Source: Diplonema papillatum (lineage: Eukaryota > Euglenozoa > Diplonemea > Diplonemida > Diplonemidae). From it: a DNA stretch of 64,000 nt. Below the pieces are notes generated by a model. It ran no database searches, was not told the DNA's origin, and saw only the letters and a program-made list of their open reading frames with translations. The stretch covers positions 1 to 64,000 of the forward strand of contig JAPJBO010000764.1 of NCBI GenBank assembly GCA_030068145.1. The letters are read 5' to 3'. The translations under genes were made by a program, and so were the position numbers. Below are positions 1 to 64,000 of the stretch, piece after piece; the stretch's first letter is position 1; each line of letters opens with the position of its first letter.

Positions 1-370
1 TTTAAGCCACGGACACATAAGGCGGACCATCATCAGCGCGGAACCTGAGTGTCTGCAGACAGGACAGCGGTGTGAGTCTGGTTTGTCAGGCGGCTGTTCG
101 TAGCTCGTCACAGCCAGGACCACCCGTGCTACTAGAGCACAGGCGAATCCGTCACGGGGAGAAGGCCCCTACAACCGTGTCTGAGCAATCAGTTAAAAAC
201 TCAGGGCACTCGCCCTGATTGTGACTGCGACTCGCTAGAGCACTGACTTGTCTTCTTTTTACGGTGGCAATCTGCGAAGTAAACTCCGCAGAGCACAGTG
301 GACATGGGGTTGCCGTGTGCAGCACCAATGGTTGAAGTACCAAAAGGAAAAGAGTGCGAGGAAGTAATCC
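1..370 (+). repeat. Dispersed repeat R1, copy 1 (left end cut by window)
   Basis: A copy of a dispersed repeat whose core reads CTGCAGACAGGACAGCGG. It is followed by a stretch ending near GAAGTAAACTCCGC. Related copies lie at about 420-570, 12597-12715, 17445-17620, 32125-32420 and, inverted, 50385-50655. The 32125 copy shares the same right half (CGACTCGCTAGA, then the AAACTCCGC segment), so the repeat is at least 370 bp long. Minus-strand translation gives a Cys-containing peptide (HRCPVCRHSG) kept in some copies. Other copies have stops, so I do not call it a gene. Confidence 0.7.
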
Positions 371-419
371 TGCGTGCTGAGGGCAGCAAGTCGCGTTACG
401 CGAAGTACCCTACTGGAAT

Positions 420-570
420 GGGGGGATTGCAAGAACGTGCTTGGAATGGGTATGTGCTCAACACCGCACTGGTCCCGTCTGCGCCGTGTTTCGGTCCTTT
501 AAGCCACGGAGACATCAGGCGGACCATCATCTGCGTGGAACCTGAGTGTCTGCAGACAGGACGTGCTGGG
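420..570 (+). repeat. Dispersed repeat R1, copy 2
   Basis: Starts with GGGGGATTGCAAGAACGTGC and runs through the same CTGCAGACAGGAC core as copy 1. It carries the left portion missing from the window-edge copy. It is followed by a run of about 24 G at 577-600, directly left of the inverted-repeat element at 622. Confidence 0.65.
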
Positions 571-639
571 TGGGTTGGGGGGGGGGGGGGGGGGGGGGGG
601 TTTGGGCAGATGTTTTCTGGTATACACGGTGGACCGGTC

Positions 640-828
640 AAGGGCTGGTGCGGTCAATGACCGCACCACGCTGACCGCAATAATGTTGACCGGTACCTTG
701 CGGTCATTGACCGGTAGGGTACTGGTCATTGACCGCACCCATGCGGTCATTGACCGCACCCATGCGGTCATTGACCGCACCCATGCGGTCATTGACCGCA
801 ACATTGCGGTCAATAACCGGTACTTATG
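640..828. repeat. Left subterminal palindrome array
   Basis: About six imperfect copies of the 17-bp palindrome TGCGGTCATTGACCGCA are joined by short ACCCA or ACAT spacers, giving a period near 21 bp in the cleanest part (about 735-805). ACCGGT-containing variants lie towards the outer end. This mirrors the array at the other end of the element. Confidence 0.8.
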
Positions 829-1273
829 ACAGTTTGCAAGGTAAAATAGGCAGCAAAGTGTACCCATGCAAGGCCTAATTCTCGAAGTACGCACTTAACA
901 ACTATACGTACCCCCCCCGTGTAAGTGGCTCACCCTTTTTACCCGTGAAAGCGTCTCAAACCGACCTCGCAGAGGAGTGAGACACTTTCACGGGCAGCTG
1001 ACAGTGTTTTGATTGGCAACGAGCCTGGTGGTGTAGTTCTCTCAAACGATGCGACGGTGAGCCCGTGCGAAGAAAGACACGGGACGCCACGCACCTTTCC
1101 ATCGTAACAGACGATGTAAAACCCAAGGTTGACTGTCGACCTTTGCAAACTCTTCGATGCAACGAGTGCCTCCAGTCTCGCAAACAGTTGTGTCCGGCGT
1201 ACACAAAAATTAGTGTGGCGTCCACTACTATGAGAACAGATGATTTCAACAGGATTACTGGCTCGGTTTCCAC

Positions 1274-1513
1274 ATGAGGGAAAAACGTTGCTCGCCACGT
1301 ATCGTCAAAGCGACAAAGAGCACACCCGGAATGCTACCTGAAGCAGCAGGAGACAAACAACATCAGAGACCCGCAACATCAACATTAAAGCCAGCGGCGA
1401 GGGTCAAGAAGACGGCACTGACGCGAGCGAAGAAGCGGACGAACTCTGCGTCGGAGCCGACAACAAAACGGCGTAGAACGCCCATCGAAGCGCGGAGAGG
1501 GCTAAAGAGGTGA
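1274..1513 (+). pseudogene. Basic C-terminal ORF fragment, related to the ORF at 2208-3293
   Basis: A 79-codon plus-strand ORF rich in Lys, Arg and Thr. Its middle (LPEAAGDKQHQRPATST, then KKTALTRAKK) resembles the minus-strand ORF tail (LPEAAEGERGPATSTSTS, then GKTAL). This looks like a diverged, inverted second copy of the same C-terminal region. It is followed by a dispersed repeat (about 1510-1620, with ATGCAGATTATCGCTACAG) that recurs near 33850, 36830 (inverted) and 60720. No function is assigned. Confidence 0.4.
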
Positions 1514-2207
1514 AAGCGTGACACACCACGTGCGAACCGGCGATGCAGATTATCGCTACAGATTCTTGCATGCTATCCCAAATCTCTTTTCGACTTTCGT
1601 GGTGCATCAACTCCCTGTGTGCAACTGTGAGAGCCCACCAGTCCCGCCCGTCCCTGCGTGCTGGCATCGGACCACGCCTCCACGAGGGTGCAGCTTCGAG
1701 TCGAAGCCGACCCACCGGTTGTCCGATAGACGCCGGCTCACCCCCGCAGGAACGGAACGATATCGTCCCTCACGCGGACTAGCGACTCCCAGCCCAGGGA
1801 ACCGGTCAGGACCTGGTGCGCCAGGGTCACCATCCGCGCTCAAATGGCGGTCTCGACGACTTCCAGACGCCGCGCAGAGTCATTTGCGTCAAATCGACAG
1901 AGCAAAAGAGGAGGTGCGGCTTCTGCACCCACCCTTGCTATAGCCGGTACCTCTTCGCTGCGAAGTCAAACTCGACTCCCAGGACAACCGGCGTCGAGCT
2001 GGGCTCGAGGACAGACTTCTCGTCCTTGCTCGAGGACAGACTACTCGTCCTTGACCATCATGCGCACCATACGGGCACGCTGCAGGACCCGGTTGCGCAC
2101 AGCGCGAAGCGCGTCCGGACAGGCACCGACGAGGGCCCAGTCTTCGTACCAGACTATCCTGTCGTCCCCGGCAAGCTCCGTGATGACAAAATCAGAGTCC
2201 TGCGCAA

Positions 2208-3293
2208 TCATAGAAAACGACCTGCCCAGGCGCCACCAATACAGAGCCACGCCCCCGTCGGGTCTCCTGGTCCGAAGCCCGAAGAAAGCGCCGTCTTCCC
2301 GACCTTCGCTGCTGAAGTCGATGTCGATGTTGCGGGTCCTCGCTCGCCTTCCGCTGCTTCCGGCAGAACGAGCACCACGTTCTCACGCTTCGCCTGTCTC
2401 GGCGCTGACGCGGGGCCCTCCGGCTCCGCCTTCCTCTTCTTCGTCGTTGATTCTTCTCCTCTCGCCACGGCCGCCCGGTGGTGCCCTTCCCTGCAGCAGT
2501 GCCCGCGTCTCCTACTCCCCAGGTCGGCGTGTTTCTTGCAGCTGTCGCACGTCGGCATCTCATGGTCGAGACATCGGTGGTGATGGTTGCGACAGCATTC
2601 CGTTGTCGTCTTACATGTGGTGCACTGCGTCATCCGGTGCTCGGCACACATTTTCCGCTCACCCCACTTTTCGTGTCCGGGAATCCCTTCCGGTACGAGC
2701 CACGGGTCTCCTCCGACGACGGCCGACTTCTTGCCCTTCTTCTTCTCCGTGGTGTCGTCGAAGGCCGTCCATCTCGCTGCACGCTCCGCCCTCTCTCTTC
2801 CGTGCGTCGGGAAAAGGTCCATCCCCCACGCCTCACCGCTCGCCTTCAGCTGCGTCTCCAAGACTCCCATCGTCTCCTCGCCGCCGCGGAAAATTGGCCT
2901 CATCTCGTAGCCCGTTGGGCTCCCCGGCGTCGGCCGTCCTACTGGGAATTGGAAGAAATAGGACTTCAGGTCCCGAGCAGTTGTTGGTACTCGTGGCCCG
3001 GGAAAAGCAGGAAGTTCGGGCCCGAGATCCCATCGAGGTGCCGCAGCACGATGCGGATAGAGGAGCGGCAACGAGTCCGTACCGCCCCTTGCCCACATCA
3101 AAGCCTGGGCGGCGGCCGTCGGCCAAGCTCCCCAGGCAGTGATCTGGTCTGCCAGGTTCTTTGGCGGCGACGGCACCGAGTCCAGAAAAATCTGAAAACT
3201 CGCTAACACCGTCCGAGTGGCAGCTGAGTGATGGCCGCCGCACCCAAGCTGCGCCATGTACTGCGCCATCTGCAGGGGGTCGTCGGTGTTCAC
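2208..3293 (-). CDS. Cys/His-repeat protein, retroelement-like ORF (partial or decayed)
   Basis: A 361-codon ORF. Residues of roughly 215-275 hold two copies of a Cys/His module, C-x2-H-x4-C-x2-C-x(5-11)-C-C-x3-H-H (for example CAEHRMTQCTTCKTTTECC). The spacing suggests zinc binding and recalls B-box fingers without matching them exactly. A Lys/Arg-rich tail follows, resembling a nuclear-localisation stretch. The same architecture, with three modules, occurs in the ORFs at 18629-20040 and 20237-20994. Those look like 3' ends of a non-LTR retroelement, so this ORF probably belongs to a related element. The first codon of the open frame is GTG and a stop lies about 30 bases upstream, so the true start is unknown and the N-terminus is probably lost. 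A 432-codon plus-strand ORF overlaps it and is taken as its shadow. Function unknown. Confidence 0.5.
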   Translation of the reverse strand: MNTDDPLQMAQYMAQLGCGGHHSAATRTVLASFQIFLDSVPSPPKNLADQITAWGAWPTAAAQALMWARGGTDSLPLLYPHRAAAPRWDLGPELPAFPGPRVPTTARDLKSYFFQFPVGRPTPGSPTGYEMRPIFRGGEETMGVLETQLKASGEAWGMDLFPTHGRERAERAARWTAFDDTTEKKKGKKSAVVGGDPWLVPEGIPGHEKWGERKMCAEHRMTQCTTCKTTTECCRNHHHRCLDHEMPTCDSCKKHADLGSRRRGHCCREGHHRAAVARGEESTTKKRKAEPEGPASAPRQAKRENVVLVLPEAAEGERGPATSTSTSAAKVGKTALSSGFGPGDPTGAWLCIGGAWAGRFL

Positions 3294-4380
3294 CCCTGAG
3301 ACCGATAAAGTTGTCCCCTTTGGCTCTGATCTTCACCCGTCGATGAAGATTCGGAGCGTTGACGGGTTTGCGTTGACGACCAAAGTGAACTGGGTGCGGA
3401 TGAGCAGGACAAGAAAGAAAGGTGCTGGGATATACAAGCTCTGGGAGGCCTTTATCCTCTTCTGCCGCTCTCCCACAGACGAGTCGAGGAGTCGCCTCGC
3501 TCGCGGCTGGGAACGGATCTACCTGGAAAACAGTAGAAAGTGTGTTCTATGCCCGTCCCTGTCGGGCTCCTGGAGCGCTCCGGGGCTGAGCCCCGGGCAC
3601 CGACCAGCCCCGGGGCTCCCTGCTCCGAGAGCCACGGACTACAGGCCCAAGTGTCGAGGCATGGGCGTCGGGCCCTACGGTGGCGGTGGTCGCCTGTTGC
3701 TGATGGGCGACAATGGGCCTATGGGGTGCCCCTAAACATCATGGCGTCCGTGCTGGCGGAGAACAAAGCGGCGGCGTGTGTCCTCGACGACCCGCTCAAT
3801 GAAAGAGCGTGAGTAGGATGATGGCTGTCCTCAGGAGGAGTCGCCGGACCCACGGCGGGCGAAGCCGCCGGGCGTGAAGGAGTTCAGGACGATCTTCGAT
3901 GCCGTCCATGACCACGGCGCTGCTCCGCAGATTCTGGGCGAGTTTCTGGCGCTGCTTAGAACCTCGAGTATGCGGGCGTCCAGGGCGCACAAGGTTCTTG
4001 ACGTATGAGGCCATAAATTTGGTGCCTCCGCTCGCGCCCCGACTGCTTGGCACAGATCGGAGCGCGAGCGGCCAGACGAGTCCTGGTCAAGACCGCGGCA
4101 CTCCAACGTCTACAACTTCGAAGCCATCTAAACTTTACACAGGTGCAGGTGTGACACCCGCAAAATGGACTGCACAGTTCACCCGGTGCTGGAGCACACC
4201 GTGTGATTGTGACCTCAGAAATCCCACAAAAAAGCCCTGTAGGTGACACCCAACATACCTTTTCTCCAACCAGCGTTTCTGACCCCCGAAACGCAGAAGC
4301 AAGTTTACCAGAAAAGAGAGAGACCGAGACCGGGTGATTTTCAACCCAAAAAGGCAGGAATCCTTGTGGCTTACCACAGG

Positions 4381-4547
4381 ATGCGTTCAATGACCGCAAC
4401 ATTGCGGTCATTGACCGCAATGTTGCGGTCATTGACCGCAAGGGTGCGGCCAATGACCGCAAGGGTGCGGTCATTGACCGCATGGCATAACTTTCTCAGC
4501 TCACCGGTCAAAAACTGACCGGTCAAACATGCGGTCATGACCATGAC
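4381..4547. repeat. Right subterminal palindrome array
   Basis: Four to five copies of GCGGTCATTGACCGCA with 21-bp spacing (4388-4480), then ACCGGTCA motifs (4503-4550) leading into the right terminal inverted repeat. Orientation and order mirror the left array. Confidence 0.8.
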
Positions 4548-4688
4548 CGGTCCACCGTGTATCGGAACATCAAAGGTATGGAAGCGTATGTTGGATGCGT
4601 CTCGTAACTGACTTTAGCAACGGCGCATCCCGAAGCCAGGTTGGTATTTTGAAGAAGCATAAGCGTGAACAAAAAGGAAGATCGATAC

Positions 4689-5452
4689 CAACGTGCCATC
4701 AGTTGTAGGGTCCTCAGACCAGCCGGGCCGTTGATTGACACGGTGCCATCGTTTTCAACCACGGTGCCAGCATTCTCTCCACTGAGGAACAGCATGGTTA
4801 AGCAAGACGTCATCGCCGCACTTTCGATAGCATCGATGTGGAGAGGCATCCACGCGGGGTTGCTACTCCGGATGCGTTCCTTGTCTCTCAGTTCGATCAA
4901 ACTCTGCGTCCACGCTTCCCACGTATCGGTGCGCATCTCAACGCCGTTTTCCACGAAGAGGTCGTTTCTGTAGAACATGTACAGCGCATTGGCTTCCCTC
5001 GGGATAGTGAGCGCGTGCCCTTCGGAGTTCCGCGTGAAGAATTTTGTCCGGATGCCTTGCAGCAGCGAGTCTGGAAGAGGCATCAACTGCTCGGAAAAGG
5101 GTAAAATCCACGGGTTGTTGAAGTCGATGACTTCTAGGTCGCGGTCCTCTGAGTCCATCAAATCGGCGACAATCGGGAACTGCTCGTCGTCACTTGCTCC
5201 GCCCGTGAGCTCACGCAACGAGACTTCATTTATATTCAGGTTGGGGTACCTGCGGTTCAGCGACTCCAGGAACTCGCAGCCCTGCCCCACGATAATGCGA
5301 ATGATGTTGCTGGAAACGGAAATCTTCTCCACCCTTGACGTTCCGTTGAACAGCAGATCGCACCTCCTGTTGCAGTAGGAGCAGTCCGCATTCGCGGTGT
5401 GAACAAACGCCGCCGCGAGTACACACGACAACAACCCGATCGGTTTTCCCAT
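4689..5452 (-). CDS. Secreted bacterial-type solute-binding protein, first exon
   Basis: The open frame starts with ATG at 5450-5452 and encodes a clear signal peptide (MGKPIGLLSCVLAAAFVHTANA, positions 1-22, then DCSYC). The body resembles family 1 extracellular solute-binding proteins of ABC importers: a periplasmic-binding fold with EFLESLNRRYPNLNI-like N-lobe spacing, ALYMFYRNDLF, a WEAWTQSLIELRD helix and GLRTLQLMARW. In eukaryotes such domains occur in algae as secreted or receptor-type ectodomains. Any kinase or cyclase partner would lie in later exons not seen here. A plausible splice donor (TTG then GTATCG) ends the exon at 4689. Read without splicing, the frame runs on to a stop at 4535 and its last seven residues come from the right terminal repeat of the 622-4562 element. 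So the element lies either in an intron or in the coding region. The sequence is about 100 residues shorter than typical family members. Confidence 0.6.
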
Positions 5453-8400
5453 CGGCGCTTCTCTTTTTTTTTTTTAAGATTTCCCGTGTGCAGGCAAGAT
5501 TTCCTGGGAGAAGTAGGGGGTTTGGGGGGCTTTCCGGCCTGGTAGGTCCGCTTTCATGCGTACCGTTCCCGAGGGGTTTATACCTACCCTGCGTATCGAT
5601 GCTAGCTTGAAAGAGCGAAGAACACTTAGCAATACTAAATGATCGGAATGAGGCTCGGACTGTGTCTTCGTTCATTTTCCCAAAGACGGGTTTTTTGGGT
5701 TTGTGATGAGATGGACCGAGGTACCCTCGAAAACGTGATAGACATATCTCTCAGAGTTAGCAGGCTTTGTGAAATGGCTGCTTCAACGACCTATGTAGTC
5801 CCTTTGTTAGTTGTTGGTAATAAAAAAAGCGATGTCGTGTGCAAGCCATGCACTACAAAGAGGAACTGAGGGCAATTCGTTCAGTCTTCGTAGTTTCGTG
5901 CCTTTCCTGTACACGTTCATTGTAGACGGACCGTAAGAACTGGGGATAAGCCGTTTTCCATGCCAGTGCCAACAGTCCGCTTGTTCGTTGCCCCTACCTC
6001 TCTCCTTCCGAGCTTCCCCTCCTTGTCTGTATCAAAATGTGTCGGATGGCAGCGTGTTAAATCAACAGGGTTGACACACGTACGCACAAACACATTCTTT
6101 TGGTGGCCGCTCTAATGTTATTGTGAACGTCAACACAGTGTGTTGGTGCGCGACGTGCTCCACCGGGTGGGGGACTTAAACTGTGCGGTCCATTTTGCCG
6201 GCGTGGCCAGGATTCGACAAGAATGTCCCTGGAAACATTCACGACGGCCGGGGCACGTCAACCTTTTCGTCCCAGGGACGGTATGTCACGGTCTATCAGG
6301 AAGGAAGATAGACCGACTGAAAACCCTGGGGTTCTGATGTTTTTTCAGAGTGCAAGTTTTCCTTAAGGAATTGCCTTGTGGTGGTGATTTCGCCTTGCTT
6401 TCACATTCTGAGCCTAAACGAGCATCCAACCGCTTCCCCCAGATTTCCGGGGCATTTTAGGGCCACCTGAGTGGTAGGTTTCCAGGTTTGGGTTTCTGAC
6501 GACCTCCCTTTTTCGGCAAAAGAGGGGATCGTTTTCAGGGTCCTTATTCCGTATTCCCCAAGGTTCCAGAGTGCCAACTCCGGCGCTTCTCAGAAACCAG
6601 CACTGCAACAAAGGGGAAGGAGAGAAAACTCCGGCAGACGTGCATTCTCGTACATTGTGACGTCCTGAATGTGGAGACTCGAAGCGTATAAGACGTGGAA
6701 GTAGAAAGAGCGAGTGAGATAGCAAACAAGAAAGGGACGCAGGAAGGAGACGAGCAACGAAAGAGATCGAGAACAAAACGCGGGAAGAAAGCACCCCCGA
6801 AAACAAGGCTACGCCCGCCCCACGTTTCCGTCGGTTTAGGTCAGCTTCCCCGAAATGCAGTGAGAAAGGCAAAGCAGTTGAGCGCTGTCCTTTTCGAGGT
6901 AAAAGTTCGCTTGAAACCGGTCGCCTGAAAGCGGTGCCAAAGGCCACGCGTTCGCGTTGAGACGGTCCCACTCTGGATGTTTTGTCGAGGGAGAAAAGTC
7001 GCCTCCATTTATCCCGTGATGGTGTCGCATTTTCGCTTATCCATGTGCGAAAAGGCGACACTGACACGGGAGCACGGGTTCCATCTTTTCATGAAGAAGT
7101 GTCAAGTATGACACCAAGGAGCACGCAGGTCATGTCTCTCTCCTCTGCACATGCTGAAGAAAACACGAGATGACATAGCCGCACGCACCACTTCTCCGCA
7201 CCTTGGTCCCACCCGCGTTAGTGTCGCCTCCCGTGTTAGTGTCGCCTTCTCTGAAAAGGTGCCTTTAGGTAGGCGGCACAAACACGGTGTGCAGGCAGTG
7301 ACAAAACCTCGTTTCGCGATGAGCCAATTTTTGCGGTTGGCCCCTGTGTGCAGGCCAAACCTCGCTTTTTCCCCTGCCCGCAGAACGCGAAAATAGCTAT
7401 CTATTTACTGAGATTAATAGAGGAAAAAGGCACTCGAGTTTGTGTTACCGTCGATCCCGAAGTTTTTTTTTAGTTTTTGGCCACGAGTGCCGGGAGCCAT
7501 ATTTTTGGAGCCGTGGCATAATGAGCGTCTGCGTTACATAATGGAGTAAAGAAATTGTGACCCATGCAAAAAAAGCTTTCTTTCTCGCGGAATGCATTTC
7601 TTCCCGAAGCCCATGTTCGCAGCACCGCGTCGCTTCCGAAACTGCCCCTGAAAGTGTACAAAAAAGCAATCAAAACAAAAACAAAAACAAAAGATCAGTC
7701 CGTTCCAGGGCGCAGTGAGACCGGCGGGGATCCGCTGCTGAAGTCTCCGAGAACGAAGAGGGGGCTGAAGTCAGCAGCTGAGACCACAGTTCTTAAGGCT
7801 GCTAGAGAGAAAAAGGGGCGGGTTTATACTTTTGCGTTTGCTCACGAAAAGGGGGGAGGAGAGTTAATGGCCCTGGATCTAACCCTCCGGATCGTTGCAC
7901 AAGCCCTAGTCGGGGCGCCGAGGTGAAACGCTATTGTGGTGGTGGTGAGCTTCAGCATGTACTTGGTACACGGTGGAGTCCAGCCTCAGAAGCTGGAGTA
8001 GAAAGAAAAGAAAAAGAAAAAGACGTGACGGTCAACCACAGCTTGCAAAGCTTGAGTCGGAGGCAGCACAGTGCCACAACCCCGTCCGCTTTGCCCTGTG
8101 GCTGACCGTCTCGACGAGCTTGTGTTCAGCGCAAGCGCCAAGCCCCAAGGTGCGCCAAGCCTTGATGCTTTAGTTTGGGAAATCGGTAGCCACTTGACCC
8201 GTAGGCCCGTGGCTCTGCAGTACCGCCGAACACGTGAAGCTTGGCTCCCGTGTAGCAGGCTTTTCCTGGTACCTGCAGCTGAGTAGAAGATAGTCAAATT
8301 GTCATCATCAGATCCACTAACTCGTTTTCAGTGCAGCACGAACAGGTATAATACGCGCAGTGCAGAGAAGCGTACATCTGAGGCCGGACTGCACCGTGTG

Positions 8401-9930
8401 CCAAACCTCTCCCCGCCCCCACCGTCACCCGATCCCATGTGTATGTGTAGCATTGTTTCCCCCGTCGTTTCAGGTAGGCTCTGGATTCGAAGCATCGTGG
8501 GGTAACAAAGCGACAGCACACGCCTTCCGTGTCACTGTACAAAGTCAGACTTGCGACAAGCCGCATCTTAGAAAAGTGCGTGCGTGTAATAACAACAGCC
8601 GTGTACAACTAGTAGTCAAGGCTAGGCCCAGGTTAAGGAAAACGCGCTACAAAAACAAGGGGGGGTTGGCAGGTATAAAAAGCGTATTAAAAACGCAGCC
8701 GCCAGCAACAGTAGCAAACAACCACGGAAAACGAAGAAGCAGAACGCTAAGAAAAGAAAAAACAAGGACGAAAGGGGAAAAAAAACAGAAACAAGTGCAA
8801 AAAAAAAAAAAAAAAAGGTGAGCAAAAGCGTCTGCCCCGTTTGTTGGGTACACTCCACTGTCAACGGCAGCTCCGGGGGATAGGCTGGACGTGGGACACC
8901 GCGATAGGCAGCGCGATGCAGATCCAAGGGATGGGGGGGAGCTGTTTCGGACACCATCTTCAGTTACGTTCTCCTTCAGCGACACAGAGAACTTGAGCCC
9001 CACGCAACATGAACGATACCACCAGCATTGAATTGTCTGGTGTTGTATCGTGGTATCGACAGGGTAAGATCGAAGAGGTGGTAACCTAGTGACTAATGCA
9101 GGCCATCGGTACAGACATTCCGCATTCTAACCTTGAGCATCGTGGTTTCTAGCGGTCGCCTGAAGCACAGCACGGTATGAGGTTGTCACCTGAGTGACTA
9201 GTGCAGACCATCACCACGGGTTCTCTGCTTTCTGACTTCAAGGGTGTGGATTGGCTTAGCCAACGAATTCTTCCCTGGCCCAAGGACGGTAACAGTCCGG
9301 ACGTCCAAAAAAGGAAAAGCCAGCTGCTTCATTCTGATGACGGCGAGTACACGATGGCGCCGTAGTTCGATCCATCTTCTGTAGCCGCAAGGTAATAATT
9401 AAGTGCTCTAAGGAATGGGTAGGCAAGAACCGAGACGTGAAAAAGGTGTCAGAAAATAGGGAGTCGAAAGCCTGCGCCATGGCATTACCCTGCACGCATC
9501 GGATCCGACCCGCATGCGTATTGCTAGAGTGGATATCATCTCGGCGGCTGCGTGCACGAGTATGGGTTCCCGGAGTCGACTAATCCAAGACAGGGGCCCA
9601 GCATTCGTCGAAGGCCAGGCCAGTAGCCGCTCTTCGAAGCCCAAACAGGACGCGTCTGCCACTCTTCTTTGCGCCCGCTTCTCGGCCAATACGAAGGAAG
9701 GCGGCAGTCAGACCCCTCGTGGGATTGCGGTCTTCGGGTCTATAGCTCGTCCGTTTCCAGCGACGGGCAGGCAGGGAGCTTGGCTGGGGCGGCGCGATGG
9801 GTTACAGAGTAACACCCAAGCCGCACACACCAAGCCAGCCACCCAGCTCCATCTGTCTATCCTTGAGATATAGGCGAAGCAGGTCGCATGCAATCCCCTT
9901 GAAGGTGGTGAGCACCGCGGGTAAGCAGCT
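5453..9930. other. Intergenic, no recognisable gene
   Basis: No ORF here has convincing domain content. A poly-T tract lies just upstream of the solute-binding-protein start (about 5465). At 6150-6215 there is a diverged copy of sequence also present, inverted, at about 4150-4205 (GTCCATTTTGC core). At 7440-7470 a short repeat (CCGTCGATCCCG) recurs near 28575, 51395 and 59860. Two copies of a GACTAATGCAG repeat lie at about 9080-9240. Confidence 0.6.
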
Positions 9931-9934
9931 ATTG

Positions 9935-10080
9935 TCTCTAGCGTTTATTGTGGTTTAGAGGTTCGGTGTGTTTTAGTTTTCTCCGGTTGACCATTGGTGT
10001 GAGGCGGGTGGTACGAGGGGATGTAGGCATGATTGCACACTTTAACTAAGTGTTGCGACCGACACCAAGAAGGAATTCGC
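9935..10080 (+). mobile_element. Dispersed repeat R4 (GGTTGACC family)
   Basis: Begins with TCTAGCGTTTATTGTGGTTTAGAGG-type sequence, contains CTCCGGTTGACCATTG, and ends around GCGACCGACACCAAG. Other members lie at about 16560-16790, 31300-31490, 38800-38930, 39130-39290, 53625-53830, 56090-56235 and 62940-63050. Shorter 5' pieces are at about 34985, 35350, 35775 and 36395. No terminal inverted repeat or poly-A tail was identified, so the class is unknown. Confidence 0.65.
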
Positions 10081-11403
10081 TTTGAATTCAGTCTTGTGTA
10101 TTGTCTCACTACAAGCGTGTTTGAAGCGCGTTCATTTTTTTTTTTTTTTGAGCATTTCTTTTAGTCTCCTTTTTCCCGAAATACCCAGGGCGCTTTTTTT
10201 TTTTTTTTTTTTTTTTTGTTTTGAGTTGAGTTCTTCTTTTTCCTTTCTTTTTTTGTTGCAACTGACATCTAAGGGAGGTACTACGCCGGGTGAAACAGTT
10301 GAGAGCAAGTGTCGTTCGCTTTTTTTTTTTTCATACTTGTCCCACCTAAACAAAAAGCAGTAGTTAAAGGGTTCCTTCATGGTATCGTATATTGGTATGC
10401 GTAAATAGTAGGATTCGTGGCAGTAGCAGTGCGTGTATGTGTGTCTGATTATTCGACTTTAGCTAGCTGCTTTTCTAAGGGGAATGCAAGAGTGAAGTAT
10501 GGGTTGTCGCTTCGTTTTCCGGTGGAAGGGCGCAGCTGAGACTCGGCCGTATCTACGGATACAGCCTGCCTTAGCCGGGGCAAGCGTCAACGTGCTTGTA
10601 TGGGGGGGGAGAAGGGAAACGTCGAAATAATGAAAAGTACAATTAGAATGGTGGACGGGGGAAATAAATGAAACAAAGGAAAAACAGCTTAAGTCGGCGC
10701 AAACGAGAAAAAAAAATGAAGAAAAAAGACGGCGGGGTGGGAAGGGCTGGTCACCGGCATTGCTGGTGATGGCGTTACGTTCAAGGTTGCTTTTTTTCTG
10801 TATTTTCCCCCCCTGACGACAGCGAATGTCAGACGAGCCCACCCGAAGGCGGTTGGAATCCAGCGTTATTTGTGGATTGGATTCCTTTAGGCAGGGGTTT
10901 TCCGTCGTTTCATTTTAAATATGCACCCCTGCTGTGTAGAAAACACGCGGGAAAGGCCGCCAAGTTGCGAGATCTCATGGGCGGAAAGATGCTGCCACGG
11001 TGGAGGGCGGCCTCATGTGAGTAGCCGGCATACCTAGCCCCCCCGTGCATAAGATGGATGGCACCTCGCGCCAAAAGCGCAGGTGTGCTGGCATTTGGCG
11101 ATTTGCCAGCCAGGATTGCCTTGGGAAGAGAGAAGAAGGAAGAGACGCAAAGGCACCGCCGTCAACTACTACAGCGTGCAGAGGTTGAGTCAAGGTTTGC
11201 GCAGTGCCGCAACCCCGTCCGCTCTGCCTCAGCAGTAACTCCCGTGCAGCAGGCTTTCCCCGTACGCTTTTGTGCTCACAAAAAGACAGGCGCTTCGTTT
11301 TGTTGTGTGCGTGCCGGTTGATCGTTTTCCCACTTGTATTTACCTGTCATTTGCCAGGTAAGAAATTCTGGTCGTAACCACCAAAACACGCTGCCTACGT
11401 CTT
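10081..11403. other. Intergenic, poly-T tracts, no gene
   Basis: Several T-rich tracts (about 10135-10255 and 10320-10331) but no coding region that I can support. At 11031-11058 a single end of the foldback element described at 42675-42896 is present (CCCCCCGTGCATAAGATGGA). Confidence 0.55.
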
Positions 11404-11455
11404 TTTAGCCTGCACAATACATTGCAGGGCAACCCGCAAGAGTGTTCGTACTAAA
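11404..11455 (+). repeat. 52-bp direct repeat, left copy
   Basis: Starts TTTAGCCTGCACAATACATT and ends GTTCGTACTAAA. It is identical to 11796-11847 and brackets a SINE-like insertion. A partial third copy lies in the PUF intron at about 25745-25802. The pair behaves like a very long target-site duplication or a local tandem duplication. Confidence 0.85.
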
Positions 11456-11795
11456 AATAGCTGCTTCGACTCCGAATGGGGCTAATACAATACAAATACA
11501 ATACAAATACAATACAAATACAATACAAATACAATACAAATACAATCTGGTTTGTTCTTCGCTTACACCACCGTGTGTTGCTTTCTCCCAGGACTTTGAC
11601 CTGCTGTGTTTGTGTGATTTGTCGTGTAGGGGTAGACCCGCATGACCTCACGTCCGTTCAACACGTGGTTCGGTAGTTACAGCACTTGGGATCCCTTCGA
11701 TTCTTTGTCGGGCAGCATCTTCGAGCATTTCCTTTCAAGCTGGCGCTTAGTGTAAAAATGTAAAAAAAAAAAAAAAAACGGGGCTCGCCGTCACA
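11456..11795 (+). mobile_element. SINE-like family A copy
   Basis: Starts near AGCTGCTTCGACTCCGAATG, contains GGGGTAGACCCGCATGACC and TTCAACACGTGGTTCGG, and ends CAAGCTGGCGCTTAGTGTAAAAATGT, followed by a poly-A run. An 11-bp microsatellite (ACAATACAAAT) is expanded at about 11485-11546. Related copies lie at 18140-18300, 20043-20135, 26700-27027, 32440-32750, 34238-34470 and 52795-53080. The short length, A-rich tail, lack of coding capacity and flanking direct repeats suggest a retroposed SINE. A pol III promoter is not certain. Confidence 0.65.
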
Positions 11796-11847
11796 TTTAG
11801 CCTGCACAATACATTGCAGGGCAACCCGCAAGAGTGTTCGTACTAAA
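11796..11847 (+). repeat. 52-bp direct repeat, right copy
   Basis: Exact second copy of the segment at 11404-11455, following the poly-A tail of the SINE-like insertion by about 20 bases. Confidence 0.85.
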
Positions 11848-12053
11848 GAAAACGAGGCGCTCACCGTCCCCAGCCGGATTCAGCTGTCTCTAAAAAGAAA
11901 TGCAGTTGCCTTGTTGCATTGCAAAAAATGTGAATATTGGACGTGTAGACACGTGCCAACCACTAGCTCTAGCCGTTCTTGCCTGGCCAAGAACCTCGAG
12001 TGGTTATTTTTGTAGCTTTTTTTTACTATTTCCACCTATTTTCTAGAGTGAAA

Positions 12054-12258
12054 GAACATTTCCGGAGTTGGGGCTTGCACTGATAAACGAAGTAACGGGT
12101 GATCAGCATCAACTGACCAAGGGTGATGATAATGATAAGGCAAAAGTTTCTTGTTCTTCGCGTGTACAGGGTATAAACCTCTCTGGGGGGGGTTTTCCTG
12201 TATTAGCACTTTTTCGTTGGCTTCGTTTTCATGTGCAACCGTTGTTCCGGAAATGTTC
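12054..12258 (+). mobile_element. MITE with GAACATTTCCGGA termini, copy 1
   Basis: A 205-bp element bounded by a perfect 13-bp inverted repeat, GAACATTTCCGGA and TCCGGAAATGTTC. Further copies lie at 44903-45100 and, inverted, at 51989-52151. They share internal blocks such as CGTTGGCTTCG and the CAACCGTTG next to the right terminus. No coding potential, so probably a non-autonomous DNA transposon. Confidence 0.75.
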
Positions 12259-14067
12259 CCGTCAGTACAGATGTACTATTAAGAAGAAGAAATATAGCAG
12301 ACCCCAGGGGCCCCGCATATGAATGCGCTGCCGACGCTTCCGATCCCTTGACTCGTGCAGGCACGAGCAAGGGCCAAAATTGTGGGACATGACCTGATTT
12401 TCTTCTTCTGTCTTTTTTTTTTTTTTTTTTTTTTTTTTTCTCATTTTTTGGCAGTTCCGTTCGTTTCAGGGTGCTAGCTCTGACCCTTCGACCCTGGGGG
12501 GCAGAAAACTGGTTCTTGCATGGGCGGGCGCTGCATGACAGTAGCACCTACTCACGGGTCCTCTGAGCTTGAGGGCGTCGTCTTCGAACGGTGGGCTCAA
12601 TTTCTTGGAAGGGGGGGTTGCAAGAACGTGCCTGGAATTCGGTCCTTCAAGCCACGGACACACAAGGCGGACCAGCAGCGCGAGGGTCTGCAGACAGGAC
12701 AGGGGGGAGTGGGTGTTTTTTTCAGAGCCCGCCGGTTTCTCCGGTTAAACCCGGATTTTCGAACCAGTAGTACCCCCCGCCTCAAGCTAGCACCCTGGTT
12801 TCATCGTTCGGTTTCATCTAGCAGCATCGTATAAGGGGGAGAAAACAATTGGGCGCCCTGCCCGCGGCTCAAAACGTGCGCGCTCGCCAGGGTTGAGAGA
12901 GAAAGAAGTGTGAAAACGGTTTTTTTTTTTTTTTTTTTTTCTTCCCGTTGACAACTTGTGTCAGACTAGCCCACCCGGTGGTTGATTCCTTCAGGCAGGG
13001 TCTCCCCCGTCCAGTGTTTGCTTGGGTCCTAGATGATGGGCGCTTTCGGCTATTTATTTCCTCTTTCGCTCTCTCTCGTTTTTTTTTTTTTTTTTTTTTG
13101 CCTGGAAAATGGGTACTACACGGGAGAGAGACAGAGACGAGTTAGAGTGCAGGGACCATCTCCCCGGGGAGTTTCCGGTCTCCTCGCTTCTCTTCGTGCT
13201 GCTACGGCGGGCGTAAGTCGCTCCGGAGGCGCGCTTCTTCGTGCTGCAGCGGGCGCTCTGACCAGCGGGTGAGCTCGTCTCGCGGGGCATCGCCGCCTTG
13301 TAATGCTGCGGGCCCTCTTCTTTCTCGCGACTGGATGATGGAAAGAGAGTGCCGTTTTCGCTGAACGCAGCGCCTGATCGTTTTGACGTAAAGCTGGATT
13401 CAGGACGCAAGTGAAATCGGCGAGCTTCTCATTTTCTCCAACATTTCATGTTTGGTAAAAAGAAATACCTGGCCCAGGTCGCCACTGTTTTTTTCCATGC
13501 ACATCCACTAGACACCCTACTACACGAACAAACTGCAGCTTTCCAGGATAGTTAACCCTGTCCCCGCGTGAAGCGTTTCAAGGGTCAAACGTTCCTTCAT
13601 AAAGAGACGACTGCATCATCCGGGGCCATGGTCAACAGGATCGTCAATGTGTCACCACTTCAGATCTCAGCATCCACTGTTTAGCCCCTGGTGCTCCCTT
13701 TCTAACACAGAGTCTAAGAGTAAAGCAGGGAAAGAGTGTGCGGCAGTGACCGTCTTCTCCGAAGAGCTCCCGGTCGTGCCACACGTACAAAAATGTATCA
13801 TAAAATAAAACCCAAAAAAGAACGAGTAGGGACGGCATTTGGTCGCCCGGTGCATCAACGTATTCATCACGGCGGTACAAAAGAAAAAGGAATGCAGAAA
13901 AGAAAAAGAGCCAAAGGCACGAAGAAGATGGCGCGAAGGGCGCGGGACTAAGAAAAGGAGTAGTGTGTGTATGGGTGTGGGCGCACGTTGGATTCCCTTC
14001 TGTTTCTTCGCTATTCCTGGGAAGTCGATGGCACGCATGCGGCTCCGCTCTCTTTATGTCTCAGCTG

Positions 14068-14103
<36 letters not shown>
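12259..14103. other. Intergenic, homopolymers and repeat fragments
   Basis: Contains T runs at about 12412-12439, 12921-12940, 13080-13099 and 14070-14102, a degenerate R1 piece at 12597-12715, and at 13125-13165 the motif GACGAGTTAGAGTGCAGGGA. That motif also borders GA-rich tracts at 42106, 18070 and 56050. A GC-rich patch at 13170-13400 has a 118-codon minus-strand ORF with no recognisable domain, which I do not call. Confidence 0.5.
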
Positions 14104-14104
<1 letters not shown>

Positions 14105-14111
14105 AGCAGCA

Positions 14112-14499
14112 CAGGGGACTTTAGCTCTTTGTCTGACCGAGCAAAAAAGCCGGTTTCAGCCAAAAACCCGGTTTTGGGGCTCTGCGGTGCCTGTGGGTGT
14201 CTGAGTGCCTGGAACCGTCGCCCCGCGCACGTAAACAAGGGGACGGAGGGGGGTGGTGAGATATAAGCTTGAGGTGGTGGTGGTGTGCACGTCTATCAAA
14301 CTACGGAGTGGTAAGTGAAAAGCTTCGAATTGCAGTGACACACCGTGACGCGTCATGTGTCTGCAGTCACTGTACAGTACAGTACAGTACAGGGGCCACT
14401 TGAAATCATAATTTATAAATTATTTTTACTTTTTTGAAAACCCGAAACCGGAAAAACCCGGTTCCTGAAACCGGGAAACCGGGTTTCCGAAGTCCCCTG
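14112..14499. mobile_element. hAT-like MITE, copy 1
   Basis: A 388-bp element with the 10-bp terminal inverted repeat CAGGGGACTT / AAGTCCCCTG. It is flanked on both sides by the 8-bp sequence CAGCAGCA (14104-14111 and 14500-14507). An 8-bp target duplication with termini beginning CAGGGG is characteristic of the hAT superfamily. The target is a CAG-type simple repeat, so the duplication is suggestive rather than proof. Internal features include repeated AAACCGG and CCGGTTT blocks near both ends and a CAGTA microrepeat at 14372-14391. A diverged copy lies at 28640-29128. Confidence 0.75.
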
Positions 14500-14881
14500 C
14501 AGCAGCAGCAGCAGAGCAAAGGGAGAGGGGTGAAAAAGAGGGCAAACGGTGGAACCTGCGTTTGTCCGTTTTTTCGTTCCCTCCTCGCTTTTGGCGAGTG
14601 GATATGAGGAGTTCGCTCAGAAACGTAAGGATTCCAGCTTGACGCGCCGAAGGAGCTCAAGCAAGCTTGCTAGTTGTGTTGTGTGCGTGAAAAAGCATCA
14701 GAAAAGGTGCAGGGGAGGGAAGCTTGAAGAAGGATGAGACGGAAGGTTCTAAGTGATGCAGAGTTTTACCGCGGTCGGTTGCCGCGCTTTTTTATTTTCC
14801 CCATCTCTGCGCCTCTGCAATCAGGGAAAAGGGGGAAACGGAGCCTCCCCCCCCTTCCAGAATTTTTCAAAGGGAGTGCAC

Positions 14882-15012
14882 GGAGTCCAGCCTCAGAGGC
14901 TGGAGTTAAAAGAGGGTGTGCTACAAGCGGGCGTGCAGTACACCCGCGTTTCGGGTGTGGCTCGGAAACACCCCCTTTAAACTCCTACTTCTGAGGCGAC
15001 CTCACCGTGTAG
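14882..15012. mobile_element. Foldback element CCAGCCTCAGAAGCTGG family, copy 1
   Basis: The left arm GTCCAGCCTCAGAGGCTGGAG is matched by a right arm ending CTTCTGAGGCGACCTCACCGTG. The middle holds a second hairpin-forming ACACCCGCGTTTCGGGTGTG. Other copies lie at about 45830-45925 (partial), 48245-48420 and 50675-50830, and a fragment lies at 7977-7997. Nested inverted repeats and small size indicate a foldback MITE. Confidence 0.6.
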
Positions 15013-17440
15013 CAAACGGGGTCCGCAGCTCTCGTCGGACTATTGCTGCTGAACCAGCCCAGCTCGTGGGCCAAGGTGCAGAGTTGACTACGAGCGGTGT
15101 TTGCTTGCCAGAATATATTGAGCCGGGCCACCCCACGACTGTGTATGTAGTATTGAGTTCTGTAAAGTGCAAGTGCCATCAAGGCAAGCGAGCACTAGAC
15201 TGTGTTAGACAGCATTGGGAACTTGAAATGCAGGTACCACAAGGAGTAGGCTCGCATTGTCAAAGGCCAGGGTTACTTGATAACGTCGTCCGAAGACGAT
15301 CTCGATGTGGACGTGTGATGATGACAGGCTGGTGATATCCAGCTCCATTTTTTTTTTTGGAACTGCGCTCCCCACCCCGGCTGTGATAGACAGCGGCAGT
15401 TCGGTGCACTTCCTAGAAATAGGGGTGGACGGGCTCAAAATATTGTGAAGGATCTTGTCGGAATGACCGACAGAATTTTTGGGAGGTACTCGTCACCCCG
15501 CGAGCGTGGCGATGCTTTGTTCACGGCGAAGCACCGTAAGCTGGAGCCAAAGAAGGTGCGCCTAGGTCACACACCCGAACCCCCAATAACACGTTAAGTG
15601 CACAGTCGAAAAGCCCAGCACCAGCTCGAGCCTCTGCGGCTGGACCCGTGTACGCGCGATGGGCGAGCTTGCTTTCTCGTACAAGGGGGAAAATCTTAGT
15701 TTAACGTTTAGGCAGGACACTGCCTCTCATGCATGTTTGATGGTAGCATCAAGTCTTCTTCTCGTACAAGGGGAAGGGTTTGCATTTCAATTTCTCAAAG
15801 GTTTTTGCGGTTCTTTCTCTGTTTTTTTTTTTTTTTCTTCTTCGTCGTTCGTGTTAATCCAACACGCTTTCCTGCCGGTTCGGGGCTTTGCCTACTGTCA
15901 AGTACCTGGCACGCACCTCGTTGCAGGGCCGTGCCCAACAACTGAGCCAACGTCGTATATTTGCGGGGTAGTGCAATGGGCCTTCCTCTCCCCAAGAACT
16001 AAAACTCGGCTGACACGCGTGCTGTTGTGTTCGTCGTCCAAGAGTGAAAGTTTGCATTGTTCTGTCAGTTTTGCCAGGTTCTGGTTCGCCTTGGGCAATT
16101 CTGAAACTTGCAAAGGGTTTGCAGGTCGAAATTATACCATTTATGATGTAGTGACAGCAGCGTTGTAGACGAAACAGTTCAATCGAGAAATGTGAGTTTA
16201 GTGCGGGGGGTATCGTTGATACCGGTTCCTGCATCTGAGATGGCAGCACGTCCGCCGAGCGCCCGGCAGCGGCACTGACATAGAGAATCACGGATCATCC
16301 AAATCCTCGGATTGCTTTATTTTCTATCTTCTTCATTTCTGCTTGCCTCATCGTGGTGATTGTGGGCCGTTGCTGCTTGGTTCTTTCTAAACCGAGCAAA
16401 CGGGATTGTCCGAGGCTCGGCGTGTTTACCCACGATCAAGGAACGTGGACGGGGGCCGGAATTGAAAGTGACCGGTCATGTGAGGCTCTCTAGTAGTCGG
16501 CAGCTCGAATGAACCCCCGTAAACTTTATGGGCATACAGACTCGACTTCCATACACGGTGTACCCTTTTTTTAGAGTTAAAGTTCGTTTGAAATTCCGGG
16601 GTTTTAGGGTCTCCGTGTGACCGTTCATGAATGGGTTCTCTTAGAGCAAGAAAGGGCTATGTGGTTACGGGTTGTATATTTAGTGCACGCTTTCGCTATG
16701 GGTTATGGCTAGCCATGTCCGGGACTGTTTGTGACCGACACCAAGTACTTTCCTTCGTGGAGAACCCTTTTTGCGGGTCATGCCAGTTGTTTTTCCGAGG
16801 AGGGCGATATGCGAGCAAAATTTCTCTAGTGCGGAAGACTCGAGTTTCGAGGTACTACTTTTGATACATTTATATCTAGGGGGGGGTCGTTTTAAATAGT
16901 ACATTTGTACCGAAGAGAACATTTTCGTTTTATCCACGCGTGTACAAAGAGGCGCGATAGTCGTACCAGCTGGCTTGCTGATGCGTGGCCGCAGTGGGGG
17001 GAAGATTTGAATGCAATTCCTCGTCCGTTCTGCCGAGCTTTCGACGGTAGTGAGGGATCAAAGCTTCATCATGGCTCCCTTGCGCTGTCGGAAACGTCAG
17101 CTGATTTGTCCGTACCGGCAACCTGTAATGTGGGTGCTTAAGCTGTCTCGGAACCCGTACGCCGCGAAAGTAGAACGGGAAACTAGAGTTTTCGTTGACC
17201 GCACTACCCTGAGCCGAAGCTGAATGATCATGATCAGAAGGTCCTACTTGGGCGGTTCAGTTTCCTCACGCATTGCATGTGAAAAAAATACGCTGGGGGA
17301 GAGAAGAACTTAATTGTTTCAAGGTGGAATTCCATTTTACATCCCAACACTTGAAATTCTTGATCCCTCATGTCCTGGCCTCGCCCAATCTCATTGGGAA
17401 AGAAGGGAACACAATTGAAGGGCCGGGATATGAGTCGAAT
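15013..17440. other. Intergenic with repeats R7 and R4
   Basis: No gene recognised. An R7 copy (CTTAGTTTAACG, GCATGTTTGATG, CATCAAGTCTTCTT) lies at about 15692-15768. A long R4 copy lies at about 16560-16790, matching 53625-53830 closely through ATGGCTAGCCATGTCCGGGA. T-rich tract at 15819-15836. At 16895-16925 a fragment ATAGTACATTTGTAC also occurs next to the MITE at 51970. Confidence 0.55.
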
Positions 17441-17444
17441 TAAA

Positions 17445-17815
17445 AAGGGGGGATTGCAAGAACGTGCTTTCTGGAATGGATATGCGCTCACCGCACTGCT
17501 TCGGTCCTTTAAGTCACGGACACATGAGGCGGACCATCATCAGCGCGGAACCTGAGTGTCTGCAGACAGGACAGCGGTGTGAGTCTGGTTTGCCAGGCGG
17601 CTGTTCGCAGCTCGTCCAAGTGGGGAAAAATGTTTCTTGGGTTTGAAGAGCGCGTGGTGCTTGCACCACTGAGACCAGGTTATTTAACCGCGGATGTAGT
17701 AAAGGATTGTTCAGGAAACGGTCGCGAGCGAAGCCCGACCAGGTAACGACCATTTCACTGTCTTCTTTGTTTTGTGATGCGAGCATCACGAGGTGCTGTC
17801 CGAAGACACCGCCCG
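17445..17815 (+). repeat. R1 copy followed by repeat R10
   Basis: 17445-17620 is an R1 copy (GGGATTGCAAGAACGTGC through the CTGCAGACAGGACAGCGG core). 17622-17815 (GTTTCTTGGGTTTGAAGAGC through GGTGCTGTCCGAAG) recurs almost unchanged at about 62712-62905. So R10 exists both attached to R1 and alone. Confidence 0.7.
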
Positions 17816-18139
17816 CGTGAGCACTGTTAAGCATTGAGTTCTTTTGTAAGTACATGAACCACACGGATTAGCATGCACTGCCTCGATAGCCATGTTAAGC
17901 AGCGGTTGCCAGATACTCCCGTAGCACCTATTCACGGGTTTGCAGGGGTAAAAAGGAAGCCCGGGTTGGGGAGGGGGGTGCACTACTAAGCTTAGACACA
18001 TGGGATCGGCCCAGCAGCTTTGATTCAGGTGTAAATACGCCGGGCTCCACCCTATCTCCCTCCTATCAGAGAGAGACGGGTTGGAGTGCAGGGACCTATG
18101 CAATAGACCTATTAGCTTACTCCGGATGGAAGGGAGGAA

Positions 18140-18300
18140 ATGTGGGGGGTACAGGGGCCAATGCGATACAAACACAACCGTGTGTTGTTTTTTACTCAGG
18201 ACTTTTCCCCCTGTTGTGTTTGTGTGTCTTGTCGTGTAGAGGTAGACCCGTGCGACCTCACGTCCGTTCAACACGTGCTTCGGCAGGGGGGGGCCAATTA
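18140..18300 (+). mobile_element. SINE-like family A, partial copy
   Basis: Contains the family A core (CTCAGGACTTTT, GTCGTGTAGAGGTAGACCC, CTCACGTCCGTTCAACACGTG) with its 3' end replaced by CAATTACAATATAGCAG. The same replacement is seen at 20043-20150, so the two truncated copies share a history with the flanking duplication. Confidence 0.6.
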
Positions 18301-18628
18301 CAATATAGCAGTACATTACAATTTAGCAGTATATTACAGTTTAACTTTGAAATCGCAAATTCGACGAGCCAAAATTTTGAATACAATTTATTTAACTTAC
18401 CAACTCCAAACGAACTCCAGTTGGTGGTGTGCTCACAGTGATTCTCGGAGGTAGTTGTCAGGTAAAAACCCCACCATGTCCGAAAAGTAGGTTGAAGTAT
18501 GGCTAAAGATAAAGTGGTGTCACCTGAGGGGGTAATCTCAGGGCCGCCCACGTGACTAGCCGTTAAGCATTGAGTTCTTTTAAGTACATGAACCACACGG
18601 ATTAACATGCACTGCCTTGAAAGTCAGG

Positions 18629-20040
18629 TTATCGGATGACGTCGTCACCTGCCATTGCGTCGTCAAGGTCGAGCATTTGTGGAGCTAGCGGGGTTTGGCT
18701 TTCTTGCGATTCCAGAGACTGAGTCGGCGAGTACGAGGGCGGGCACGTGTGCCCGTTTTTCACTTTCGAGGGCATTGGCGTGCCCGTGGTCCCCGGCCGT
18801 TTCTGAGAGCTGCTTGCCCTCGGAACCTTCTTCTTCCTTCGATGCACCCCTGAGTCGGGGGTGGTCGCCTTCGTCTTCTTCCGCTTGCGGCCGGCGATCG
18901 GGCCTTCCTTCGGGGTGCCAAGCACCCTCTTCTTCAGCGCTGGTCGTTCGCTGGTTCCTGGCGTTGGTGGCGGCCTCTTGGTCGCCCGTCCGGTTGCCGC
19001 CGTCTCCTTTTTCGTTGCCGCGAGCGGCGCTCGCGCCGCTCGCTTTCCTAATGGCGTCTCCCGCTGTACACCCACCTGGGTGGGTGAGGAGGGCCTCTTC
19101 TTCTTGTTGCGTCCGGGGGTTGACTGGACGTTCGGCTTGTTGGACTGGTGGTGGCCGCGGCTGCAACATGCCGCCGGTCGCCTCTGCGTCAGCGTAGGGA
19201 GCCTTTTGCACTCTTGGCAGGTTCCTCTGCCATGCGTGCGGCAGGCATGATGCCCGCTGCGGCAACACGCCGCCGCCGTCTTGCACTCGCCGCACTTCGT
19301 CGTGCTGTGCTCTGTGCACACCGCGATCGGCTGCCCATCGTTCGCGTGGTGATGGTGCCGGCAGCACATCTCTACCGTGGGAACGTCCCTTCGGACGAGT
19401 GCTCTGCACGCCTCACACTTCCCTTTGTGATGGGTCGCGCACGTGACGAGTGCCTTCTCTATACCGACACCCGGCATATGCACGGGGTCTGGGTGCAGTT
19501 GTGGTGGGGCAGGCAGGGCCCACCTCGCCGCTCTCCCGATCGTCCAGTCAGGGTACGTCGGGCACTGCGTCCCTACATCGCTTCCTTTCACTTGTTCCTC
19601 AAGTATCGTCCCCGTGTGTGCCTCGCGAAAGCGTGGCCTGGGCCGTATACCCGATATCCCCGTGATGCCCATGAACGACAGCGACGTCGTCGGGCACACC
19701 CTCTCTCCTCTCATGCAGCTTCCCAGCCCTTGCTGTGCCGCCAGCTTGTCCAACGCGCTCATCATGCAGCGCAGGACGTTTCCCCGTTCTCTCACCCCCT
19801 TCGGCGCATTCCCGTGCAGCGGCATGCTGAGGCCCAAGAAGAGTTCAAAGTCGATCGCAAGCTCCAGCATTGACGCCTGCCCGTTCTCGGTCCATTGCAT
19901 GTCCGACAGCCACGCTACCAACGCATAAAACGTCGGTAGTCCCCAGGTCTTGTTCCGCTCCCACGTCCATGCCGGGGCAATCCGCGCGAAGGGGTGGTCA
20001 AATTTCTCGGCAGGCATCGCATTCGCTCTCGACCAGGGGG
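18629..20040 (-). CDS. Cys/His-repeat protein, C-terminal part of a retroelement-like ORF, copy 1
   Basis: The open frame runs to 20095, but its first 20 or so codons come from an adjacent SINE-like repeat, so the element sequence starts near 20040. The N-terminal part (WTWERNKTWGLPTFYALVAW, then MLELAIDFELFLGL) resembles a conserved region I associate with C-terminal parts of algal retroelement polyproteins; that association is from memory. Residues of about 220-320 hold three modules of C-x2-H-x(4-5)-C-x2-C-x(5-11)-C-C-x(2-3)-H-H, probably zinc-binding. A long basic tail rich in Lys, Arg, Thr and Pro follows, ending MLDLDDAMAGDDVIR. A second copy (20237-20994) is shorter only on its 5' side. 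Retained 3' ends with variable 5' truncation suggest a non-LTR retrotransposon. No reverse transcriptase remains. Confidence 0.55.
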
Positions 20041-20042
20041 TC

Positions 20043-20165
20043 GTGGGTTGTGTTTGTGTGTCTTGTCGTGTAGAGGTAGACCCGCGCGACCTCACGTCCG
20101 TTCAGCACGTGCTTCGGCAGGGGGGGGCCAATTACAATATAGCAGTACATTACAATTTAGCATTA
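20043..20165 (+). mobile_element. SINE-like family A, partial copy between the two retroelement ends
   Basis: GTGTTTGTGTGTCTTGTCGTG through TCAGCACGTGCTTCGGCAG, then the same CAATTACAATATAGCAG tail seen at 18300. It separates the two Cys/His-ORF copies and is part of the duplicated unit. Confidence 0.6.
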
Positions 20166-20236
20166 CACCGTTAAGCATTGAGTTCTTTTAAGTACATGAA
20201 CCACGTAGATTGACATGCACTGCCTTGAAAGTCAGG

Positions 20237-20994
20237 TTATCGGATGACGTCGTCACCTGCCATTGCGTCGTCAAGGTCGAGCATTTGTGGAGCTAGCGGG
20301 GTTTGGCTTTCTTGCGATTCCAGAGACTGAGTCGGCGAGTACGAGGGCGGGCACGTGTGCCCGTTTTTCACTTTCGAGGGCATTGGCGTGCCCGTGGTCC
20401 CCGGCCGTTTCTGCGAGCTGCTTGCCCTCGGAACCTTCTTCTTCCTTCGATGCATCCCTGAGTCGGGGGTGGTCGCCTTCGTCTTCTTCCGCTTGCGGCC
20501 GGCGATCGGGCCTTCCTTCGGGGTGCCAAGCACCCTCTTCTTCAGCGCTGGTCGTTCGCTGGTTCCTGGCGTTGGTGGCGGCCTCTTGGTCGCCCGTCCG
20601 GTTGCCGCCGTCTCCTTTTTCGTTGCCGCGGGCGGCGCTTGCGCCGCTCGCTTTCCTACTGGCGTTCCCCGTTGTACGCCCACCTGGGTGGGTGAGGAGA
20701 GCCTCGCTTCTTCTTGTTGCGTCCGGGGGTTGACTGGACGTTCGGTTCGTTGGACTGGTGGTGGCCGCGGCTGCAACATGCCGCCGGTCGCCTCTGCGTC
20801 AGCGTAGGGAGCCTCTCGCACTCTTGGCAGGTTCCTCTGCCATGCGTGCGGCAGGCATGATGCCCGCTGCGGCAACACGCCGCCGCCGTCTTGCACTCGC
20901 CGCACTTCGTCGTGCTGTGCTCTGTGCACACCGCGATCGGCTGCCCATCGTTCGCGTGGTGATGGTGCCGGCAGCACATCTCTACCGTGGGCAC
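20237..20994 (-). pseudogene. Cys/His-repeat retroelement ORF, 5'-truncated copy 2
   Basis: Nearly identical to the last half of the ORF at 18629-20040, with the same MLDLDDAMAGDDVIR end and basic tail. A few bases are inserted near 20705, which changes the frame (RNKKKRGSP versus RNKKKRPSS), so no single frame covers the finger and tail regions. The copy spans about 20166-21009, begins at the same 3' boundary (CCGTTAAGCATTGAG) as copy 1, and breaks off inside the first Cys/His module. Confidence 0.65.
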
Positions 20995-21009
20995 GTCCCT
21001 TCGGACGAC

Positions 21010-22144
21010 CGTTAAGCAGCGGCTGCCGGCTTATCCCGTGACACCTTTTATATGTACGTTATTGAAATAGGAATTTACTGAGGGGGGATCGAATACAAGA
21101 GGTACCTCTTGTATTTGCCGTGCCGATCCTGCAGTTTTCCCGAAAAAGAACCGCAGACCCGGAACCCGCGGGAACCCCCTTCTTCTTTGAAGACGCACGT
21201 ACTTTGTGGTTCCCGGGTCTGTTTTTCACGGTTCTCTTCATCGGAGCTGAACGCGAGCACAAACTCGCCGAAATAGGCCTGCTACAATATACATGGGCCA
21301 GCAACGAAATGTCACCAACCAGTAGGTCGATTCCCGTCCTTTCTACTGAAACCCTGTGGTTTCCATACCCGGTGTAGTAACCAGTTCTGCCAACTCCTGG
21401 AGAACTTGGCTGTCATCCTGTTCCTGCACATGCATACTTTTCATCCCGAAGACACAAAAACTTTGGTGTTCACCTGTTTTTTGTGCGAGTTCGTGAGTTT
21501 TTTGACGGTGAAGTTCACCAGAAGTTGGCAGAACGGTTATTACAGACTTAGTACAGTAGAGGGCTATAAAGCAGCGCCTTGCACTGGCTGGAATTGGGTA
21601 CCTGACAGCCGGAGCACAGAATGGCCCAAAATTCTTGAAAAAATCGTTATTTTTGTCGAGAAACTTGCACATTCTTGCTCAATACGTGCATCTTTCGGGG
21701 GAAGAAATCTTTTGAATATTTTGCCAAAAACAGCCACCAGTAGCCACCGATAGCCCGGCGGCTGGTAACTAAAGCCACCGGTGGCTTTAGCCACCAGCCA
21801 CCGGGGCCACCGCGGTGGCTGCCCAACTATGTTTTGAGTCAACTGTTTTCGCTTAGAATCGCCACACAAGCGAACTTGCACTCTAAAAAAAAAGACTGGA
21901 CAGTTCAATTGTATTCAACTTGGGATTTTAGGGGGGTTTTTCAGAATCCCGGTTTTTTTTTGCCCCAAATACCCCAAATACCACACTTTGGAATATTTTT
22001 GTGGGCCCACTTTTGGCAGGGAATTTTGACCATTTCACCTTAGAGAATTTGACCACCCAGCCTCCAAGGCAACTGCACTGTAGAGGGGGGGGGGTCTGGT
22101 TTATCCGGCCATCCGGCCAAAGTGGCTGATCCTTAACAAGAGCG

Positions 22145-22175
<31 letters not shown>

Positions 22176-22200
22176 GCACCCGGAGACTGAACCCCCTTCA
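21010..22200. other. Intergenic, palindrome and simple repeats
   Basis: Holds a perfect 24-bp palindrome at 21092-21115 (half-site AATACAAGAGGT). At 21140-21260 a segment (GACCCGGAA, TCATCGGAGCTGAAC) is related to sequence at 54330-54425 and 54540-54600. GCCACCGGTGGC-type repeats lie at 21720-21830 and a run of about 28 C at 22148-22175. No gene seen. Confidence 0.55.
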
Positions 22201-22207
22201 ACAGTAA

Positions 22208-22470
22208 ACCCATACCAGCTGCACGCGGGCCGCAACGCCGTCGGCTTCGCCCCCGGCGGCCTGCATGACGTCCGCGGCGGGCTTCGCGTCGTCGGCGGCG
22301 GCGACCGCTGCCGGGGGCGCGTTCGTCGTTTCCTCGGGAAGTTCGGCGGTGGCGTCCGGAGCGGGCGCGAGGGGGGGCACCGGCGGAAGATCCTCCGGCT
22401 CGTTCGGCGGCCGGGGAATGTTCGCTGGCGCCTGCGGCACCGACATCTCCGCCTCCGTGGATCCGACAGT
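22208..22470 (-). CDS. Candidate GC-rich coding exon, Pro/Ala-rich
   Basis: A strongly GC-rich block in an AT-richer setting. It is open on the minus strand and encodes TVGSTEAEMSVPQAPANIPR, followed by a Pro-, Ala- and Glu-rich stretch ending VAARVQL. An acceptor-like CAG precedes ACTGTCGG at about 22470, and a donor-like CTG then GTATGG lies near 22212. The frame entering the acceptor is compatible with the phase-0 donor that ends the PUF exon at 24145. So it could be a downstream exon of that gene, though the expected terminal PUF helix is not in it. It could equally belong to another gene. Confidence 0.35.
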
Positions 22471-23590
22471 CTGCCACTTCAGTCGCCTGCGTGCGTGTGT
22501 GCGTGTCTAGGTTCAGGGCTTTGAGTGGGTAACGTCTGAATCGAAGTATAGCCCACTTGTCGGCTTTGAGTTTCCGACACGCTGCTTTTGGGTCCTGTGT
22601 CTCCTCCCCGAAGGGTGGGTGGGGCGGGATCCTTCGGGGGACGGATAGAGCGTGGGAGGCTGCAGCATCTCCATCCGGCACTCGGCTCAAGACTTCTGTT
22701 TTCATCTTGCGGTGTTAGCTGCACGGGGTTTTCGGCCTCGTGCAACAGCTGACCGTCTTCACACAGGCGGCACATCCCCCACCCGAGGATGTGGCAAGCT
22801 CTCTCTGTGCAATGAGCTTGGCCTGACTAGCTGTTCCAAACTCCTGGTGCTTGCAAGCACCCGTCATGGTCGGCAGTTGCCACCTGGGTCACAGTGTTGA
22901 GTCCTGTTAAGAGACTCGCTCGCACGGGGAAGATCGCTTGTCGCTAAGCAATCTGCAATGCTGACAACTGCTACCCCGTGCGTGTGTGCGTGTGAGCCAC
23001 AAGTGAAGCGTGTTGACGATGAGTATACAAGGTGTGAGAATAGTTGAGTCGCAGCTCCTGACAAGACAGATGGGGGAAAGAACGAGTTGGTTATGGAAAC
23101 AACCGCAGGTGTCATCATCAAAAAGTGACTGTTGGCAGCGTACTGTGGAAATTACCAACACAGGTGATAGCACATACGCACAAGTAAACCGGCTGTGCGT
23201 AAAGAAGAGCCACGTCACTTTTTACTTTATAAGCATGCTAGGACTGCAGGTAATAGTTGACTAGACCTGGCTCGGGCAGTACTCGTTGAACAGGGTGGAA
23301 GGTCGTCGACGTGATAAAGAGATATGCGACGTGTGGTGCGAAGTGCACGCTGTGTGATGCTTCATGTGAAATGTGCGATGCTATTGTTAGCTCCGAACTG
23401 GGCATACCTGTTGATTTTCTGCTCGATCTTGTGGCCGAACTGCGAATCTCCGACATACGGCGCGACAGCATTCTGCGGGGTTACGGTTGCTCTTGATATG
23501 AGTACAGTCTGCCCCCCCTCTCATCAACCGCGATAGCACGTGCGCCGAAGCTAGTCGTGGCCCAATACATCGGATGTGCCCTGAGTAACT
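22471..23590. other. Intronic or intergenic, no gene recognised
   Basis: If the candidate exon at 22208-22470 belongs to the PUF gene, this stretch is part of its last intron. Minus-strand frames around 22480-22770 are open but show no recognisable domain. No repeat family is evident. Confidence 0.45.
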
Positions 23591-23594
23591 CAAG

Positions 23595-23735
23595 CGTTCC
23601 CCTAGACTGGGTGCTGGCTTAGAGGCGTCCGGCCATGATCCATCCAGTGGTAGCGTCACGGCACGGTCCAATCGAACAACCGTAGCTACCAGGGACTAGA
23701 AACGGGAGTTCCTCTCGTACTACCCCGTATTCACA
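23595..23735 (-). rRNA. 28S rRNA fragment (sarcin-ricin loop region), pseudogene
   Basis: Read on the minus strand, the sequence contains AGTACGAGAGGAAC (the conserved sarcin-ricin loop segment), GGTAGCTAC, and GGCCGGACGCCTCTAAGCCAG, in the order found near the 3' end of eukaryotic large-subunit rRNA. Only about 140 bases are present and mutations are visible, so this is a relic rather than an rRNA gene. Its 5' side (minus strand) abuts a 40-bp tandem array. Confidence 0.7.
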
Positions 23736-23876
23736 CGCAGCAAGCACCCGCACACAGTAAGTCTTACACTTTACACGCAGCAAGCACCCGCACACAGTAA
23801 GTCTTACACTTTACACGCAGCAAGCACCCGCACACAGTAAGTCTTACACTTTACACGCAGCAAGCACCCGCACACA
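23733..23876 (+). repeat. 40-bp tandem repeat, about 3.6 copies
   Basis: The unit ACACGCAGCAAGCACCCGCA plus a further 20 bases ending TAAGTCTTACACTTT repeats head to tail without variation. It then runs into an R7 copy (about 23874-23925: TTGATCCTAGCATCAAG). Confidence 0.85.
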
Positions 23877-24144
23877 TGCATGGTTGATCCTAGCATCAAG
23901 TCTTCTTCGCGGAAGACGTCGTCTAGGAAAGGGATGCAAAATAGAAAATAGAAAGTTGTAAAGAGGGGAGTGTACGCTCCCAAAGTGGGGAATGAAACCT
24001 TGAGGGACTCGGCCCCTGTGTTTTTTTCACCGCGCGGTGTTGTGTGCACCTCGTTCTTCGTCTCGTGTTTCGCTCTTGAACGCAGACTAATCCAAAGTCA
24101 GAGCTCATCAGTGGGTCCTTTGGATGGAGGAGGGACTGGGATAC

Positions 24145-25055
24145 CTTGATGGCGATCACTAGGTTGGCCGGAGCCTTCTCGATGGCGTCCTGCACGATGT
24201 AGTTGCCGTACTGGTCCTTGATGATGCGCGGGAGGCAGTCCGGGTCGAGGATGCGGCCCACGAGGAGCGCAAGCGTCTTCGCCGTCCCCATCTGCGTGCA
24301 GCGCTCGATGACGTGGCTCGCCATCTTGTTCGTCGCGTTGGCGACCATGTTCTCCGCGATTTTTTCCGCCACCACGTGCGCGGTCTCCGGGCTGTCGATG
24401 ACGTGCTGGATGAGGTAGTTTCCGTACTGGTCGGGAATCAACAGCTCGGAGCATTCGAGGATGCGGTTGTACAGGCAGATTTTGTACTCCGGCGTCGAGA
24501 GGTCAACGAGCCTCTTCATGGTAACGCAACCTTTGCTTTCTCTGGCGATGACGAGCAGGTTGTGCAAAACCGCGTCGTAGAGGGGCTGCATGGTTTCTTG
24601 GGCGTACCGGCGCATGAGAACTTTGACGAACAGCTTGCGCGCTGTGTGGGACGTCATGATCGTCACGACGTCTTCGCCCATCTTGTTGATGAGCATCACC
24701 GCCGCCGGGCCGTCGGCCAGGCGTCCCACGAGCTGCAGGAGCACCTCGCAGCCGTAGTTGCTGTCGCAGATTTCGATCAAGTCGGGCAGGGCGGCTTCAA
24801 GCAGCTTCTCCCGCTGGGCGGGCGTCGAGACTTCGACCAGCTCCCGGACCGCGTCGGTCGCGTGCTTGTGCGTGACCAGGCCCACGAAGTCGTCGAGGTT
24901 CTGCAGGATCGTGTCGACCACGGTCTCCAGCCACGCCGGCGAGCTCACAGCCGCCTTCAGCGCGTCCACAAGCGCCTGGGACCCGCTCGGTGACAGGGCG
25001 AAGGTGCTGAACTTCCCGGCGACGGCAGACAGGTTGATGCACCCGCCCGCAGGAG
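24145..25055 (-). CDS. PUF gene exon 3 (PUF repeats)
   Basis: 911 bases. It starts after the acceptor CCGCAG (CT completes the split codon) and ends ATCAAG before the donor GTATCC. It carries about eight PUF repeats, from LSPSGSQALVDAL to IIKDQYGNYIVQDAIEK. The unspliced frame continues to 23923 through intron sequence (VSQSLLHPKDPLM), which should not be counted as protein. Confidence 0.85.
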
Positions 25056-28000
25056 CTGCGGGGTTTTGGAGGAAAGTCTTGGTTTGATGTTTAGCGAGGG
25101 ATTTTGCCTCTCGTGCAGGTTTGATGCTAGATTCGAAAAACGAAAAACACAGGTGGGAAAAAGGAAGCGGGGAGTGTAGGACTCGCGGTGTGAACCCTTG
25201 GGAGACTTGTCCTCGTTTCTTATTTTTCACCGCGGTGTTGTGGGCGTCGAGACTTCGACCAGCTCCAGGACGGCGTCGTGCGTGACCAGGCCCGAAGTCG
25301 TCGAGGTTCTGCAGGATCGTGTCGACCACGGTCTCCAGCCACTCACAGCCGCCTTCAGCGCGTCCACAAGCGCCTGGGACCCGCTCGGTGACAGGGCGAA
25401 GGTGCTGAACTTCCCGGCGACGGCAGACAGGTTGATGCAGGAGCTGCGTTTCGGTTTCGGAGGAAAGTTTTGGTTTAATGTTTAGGCTGGGCGACTGCCT
25501 CTCATGCATGTTCGATGCTAGCATCAAGTCTTCTTCGAAGAAAACAATGTAAAACAGAAAAAAACACAGGTGGGAAAAGGGAAGCAGGGAGTGTGAGACG
25601 CAGGTGAGGTGGGAATGTCAACCCTTTTGAGGGACTAGTCCTCATTTACTATTTTTTTCACCGCGGTGTTGTGTGCGTCGAGACTTCGACCAGCCCCCGG
25701 ACGGTGTCGGTCGCGTCCACAAGCGCCTGTTCTACACGTTTCGATCAACCACCAAAACACGCTGCCTACGTCTTTTTAGCCTGCACAATACATTGAAGGG
25801 CAACCCACGGTGGTGTAAGCGAAGAACAAGTACGTGCGCTCGGCTAAAGGCCGGCGCGGGGCGAGACTGGAGGCAGCTGTTATAGTTCGGGAAACAGTAA
25901 ACTTCGGGCGCAGCTAAGTTCGGGCGATGCTAAGTTGGGTGATGCAAATTTCTGGTGAACCAAAGTTCGGGCGAAGCTAAGTTCTGTGAAGCAAAGTTCG
26001 GGCGCAGCTGAGTTCGGGCGAAGCAAAGTTCGGGCGAAGCTAAGTTCCAGTGAATCAAAGTTCGGGCGCAGCTGAGTTCGGGCGAAGCAAAGTTCGGGCG
26101 AAGCTAAGTTCCAGTGAATCAAAGTTCGGGCGCAGCTGAGTTCGGGCGAAGCAAAGTTCGGGCGAAGCTAAGTTCCAGTGAATCAAAGTTCGGGCGCAGC
26201 TGAGTTCGGGCGAAGCTGAGTTCTGGTGAAGCAAAGCAAAGTGCGGGCGAAGCAAAATTCGGGTTCTGGTGCGCCAGTACCCGGGGGGGAGGCCCCCCGA
26301 CTCCATTTCGCGTGGTGCCCAAATACCGCGAGATACTGAGAAACTCCGCGAAAAACGCAAATTTCGGGCCCATTAGACCCCGAAACGCAACAAACCTCGA
26401 ACAATCTTCGACCGAAAAAGTGTGATGGGCGGGGGCCTACCGGCCTGAAGGCCGACGCCCGCTCACTCTGCCACCCCCTTGCATTTTGGCAGGAAAGGAA
26501 AAAGCTACGCACCAGTATCTAGTCCAAAAACAATACACTTTTCGCAACTTAGAAAAGCCGGGTTGGCTCGAATAGAGGTTATTCACATTGCATGTTCATA
26601 GGACCTCCAGTCTCGAAAAAAGGGGATGAAGTGGAGCAAAGAGGCCGCGGTGGAGTGGGTGAAGCAGACGACGGGCGACACGTCCCTACCCGTCCGCTTT
26701 GCAGTGATAACAATCTTGTGTTGTTTTCTCACTCAGGACTTTGACTTGGTGCGTCATGTCATGTAGGGGTAGGCCCGCATGACCTCACGTCCGTTCAACA
26801 CGTGGGACGGTAGTTTACAGCACTTTAGATCCCTTCGGTTCTTTGTCTGGCAGCTTTTGTCGAGCACTTCCTTCAAAGCTGAAGCTTGTGTAAAAATACT
26901 CGACGTAGCTGCTTTGACTCCGAGTGGAAGGGAGGAGATGTAGAGTAGCAGAGGGGCAAATACAATACAAACACAATGTGATTTGTTCTTCGCTTACACC
27001 AATCGCTGGCGCTTATGTGTAAAAAAATTGAGGCGGACCTGGACTCGAGGGTGCCGGCAAGTTGACGTGCATGTTCGTGTGCATCGCGAGCGACGGGCTG
27101 AGGGAGGCTGACTGGCGGTGGGAGGGCGGGGTTCTGCTGGTGACGATGTTCGGGTACGCGGTGGGGCTTTGCGGCTGGGGAAGGTGGTGGCGGCTGTGGT
27201 GGTGCGCGTGCACGTGGTGGGAGAGCTGCTGGTGGTGGTGGTGGTGGTGGTGCGCCTGCTGCATGTGCGGCATGTGGTGGTGCTGCTGCTGGCTGTGGTG
27301 CGGGCTTCTGTGCACCTGCGGCCCCCCGAACAGCGCGACACGGGGATCCTGAACAAGCTGTCCATGGAACGCCTGGTGCGCTTGGTGCTGGTGGTGCTGG
27401 TGGATTGACTGCGGCGGCGTGCCCACCATAGACGGGCTCATGCCACTAGGGCCGTTCCTAGCAAGCTGCATGTGAGGGGGCAGACCGACGTGGGCCTTCA
27501 TCCCCGGCGGAGTGGAAGCGGAAGTGTTGCGGTTGGGCGTCACGGGGAGCGCGGAGCCCATGGTTTCGAGCTGCCGAGTCGCCGACAGCAGCTGCTGGTG
27601 GGACAGCATGTTCTGCAGCGGCGGCGCCGGCGCCGGGAGGCCGAGCTGCATCGCGGCCTGCACCTGCTGCTGGTGGTTCAGCTGCAGCGCCAGCGTGTAC
27701 TGCAGCTGCGCGAGCTGCCCCTGCTGGAACTGCTGGGCGCGCGACTGGTGCTCGTACGGGTCGGGCATCTGGTACGCTTGCACCTGCGCGGTGGTGTGTG
27801 TGTGTTAAAGGAGACGTCCTAGGTGGAACACTCCGGCAGTACTTTCAAAGCCGAAAGCCCAATTCTGGCACGGTTTCAGCCGAAAGGCCAATTCTACCAC
27901 TTTCAAAGCCGAAAGTCCAATTCTACCACTCAAAGCCGAAGTCCAATTCTACCACTTTCAAAGCCGAAAGTCCTATTCTACCACTTTCAAAGCCGAAAGT

Positions 28001-30153
28001 CCAATTCTACCATTTTCAAAGCCGAAAAGTCCAATGCTACCACTTTCAAAGCCGAAAGTCCAATTCTACCACTTTCAAAGCCGAAAGTCCAATGCTACCA
28101 CTTTCAAAGCCGAAAGTCCAATTCTACCACTTTCAAAGCCGAAAAGTCCAATGCTACCACTTTCAAAGCCGAAAGTCCAATTCTACCACTTTCAAAGCCG
28201 AAAGTCCAATGCTACCACTTTCAAAGCCGAAAGTCCAATTCTACCACTTTCAAAGCCGAAAGTCCAATTCTACCACTTTCAAAGCCGAAAGTCCAATGCT
28301 ACCACTTTCAAAGCCGAAAGTCCAATTCTACCACTTTCAAAGCCGAAGTCCAATTCTACCACTTCTAAAGCCGAAAGCCCAATTCTGGCACGGTTTCAGC
28401 CGCAAGTCCAATTCTACCACTTTCAAAGCCGAAGTCCAATTCTACCACTTCTAAAGCCGAATGTTCCAATTCTAACAGTTCTGAAGCCGAAAGTCCCATT
28501 CTCACACTTTTAGTAGCACGGGTTAGCCAAAACTGGCTAGAGCGAATTTTCGGGGGGCATATGTTCTTTGTGCTACCGTCGATCCCGCACAGTTTGGCGT
28601 CCTTTGCGACCTTTGTTCGGTAAGAATTTGGGATGGCGCGATTTCGCTGGTCCTAGTAGCTCTTTGACTGACCGAGCAAAAAAGCCGGTTTCAGCCAAAA
28701 CCCCGGTTTTGGAGCTCTGCGGTGCCTGTCGGGGTCTGAGTGCCTGGAACCGTCGCCCCGCGCACGCAAACAAGGGGACGGAGGGGTGGTGAGATATAAG
28801 CTTGCGGTGGTGGTGTGCACGTCTATCAAACTACGGAGATGGTAAGTGAAAAGAATCGAATTGCAGTGACACACCGTGACACACCGTGACACACCGTGAC
28901 ACACCGTGACACGCGTTTTGGTTGTAGCACACCCGCTTTTCGGGTGTGGATTCCCACGCGTTTTGGTTGTAGCACACATCGTGACACACCGTGACGCGCC
29001 ATGTAACTGCAGTACTGTACAGTACATACAGGGCCACTGGAAATTATAATTTACAAAATATTTTTAATTTTATGAAACCCCGAAACCGGAAAATCCCGGT
29101 TTCTGAAACCGGGAAACCGGGTTGCTAAAGTCCCCTGTCGTATAGCCCTGTTGCGACGCCAACATTTTAGCTCGCTCTCTTGCCTAGACTGTTGCTTGTA
29201 TTACGCGGTCGGTATCTTCCGGAAGGTAAATCACAAACACGGGAGACGAGCAAGATAAGCTTAGTCCACCGACGGTGTAAAACTTGCGTTTTTTTTTGTG
29301 ATTGGCTTTTATTTCCCTCCTCTGGGCCCGCTAGCAGCGACGGACCTCGCGAAGCGATTCGCGCCAGCACGAGGGGAGAACTTGTCAGCCGTGACTGCTG
29401 CATTCTGCTTCGGCGGCATCAGGTCGGTTCCTTATTTTCCTTTTAAGAAGGCCGCGAGAGTCGGCTGAGCCGGGAAGGTGTGTATGTACTTAGGTATTAC
29501 AACCTGGTTCGATTGCGGGATAATAAAACCTCGGGGATAAAAGACTGCGTGTTTTTCCCGTTCAAAGCAAAAAGAAGAAGAAAAAAGTAAACCTCTGCAC
29601 CACCCCACACCTGCGCCTTCTGCTGCTGGAGGTGCTGCTGCTGCTGCTGGAGCTGGGTGAGCAAGCTTTTCATTTGGCCCGTCGACAGGTTGGAGCCTGT
29701 CGGCACCGGCACGTTGATGGGGCTCATCACTTGGGGCGCAGATGCCGGGGAGCTGGCTTGCGGCGCGGGCACGTTGGCGGGTTTGAAGGTGATGGTTGAC
29801 ATGGTCGCGATGCCGACGTCGAGTGCCTTGGTGTCGTGGGTGCACGGCATCAGCTCGCTGTTGAAGTGCAGGGAGAAGTTGCTGGCGGGCACCCCGATTT
29901 GCTCCGAGACCTGCTCGTACAGCTCTTGGAGCGTCAGCGTGGCCAGGTTGCACTCGACCGCAATGTACATCGGCGCCACGAACACCTTGTGCGGGGTCAC
30001 ACCGACAGTCGCCGGCGGCGGCACCGGCGCCACATCCCGCTGCCGCTGCGGCGTGAACTCCGCAGCGCTTGGGCTCAGCCCCTGCCTGGACGCCGTAACA
30101 GACGCCGCCGTGTCCTCGATGTCCTGCGCGAGCGTCGGACTAGTGACCGCCAT
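24145..30153 (-). CDS. PUF (Pumilio-family) RNA-binding protein with N-terminal ubiquitin-like segment
   Basis: Three exons join in frame: 30153-29611 (phase 0), 27783-27039 (phase 1) and 25055-24145. All have GT-AG borders. Encoded order: residues about 57-125 look like a ubiquitin-type beta-grasp (VECNLATLTLQELYEQVSEQ, then LMPCTHDTKALDVGI); 165-430 are Gln-, His- and Pro-rich; about 430-733 are PUF repeats. The last three repeats carry DQYGNYLIQ, NKMASHVIE and DQYGNYIVQ. Their recognition positions (N-Y-Q, S-H-E, N-Y-Q) match those that read U, G, U in Pumilio proteins, so binding of a UGU-containing mRNA element and post-transcriptional repression are likely. The central repeats (SKGCVTMKR, SNYGCEVLL) have atypical recognition residues. 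The usual C-terminal helix (TYGKHI-like) is missing from exon 3, so at least one more exon lies below 24145. Upstream of the ATG there are poly-T tracts and an R7 copy. Confidence 0.85.
25085..25672. repeat. Tandem R7-bearing intron units in the PUF gene
   Basis: Units at about 25070-25240 and 25462-25672 each contain R7 (GGTTTAATGTTTAGG, TGCCTCTCATGCATG, CGATGCTAGCATCAAG in the better copy). Each continues into a GTGGGAAAAGGGAAGC block, an AACCCTT-GAGGGACT block and TTTTTTCACCGCGGTG. A related unit follows exon 3 at 23874-24042. In minus-strand sense R7 supplies the 3' intron end, right next to the splice acceptor. Confidence 0.65.
25240..25440 (-). pseudogene. Decayed duplicate of the 5' part of PUF exon 3
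   Basis: Matches the start of exon 3 (METVVDTILQNLDDF region, CTCCTGC after an acceptor-like CGCAG) but has several small deletions. These include the GGGCGGGT octamer after the acceptor, about ten bases near CCACGCCGGCGAG, and bases in GTCGGTCGCGTGCTTG. The frame is broken, so use as an alternative exon would not give PUF protein. It lies in intron 2, and the same intron flank (R7 plus TTTTTTCACCGCGGTGTTGTG) is repeated with it. Confidence 0.75.
25672..25730 (-). pseudogene. Third, shorter relic of PUF exon 3
   Basis: GTCGAGACTTCGACCAGC, a shortened CCGGACGGTGTCGG and CCACAAGCGCCTG are preceded by the CACCGCGGTGTTGTGTGCG flank also found before the 25240 copy. It shows that the duplication occurred at least twice. 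Confidence 0.65.
25891..26275 (+). repeat. Minisatellite, about 59-bp unit
   Basis: Built from CAAAGTTCGGGCG, CAGCTGAGTTCGGGCG and AAGCTAAGTTCCAGTG blocks. Three nearly identical 59-bp units at about 26000-26200 are flanked by degenerate ones. It is open in all minus-strand frames (LRPNFDSLELSFARTL) only because the unit lacks stops. It lies in PUF intron 2. Confidence 0.85.
26276..26699. other. PUF intron 2, unique sequence
   Basis: A short intronic stretch between the minisatellite and the SINE-like pair. I see no coding signal, repeat family or inverted repeat in it. Confidence 0.45.
26700..27027 (+). mobile_element. Two SINE-like family A copies head to tail in PUF intron 2
   Basis: The first copy (about 26700-26885) ends TGAAGCTTGTGTAAAAATACT. 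The next starts at once with CGACGTAGCTGCTTTGACTC and is internally deleted, jumping from CTTCGCTTACACCA to CGCTGGCGCTTATGTGTAAA. The tail ends about ten bases from the exon 2 splice donor (27037-27038), in antisense orientation to the gene. Confidence 0.65.
27039..27783 (-). CDS. PUF gene exon 2 (Gln/His/Pro-rich)
   Basis: 745 bases. The acceptor CCGCGCAG precedes GTGCAAGCG, and the exon ends CCAG before GTCCGC. It encodes a low-complexity region with poly-Gln, poly-His (about nine His) and a PSSPGPPQ end. It is probably disordered, as is common N-terminal to PUF domains. The frame entering from exon 1 (KAQ) continues without a shift. Confidence 0.8.
27840..28505 (+). repeat. 29-bp satellite array, about 22 copies
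   Basis: The unit CTTTCAAAGCCGAAAGTCCA plus ATTCTACCA repeats head to tail, with ATTC/ATGC alternation and one-base changes (GAAAAGTCC, GAAGTCC). The edges are more diverged (TTCTGGCACGG, TTCTAACAG). It lies in PUF intron 1, starting about 57 bases from exon 2, so it could affect splicing. Not a CRISPR array: there are no spacers. Confidence 0.9.
28640..29128. mobile_element. hAT-like MITE, copy 2 (diverged)
   Basis: Collinear with the MITE at 14112-14499: GACCGAGCAAAAAAGCCGG, GAACCGTCGCCCCGCGCACG, GAGATATAAGCTTG, and the right terminus CTAAAGTCCCCTG. The left terminus is eroded. It gained a GTGACACACC tandem run (about 28866-28912) and a duplicated ACGCGTTTTGGTTGTAGCAC. It lies in PUF intron 1. 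Confidence 0.7.
29129..29610. other. PUF intron 1, part next to the exon 1 donor
   Basis: The intron begins at the GT at 29609-29610. No repeat family or coding region was recognised between the MITE copy and exon 1, apart from a short T run at about 29291. Confidence 0.45.
29611..30153 (-). CDS. PUF gene exon 1 (start and ubiquitin-like segment)
   Basis: The chosen ATG (30151-30153, context AAGAGATGGCGG) gives MAVTSPTLAQDIED. The frame is open further upstream, but that part is translated poly-A/poly-T sequence (KKKKK), typical of non-coding leader. The exon ends QQQKAQ before GTGTGG. It encodes the ubiquitin-like region at about residues 57-125. Confidence 0.75.
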
Positions 30154-30384
30154 CTCTTGTGGGTTGCCTTCTCTTCTTCTCAGGGCCCAAAAAAGGGTAA
30201 TTCTTTTTTTTTTTTTTGTGAGCGGATACTTCTTTTCGTTTTTTTTTTTTTTTTGCTTTTTTTCTTCTTTTTCCAAGGTTTCTACTCTAGGGAAAGGGAT
30301 GTGTGTGGGGGGGGGGCGGGTGGGAGGAACGGGATGAAAGGAGGGTTCGTTCCTCTTTGTGTTCTTTATTCGGAGAACCTGGGC

Positions 30385-30475
30385 GGCGGAAATCTTAGTT
30401 TAATGGGGGGGGGTTCGTTTAATGTTGAGACAGTACACTGCCTCTCATGCATGTTTGATGCTAGCACCAAGTCGA
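30385..30475 (+). repeat. Repeat R7 upstream of the PUF gene
   Basis: AATCTTAGTTTAATG, then GTACACTGCCTCTCATGCATG and TTTGATGCTAGCACCAAGTC. Other members lie at 15692, 23874, 25070, 25462, 44402, 46726 and 47897. The best members contain the perfect 16-bp palindrome TTGATGCTAGCATCAA. Confidence 0.75.
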
Positions 30476-32120
30476 CAGCCGAAACGACACGACGGCCAAT
30501 ACGCAGACCTCTGCGCAGTCGTACAAATGAAGCTGGTTCTCTGATGGTCTTCAGTGTTTCGACGCTGACAGAGCACTCGATGCATGAAGCTCAGACAGAA
30601 AGCAGCGCCCCAAGCAGAGCCGGACCGGTCAGTGTGAGCACACTGCAACAGGACGGCATGCACGCTTCGAACCTTCCCGTTTGTTGTTGTCATCAGTAAA
30701 CTCCGCCCTGGACGGGCTTTCATCGATCGTCCGAATGCCTTTGTTCTCTCAGCCTCGCTCTGTTGCACTGTGGGAGCCAAAGACCACCACTCTATGTGCT
30801 GCCACAACGTGGCACAGGTTCTCGTACCTGTTTTGCCGTGATTTTGGCTATTGCGATGCAGCTCACGACGTTGCAAACGCTGCTGGCAAGTGTCACTAGG
30901 ATGGGGGTGGCTGGTGTCGGTGTTTGGTGCTAGTGCGCTGTGTACGCGGGGAACATCGGCGACGTAAGGCGAAACGGAGGATCTGTTCTGCAAGCACTTG
31001 AACTTCTTTTTCGTGGTGGAGGAAGAGAAGGGAAGCGTGTAAATAAACATTGCGCGTCGGCACGTGATTTCAACGCGGCAGTAGCGCTCTCCCACGGTGT
31101 GCGCGTGTGAGTAGTCAGATACCCCCTTACGGACCGAGAGGAAGGTCGCCCAGGGCACAACATGCAAAGGAGCCGCGGGTAGCATCCGAGAGCGCCACCC
31201 ACAGCACCTTCAATCTGAGCCCAGACCTGACCCGCACTGACAATCCCGCATGTGTCCTCGGGCGCAAAAAGGTTTCCTGGGGGATATATGGGTCAAACTC
31301 GAGAGTTTTTAGCGTTTATTGTGGTTTAGAGGTTCGGTGTGTTAGGGTCTCCGGTTGACCATTGAGGCTGGGAGGCGGGTAACATGAGGGATGCAGGCAT
31401 GAGTACACACTAAAACTACGGCTAGCCAAGTTTGTAACTGATGCGACCGACACCAAAGAAGAGATTCGCTTTGAATTTAGTTGGGCCCCCCACTTGTTTT
31501 GACACCGGAATGGGAAACCTGGTGCTCCTTCGAAAGGTTTCGTAATACGTCTCTTCACAGCAGCCAACATTGATCCTTTTTGACGTGTCATTGCTCGAAA
31601 GGTGCAGTGGCTGAGCTCAAGCTTGGGTGCTGGCTTTTCGACATAAGTATATGCGACGATGCCAAAACCCCCCCCCCCCCCCTCCCCTTTGCACTACTAA
31701 AATACTTTTCGATGTCACCCCTTATTGGCCCCGCAACCCCATCTGGGCCCACTTGTGGGCCCTTTACCTCCACTTAACCCGCCAAAAACCGTTTAGGGCC
31801 CGGGGGGTACCCACCCACCCTCGTTGCCGTCCGGCTTACAACGATGCCGAGTTTAGGGGCCTTAGCATCAGCACTGAGGGGGGGTTGGTCCCGAATGGCT
31901 AAAAAACTCGGGAAGTTGGGAATATATCGTTCTTCTTCGTCGTGGAGAAGAAGAAGAGAAGGCTCCCGGGGCAAGAGAGTTCGTAACCGCGGCATGGCAT
32001 GCACATGTCCGCTCTGCCCTGTGCTTGACCGTCTACAAGCTCGTGTTCCGCGCAAGCGCCGAGCCCCAACGTGTACGTATAGGTGATGCGTTGGTTGAGA
32101 AATCGGTAGCCACTTAACCT
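30476..32120. other. Intergenic, R4 copy, no gene
   Basis: An R4 copy spans about 31300-31490 (TAGCGTTTATTGTGGTTTAG, CTCCGGTTGACCATTGAGG, GCGACCGACACCAAAG). A C run lies at about 31669-31682. Open frames in 30445-31185 show no domain I recognise. Confidence 0.5.
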
Positions 32121-32124
32121 GTCT

Positions 32125-32420
32125 GGTCCGTGTTTCGGTCCTTTAAGTCACGGACACATTAGGCAGACCATCATCGTGGAGTCAGAGTCTGGCAGGAGAG
32201 CGGTGTGCCAGGACCACTCCTGCTACTAGAGCACTGACAAATCCGTCCCGACAACCCTGAGATCGGTCCAAAGAACTGAGGGATCCTGCCCTTATCGTGA
32301 CTGCGACTCGCTAGACCGCGCTGACCTGTCTTCTTTTCACGTGGCAAATCTGCGAAGTAAACTCCGCGAGCCCATTGGTGCACCAGTGGTTGAAATACCA
32401 AAGGCTCAGCAAGAATTGGT
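32125..32420 (+). repeat. Dispersed repeat R1 copy with right half
   Basis: Starts TCGGTCCTTTAAGTCACGGAC. It lacks part of the core but keeps the right half (CTGCGACTCGCTAGA, AAACTCCGCG, GTGGTTGAAATACC), which matches 225-350 at the window start. Confidence 0.65.
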
Positions 32421-32439
32421 TTGGTTGGGGAGGAGTCAA

Positions 32440-32975
32440 AAAATACGACGTAGCTGCTTCGACTCCGAATAGAAGGGAAGAAATATAGAGGGAAGGGGCA
32501 AATACAATACGAACACAATCTGATTTGTTCTTCGCTTACACCACCGTGTGTTGCTTTCTCTCTCAGGACTTTGACCTGTTGTGTTTGTGTGTTTGTCGTG
32601 TAGGGGTAGACCCGCATGGGTAGACCCGCATGACGTCACGTCCGTTCAACACGTGGTTACGGGACTTACAGCACTTGGGATCCCTTCTGTTCTTTCTCGG
32701 GCAGCGTCGTTAAGCATTTCCTTTCAAGCTGGCACATACGTAAAAGAAATACTCGAGGGACTGCCTTGTGCTCATTTCGAAGGAGGCTAGAGGGGGAGAA
32801 AACAATCCAACTACAAAGTGGGTCTTTTTTGTTGAACGCTTACGCCCGCCACTAAACCCAGATTTACCTGTGTTTCGTGTGGGCTACAGCCCATTACCTC
32901 CTTTGATCTATCGCAACTGGCAGTCTCCTCAAGCATTTCCTGCAAAGCAGGTGCTTATACAAATAAAAAACAGGC
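32440..32975 (+). mobile_element. SINE-like A-B composite
   Basis: A family A copy (about 32440-32750, ending CAAGCTGGCACATACGTAAA) is followed directly by a family B copy (32753-32975). The B copy starts AATACTCGAGGGACTGCC, includes CATTTCGAAGGAGGCTAGAG and ACGCTTACGCCCGCCACTAA, and ends CAGGTGCTTATACAAATAAA. A and B share their first bases (AATACTCGA) and last block (GCATTTCCT, AAGC, GTGCTTAT), so they are related modules. Confidence 0.7.
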
Positions 32976-33149
32976 AGCGAAGGGGGGCCCGCCTTTCCCT
33001 TGCTACCGGCGCAATTTCGGCCGTGCGCATCGCACGCCCGCCTTTTCCCTGCGGGAGGGAGAAGTGAAGAAGAACCCAACCAAAACAACGAAACACGGCA
33101 AGCGCGAACAGCGCAACTTTCGGCGCTACTTTGATACCATAAATGACAT

Positions 33150-33330
33150 GGTGTGATCCACAGTGGAGAACTTAACTCCCATGAACGTACTAAGAACTGC
33201 CCAAGTACACCCCAAAATACGTAAAATGGCGATTTCTGGCAATTTTTTGTAGATAGTACTTCCCGTGAACTCTCCAAGTACTTCCCGAGTACACCCCTTG
33301 TACACCCAAGTAAGGCCACCGGATCACACT
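33150..33330 (+). mobile_element. MITE with GGTGTGATCC termini, copy 1
   Basis: 181 bp bounded by GGTGTGATCC and GGATCACACT. The interior has AAGTACACCCC, CGCCAGAAATCGCCA-like and AAGTACTTCCC blocks. An inverted copy lies at 47286-47471. No coding content. Confidence 0.7.
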
Positions 33331-34049
33331 ATTATACACTTTTTTTGGGTAACTCGGCAATCTGACACCGTGGGACGACGTGAATATCCAGACTGTATGT
33401 AATCCATGTGCGTGGCCTCCCCATAAACTGCATCGAGTTACCTGGCGCCGTCTTGCGCGGCGCCAGCGATGGGTGCACGACTCGGTGAGAGCGACGAGGT
33501 GGTGGTCTGAGTGACTCATGCAGACTACCGCCACAAAGTTCTCTGCCTTCGAACCTGAAGACTTGCGCGGGTGCGTGATGGCTACAAGCGCTCAGGAGAA
33601 ACGAAGCCGCCCTGTTCCTCGTTCCGTCCTCTGTTCGGGTTTTCTTCACTTCAGCGGGAGGGCAAAGCTGTCTTTTTCGTGACGATGCAGGCGTCACAGG
33701 CGTCGTGAAAACAAGAGAAGGGGGCCGCCCGGCACGCCGCCGCCGCCTAAGATACGCGAAGAGGCCCGCCCGGCGCGTATCTCGCCAGAAGAAGAAGATG
33801 TGCTAAGAGTTTGAACTTGATGTGACAGCAACAATCCGTGACGATTATGCAATGCAGATTATCGCCACAGATTCTTTGCATTCTAACCCAAACAATCCGT
33901 GACGATTGCAGCAGTAGACCCGCAGATACGGGAGTAAACCGTGCCTAAGCCTATGTACAGCATTCAGACGAGAGCGGGCTGAGGGCTGGTAGAGAAAAAT
34001 GATGACTGATGCGCTGTGTGTTCTGCGCAGGCTTTGACACTACGTACAT
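33331..34049. other. Intergenic, short repeat pieces
   Basis: Contains a GTGACTCATGCAG repeat piece (about 33500-33545) and an ATGCAGATTATCGCCACAG piece (about 33850-33895). CCGCCCGGCACGC-type GC blocks lie at 33725-33785. No gene. Confidence 0.5.
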
Positions 34050-34470
34050 ACACATCGAGGGGGAGAAACAATACAACGACGATGGGTATTTTTCGTTGAA
34101 TGCTTACGCCTGGCACTAAACCCAGAGATACCTGTGATTGTGGGGGTTTAGTTCGTGTTTCCTCCTTCGTGAATTGCAGCTGGCGGGCCTCTTCGAGTAT
34201 TTTCAGAGGCATTTCCTACAATGCGGTGGCTCGTTCATAAATACTCGACGTAGCTGGTTTGACTCCGAATGGAAGGGTAGAAACATAGAGGTAGAGGGGA
34301 AAAAAATACACTACAAACACAATCTGATTTGTTCTTCGCTTACACCACCGTGTGTTGTTTTCTCACTCAACACGTTCAACACGTGGTTCGGTAGTTATAT
34401 CACTTGGGATCCCTTCGGTCCTTTGTCTGGCAGCTATTGTCGAGCATTTCCTTCCAAGCTGGTGCTTATG
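34050..34470 (+). mobile_element. SINE-like B-A composite
   Basis: Family B (about 34050-34235, ending CAATGCGGTGGCTCGTTCATAA) is followed at once by family A (ATACTCGACGTAGCTGGTTTG through CAAGCTGGTGCTTATGTGAAA). This is the reverse order of the 32440-32975 composite, so fusion occurred in both orders. Confidence 0.7.
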
Positions 34471-36024
34471 TGAAAAAAGAATGGTGATTCCTTTTAGGGT
34501 GGAAACTCGCTTGAGAATGCGGGTTACCACCCTAAGAGATCATGCCTGCGCGTTGAACATGAGGAGGCAGTCACGACAGCGCACTAACCTGGCGGACAGA
34601 TTGAAAAGGTGAACACGAATATGCGTATCACGCAGCCACACGGAGGTCATTATGTCAGCGATCAGTGGTGCGTGCGTGTTGATTCGGAGGAAGCGTCTGG
34701 TTGTTTTCAATCCAGTGATTACTTCACTGCAGGGAATGCCGCCACCACGTTCGGGGGATAAGGGGAGTCATGGCAGGCACAGGCTAGTAGACGACAGACT
34801 TCTTCTTTTTTGCGCGCCGCGCCGGATGGGTCGCTTCTGTTCGCGCCCTCGTCGCGGCGCCAACGTCGCGGCCACCGCCCGCCACCACCACTCTCGGTGT
34901 AAAGCCGCAGCGAAAGCTCGGTCTGCTTCGTGGGTGAACATCTTGCGAGAGCCGCTTGACCGTCTTTTCTGAAGGAGAAAGTGTTTTCTAGAGTTAAAGT
35001 TCGCTTGAGAACCCGAGATTTCAGAGTCACCGGGTGACCTTCGTCGAATTAGTGGGGTAGGAAGGGAATCGCAGCTGCTGACATGCGGTCAGCTGGGTGT
35101 GTGAGGACAGCTGGCTTCCTCTTCTTGGAAGCCTTGCCGTAAGGTCGAAGAACAGTTGGCAAGGGGGCATGAAAGCAGCATTTGACTGTACACAGTGCTC
35201 CCCTTTTAGCCGACAAGGAAAGAAGAAGGACACGATCTTCCTGCGTGCGGAGAACCATGGCTCATGCCATTTTCGCCTGAAGCTATAGACCGACGTAGCG
35301 CAGCGATAGTCAGGTATTTCACTTTTGGGAGCGGTGGACGACAGAGCACTCTTCCAGAGTGAAAGTTCGCATGAAACTCCAGGTTCTTAGAGTCCCCGGT
35401 GACTTTCGGTTATAGGGGATCGTGCATGCGCTGCGAATTCTTTCAAGGGTGGGTGGTTACACGCGGGAAGAGTATCGGTGTGCACCGTTGCCGGTTTCGG
35501 CCATTGTCGGCATACCTGACACACGGGAGACCCTCCTCCTTTCAAGTCCCGCCCTCTAGTAGCCCTCGAGATCCTTGATGTCGCACGACAGAGCGTCTTT
35601 GCGCGCTGCGTTGCGGTTCCATCAAATGAAATGGTAGTCGTGCGCTGGCGGGTCATGCGGCCTGGCGGCTGCATCGTCTCTTGACGGGCGGTCGTTCGTC
35701 GGCGCCGCCTCCATGTTCCCTCTGTTGCGTTCCCCGGACGCTCCTTTCTTCTTCTTTGTGTTTCGCCTGCGGATTAACCTTTAGAGTGTGGGGGTTTAAA
35801 GTTTCCAGGTGACTATTGTCGAAAAGGTTCCTTCAAGGTGTCTGATGCTAGTTTGTGCCATAGTTTGTTCCATTTTTTCTCTTGTTTTTAGGCGCATGCA
35901 GCGTGTAAAGAAATGCGTAGTTTTGTTGAAACTAAACCGCGCCGAGCAGGGCTCGGCGATCATGATCAATTGCCGCCTGAAACCACATCCGGGATTTGAG
36001 TTCTCAGGGCAGTGCGGTGAGCAA
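34471..36024. other. Intergenic with three short R4 pieces
   Basis: R4 5' pieces (TAGAGTTAAAGTTCGCTTGA or close variants) occur at about 34985-35045, 35350-35415 and 35775-35835. They end soon after GTGACCTT-like sequence. No gene recognised. Confidence 0.5.
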
Positions 36025-36232
36025 AAATACTCGAGGGGCTGCCTTGTGCTTACTTCGAAGGAGGCTAGAGGGGGAAACAATACAACTGCACAAAGTGTTG
36101 AACGCTTACGCCCGCCGCTGACCCCAGATCCACCTGTGTTTCGTGTTAGCTACAGCACATTTGCCTCCTTTGATCTTTTGCAGCCTCCTCAAGTATTTCC
36201 TACAAAGCAGGTGCTTGTACAAAAAAGTGTCG
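36025..36232 (+). mobile_element. SINE-like family B copy
   Basis: AATACTCGAGGGGCTGCCTT through CAGGTGCTTGTACAAAAAAG. It is preceded by AAA and ends in an A-rich tail. The internal ACGCTTACGCCCGCC block is preserved. Confidence 0.7.
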
Positions 36233-37977
36233 TGGCTCTATTTGTGCGTACAGCCGGTTTGTTTTCGTACGTGTGTAAACCCTGTGTTGAGTAATTTAAC
36301 ACAGCACGCTGCCATCCGACACTTTTTGATATAGACAAGCAAGCTTGTTACCATAAGAAAACTTGTTTCTTTCTCCTACTCATGCAGTGCGTACGGTTTG
36401 TATCGTTTATTGCGGCTTAATTTGAAGTCACCGGTTGACCGTAGAGTCTTCGGTAAGTTCGTGGAGAGCCGTGTGTGGCCTCAGGGGATACCGTCACGCC
36501 CAACGAGGAAGTACCCCATCTACAGCACCGCCAGCGCGTGCTCCAACCCGACGCCGTTCGGACCACGAGGAACAGAAGGGCTGCAAGAGGCACGGTGAGA
36601 GACTCGCGTTCCCCCTTCCCCTTCCGCTCGGAAGCATGAAACAATTGAAGCGGAAGGGCGAGGCCACGGGGTGGGGGGTCGAGGCCAGTAATGTCCAATT
36701 GAGCCGCCGTATCCACGCCTATATTCGTGGCGCCCCCCCCCCCCCACACAGCGGGAGAGCGCAGGGGTCCGCCCTCTCAGTATCGCTGAGGGGGAGTTGG
36801 TGCAACCACGAAAGTCGGTAAGAGTTTTGGGTTAGAATCTGCAAAGAATCTGCAGCGAGAATCTGCATCGCCGGCGGCGCGGTTATCTCTTCGCACGTGA
36901 TGTGTGAGGTCGACAAGAGAGTTGAGGTATGGCTAAAGATAAAGTGGTGTCACCTGAGGCTTTCAGGGTGTGGATCGGCGGTCACATGTTTGTGAAGGCG
37001 CGCCAACGGGTGCTGATTTGGCACACGGTCTACTGTACTATCCACCAGACGCAATTTCCATCGAGAAAAGAGCTCTCAAGCTGGATGGACAATCCCTGAG
37101 ATCGTCCTAACCTAGTGAAATACCTCGTGTTGAGCCACCGGGTGGGGTTTTACCTCTGCCTGCCACGCTGGGTGGCGGTTGCCTACTGCCGAGCATGGGC
37201 GTGATTCCGTCACGATATTCAAAATGGCACATTGGACATCACTGGCTGGGGGGACACTTTTGAGCTTCAATTGATTGTTTCCTCTCGTTCATTCGGCGGT
37301 GTTCCGCGGGATGGACTCCTTGTCGACGCATAAAAAGGGCACCCCTGTGCACATCATAAAAAAAAATGCGTTTTGCGCGAGTGGACTGTCAACAGCCTGG
37401 ACGGACCCACGCGGTGTTCACGGCCATCTTGCAGGGGCCGCAGAGCTGGTGGGTACCAGCTGGACAAGGCTGTAACGCCATCCCTCCCCAATTGCGAGAG
37501 CACCACTGTGCACAAGACAAATGCAAGCACGAGTGAACAGCGGACTGGGTGCCTCTGGACAGTCAGGACCACCCATTACTAGAGCATAGGCAAATCTACA
37601 ACCCGTGTCGGGTGGACTTCTCGCGGTAGTCACCTGGTAACGAATGCAGGTCATCGCTACGAATATCTGCATTCTAACCTCAGATTATCACGGTGCACCA
37701 CGGTGATCCACGGTCTATCAGGTCCATCCCTATCCCCTGGAGCGGCATAGAACTGCCTGGTGCTGGTTTTCCCACACGCGGCGATAACGCGAGCCTTGGG
37801 ATCGTTTTGAGTGCCACCACGCGGATTTAGCATTAGTTTTCTCACCGGGCTAGGGTTACGTTGTGACGATGTCGTCGCCCTGTCATTGCGTCGTCACGAG
37901 TACTTGTGGAGTGTGTGAAGATAGCGGGCTAGGTCTACTTGCGATTCTGATGATGCACGGGATGAACACGACCATAG
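36233..37977. other. Intergenic, minor repeats
   Basis: An R4 5' piece lies at about 36395-36450. At 36805-36900 there is an inverted copy of the ATCTGCATCGCCGGC repeat. At 36922-36965 the segment TATGGCTAAAGATAAAGTGG matches 18497-18535. At 37627-37682 there is another GCATTCTAACC repeat piece. No gene seen. Confidence 0.5.
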
Positions 37978-38163
37978 ACGTAACAACCTTGTTTCGACTT
38001 TTGCTTCCTCTGGCTGAGAAACATTACTTGGAGTCGGGCGCTGAACTTGTTGCCAAGAACGAGCTTCCCTCTCCCAAGCTCTATCCCACAGCCAATCGGT
38101 AGCAACGACGGGCGGTGTGCACAAATGGCAGGGACGTATTCAGTGCAAGCTGATGACTTGCGC
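37978..38163 (-). rRNA. 18S rRNA 3'-end fragment, pseudogene
   Basis: Minus-strand reading gives GCGCAAGTCATCAGCTTGCA, CACACCGCCCGTCG, CTACCGATTGG, GAGGAAGCAAAAGTCG and ACAAGG. This is the conserved decoding-site end of eukaryotic 18S rRNA (helix 44 and flanks). Substitutions in invariant positions (GTGCACACC for GTACACACC, GTCGAAACAAGG for GTCGTAACAAGG) mark it as a relic. Confidence 0.85.
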
Positions 38164-38439
38164 CGACTAGGTAACCAGTGGTGCAACGTCGCGCCACAGA
38201 TTCTGCGCTCTAAGAAGGTCGCTCAAGTCCGGCTGTCTGCAGTCGCGTAAACCGAGGATCGACTACGCGGCCATGAAGGAAATCACAAATCCCGAGCATT
38301 CGGGAAGGCAAAACAACTGCTCCCCTCGGTCCAGCTGCGGTTGATCGAGGGTGGCATCAATTGCACTTATCGGTGGATTCCTTGGCGCTGGGAACGATGA
38401 AGACCCCAGTTCATCATTGTTCGACGACGACCAAGGTGA

Positions 38440-38530
38440 GCTCAATGGGCGAGAGCATGGCACGGGCATTTGCAGCAAGGCCGGCGTCGATGATCACCGT
38501 CTGCTCAGCACCGGACTGACGGAGGGACTT
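38440..38530 (-). other. Possible relic or alternative end of the SP-RING gene
   Basis: On the minus strand GAEQTVIIDAGLAANARAML resembles the terminal AEQKAEIIDVDLL of the SP-RING gene 110 bases upstream, and the DNA shares CGTCGATGATC and CTGCTCxGC blocks. The frame then ends at VVVEQ. It could be a decayed tandem duplicate or an unused alternative 3' end. Confidence 0.35.
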
Positions 38531-38640
38531 ACGACACGCTCTCCAGCTGTTTTCGCAGCAGGTCGGAAACCAATGATTTTTCCTTTCTGCGCAAGCTTGG
38601 GGTGGGGGGAAATGGGGGGATGCTGCGCGGAGCTGTTTGT

Positions 38641-40146
38641 TTACAGCAGGTCGACGTCGATGATCTCCGCCTTCTGCTCGGCGGGTGCTTCTTTTTTCGC
38701 TTTTTTCCGCGAAGGGTCTTTGCCCACGTCGGCAGGGGCGAATCTGCCCTGGCGGTCCACTTCGACGGCTGTCACACTCGTGTCGAGCGTCTGTAACATT
38801 TTTTGCGTTCAACGCGGTTTCAAGGTTCGGTGTTTTAGGGGTGTCCGGTTGACCACTGAGGTTGGGAGTCGGGTAGTGAAAGGGATGTAGCCATATTTGC
38901 AATATGGCCAGCAAGTTTTGTGAACAATGAGACTTGTTTGTTTTTTTCACACACAAAGACTAATAATAGTCCGAAAGGCAGGTTTGCCGCTCCAACCGTC
39001 CAGAGAAACAAAAGGTAGCTTGCTTCCCCTCCCTCCCTTCCCCCTTGCCTCATGTTCAGAGTCCAGAGTTTTGAATTCAAGTTTCTCAAACTTAGCGTTA
39101 GCTTTCTGTAGCGAGCCATCCCTATTCAGGACATTTCTAGCGTTTATTGTGGTTTAGAGGTTCAATTTTTTTTAGGGTCTCCGGTTGACCATTGAGGCTG
39201 GAAGGCGGGTAGTATGAGGGATGTAGGTATGATTACACACTTCCGGCTAGCCAAGTTTGTAAGTGTTGCGACCGGCACCAATTTCTCTACCGGTTTGCTT
39301 GGGGGTTTCTTTCGCGTTTTCAAGCAAGGAGTGAAGAATCGGGCGGCATACCTCGAGGATGTGAAGTATGAACGGGCTGATGTAAACGGAGCCGAGATAA
39401 AGGGTTTGGCTGCAGATTGGGCATTTCCAGTACGTGGCTGGGCAACTGGGCTTCATGACTTGATACGCCCACGAATGCAGGTCGAAGGTGGCGAGGTGTT
39501 TGCACGACGCGCCACGGGCGGGTATTTTGAGGCGGAGGGACGAGTACGGGCAGATGAGAGGCACCCGCTCGATGGAGCCCATCATGATGTCGCCCCCGAC
39601 GAAGAACGCCTCCTCGATGAACGAAAGCTCGCGGCCGACGGTGCACGGCCGCACCACGATTTCGACCAGCTGGTCGTTGGTGTAGTTGCGCGCCCGGTAC
39701 TCGCGGATTCGGGCCATTTCTTCGTTGTGCTTGGCGATCTTCTTGTTCTTGCTCGGCTTCACTTGGTCGGACAGCAGGTACGGAATCTGGCTGCTCGGGG
39801 CGGGATACTTCGTGAGCAAGTCCGGTGGGGATGAAGGCGGCGGCAGCATCGCTTTGGACCCCCAGTTGACCCTCGGGTAGTCGTCTGAAATGAGCAGGTC
39901 TTCGAACGATTCGGTCTTGCAGTGCCGCACGCAGAACAGGTTGTCCAGCATCGTGCTGCGCGTGTTCGCCTGGTCCATGCACACCGCCGCGTACAGCACC
40001 CGCACCCGGTCCATCTTCGAGCAGAGGCCGGCGTGCCACGAGTACTCTGCGTTCACGCAGTACAACCACTCCCACAGCTCCTCGTCGGCGAAGCCTCCAT
40101 TCTCCGCCGTCGGTGCTCGGTCCGAGCCGTCTTCGAACGCCACCAT
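38641..40146 (-). CDS. SP-RING (PIAS/Siz-type) SUMO E3 ligase
   Basis: Two exons: 40146-39352 (265 codons) and 38790-38641 (49 codons plus TAA). Both are in phase 0, with the donor GAG before GTATGC and the acceptor TTACAG. Residues about 194-255 form an SP-RING: ICPYSS, then C215-x-H217 (RGASCKH), HLATFDL, and C242-x2-C245 in WKCPICS. These match the Zn-binding Cys-His-Cys-Cys set of Siz/PIAS proteins. Upstream residues 100-190 align loosely with the PINIT region. The spliced end (ILETLDTSVTAVEVDRQGRF) matches the VEV-x-x-DG-x-W-like segment that follows SP-RINGs. The protein ends in a Lys-rich stretch and EIIDVDLL, a SUMO-interacting-motif-like hydrophobic/acidic end. No SAP domain is seen, so an upstream exon is possible. 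The role is transfer of SUMO to nuclear substrates. The intron (38791-39351) carries two R4 copies. Confidence 0.85.
38800..39290 (+). mobile_element. Two R4 copies inside the SP-RING intron
   Basis: Copy at about 38800-38930 (TTGCGTTCAACGCGGTTTC, GTCCGGTTGACCACTGAGG) and copy at about 39130-39290 (TCTAGCGTTTATTGTGG, CTCCGGTTGACCATTGAGG, GCGACCGGCACC). The outer copy reaches exon-proximal intron sequence on both sides, so much of this 561-bp intron is repeat-derived. Confidence 0.7.
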
Positions 40147-40249
40147 CCGTGGCTCCTCCGCCCTCTGCCCCCTTCTCCCCCGACCCCTGGCCGATCAGAT
40201 ATTAAGAGTTTGACTCCAGTTGAATTAATGATGTTTTCTCGCATGTCCT

Positions 40250-40402
40250 TATATGTCCGACGTAGTTTCAGAATGCCCCTTATATGTCGGACATATTTTG
40301 GAAGCCGAAAATATGTCCGACATATTTTCGGACAAGTCCGCAGATACTTTCAAACTTTCCCTTATATGTCCGACATCCTTCATATTGCCCGACATATCCG
40401 TC
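40250..40402. promoter_or_regulatory. Cluster of TATGTCCGACATA-like palindromes upstream of the SP-RING gene
   Basis: Five half or full palindromes lie within 150 bases: TATATGTCCGACGTAG (40250), TATATGTCGGACATAT (about 40283), ATATGTCCGACATAT (about 40311), TATATGTCCGACATCC (about 40362) and GCCCGACATAT (about 40387). The nearest is about 105 bases before the start codon. The symmetry and spacing suggest binding sites for a dimeric regulator. No other copy was seen in the window. Confidence 0.45.
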
Positions 40403-41609
40403 CGTGGACTCTGCCAACGGGCGAGCGGTAAACTGGGCCCACCCGAAAGCAGGCTGGCTTCTTTTGTGTTTCCGACGATCCTGTATGGGCGTACAGATTG
40501 GTGTCGTTCGACGTTTTGTGCTTGTGGGGTTCGGCTTTGTGTGTGGTGTGACAGTGCGGGGGGATTGGTTGGGGGGAAGCTTTACTGTGTCGGGCTAGAC
40601 CTTTTGTACGCAGGTTTTCTGTACCACGGCGAAAGCGAGGGTGAAACAATACAATCTCGGCTGTTGCTCCAGCTGGGATGGGATGCTGCCTGTCGTCCCG
40701 TTTGGCCGCCGAGTCGCATCCTTTCGATGCACTGCACCACGCCTGCCAACTGAGCGATTTTATGTACCACGAAAGTCGATAAGCAAACTTCACACAGCCT
40801 TCAGGGGCGCGGTTGGCCAGAAAGTGAAGGTTTCCCACCCTTCCTAATCCCGGGGTGACCTCGCCCAACGCTCGTTTTCCCAGGATATGGCAGACACCCA
40901 ACATTCCCTTGCGTTAATGATATCAGTTACTAAGACGTGTTCTTACTACAAACTCCGAACCTGAACGTCTTGCCTGGGCCTGCGAGCGAATATAAGCCTG
41001 GCCGGCGGGGGCGAGGAACTTCTGCTTAATGGTCTGCCTCTTTTCTTCTCGAACGTCGCAACAACTAGACGCGGCCTACAGCCAGCCCTCGTGATGCAGT
41101 AGCGCGTTGGTCGAAGATAAAGGAAGGGCAACTTTCTCGTTAGCGAATTTGTTCTTTTACCGGTGGGAAAAAGGAGGTGGCAAGGCCTAAGCCACGCTGC
41201 ATCACCTTCGTCGCACACAACACACACACACACACACACACACATACACACCCGCGGAAACAGCAGGTGGGAGAACTAGTGTGAATCAGGCTGGAGATCC
41301 TTCTAGATCGAGAGTCCCAGCTCTTCTGCGTTGTCCTGTGTGGACAAGGCTGAAGCTCGATCCTGACGTCGTCCCGTCCAACATCACCCGTCCACCCACG
41401 TCTGGTGGCTTGGCGACTGCGCTGCAATTCCCGCAGGGAACTGTAAGGTACAGGCACAGGGAAATACCTATCACCTTCACTGTTCTTGTCCAACGACAGC
41501 CCGCCACCCAGTCACTGGCTTGGCGACGGCAATTCCGACAGCTGACTGCCAAACGGGGTCTCCAGTCAGCTCTCGTATAGCGACAAGCGCATTGATCGGA
41601 ACAAAAGAA

Positions 41610-41618
<9 letters not shown>
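40403..41618. other. Intergenic, CA repeat, no gene
   Basis: A (CA)n tract lies at about 41217-41252. Open frames on both strands lack recognisable domains. CCACGAAAGTCGATAAG at about 40767 is part of the ATCTGCATCGCC repeat family seen at 1600 and 36810. Confidence 0.5.
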
Positions 41619-42106
<488 letters not shown>

Positions 42107-42674
42107 ACGAGTTAGAGTGCAGGGACCATCTCTCCGAGGAGTATCCAAAAAGATGAAGGGCGCCTTCGTTAGCTGGATCAAGGTTGCACGGCCACATGCC
42201 AAGCCGGACCTTCGCCACACAGACCCGCGGAAACAGCAGGTGGTCCGAATGACTGACGAAGGGCACTGTCCCGGCGAAGTTGTGCGAAGGTTGGAGATCC
42301 TGCTTGACTCCGGAGAGCCAGCAAAACGAGGGTTGCAGGTGCGGGATGTCTTTTCGTTTTAACGCGGCTTATCATGTAACCCGACTGAAGAAGACGACGG
42401 ATCATGTCACTTGGTGGAAAAGTAAGGAGCTTGTCAGGCAGTGATCACCACCAAAAAGGAGTTTTCGCAGCGGAAAGCAGATTTCCATCGAACGTACGTT
42501 TCTGACGGTCACGATCCACCAGGAACGTCAGACGCGCTCACGCAGCACCGTGATTGTCAGCCCCCTTGGGAATGCGCAACCATGCCACGCGATGAAAAGA
42601 TGTGTTGATTACCACGATGTCATTGGTGCCTGCCTTGTACAGCGACATCATGTCAATTCTTTATATACCGCACC
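42107..42674. other. Intergenic, no gene
   Basis: After the GACGAGTTAGAGTGCAGGGA block the sequence is unique. Short minus-strand frames show no known domain. Confidence 0.5.
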
Positions 42675-42896
42675 TAGCCCCCCCCCGTGCATAAGATGGA
42701 TAGCCAAACCCCCTTGATTATGATGGATAACGGGCGAGAATGCCAATCCATCTTAAACACGGGGGTGAGGTACCCCTGTGCAAAGTGACTACACTGTAGT
42801 CTACAGTGCCCCCGTGTTTAAGATGGATACCCCCCTTGATTAAGATGGATACCGCCAAAACCCGAGTTTTTTATCCATCTTATGCACGGGGGGGCC
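42675..42896. mobile_element. Foldback MITE with GCATAAGATGGAT arms
   Basis: The outer arms CCCCCCGTGCATAAGATGGA and its inverse (ending 42893) enclose a second inverted pair (ATCCATCTTAAACACGGGGG, and its inverse at about 42808-42828) and further AAGATGGAT copies. CCTAG occurs just outside on both sides. A single arm occurs at 11031-11058. The whole could fold into a long nested hairpin. Confidence 0.7.
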
Positions 42897-43805
42897 TAGG
42901 TAATTGGATTAATGTTGAACCGGGTAAAACCTGAGACACCACCCAAAATGGGGCTGGGTGTCCCGGTCCTGTTTTAGTCCGTTCAACATTATTCCAATTA
43001 CGGTAGGTTTAGTTCTGCAGGCTCATAGCTCGCCTCGGTGGCCCCCCCGCTCGCGCCCAGTGCGGCAGAGACCTCCGCCATGCTGCAACGTGGCAAGCTC
43101 CGTACTTGCGATTCTTCTGACTATAGTACAGGCTACCGCAACGTGGCAAGCTCCGTTCTTGCGATTCTTCTGACTATAGTACAGGTTATTGTCGACGACC
43201 GCCCGGCTTGGTAAATCTCTGATTCGGATTTAGAAAAACACCCGAGTTCACTTGTACAAGCAAAAAGGGTTTTGTACTCGGTCGCTAATGCACCGTGGTC
43301 TCATCGGAGAAGGGTTGGTCCTCATATTTCAAGACAGACCCTCGCAAATAGAGAAAAACGAAGGCAAACACGCCGCTTTGGTGCTGGACAGTCCAATCCC
43401 GTCGCCCTCCGGGGGCACCAAGAATAGGCGTACGAACCCCACTCACAGCACATTACTGACCGCTCTTTCCCGGACTGGACGGTTTCTTCTGTTTCTCATT
43501 GCCAGATTGGATTCCCTGCAGTTTTGTGCGGTCCCCAGCGGCTCTGCTTATTTTGTTTCATTTTGCTTGCGTATTCTTCTTCTCCTGCGGACCCTTGTGA
43601 TTTTTTGTGATGCTGGTTTTCTTTCCTTTCGTGAAGTTTCTCTCGGTGTCAGAGTCCCAGAGCATTGTGTTGATGGTGCGTACGCTCTAACAAGCTGGCA
43701 AAAACTCGTGCGCCTGCAATGACGTCGTCGGCTACAGACTCTATCCCGGCACGCTTGAACTACACTACTTTTAAGGCGTACCTGAGCCGGTCCACTCCCG
43801 GCTGA
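42897..43805. other. Intergenic with a 55-bp tandem duplication
   Basis: At about 43083-43187 a 55-bp unit (CAACGTGGCAAGCTCCGT, CTTGCGATTCTTCTGACTAT) occurs twice. A 156-codon plus-strand ORF at 43252-43722 has hydrophobic stretches but no recognisable family, and I do not call it. Confidence 0.5.
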
Positions 43806-43998
43806 TAGCCACAAGCCAGTTATCCCTGTGGTTAGTTTTCTGTCACCTCCGGCTTCATCCCTTGAACATGAAGCGAGACCAAAGGATTGTTAGGCCATGC
43901 CTTCACACCGAGGATCGGTACTGAAGATCGCGTATCGAGCAAGCTTTAACCCTTATGCTCTACGCGAGATTTCTGTTCCCGCTGAGCTACCTGCGTTG
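43806..43998 (-). rRNA. 28S rRNA fragment (peptidyl-transferase region), pseudogene
   Basis: Minus-strand reading gives AACGCAGGT, GCGGGAACAGAAATCTCGCG, AAGCTTGCTCGAT, TGAAGGCATGGCC and CCACAGGGATAACTGGCTTG. The last segment is the near-universal helix 89-90 region. The order agrees with eukaryotic 28S. Both edges end abruptly and substitutions are common, so it is a relic. Confidence 0.85.
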
Positions 43999-44902
43999 AT
44001 GTGTAACAGATGTGCCCTGCTGATAGACTGCGACAGACTATGATCACCTGTAATAAGCCTGTGCTAGCCTGTGCTAGCCTGTGCTAGACTGCGGATAGAC
44101 TGTGAAAGGCAGCAGGCAGTTCGATGCAGGAAATAGGGGTGGACTGGCTCGCTCAGTAACGGGCCGAGAGCCTTTTTGTTTCTTGCTTTTTTGTGCGGTC
44201 GACGATATACGTCGTTCTGATGCCTGACGACTTTGGCTCTTTGCTTTTTTTTTTTTTTTTTTTTAACTCTCCGGTCGGCCGTAGAGGTTTGGAGGTGGGG
44301 TTGAGAGAGAGGGGGGAGAGAAGTGGAGGAAGAGTGTCGCTCGCGTCGGGTGATTTCTCACTCCGCCGCGGGGTCCTTACGCGTTTGGGGGAAGGGGGAG
44401 GGGAAAATCTTAGTTTCGTGTTCAGGCGCTACTTGCCTCTAAGTGTTTGATGCTAGCATCAAGTCTTCTTCGCGGAATGCAGAGGGAGGGGAAGGGTGAT
44501 AGTGTAGCAAAGCATGGCCACGCGGAATGGCTGCGCGCAGACGCACGCAGCCCGGCCACACCCTTTGCTGCGAACAGATTCTAAAGAAAGGGAGCTTCGA
44601 AGGGCAGCAGCAAGTCATGTCACCTGCAGCGCCGTCGGAAAACTAGCGGTGGAAGGGGAGAGAGGGGAAGCATGCCAGCTGCGGTGCAAACCCACGTGCC
44701 GGCACGCAGCAAACTTCCTGGTTTTTCGGAGCCGACTAGAAATCAGCACGGTGTGGTGAAGAAAGAAGCCGGGTGGGGAAAGAGAGAGAGAAGAGGGGGG
44801 AGGCGAGGGAAGAGGGATCGATGGTTGCCTGCCGGGGCATCGAAGACGGGACAAGTGGAATCGTTTGGCATAAAAGACTGGAAAGGTGGTTTCGTTGAAA
44901 AA
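43999..44902. other. Intergenic with an R7 copy
   Basis: CCTGTGCTAG is repeated three times at about 44060-44088. A T run lies at 44247-44264. An R7 copy with the full palindrome TTTGATGCTAGCATCAAG lies at about 44402-44478. No gene recognised. Confidence 0.55.
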
Positions 44903-45100
44903 TGACATTTCCGGAGTTGAAGCTTGCACTGGTGCTGGTGAACGAAGCAACGAACGACCAGAATCAATTGGGCCAAAGGTTGAGACTGTTCTTCGCGCGT
45001 TCAGGGTACAAACCTCTTTGGAGGGAGGTTTCCTGCACAAGCACCTTTTCGTTGGCTTCGGGTTTATCTGTCATGTGCAACCGTTGTTCCGGAAATGTTC
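44903..45100 (+). mobile_element. MITE with GAACATTTCCGGA termini, copy 2
   Basis: GACATTTCCGGAGTTGAAGC on the left and GTTGTTCCGGAAATGTTC on the right. The interior is collinear with 12054-12258 (GCACTGGTG, TTCTTCGCGCGTTCAGGGTA, CGTTGGCTTCGGG). The left terminus has one mismatch. Confidence 0.75.
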
Positions 45101-45985
45101 CCCTGGGCACAACAATACTTTCAATAAAAGAGGAAACGACAGGAAAAGGATTAAAAAGTTGATTCCGACTCGCAATCCACTCGCGACACACCGGATTAGA
45201 ATTCTTACTTCGTTGCCTCCAATAATCCGCTTGGTCGCATTTGATAATCCGCTTTGTCGCTTCAGGCAACTGGCATGAAATTGGAAAGGGGGGCCCTTTC
45301 AAAACATATTCACCGCAGGGAAAGTGACCTTTTGGAACTGCTCGAGTTCGTCGAAACCATCACAGGTGATTGTAGGCCCGTCTTTCACGGAATCTTTGTC
45401 GGAATTCACTTTTTAAGAACCCGCATTGTCGGTTTCTTATAAGGGAACGTGTCAGCCGGCATGCGGGGGGTTCTCCGCTATGCCGGCAAGTGTCCGCCAA
45501 AGTCTACTGACACGTTCCCTGAAGAACAAAAGTGACGCGTGTTTCCAGGACAATCAAGTACGACGGCCTGGCGGTTCGCCTCAGACGCTTCGCATCTACT
45601 GTGCTCGAACGCAAGTACCGTGCAGGAGCAATACGGCCCTGCTGTCACGAATCAACGTCTGCAATGCGCTCAAACGACACCTTCTCGTGCCGCATTGACT
45701 CGGGACGACAAGGTCTATATGCAAACGAGGCGACGTTGCCTGCACACAGCACGAGAACGTGGCTGCGCTGAAGGGCCCGGTATCTCGATTCGAAAGTACC
45801 GTAGACGGTCTGAGTTAGACCCGCTGCCTCGAGTCAGCATAGCGCACCCGCTTCTCGGGTGGGGCTCGAACACACCCTCTCTATCTCCAGCTTCTGAGGC
45901 TGAACTTCACCGTGCAGGTCACACGCCTCCTCCCCGCCGGCATGCTCTTTTCCGTATTGATTGCACTTGCTGAGGACCGCACGTG
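45101..45985. other. Intergenic, partial foldback element
   Basis: An inverted GGAACGTGTCAG pair around 45445 and 45517 may form a small hairpin. The right half of the CCAGCTTCTGAGGCTG foldback family lies at about 45830-45925. No gene seen. Confidence 0.5.
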
Positions 45986-46125
45986 AGTGGTATGCCTGCG
46001 GTATTACTACAATGAGTATGAAAGGCATGCCTGTGGTATGCCTGTGGTATTAATACAATGAGTATGAAAGGCATGCCTGTGGTATGCCTGCGGTATTTCT
46101 ACAATGAGTATGAAAGACATGCCTG
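45986..46125 (+). repeat. 46-bp tandem repeat, three copies
   Basis: The unit GTGGTATGCCTGCGGTATTA plus CTACAATGAGTATGAAAGGC and ATGCCT occurs three times with single-base changes. A solitary partial unit lies at about 46313-46335. Confidence 0.85.
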
Positions 46126-47285
46126 TGGGAATTGTCACGAGCTCTCCTTGTCTTTTGCTTGGTTGGTCAGATTTCACCTAATGCAGAGGCACCACACGCA
46201 TAACATCAAAGGGAAAGTGTGAAGCCAATTCTAACAACTAACGAACTTGCGAACGGGATGAAAGGAATGGTTTGGGCGTATCAATGCCCACCAAGACGAT
46301 TACCTTCCATTTGCCTGCGGTATTACTACAATGATCGCGAACAATTCCGTCCATGGAACGTTTAACACCGCGTTATTAAGATTCTCGATGAGAGGTCATT
46401 GCCCGCTATGGCATGTAGAGCGAGCAGACTGCGTTGGCCCGTCTCATTTTGTGATTGAATCACTCTAGTGAAATGTATCACGGGAACATGGCTTCCCTTG
46501 CAACAGTAGAATCTGATGAGGTGGAATGCCCTTCTAATTTTATCCCACTTCCAACAATTTTGGTCCCCTTATATCCCTAACTGAGATATAAGGGCACAAA
46601 TTTGTTTGGGTCCAAAAATTTGGTCCAAAACTTGGGTCTGATAATCTGACCCGGCCCGATAGTATGAAAATTCAATTCTTTTTTGTTTGCGGTTTGTTGT
46701 GAACGGCCATATTTTTTGCAGGGGAGAAACTTAGTTTGATGTTTAGGCAGAACATGCAGGTTTGATGGGTTTGATGCTAGCATCAAGTTTTTTAGACTGC
46801 TTCATCTCTTCGGAAAAAAGAAAGCGGGCAAGGAGCGCGAACATCCCGTGTCCTTCCAATGGCAAGAGGCTAGCTTCCAAAAAAAGATGGGGGGGGGAGG
46901 GGGAGGCAGGCAAAAAGTGTCGGTTTATTTTCTTTCTTTTTTATGGGGGGGGGGGGGTTCGAAAACGGCAGGGTTTATTCTCCGGCTATTTCACTGGCCA
47001 AAGATGTGGTTTCCATGTCGACTCTGGAGTTGCATGAGCCTGTTTTAAAATCACTTTCTTGTGGGCGGCCCCGTTGAACCCCTAGAATAAACCCTGAAAC
47101 GACTCTGAAAATGAGGGAAGCACCGAGGGATGGAGATACCTTCGTATAACAGATATATCCCCATCAGGGGATTGCAAAAATGATCGAGGTGCCGGGCTCG
47201 TTGTGATGGTACTGACGACGCGTGCATAGAGGTAGTCTGTAGCGGCTTGCGCAGTCTATCGGCACCGATTGTTGCTGCATATCAT
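46126..47285. other. Intergenic with an R7 copy
   Basis: R7 at about 46726-46795 (AACTTAGTTTGATGTTTAGG, GATGCTAGCATCAAG). G runs lie near 46890 and 46945. No gene recognised. Confidence 0.5.
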
Positions 47286-47471
47286 GGTGTGATCTGGTGG
47301 CCTTACTTATGTGTACAAGGGGAGTACTCGGGAAGTACTTGGGAAGTTCACAGGAAATACTAAATGCAAAAATATCGCCAGAAATCGCCATTTTACACTA
47401 TTTGGGGTGTACTTGGGAAGTTCTTGGGAGTTAGTTCATGGACAGTTGACTTTTCTACTGTGGATCACGCC
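47286..47471 (-). mobile_element. MITE with GGTGTGATCC termini, copy 2
   Basis: GGTGTGATCTGGTGGCCTTA on the left and ACTGTGGATCACGCC on the right. It is collinear with the inverse of 33150-33330 (GGGAAGTACTTGGGAAGT, CGCCAGAAATCGCCATTTTA). ATATCA occurs on both outer sides, which may be a target duplication. Confidence 0.7.
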
Positions 47472-48244
47472 ATATCAAGTTCAAAACTACTACTACTACT
47501 ACTACTACTACAACTACGGCTACCTTTTTTGGTGGGGAATCTGTCATACTCAGTTCCGAAGGCACGAGCAGTGCCACCCCCACCATGCTTCGGTCGCTGC
47601 TTGCCCCGCATACTGTTTGTCTCCGGTGCGCGTTTCACGTCTGCTGTGGAGTCTGACGAGCCCGAGGAATCGTCAGATGATCCGGCTCACTTCCTTTCTC
47701 CCTCGAGGGTTATCCCCGCGGCCGAGTCTCGACTCCTTTGGTAGCAGTCAGGGGGGGGTGAGCCAGTATGAATCGGGAGTCAGGCACGACTGTGGAGGTC
47801 GCGAAGGGAAGATTTGGCCGGGATGGCACGAGAAAGCTGAAGTGACCCTTCGAGGGAAAGCCTTGGCAACGCAAGTTTAGTGTTTGAGCAGAATCTTGGG
47901 GGAAATCTTGGTTTAATGGTAAGGCAGGCCACTGCCTCTCGTGCATGATGGACGCTAACAACGCCACGGGGGGGGGGGGGGGTCGAATTTTAACACCTGT
48001 CATTATTCGATTTGTCGAATACTAAAAAAAGTTCCGGGTAGCCGAACAGTGGCAGGATCAAATAGTGGTAGTGTTTTTGACAACCAGACGTGTGTCAAAT
48101 AACTGTTTTTATTCGACCCCCCCTTTACTTGGCACAACGCGCCAAACTTGCAGAAACATGCGGAAGGCATCCAACGTGGCTCGCAGGGCAGCTTTGATAT
48201 CAAGCGGGTTCGACTAGCCGCCAAAGCTGACAACGCGGGGGGAG
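47472..48244. other. Intergenic, ACT microsatellite and a weak R7
   Basis: (CTA)n at about 47487-47511. An eroded R7 lies at about 47897-47955. A G run lies at about 47969-47983. No gene. Confidence 0.5.
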
Positions 48245-48420
48245 AAATGGTGGAGTCCAGCCTCAGAAACTGGAGTTAAAAGAGCGGGTGTTACCACCCG
48301 CTTTTTCGGGTGTGCATTTTACACACGTTACGTGCGGTTTGAATATAGCGCACCCGCATCTCGGGTGGGACTCGAACACACCCTCTCTATCTCCAGCTTC
48401 TGAGGCTGCACTTCACCGTG
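48245..48420. mobile_element. Foldback element CCAGCCTCAGAAGCTGG family, best copy
   Basis: The left arm GGTGGAGTCCAGCCTCAGAA pairs with the right arm ending CTTCTGAGGCTGCACTTCACC. Inner CACCCGCTTTTTCGGGTGTG and CACCCGCATCTCGGGTGGG hairpins lie between. On the minus strand GTGTTCGAGTCCCACCC resembles a tRNA T-arm/B-box, and CAGCCTCAGAAGCTGGAG resembles an A-box. The element may therefore be tRNA-derived, but the box spacing is short. Confidence 0.6.
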
Positions 48421-50384
48421 CAGGCCATACTCCTCTCCCCGCGGCATGCCCTTTTCCGTATTGATTGCACTTGCTGAGGACCGCACGTGAGCTGCAATCC
48501 CTAACGCCGCCACCGGACATCCCTGGAAACAGGAGTATAACCACTTCGTTTCCCAGGAGAGCGAGTGACGGCGACGAAGTTGATAACCAGAAGTGGGGAG
48601 AGGGTTTCCGCAGGAAGGGCTAGTCTGACACAAGCTGTCGTCGGAAGAAAATCCTCGGGAGGGGCGGCCGGTTGCTTCTTTCGACGGAGACTGGCTGGAT
48701 GGAGAATTAATCCATCCGCAAACTTGTTATTTTTTGAGCGCTTGCGCCCGGCACTAAAATTCCAAAGATACCTGTAGCTCGCTTGTTACAGTTTACTGAG
48801 GGAATAGGAGCAAGACGCATGGCTACATGAACACGACCTCATGAATCGACACCAGGAGAATTCGGGGTGTGGAGCTGGCTTCTGCGTAATATTCCGGAAA
48901 ACGGTAGCATCCTGAACTAGCCCGAACCAACAGAATCAAAGAATGGCAGTCACACCTTCCCTATTATTTTTACACATCGCCTCCTTTGAGATTTGGGACC
49001 CGAGTCGCAATAGTGGCATTGCCTGACTCCATTATGTCAGCCATTGACTCCGGAAGGGTCGCAACGTTTTCGTCGTGGTGCAACTGGTTGCAACTGCTGT
49101 TGGTAGCTACGTCGCAAGTTCGAAGTTAGAACCGGAATCAGAGTCCTCGCTTGGCTCGCTTCCGCCGTTTTTTGAGATTTTGCAACTGGCGACTCCACGA
49201 GTACTTCCTACGAAGCAGGTGTGCAATCAAAACAGAAAAAAGAAGAAGAAAAAGGCACAACTACAATACAGGGGTAGTCCGAGAGAAACTCCCGTTTTTC
49301 GTCCCTGTGTCTTCGGTTGTTCGATCGGACAGTGCTGCTACCACTGGACGGAACTAGACCCTGGAAGACCAGTCTTGGACACCATTAGGCCAGTCTTGTA
49401 TGCGGCAGGAGGGCGAGACATTAACACATAGAACTGAATACTTTTATTTTGCTCATTGTCGAAGGGAGGAGCCTTCTTCGTTGACTCCGCCCCGACAGTC
49501 CTCAGGAGTAGCTTCCCCGTCGGCTTTTGGAACTATACTTGGTGCACAGGGATACCAAAAGGGATGGAGTGGGCAGAAAGGTTCAGGCAGCGATGCTGTC
49601 GTGTGAGGCATGCGACCTACACCCTCTCTCCAGGACCCGTATCCTGAGGCCTAAAGGGCCCACATCAAGCCGGGAAGTCACATCTTCCGAGCAAGGACCC
49701 CCGATTATCTGGGTTCAGCAGTCCCACGGGTACTTGGGGGCCTACAAGGGGACAAAGGGGACAAGATCACAGAGATATATGCAAGGTTTTGAATCCACGT
49801 TTTCCTTCGTCCGGTCGTTGATAGCTCCATGGAGCAAAGAGGGAGCAGGGTTGTTGGAGTGACGGTCTTTTTTTACTGGTGCAGAACTAAGCAGAGTAGC
49901 CTCCAGAAGGCGCATTGAACGTTCGCACAAACGCCCCCGCGCCGGGGCACTCCCCAAAAAAAGAGCCGGGGAATCGATTACCGTATTGCAACTTGAAGGT
50001 GAGCGTCTTCGTTCAGTGATCACGGGCCGACGGGTTCGAAATGTCTCGGATACTCGTCTAGCCTCTCAGCACCAGAAAAGGTCTCGAAGAGTTTGCTCTC
50101 CAACATCACGAAAGCTCTCTCTTGAGAATCCGGGGGTTTTGTTGGTGGCGCTTGATACACCATAAAAATGACAACGTCAAACACAGGTGTGCCCCTTGCA
50201 GGCGGTGCACCTATGCTTTGGACAAGGTTTTCGACTGCACAAACACAGCAACGGCACTCACGGCTCGCAGAGATAAGACACATGGGTGCCACGCCACGGG
50301 TACTCCACCCGAGGTGGCGACAACCCGTGTGCATCACCGTTCTCCCACCCCCCCCCCCCCCCCCCCCCCCCCACCCCCCCCCCA
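48421..50384. other. Intergenic, fragments of SINE-like B
   Basis: Weak family B pieces lie at about 48715-48790 (GAGCGCTTGCGCCCGGCACT) and 49165-49235 (GCAACTGGCGACTCC, AAGCAGGTGTGCAATC). A C-rich run lies at 50347-50390. Open frames show no domains. Confidence 0.5.
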
Positions 50385-50655
50385 ATCGCCAAGCTCAGAC
50401 ACGGTTGTAGGGGCCTTCTCCCCGTGATGGATTCGCTTCTGCACTAGTAGCACGGGTGGTCCTGGCTGTGACGAGCTACGAACAGCCGCCTGGCAAACCA
50501 GACTCACACCGCTGTCCTGTCTGCGGACACTCAGGTTCCGCGCTGATGATGGTCCGCCATATGTGTCCGTGGCTTAAAGGACCGATACGGGACCAGTGCG
50601 GTGTTGAGCACACACTCATTCCAAGCACGTTCTTGCAATCCCCCCACCCCCACAA
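50385..50655 (-). repeat. Dispersed repeat R1, inverted copy
   Basis: Contains the inverse of the R1 core from CAATCCCCCC back through GTCCTGTCTGCGGACACTCA to AGACACGGTTGTAGGGGCC. It is collinear with both 1-190 and 420-570, showing that these are two halves of one repeat. Read on the plus strand it is open (HRCPVCGHSG). Confidence 0.7.
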
Positions 50656-50674
50656 ATGATGACCACGGGTGGCG

Positions 50675-50830
50675 CTGCACGGTGAGGTCCAGCCTCAGAA
50701 GCTGAAGCTAAAGAGGGTGTGCGCCCGAGTCACACCAGAAAAGCGGGTGTGCTACAACCAAAACGTGTGTAAATCCACACCCGAAAAGCGGGTGTGACAC
50801 CCCGCTTTTCTAACTCCAGCTTTAACTCCA
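50675..50830. mobile_element. Foldback element CCAGCCTCAGAAGCTGG family, variant
   Basis: CACGGTGAGGTCCAGCCTCA begins the left arm. AACTCCAGCTTTAACTCCAG forms the right arm. Several CACACCCGAAAAGCGGGTGTG hairpins lie between them. Confidence 0.55.
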
Positions 50831-50854
50831 GCGCCACCCCCCCCCCTCTAGGCA

Positions 50855-51030
50855 TATTGTTCAAACGATTCGCATTATCGCATATTGTCGCATTTGGGAT
50901 TTTGGCGCCAATAATCGCATTTTCGTTTGCAGTATCGCACGCTCAAAACCTGGGCAAATACTGTACTATGGACTATCGCATATTATCGCACGCGTGTTGC
51001 GATAATGATTTATCGCATGCGAATCGCTTG
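50855..51030 (+). repeat. Cluster of TATCGCA motifs
   Basis: At least nine ATCGCA or GTCGCA motifs, some inverted (TGCGATAATG), occur in about 170 bases (ATTATCGCATATTGTCGCAT, ACTATCGCATATTATCGCAC). Spacing is irregular. It directly precedes an 18S rRNA fragment. Function unknown. Confidence 0.55.
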
Positions 51031-51174
51031 ACCGCTATGTGGCCTCCCCCTTCCGAGGGGGGCATCGCGATAACGGTGTCTTTCTTTCTCTCGGAGATTA
51101 TCGTAGTTCCGGTTTTCCCGTCAAAGTCGATCCACTTACTTGCACCCACCAGCTAGTGAAAATGTGCACCACTG

Positions 51175-51355
51175 CTGTAAACGATGCCGTCTCAGGATCG
51201 AGGGAAGTCATTTTGGCTCCCACGGCAGCCCGAACGAGAAATCAAAGATTATGGGTTCAGGGGGGAGTACATTCGCAGCTGAAACTTAAAGGGATTGACG
51301 GAATGCCATGGAGTATGCGGCTTAATTGACTCAACACGGGGAATTTTACTGCAAG
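51175..51355 (+). rRNA. 18S rRNA internal fragment, pseudogene
   Basis: TAAACGATGCC, AACGAGAAATCAAAG, GGGGGGAGTA, GCTGAAACTTAAAGG, ATTGACGGAA, TGCGGCTTAATT and GACTCAACACGGGGAA occur in the canonical 18S order. Gaps and substitutions (for example GGAATGCCATGGAGTATG in place of the GGGCACCACCAGGAGTGG region) mark it as a relic. Confidence 0.85.
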
Positions 51356-51988
51356 GAAGTGTACCGCACCGGGGTGAATCCAACTTCTTGTGTTGCCGTC
51401 GATCCTGAGGAACAATCAGATTGGTGTCCTGCGACTTCTGCTCGTTCGGAAAAAAAAGTGAGTGGTGCGATTCATTTGGTTTGTGCGCGCTAGCGGAACT
51501 GCTTTGGTAAGTTTCATGTAGTGTGCTGCCAACCTACGAATTGTTAATACCACCAATGCAAATGGAAACACAAACAAAAAGAGGAAACGCAAAATGCCCG
51601 CACCCACCAAGGAGGACCCTGACTTGGCCCAGGTGAAGTGGAAGGCTGTCCCCGTTCCTGAGGAGCCTATCGGACCGAGGAGGGCCATGCCGGGAGAACG
51701 CCGGTTCTACCCGACGAGCGACGTCTTGCTTTTCAAACGGGCTTAGCCTCACGGGCGGTTGTGGATACTGGGAAGCCGGTTGTAACTCAATCCTATTGAT
51801 CCTGATCGTCATCACTGTGTAATGAAGATGCTTAATAGGTGGTGACGAAACGACGACGAGGGCAAGCCCTGGGTCCACATGTGCAGGTTGCTCAGTGTGT
51901 ATTGCAAGTAGAGGGTCGAGTGTGGGGTCGAGCGGCCCCTGATGTGTTTATTTCTTTGTTTTTCGTAATAGTACATTTGTACTGAAGG
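51356..51988. other. Intergenic, no gene
   Basis: Contains a CCGTCGATCCTGAG piece at about 51390, also near 7450, 28575 and 59860. An ATAGTACATTTGTAC segment abuts the following MITE, as also seen near 16897. Confidence 0.5.
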
Positions 51989-52151
51989 GAACATTTCCGG
52001 AACAACGGTTGCACAAGCCAACGAAAAGTGAAAGTAGACGGACACGCGAAGAACAAGAACCCTGTTGTCTTATCATTTTCCTCACTTGGTCAGTTGATGC
52101 TAATCGTCTGCACTTCGTTGATCAGTGCAACCCCCAACTCCGAAAATGTTC
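51989..52151 (-). mobile_element. MITE with GAACATTTCCGGA termini, copy 3 (inverted)
   Basis: GGAACATTTCCGGAACAACG on the left and CCCCAACTCCGAAAATGTTC on the right. Internal order is the inverse of 12054-12258, with an internal deletion making it about 40 bp shorter. Confidence 0.7.
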
Positions 52152-52794
52152 TTCTTTCTTTCCAGCAAGTGACAGACTAGCCCACCCGGAGGCAGTTGGT
52201 TCCTTTTGGCAGGTTTTCTCTGCCGGCATAAGTTGGTTGGGTTCCCTGCTTTTTTTTTCTTTGACTGACCACATGCGGCAAGTGACATGCCTAACCTAGT
52301 TCCAAGTCCGAATCTCACTCACTTGTCGACATGTTGTCAAGGCATGCTCTTCACCGCTATGTTTAAAGCCAGCAAGAGGCTGAGCCTGACCCCAGTCCCA
52401 ATCCTACTCTTCGACGAGCACTTGTAGACACTTTTGTTTGTGCGATTTGACCTGTACGCGTTCAGGTTAAACCGCTGTCAACGTTCCTTTTTAGCTGTAA
52501 CAAGTATGCTCACTAAGGTGGTTACTGGTTATCGCAAAAAAAAAAAGCGCCGCAAATGTTTTGTGGACGGTTTCTTGTGGGTTTGTGTTTGCATTGTTTT
52601 CCGAAGCGTTCACATTTATTTCGCGGGGTGCATGTTCTTCGCAGCCGACAACTCAGCCACGTCTTGAGGTCGACTCCAAGTCCCAGCCCAGCTCTTTGAA
52701 GAGGAGGGTATCATGCAGGGTCCAAACCTTGTGTCTTTTTATTAAACAGGGGTTTGGACCCAAAAAAAATGGCCACCCATTTTTTCCGGGAAAA
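52152..52794. other. Intergenic, no gene
   Basis: GACTAGCCCACCCGG-GGTTG-TTCCTT-type sequence at about 52170-52215 recurs at 12963-12993 and 10832-10890 (inverted and direct pieces). No coding region identified. Confidence 0.45.
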
Positions 52795-53080
52795 AATACT
52801 CGACGTTGCTGCTTCGACTCCGAATGGAAGGGAATATAGAGATAAGGGCAAATACAAACACAATCTGACTTGTTCTTCGCTTACACCACCGTGTGTTGCT
52901 CTCTCACTCAGGACTTTGACCTGTTTTGTTTGTGTGATTTGTCGTGTCGGGGTAGACCCGCATGACCTCACGTCCGTTCAACACGTGGTTCGGTAGTTAC
53001 AGCACTTGGGATCTGTTCTGTTCTTTGTCGGGTAGCATCGTCGAGCATTTTCTTTCAAGCTGGCGCTGATGTAAAAAAAT
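52795..53080 (+). mobile_element. SINE-like family A copy
   Basis: ATACTCGACGTTGCTGCTTC through CAAGCTGGCGCTGATGTAAA, followed by AAAAA. One of the most complete copies, about 285 bp. Confidence 0.7.
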
Positions 53081-53324
53081 CTGGTACAAATACTGGGGTA
53101 CTTTTTGATGAAGAGAGCAAATTTTTTTCCAAATTTTTTTCTTGGCGCGGGGGGAAAAACGCCCACATTTTGGGGCAATAGGCCCCTGCCAATGATAAAA
53201 CCATGGGTAAGGTGCCTTAGGGGACTAGTCCCAATGTGAAATGTGCCTTAGGGGACTAGTCCCACTTGGAAATTGTTACCTTGACTTTTGTCAGGGAAAT
53301 GCACTTAGCAGATTTTGAGCAATT

Positions 53325-53500
53325 TTTGGAAATTTTCATTTTTTCCAGATTTTTGCAGATTTTTTGCAGATTTTGGCCATTTTTGCCCAGTTTTGCCCAT
53401 TTTCGCCGATTTTTCCAGATTTTGGCCATTTTTGCCGATTTTTCCAGATTTTTCCAGATTTTGGCCATTTTCGGCCATTTTTGCCGATTTTTGGGGATTG
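53325..53500 (+). repeat. T-rich minisatellite (CCAGATTTTGGCCATTTTTG)
   Basis: Alternating CCATTTTTGCC, GATTTTTCCAGA and TTTTGGCC blocks in a loose period of about 10-30 bases. Open on both strands because it lacks stops. Not coding. Confidence 0.8.
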
Positions 53501-53534
53501 CGGGTTTAATATGAAACGTGTTTAGTACGAAACG

Positions 53535-53608
53535 GTTTTAATACGAAACGTGTTAATTAAGAAACACCCCGGATCTGAAGCTATGAAACATTAACACGTT
53601 TCGTATTA
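53535..53608. mobile_element. Small hairpin element, copy 1
   Basis: TTTAATACGAAACGTGTTAA and its exact inverse enclose about 30 bases (AAGAAACACC to GAAACA). A second copy lies at 55651-55735, near the other boundary of the larger element. Possibly a very small foldback element. Confidence 0.6.
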
Positions 53609-55650
53609 AAAACTGCACTTCCATAGGGGTTTTAGAGTTAAAGTTCGCTTGAAATACCGGGGTTTTAGGGTCTCCGTGTGACCGTTCATGAATGGGTTCT
53701 CTTAGAGCAAGAAAGGGCTTTATGGTTTCGGATTGTATATTTAGTGCATGCTTTCGTTTTGGGTTATGGCTAGCCATGTCCGGGACTGTTTGTGACCGAC
53801 ACCAAGTACATTCCTTCGTGGAGTGTAATCTTGGGCCCCCCACGTTCTACAAGTTGAGCAGGGGTTGCCTTGTAGCCCGTACCGGTCTGTTGTCCGCGTT
53901 TTTATGTATTTTCTCGTAGAGTAGTGCTTGGGTTTCGCGACATTTGCGGTGCTTCACGTGGTGCGGGTTGCTTCCGCCCTAATATAAGGTTTTGAGGGGT
54001 TTTGTACTTAGAGTAAACTGGGGCTCGACACTAAAAAAAGGACGCAGGAAAATTGACAGAAAATCTGAACCCGTCAAAAAAGAAATAGGCACCAATTTCT
54101 TCGCCCGCGTCAGCCCTTCGCCCTAGCGAAGCAGATTCGACAATCCGGGCGAGTTTCGTGGTGACCGGGTTGAGTGACGCAAATTTACTGGAAGAGAAAG
54201 TTTCCGATCCAACAGGAGATGAGGCCGACCAATGTCTTCGTTGAAGACAGCCCCCAGGCAGTGTTGGCGGTGGCTCCCAGCTCTTGGGAGCTGGGAAGAG
54301 CCAGCGGGAGCTGGGTTTCTGGTGAAAATTTTGCTCGTGCGTGCAGCAGACCTTTTTTGACGATTTTTAGCTCGCGATAAGCTCCGATGAAGAGAACCGT
54401 GAAGAATGGACACGGGGGAAGAAGTATGTGCGTGGTTCGCGGGTCTAGGGCACCGGACACGGAAACCACCAGGTTAGTGACGGGAAGGACGGGAATCGAT
54501 CCCCTGGGTGGTGCCGTTTTTTTCGCTGTCCACGGAGCAGACCTTTTTTGACGATTTTTTGCGTGATCAGCTCCGATGAAGAGATCCGCAAAAAATAGAC
54601 CCGGAATCCCGGATATCCAAAAAATGTGCAAAGGTTTTCTCGCATTTTGGGGGAATTTTGAGGTGGCTTTTTATTGTGCCCTGCTGGCTCCCGCTGGCTC
54701 CTTCCAGCTCCCGAGCTGGCTCCCAAAAGCCGGGAGCTGGCTCCAGCTCCGAGAGCCACCGCCAACACTGCCCCAGGCCACCGGTTGCGGGGACAACGTT
54801 CTCGCCGAACTCCATCGCAACTTCAACGAATGTCTCGTACTGAGTGAATGCGCAGATTGCATCAACGTTCTGACTTCGCTGGTTTTGACCAAGAGCTTGA
54901 AGAACTGGCAAACGATGAATGCGTTGCTGTGGAGGTGGATGCGGTTCATGCTAGTCTTGGGGCTGGCGAGCACGAGAAGAAGCTGGATGGCAATCACCTG
55001 GAGAGGCTTTACTCCTTCTTTAAAAAGGGCAACTCCGCCTTTGCTTGCGCTGCCCTTCCATACGACCGGCTTACCCTGTCATCACTGACGCGTGCCCGCC
55101 TAATGAACACCTTCGTGAACGCTAGCGTGTCAGGAACTCGTGGTTGGCACTGGATTTGTAACAACTGACCGGTCGCTCCGAAGATGCGTTGTATCTTGCT
55201 CGCTTTCTGACTTTTGCGGAAGCAAGATAGTCAGCCACCTTGCAACGGTCTTTTCCGCCGACACCGCTCTTGGTTCATAGAGACGGACGCTCGAGGATGT
55301 CAACAACACGATTGGAGCTGCGGTTACCATTCCTGGCATCCCCATCTCCAATCTTCTCCGCGCCGGGAAGCTCCCGCACCGGCCCAGAGCTCAACCTTTT
55401 TTCAAAGGGAGCCAAGGGCCAGAACAGGAACTTTGACGCGAAAAAAAATGGCGAGGGGGTGAGCAGAGCCCGCCCACGCCTGTCGTCTTCATGCACAAGT
55501 GCCAGAACGCTCTTGTCGCTAATACTTTGACCGCGATACGTTTTTACTGCTCAAAGGCTCGATAAACCCAAGATTTTCGGGAACAAAAATGGGGGATCAT
55601 CATGGGGTTTCAACAGTTTTTCGAATTTCACTAAGTACGCCGACCCCATG

Positions 55651-55735
55651 TTTTTAGTACGAAACGTGTCAATTAAGAAACACTTTGGCCAAAAAACTAG
55701 CTAAGAAACATTTACACGTTTCGTATTAAACCCGC
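55651..55735. mobile_element. Small hairpin element, copy 2
   Basis: TTTAGTACGAAACGTGTCAA and TTTACACGTTTCGTATTAAA form the arms, enclosing AAGAAACACTTTGGCC to AAGAAACA. The loop is longer than in copy 1 and the arms have a few mismatches. Confidence 0.6.
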
Positions 55736-55888
55736 ATACGGTAGTCCCCTAAGGGCACATTTTCATTGGGAAGTACTGGGAGATGCACTTAGCAACTTTT
55801 TTGCAAATTCTTACCAGGAATTGTAGTGCAAAATAGGGACTAGTCCCCTAAGGGCACATTTCACATTGGGACTAGTCCCCTAAGGCAC

Positions 55889-56689
55889 TTTTCCCTAAAA
55901 CCATTTTTTGGTGGAAAAAAGTGTGTTCGTGGGGTGCAAAAGTTTTTGGGGGTTTCGGCTGGGGCTCCGGTTACGAAGCACATTTTTCCGGGGGCCAGTC
56001 GGCAAACCTGCCGCGGGGCAGAAGGTGAGGTAAAAAAAGAGAGAGAGAGAGACGAGTTAGAGAGAAAAAGACACAAACTTTTGACCCTGCATGGTATTTA
56101 GAGTTAAAGTTCGCTTGAAATTCCGGGGGTTTAGGGTCTCCGTGTGACCGTTCATGAATGGGTTCTTTTAGAGCAAGAAAGGGCTATATGGTTACGGGTT
56201 GTATATTTGGTGCACGCTTTCGTTATGGGTTATGGCTAACTATTTGTTAGAGTGTTTACTACTGAGCTTGTGTTCTAGGACAGCCAGCGAGCAGCGAGAG
56301 ACGGCAACGCGGCTGAACTTGACTCCAAGCGACAAAATATCCCACGTTTACCCCCAAAGTGGGGACATGCACGTCGACGGCGTCGGGAGACACTATGGGT
56401 AGATCGCTTGAGCATCATCCATTTTCAGGACCGGTGCATTCGGCAGGTGAGTTGCTTCCTCGGGTGCCGACTTCCCTGGCCGCTGTAAAGAACCGACCCC
56501 TGTTTGGTGGGATCTGATGAGCGACCACTCGGACAACTTAAGTCAGCTCTCGGTGCATCCCGCGTCGCCTGTCCTGCTGTCAAGATGAACCGACACCCTC
56601 TATGGGATCCGATGAGCAAGTACTCGGACACCTTAAGTCAGCTCTCGGTTCGTCCCGCGTCGCCAGCCCTGCTTGCCAAAAGTGGGCCA
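55889..56689. other. Intergenic with a long R4 copy
   Basis: R4 at about 56090-56235, collinear with 16573 and 53630 (TTAGAGTTAAAGTTCGCTTG through GGGTTATGGCTA). A short GA run with GACGAGTTAGAGAG lies at about 56038-56060. No gene recognised. Confidence 0.55.
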
Positions 56690-58045
56690 GGGTTCAACGT
56701 CAAGCAACGCAGCGAAAGAAGAAAAGGGGTGTCCGCCTGTGCGTTTCGGCAGCAAGCGTTTGTTTCGATGAAGAAACAAGTGCAGCAGAGTGCCCGGCGA
56801 GCCTGCGGTGCAACACGCTGGCATTTGCGAGGCAGCGAAGACGGGGTGTCCCCCCCCTGTTCTTTTCGGCAGCAAGCACCAGCACACTTTGTATCGATGA
56901 AGAAACAAGTGCAGCAGAGTGCCCGGCGAACCTGCGTTTTGCAATTGCCGAGGCAGCTGACGTGTCAAACAAGCTGTGCGTTTCCGCAGAGCATCAGCAC
57001 ACGTTTTGTCGATGAAGAAACAAAACGCGACAGACAGAGGGCGACGTAGGCACTGCCGAGACGGATGCGCAGGCGTCAATCGAAACAGCGAGAGACGGAG
57101 TGTACACCTGTGCGTCGGCAGCGAGACCACGCTTCGGTGAAGAAGTGTGAAAACGGGGTTTTGCCCGGAGGCTTCTCGTGATATTCTGCAGATGCTTTGA
57201 GCTATATTTGTGTCTATATTTTCATTCGTCTTCTTAACCATGGTTAAGTGCGCAAATGGTGGCAGCCGAAGCTGGTGAAGAAAGCGCGGCAGAGTGCGTT
57301 GCGAAGCAGGTGGATGTATATAGACACAAATACCGAGCGAGAAAAAGCGAGACAGCGAAATACGGAGTGTCTCCGCTGTGCGTGCCGACAAGCGAGCACC
57401 AGCACCCTTTGGCTGGACATTGTAGCGAAAATTGTTTGTGCGCGCGTGCGTAGTCCCTAGTTGATAGGAAATACGCAGTCGTCAACCGATGATGACGAAC
57501 GCGTTTGTTACCGTAAAAGAAGCGCGGCTGTGTACGCTGCGAGCGTTCGGACATCACAAGGATTTGCCGAGACGGATTCCCCCACGCACGGGCCAAGCGC
57601 AACAGCGAAAAACGTCTCCGCTGTCGGCAGCAAGCGGCGGCACGCTTTGTGTCGATGAAGAAAAAAGCACGGCGGGGGTGGGGGCACTGTGGGGGCTCGT
57701 TCACGGGGGACAATTTGCCCGAGGCGGAGCAATGCCCAGCTCCCCCCAGCGGACAGTGTGGCGATCAACAACTTCGGCGAGTTTGTTTGTGCGCGTGCCA
57801 AGTCCCTAGTTGACGATAGGTCTAACACGATACGCTGCCAACCGACTCTTCTTAATAATGACAGACGCGTTTGCTACCGTAAGAAAAGCGCGACAGAGTA
57901 GTACGCTGCGAACGTTCGGTCATCACGGACGTTTTGCCGAGGCGAATGCTCAGACACAGATGTCAAGCGAAACAGCGAAGAACGGAGCCGGCAGTGAACC
58001 AGCACGCTTTGCGTCGATGAAGAAAAAAAAGCGCGGACAGGAGGG
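56690..58045. repeat. Diverged tandem repeat region downstream of the ankyrin gene
   Basis: Recurring blocks include GTCGATGAAGAAA, CGGCAGCAAGC, AAACAGCGAA, TTGCCGAGRC and, in larger units, TTTGTTACCGTAAAAGAAGC and GTGCGTAGTCCCTAGTTGA. At least two large units of about 330 bp (57420-57660 and 57780-58020) plus shorter ones with GTGCAGCAGAGTGCCCGGCG are visible. Open frames are numerous but change between units, so I do not call genes. Confidence 0.6.
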
Positions 58046-58048
58046 GCG

Positions 58049-59164
58049 CTAGGCGCGAGGGACAATCTCACGGGACATTTTGCCGAGGAGGATGCTCTTC
58101 ACCTCCGGCGCCTCGGCCACGTCGACCGCGCGCTGCCCGCCCTGGTCGGCGTGGTGTGGGTTCGCGCCGCGGTCGACCAGATACTGCACGACGTCCGGCT
58201 TCCCGCCGAGGGCTGCCGCGTAGAGGGGGGTCTCCCCGTACTTGTCGACGGTGTCCAGGCACGCTCCGCGCGCGTGCAAGAACGACACAATACCCAGCTC
58301 CCCCAGCGCCGCCGCCCGCGACAGAGGTGTCCGACCGTCCGTATCAGCCACATCCACCGCCGCCCCCTCTTCGCACAGTAGCCTCACCGCCGGGAGTCTC
58401 CCGTGCAGGGACGCGACGTATAGAGGGGTCCTCCCGTTTTCAGCCGGCTGGTTCACAGCGGCGCCGTTTTGCACGAGGTACCGGAGCATCTGCAAATCGC
58501 CCGTCCACGCGGCTCTGTACAACGCCGTGCGCCCCGACTTGTCGGCTGCGTTGACGTTCGCCCCGTGCTCCCGCAGGCGACGGACGACCTCCCAGCGCTT
58601 GCTGCGGGCCGCGATGAAAAACGGCGACCAGCCCCCCTTCTCCGCCAGCTCTGCGTCGGCGCCGCTGCAGAGCAGCAGCGCAACGACGTCGACCTGCCCG
58701 GCCCATGCAGCTCGGTACAGCGCGGTTCTCCCGTTGGAGTCCTGCTTGTTGATGCTTGCCCCCGACAGCAGCAGCAGCGTGACTGTATCACAGTCCCCGC
58801 GGTGGGCCGCGATGCTCAGCGCCGTGCACCCATCATCATCGTCCCTGTCGATGTCCGCCCCCCGCGAAACGAGGTATGCCACGACGCCCCGCCACCCGCC
58901 GGCTGCGGCCAGGTGCAGCGGGCTCTCGCCGCCGCCGCCGCGCCGGTGCAGCTGCCACGGCACCGTCTCCTGTCCCACCCGAAACGCGGAGACTCGCTCG
59001 TCGTCCGCCGCCAGCCGGTTCCCGCAGTACAGCCGCTGGTCCCGATCCGGGATCCCCGTCCTCCCCATCACCGCGAGCTTCAAGCACGCGACCGTCGCCG
59101 ACCACGGCACCGTGACAGCCGCCGTCGTGCCGACGGGGAGCGCAACGTGGCACTGCAGCATCAT
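58049..59164 (-). CDS. Ubiquitin-like plus ankyrin-repeat protein
   Basis: An intact 371-codon single-exon gene with an ATG pair at 59164. Residues 5-77 are ubiquitin-like: GIPDRDQRLYCGNRLAADDE matches the IPPDQQRLIFAGKQLED segment, and the fold ends HRRGG at residues 73-77, where ubiquitin has its LRLRGG end. Residues 81 to about 345 hold eight 33-residue ankyrin repeats (G-x-TALYRAAWxGxxxVVxLLLxxGAxxN) plus a partial ninth ending VKSILLGKM. The likely role is a cytosolic adaptor that links a bound partner (ankyrin face) to the ubiquitin-proteasome machinery, or a precursor cleaved after the Gly-Gly. Both are inferences. It is the most GC-rich stretch in the area and lacks repeats. CT-rich leader sequence lies just upstream. 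Confidence 0.9.
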   Translation of the reverse strand: MMLQCHVALPVGTTAAVTVPWSATVACLKLAVMGRTGIPDRDQRLYCGNRLAADDERVSAFRVGQETVPWQLHRRGGGGESPLHLAAAGGWRGVVAYLVSRGADIDRDDDDGCTALSIAAHRGDCDTVTLLLLSGASINKQDSNGRTALYRAAWAGQVDVVALLLCSGADAELAEKGGWSPFFIAARSKRWEVVRRLREHGANVNAADKSGRTALYRAAWTGDLQMLRYLVQNGAAVNQPAENGRTPLYVASLHGRLPAVRLLCEEGAAVDVADTDGRTPLSRAAALGELGIVSFLHARGACLDTVDKYGETPLYAAALGGKPDVVQYLVDRGANPHHADQGGQRAVDVAEAPEVKSILLGKMSREIVPRA

Positions 59165-59388
59165 ATTCCCTCTCTCTCTCTCTCTGAACTTCTTACCTCG
59201 GACTTATTTCGGACCAGCCGCGTTGCTGCCCTTTCGGGAGGGGAGTTGCTGTGTGCTCCTGCAGTCTTCGTGTTTTTTTTTTCTCTTCTTTCGTACTTGA
59301 CCAACAGGTTCACCCCCCCGCACGCCAAGTCCGCCCTTCGGTATAAGTTCGTTCAGAACTTCACTCACTTCGTTGACGAAGTTCTTGA

Positions 59389-61287
<1,899 letters not shown>

Positions 61288-61500
61288 TCTGCCTTGTGCT
61301 CATTTCGAAGGAGGCTAGAGGGGGAGAAACCAATACAACTACAAAGTGGGTCTTTTTTGTTGAACGCTTACGCCCGCCACTAAACCCAGATTTACCTGTG
61401 TTTCGTGTGGGCTACAGCACATTTACCTCCTTTGATCTATCGCAACTGGCAGTCTCCTCAAGCATTTCCTACAAAGCAGGTGCTTATACAAAAAAAGTGC
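61288..61500 (+). mobile_element. SINE-like family B copy
   Basis: CTGCCTTGTGCTCATTTCGA through CAGGTGCTTATACAAAAAAA. It matches 32753-32975 at almost every position, so these two are probably recent. Confidence 0.75.
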
Positions 61501-61619
61501 TCCTATTCGAAAATCCGAAACTTCCTCGGATCGCCCGAGAACACGCAGAAACACGAACTGCGAGGGCACATTTGGGACGACTCCCGAGGTTTCTTGGACA
61601 ACTTACCAGCAAGGGATGG

Positions 61620-62480
61620 AGGCATGTAGAAGACATGGCGGACTCACTGCGGGTGCCAGGTTCGCGGTGACGAGAGTTGGTCGGCGTGACCCGCAGAGGG
61701 AAGCTAAGGTCCACCGGACTGCCGAAAGGGTGCACAAGACACGCGCGCAAAACCCCGAGCGACGCTGGCAGATGGCGCTCGTTGTGTTTTCATCAGTTCG
61801 CAGCGCAAACAAGGCAGCAGCAGGAAGGCGGCAGCGGCAAGGCAGCAGCAACAAGAAGGCAGCAGCGGAAGGCAGCGGCAGCAGGAAGGCAGCGGCAAGG
61901 CAGCAGTAGCAAGGCTGCAGCGGCAAAGCAGCGGCAGGCAGCAGCGGCAAGGCAGCAGCCGCAAGGCAGCAGCAACAGGAAGGCAGCAGCGGCAAGCAGC
62001 AACAAGAAGGCAGCAGCAGGAAGGCAGCAGCGGCAAGGCAGCAGCGGCAAGGCAGCAGCGGCAAAGCAGCAGCAGCAAGAGCAGAGGAAGCTCGGGTGTT
62101 GGCGCTGAGGAGACCAGCATGCTGGAACCCCAGTATGCAGAGACGAGCGTAGGGGTACGTTGGACAGATGCGCTCGTTGCGTTCTCATCAATTCGTAGCG
62201 GAAGCTCGGCGAGCGCTGAGAAGACGCATACTGGTATCCCAGCACGCAGGGACGGGCGTAGTTGTACGTTGGGCGGTTTCGCTTGTTGCGTTCCCATCGA
62301 TTCATAGAGCAAGAAGCCAACGGGTACGCGGGTTAAAAGCGCTGAGAAGGCGCGCCCGCTGGTATCCCATCACATGGAGATGGGCGTAGTTGTACGTTGG
62401 GCGGTTTCGCTCGTTGCGTTCCCATCGGTTCGTAACGCAAAAAGGGCAACGGGAGCTTGGGTGAAAAGCACAAGCACGGA
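61620..62480 (+). repeat. Degenerate repeats and CAG/CGG-rich block
   Basis: 61800-62080 is a GCAGCAGCGGCAAG-type tract. On both sides a unit of about 110 bp with TGCGCTCGTTGCGTTCTCAT and GGGACGGGCGTAGTTGTACG occurs about four times (61770, 62165, 62275, 62400), with steady divergence. Long frames across it are low-complexity. Confidence 0.7.
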
Positions 62481-62711
62481 GACGACGCGTACACTCATGC
62501 GGGATCGGCGTAGTGCCACGTTCTAACCGGTCAGCGCTGAGCCTCGATTCGTGGCGCCAAAAGGAAGAGCTCAGGCTCAGGTCAGCTGCACGTGCAAGAA
62601 TCGGTACAACGCCGAGCGGATGCGCAGATTGGTTTTCGACCGGCTCATCAACTCGTAAAGGAAGACGCCCAGCTCCTTCACGCGCCGATCAAGCTCCTTT
62701 CCTTCGCACTG

Positions 62712-63050
62712 TGAGTAAGGGGGGGAAAAGGTTTCTTGGGTTTGAAGAGCGCGTGGTGCTTGCACCACTGAGGCCAGGTTATTCAACCGCGGATTTAGTA
62801 GAAGGATTGTTCAGGAAACGGTCGCGAGCGAAACCCGACCAGGTAACGACCATTTCACTGTCTTCTTTGTTTTGTGATGCGAACATCACGAGGTGCTGTC
62901 CGAAGGCACCGCCCACTCCTGGGAGCACCACTCCTGCTTTCTAGAGTGAAAGTTCGCTTGAAACTCCGCGGGTTTTAAAGTCTCCGGGTGACCTTCATCG
63001 ATATGGGAAGATATCCTTTGTGCTCTGAGTGTCGTAAGAGTGGTGGTTAC
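62712..63050 (+). repeat. R10 copy followed by an R4 copy
   Basis: 62712-62905 matches 17622-17815 with few changes. 62940-63050 is an R4 piece (TAGAGTGAAAGTTCGCTTGA, GTCTCCGGGTGACCTTC). Confidence 0.7.
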
Positions 63051-63137
63051 ACGGGGTAGGGGGGCCCACGCAAGGCAAGCTACAATGGGGCAATTTGGGA
63101 CTATGAGGGCTTTTTTACCGCGTTTCAGCTGGAAAAC

Positions 63138-63515
63138 TCATGCAAAACCCCAAAAAAACACTACTGTGGAGTAGTTAGGGTGGTAGGAAGGTGGTTCAGC
63201 CCTCGGATCGAACACCTTCTCAAAGAATTTCCTGCTCGGCACAGTGTCCCCTATAGGGCAATTACCATGGAAAAAGGGGAATTTCACAGGAAAATAGATC
63301 TAATCGTGCATCCGAGGAGATGCTTCATGCAAAACCCCCCAAAAACACGACTGTGGAGCAGTTAGCGTGGTAGGAAGGTGGCTCAGCCCTCGGATCGAAC
63401 ATCTTCTCAAAAACTTCCTGCTCGGCGCAGTGTCTCCTGGGCAATTACCATGGAAAAAAGGGAACTTCACAGGAAAGTAGATCTAATCGCGCATTCGAGG
63501 GAGATGCTAGACCAA
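63138..63515 (+). repeat. Tandem duplication of about 188 bp
   Basis: CATGCAAAACCCC through ATCCGAGGAGATGCT (63138-63325) recurs at 63326-63510 with about 10 percent differences, including GTGGTTCAGCCCTCGGATCG / GTGGCTCAGCCCTCGGATCG. Confidence 0.85.
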
Positions 63516-63779
63516 ATTTTCGGAGACACGAAACGAAGTTGGCTATTTGAGGAATATGGAACTGGAATTCTGGAGAAAATGGCTTTTTTGCCGCAGTTTC
63601 TTTTTGCCGGCTTGCTAAATAATGGTTTCCATGCCGTACAAGGAAGACCAAGCCGGCCGTTTCCTGTGTCACATCGTTTTCCGGATGCCTCGACAAGTAG
63701 CATGCCATGCAAGACGGAGCCGGCTCTTTCGCAAACCACCAAAAGCCAAGGGACAGAACAGGGCACGTTTTCAAAGGGG

Positions 63780-64000
63780 CTTCCCCGGCGTAGTTCGCTT
63801 CCTCCTCGGTAAGGGGAGGACGGGCCCTGCGAGGCACGGGCACGCTTCTTCTTTTCTTTTGCTCGCCCCGAGACTGCTCGTTCTTTGCCATCATGGTTCG
63901 AACTTCTTCTTCGAGCTCTCCAAAGTGAGGACTCAGCAACTCGACCCCGACATCCTTCTTCGAACGTTGACTTGGCGGAGCTGCTTCACACACTTTGGCT
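63780..64000 (-). CDS. Possible exon running off the right edge
   Basis: The minus-strand frame is open to the window edge and encodes a mixed acidic/basic stretch (CEAAPPSQRSKKDVGVELL, GELEEEVRTMMAKNEQSRG, KKRRSVPVPRRARPPL, TEEEANYAGEAP). The composition is protein-like and possibly helical. It is not a repeat seen elsewhere here. The frame continues to 63445, but that part overlaps the 188-bp duplication and is probably non-coding. No clear splice site was fixed and no family was recognised. Confidence 0.3.

Follow-up and report, generated by a model that had tools for sequence, protein, structure and literature searches.

The window analysed here comprises the first 64,000 nt of contig JAPJBO010000764.1 (C764) of Diplonema papillatum, and a gene on its minus strand is predicted to encode a PUF protein with an N-terminal ubiquitin-like (Ubl) segment. 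Exon 1 (30153-29611; 543 nt, 181 aa) begins with ATG, ends at the 5' splice site CAG/GTGTGG and encodes a Pro-rich leader, followed by the Ubl-like segment (residues ~54-125) and a Q-rich tail. Exon 2 (27783-27039; 745 nt, 248 aa) encodes a low-complexity linker rich in Gln, His, Pro and Met, for which a Pfam scan returned no matches, and exon 3 (25055-24145; 911 nt, 303 full codons) encodes the PUF repeats. Fused in frame, these three exons gave 2199 nt or 733 codons with no stops and showed GC3 values of 0.88, 0.88 and 0.89, with a total GC of 0.485-0.533 in the introns. Of the introns (intron 1, 27784-29610, 1827 nt; intron 2, 25056-27038, 1983 nt; intron 3, 23473-24144, 672 nt; all on the minus strand), the two separating these exons are bounded by GT...CGCAG. 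A previous sequence-only reading of this DNA had placed the three exons at the correct positions, with joins in phase. Intron 2 also holds a degraded duplicate of part of exon 3 (25236-25445, minus strand, outside the coding sequence), which covers exon 3 residues 1-80 with 71% identity and was rejected as an alternative exon because its gaps break the frame. Short tandem repeats arrayed near 27840-28500 were seen by eye in intron 1, and intron 3 contains a fragment of 28S rRNA (23607-23731).

The same reading had ended the gene at 24145, which proved to be wrong, as exon 3 has no stop there and a fourth exon was found. When the C-terminal ends of six further PUF proteins encoded in the genome were built into a profile and used in an hmmsearch of all six frames of the window, two matches with E <0.1 were obtained, namely exon 3 and an open stretch at 23365-23520 (minus strand), the latter representing exon 4 with an E of 2.8e-5. 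Exon 4 (23472-23362, minus strand) encodes 36 aa plus stop and forms the PUF C-terminal cap NAVAPYVGDSQFGHKIEQKI; it is preceded by CCCCGCAG just upstream at 23473, continues exon 3 in phase 0 and reaches its stop at 23362, leading to a predicted full protein of 769 residues. The 3' end of exon 4 is unsure because of its GC3 of 0.62 and a candidate 5' splice site (AACAG/GTATGC) after base 23408 within the exon. A stretch at about 22201-22470 was considered as a continuation of the gene and rejected, having no Pfam matches and a frame that, by our own reading, misfits the alternative splice site at 23408; it is possibly the start of another gene.

Exon 3 scored 48.3 bits against the Pfam PUF model (cut-off 26.3; E 7.9e-13), and in the PDB it matched human PUM1 and PUM2 chains with a best E of 1.4e-33. 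A single-sequence structure model of the PUF part was all helical (pLDDT 54.2), and the best 50 of 1010 Foldseek matches obtained with it were PUF structures. In the alignment to PUM2, repeats R5-R8 were clear, with the cap located in exon 4, and R1-R4 appeared degenerate by eye. The final three repeats (GNYLIQ, ASHVIE and GNYIVQ), which align with PUM2 R6-R8, retain the residue sets N-Y-Q, S-H-E and N-Y-Q at positions 1, 2 and 5 of helix 2, read as U-G-U in the PUF code; the U-G-U residues claimed before are indeed present. R5 carries the non-standard set C-V-K, while its three paralogues described below show C-V/I-Q, which would read A and extend the motif to UGUA. From these data we infer that exons 3 and 4 encode a PUF domain with predicted sequence-specific RNA binding.

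The Ubl-like segment is far more divergent. Exon 1 matched Pfam ubiquitin (PF00240) weakly with an E of 0.073 and 13.3 bits (cut-off 25.4), and a second scan of the segment led to 15.3 bits, still below the cut-off. At E<=10 only one of the four family members matched PF00240, ubiquitin was not matched at E<=1 in Pfam scans of the full N-terminal ORFs of the three paralogues, and among the PF00240 matches listed for the genome (at least 72) none was located on the four contigs concerned. Because of the score below the curated cut-off and this lack of listed matches, we refer to the segment as ubiquitin-like and not as a PF00240 member. A second weak Pfam match of exon 1 was the NPL4 N-terminal domain, with E values of 0.19 and 0.049 in two scans. 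When the family profile of the segment was searched against the PDB, all matches (29/29) were ubiquitin-like, with chains of parkin, ubiquilin, RAD23 and UHRF2 (as 'Np95-like') among them, and two control profile searches gave no ubiquitin-like match there; the profile without the C764 row found one PDB chain only, a redesigned ubiquitin, with an E of 1.2. A single-sequence model of residues 50-130 (29764-30006, minus strand) showed the order E-H-E-E-E at a pLDDT of only 53.7, and its best Foldseek matches, among the matches listed, were ubiquitin-like. A structure prediction lacking a beta-grasp, named beforehand as the outcome that would speak against this segment, was not obtained; the predicted strand-helix-strands order and the Foldseek matches agree with this fold, and by profile search and low-confidence model the segment is a predicted divergent ubiquitin-like beta-grasp.

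Several residues set it apart from ubiquitin itself. A Gly-Gly end is absent, the last strand of the segment being followed by KPANVPAPQ. In the multiple alignment, the column of ubiquitin Ile44 shows His in the C764 protein and Leu, Leu and His in the paralogues, and that of Lys48 shows Glu in the C764 protein; the C764 protein therefore does not keep a hydrophobic residue at the Ile44 position, with the other patch positions aligning ambiguously. Throughout the family the segment opens with PH, has C-[ND]-[LV] ahead of the helix and contains an F-x-L strand, and A-[IL]-D-[IV]-G is kept in three of the four members.

The Ubl-PUF order recurs in three paralogues of the same genome (assembly of 271 Mb, 2910 contigs, in which a RuBisCO large subunit was looked for and not found and an 18S rRNA was read), on C1258, C78 and C83. 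Across the three paralogues, identity with the C764 Ubl segment amounts to 27, 19 or 24%. With exon 1 as query, a whole-genome search at E<=1 detected beyond itself C1258 (8e-4), C14 (0.57) and C83 (0.67), of which C14 is not a PUF match and is the one weak exception among the genome searches with Ubl segments. The C1258 segment led to Ubl-PUF genes in four of four matches and the C78 segment in three of three, the C764 gene being missed by the latter, and the C83 segment at E<=10 found four places including itself, all of them Ubl-PUF genes. In C1258, a single intron-free ORF of 433 residues contains the Ubl segment as well as PUF repeats and by itself exceeds the Pfam PUF cut-off (47.4 bits, E 1.5e-12). 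A 394-residue ORF of C78 matches the C1258 ORF at 2e-4 over its Ubl part and at 1e-14 over its initial PUF repeats; these repeats alone stay below the Pfam cut-off, and the next ORF is PUF at 2.3e-21. On C83, the ORF with the Ubl part and the ORF with the PUF part follow each other along the same strand. Together with the in-phase exons of C764, the single ORF of C1258 and, by homology, C78 bear out that N-terminal Ubl-like segment and C-terminal PUF domain belong to one protein, as had been proposed. A four-row profile of the Ubl segments, which necessarily recovers the members it was built from, detected no additional one in 17 stretches from around PUF loci and the C764 contig (next best E 1.7), the PUF loci on C1166, C1661, C1299 and C428 lying outside the sequences examined.

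A tree was calculated from PUF R5-R8 and the cap, leaving out the Ubl segment, with ten rows picked from among the PUF loci for readable R5-R8 (the eight rows of an earlier tree plus C24 and C174; for C1258 and C83 the pieces of the row were put together by eye). A branch with a support of 98/99 (98/97 under a simpler model) separated all four Ubl-PUFs from the other rows, and the eight-row tree had shown the same grouping with 100/99. The C764 row formed the longest branch of the main tree (2.85) but received no long-branch flag with the simpler model. Judged from these sequences, the four members most likely form a subfamily sharing its architecture by descent, and the simplest reading of the tree would be one fusion before the copies diverged.

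Our preferred explanation, to which we assign a probability of roughly 0.6, is a protein composed of a divergent beta-grasp Ubl, a Gln/His/Pro-rich linker and a PUF domain with cap, in which the Ubl acts as a non-conjugated docking surface. The reading frame, splice-site pattern, architecture, its recurrence and the U-G-U residues are observed; that the exons are spliced in living cells, that the protein binds RNA and that a partner is recruited with an effect on the mRNA is inferred. The PUF domain would pick mRNAs with UGU (UGUA for the paralogues), and the Ubl-like domain would bring a partner protein to the bound mRNAs, which may then be repressed, stored or decayed by it, a role of the kind proposed for the N-terminal parts of other PUFs. 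The sequence KPANVPAPQ after the last strand argues against a function as a modifier, and a private docking surface is favoured because Ile44 and Lys48 are not kept and the family conserves a residue set of its own.

The sequence-only reading had suggested a tie between mRNA choice and protein degradation. Coupling of the mRNP to the ubiquitin system via the proteasome or a Cdc48/NPL4-type receptor would agree with the predicted fold and the weak NPL4 match, but it is opposed by the missing Gly-Gly end, by His and Glu in the Ile44 and Lys48 columns and by Leu or His in the Ile44 column of the paralogues, and we regard it as improbable. The same low probability applies to its extensions, namely that the coupling would lead to degradation of nascent proteins, of bound ones or of the PUF itself, and that an anciently fused PUF subfamily would use the Ubl as an effector arm towards proteasome, Cdc48 or E3 to couple mRNA control with protein turnover. 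Since the Pfam score lies below the cut-off, Gly-Gly is absent and other residues occupy the Ile44 and Lys48 positions, the degradation link is unsupported, and docking of a partner on UGU(A) mRNAs is likelier. A beta-grasp could also serve PB1- or DIX-style self-association, clustering PUFs on one mRNA or in granules with help of the Gln/His-rich linker. The low-complexity exon 2 and four divergent paralogues, which could form mixed oligomers, would suit such a function, which nevertheless seems unlikely to us with PB1 and DIX absent from the Pfam results and fold matches that are of the ubiquitin type among those listed.

Two further alternatives concern the gene itself. The long branch, the altered R5 and short C-terminus, the broken exon 3 duplicate in intron 2 and the lower GC3 of exon 4 might indicate that the C764 copy is decaying; with 733 open codons at a GC3 of 0.88-0.89 across three exons and reading residues retained in the last three repeats, we consider this a distinctly poor explanation. 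A wrong join of two neighbours, with exon 1 belonging to a Ubl protein gene and exons 2-4 to a PUF gene, could be suspected from the introns of 1.8 and 2.0 kb separating the parts, but it was rejected as highly implausible because both parts occur in the one ORF of C1258 and, by homology, in C78; moreover, the Ubl-segment matches across the genome are PUF genes, C14 excepted.

Compared with known systems, the C764 protein shares with classical PUFs (human PUM1/PUM2, oomycete M90) the C-terminal PUF repeats, the U-G-U residues, the cap and a long low-complexity N-terminal part, but differs in its N-terminal Ubl-like segment and, by our own reading, in the degenerate R1-R4. With parkin, ubiquilin, RAD23 and UHRF2 it has in common an N-terminal Ubl-like domain without Gly-Gly in a larger protein, whereas the Ile44 residue is not kept in it; the C-terminal parts of those proteins are E3, UBA or chromatin domains and not PUF. 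The polyubiquitin of the same genome (C173) shares the fold, by prediction, but is only 8% identical in the multiple alignment, and the C764 Ubl does not look like a modifier. No description of a Ubl-PUF architecture was found among the literature matches listed, and a word search of a study tracing how Puf proteins evolved in eukaryotes (PMC7325665) gave no occurrence of ubiquitin or UBL; the literature covered also included PMC12324679, PMC8547697, PMC12787238 and PMC5862402. The architecture may already be present, without remark, in protein databases.

PUFs are among the best-understood mRNA regulators, while the roles of their N-terminal parts are mostly unknown, and a folded, inherited Ubl-like domain would offer a defined surface to test. 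If the Ubl binds proteins of the ubiquitin system, mRNA choice would be directly coupled to protein turnover. The Ubl-PUF subfamily suggests that a familiar mRNA regulator acquired a novel type of partner-docking module in this lineage, and it would show that the effector arms of PUFs can be changed by domain fusion.

Introns 1 and 2 of the Ubl-PUF gene, which fuses a ubiquitin-like (Ubl) segment to Pumilio-family repeats on the minus strand, carry repeated sequence. In intron 2, window positions 25210-25800 (minus strand) hold decayed partial tandem copies derived from the 5' part of exon 3 together with the intron sequence upstream of it, and alignment to this source led to 262 identical positions in 313 aligned columns. 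Inspection of intron 1 by eye revealed a tandem array of units of about 30 bp resembling AAAGCCGAAAGTCCAATTCTACCACTTTC (27840-28500).

Elsewhere on the minus strand, an ankyrin-repeat ORF of 384 aa (58052-59203; Pfam Ank_2, E 1.3e-77) showed, when read by eye, a segment of ubiquitin-like appearance upstream of the repeats, ending in RRGGGG. A Pfam search of this ORF gave no ubiquitin match at E ≤ 0.01; the ORF is a possible candidate for a second Ubl fusion inside the window. A further minus-strand ORF (39250-40194) encodes a MIZ/SP-RING zinc finger (E 1.7e-11), a domain of SUMO E3 ligases. Outside the window, contigs C1060 and C1564 contain PUF loci with identical scores and ORF lengths, perhaps reflecting two haplotypes or a recent duplication.

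Four separate rRNA fragments were detected in the window, all on the minus strand: LSU 3021-3145 at 23607-23731, inside intron 3 of the Ubl-PUF gene, SSU 1669-1798 at 37988-38115, LSU 2423-2812 at 43837-44046 and LSU 961-1385 at 56366-56749. For the 28S fragment of intron 3, at least 40 additional matches were found in the genome, a lower bound as 40 of 816 candidates were scored, and at least 39 of them are almost full length with 93-95% identity. Among the matches listed are pairs spaced 7.6 kb apart on contigs C15, C196 and C217, the pair on C15 enclosing a complete rDNA unit, and numerous long contigs are represented (C3, C15, C31, C33, C43, C65, C94, C98 and others). Therefore, from this distribution, rDNA units, whole or partial, seem to be dispersed through the D. 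papillatum genome rather than held at a single locus.
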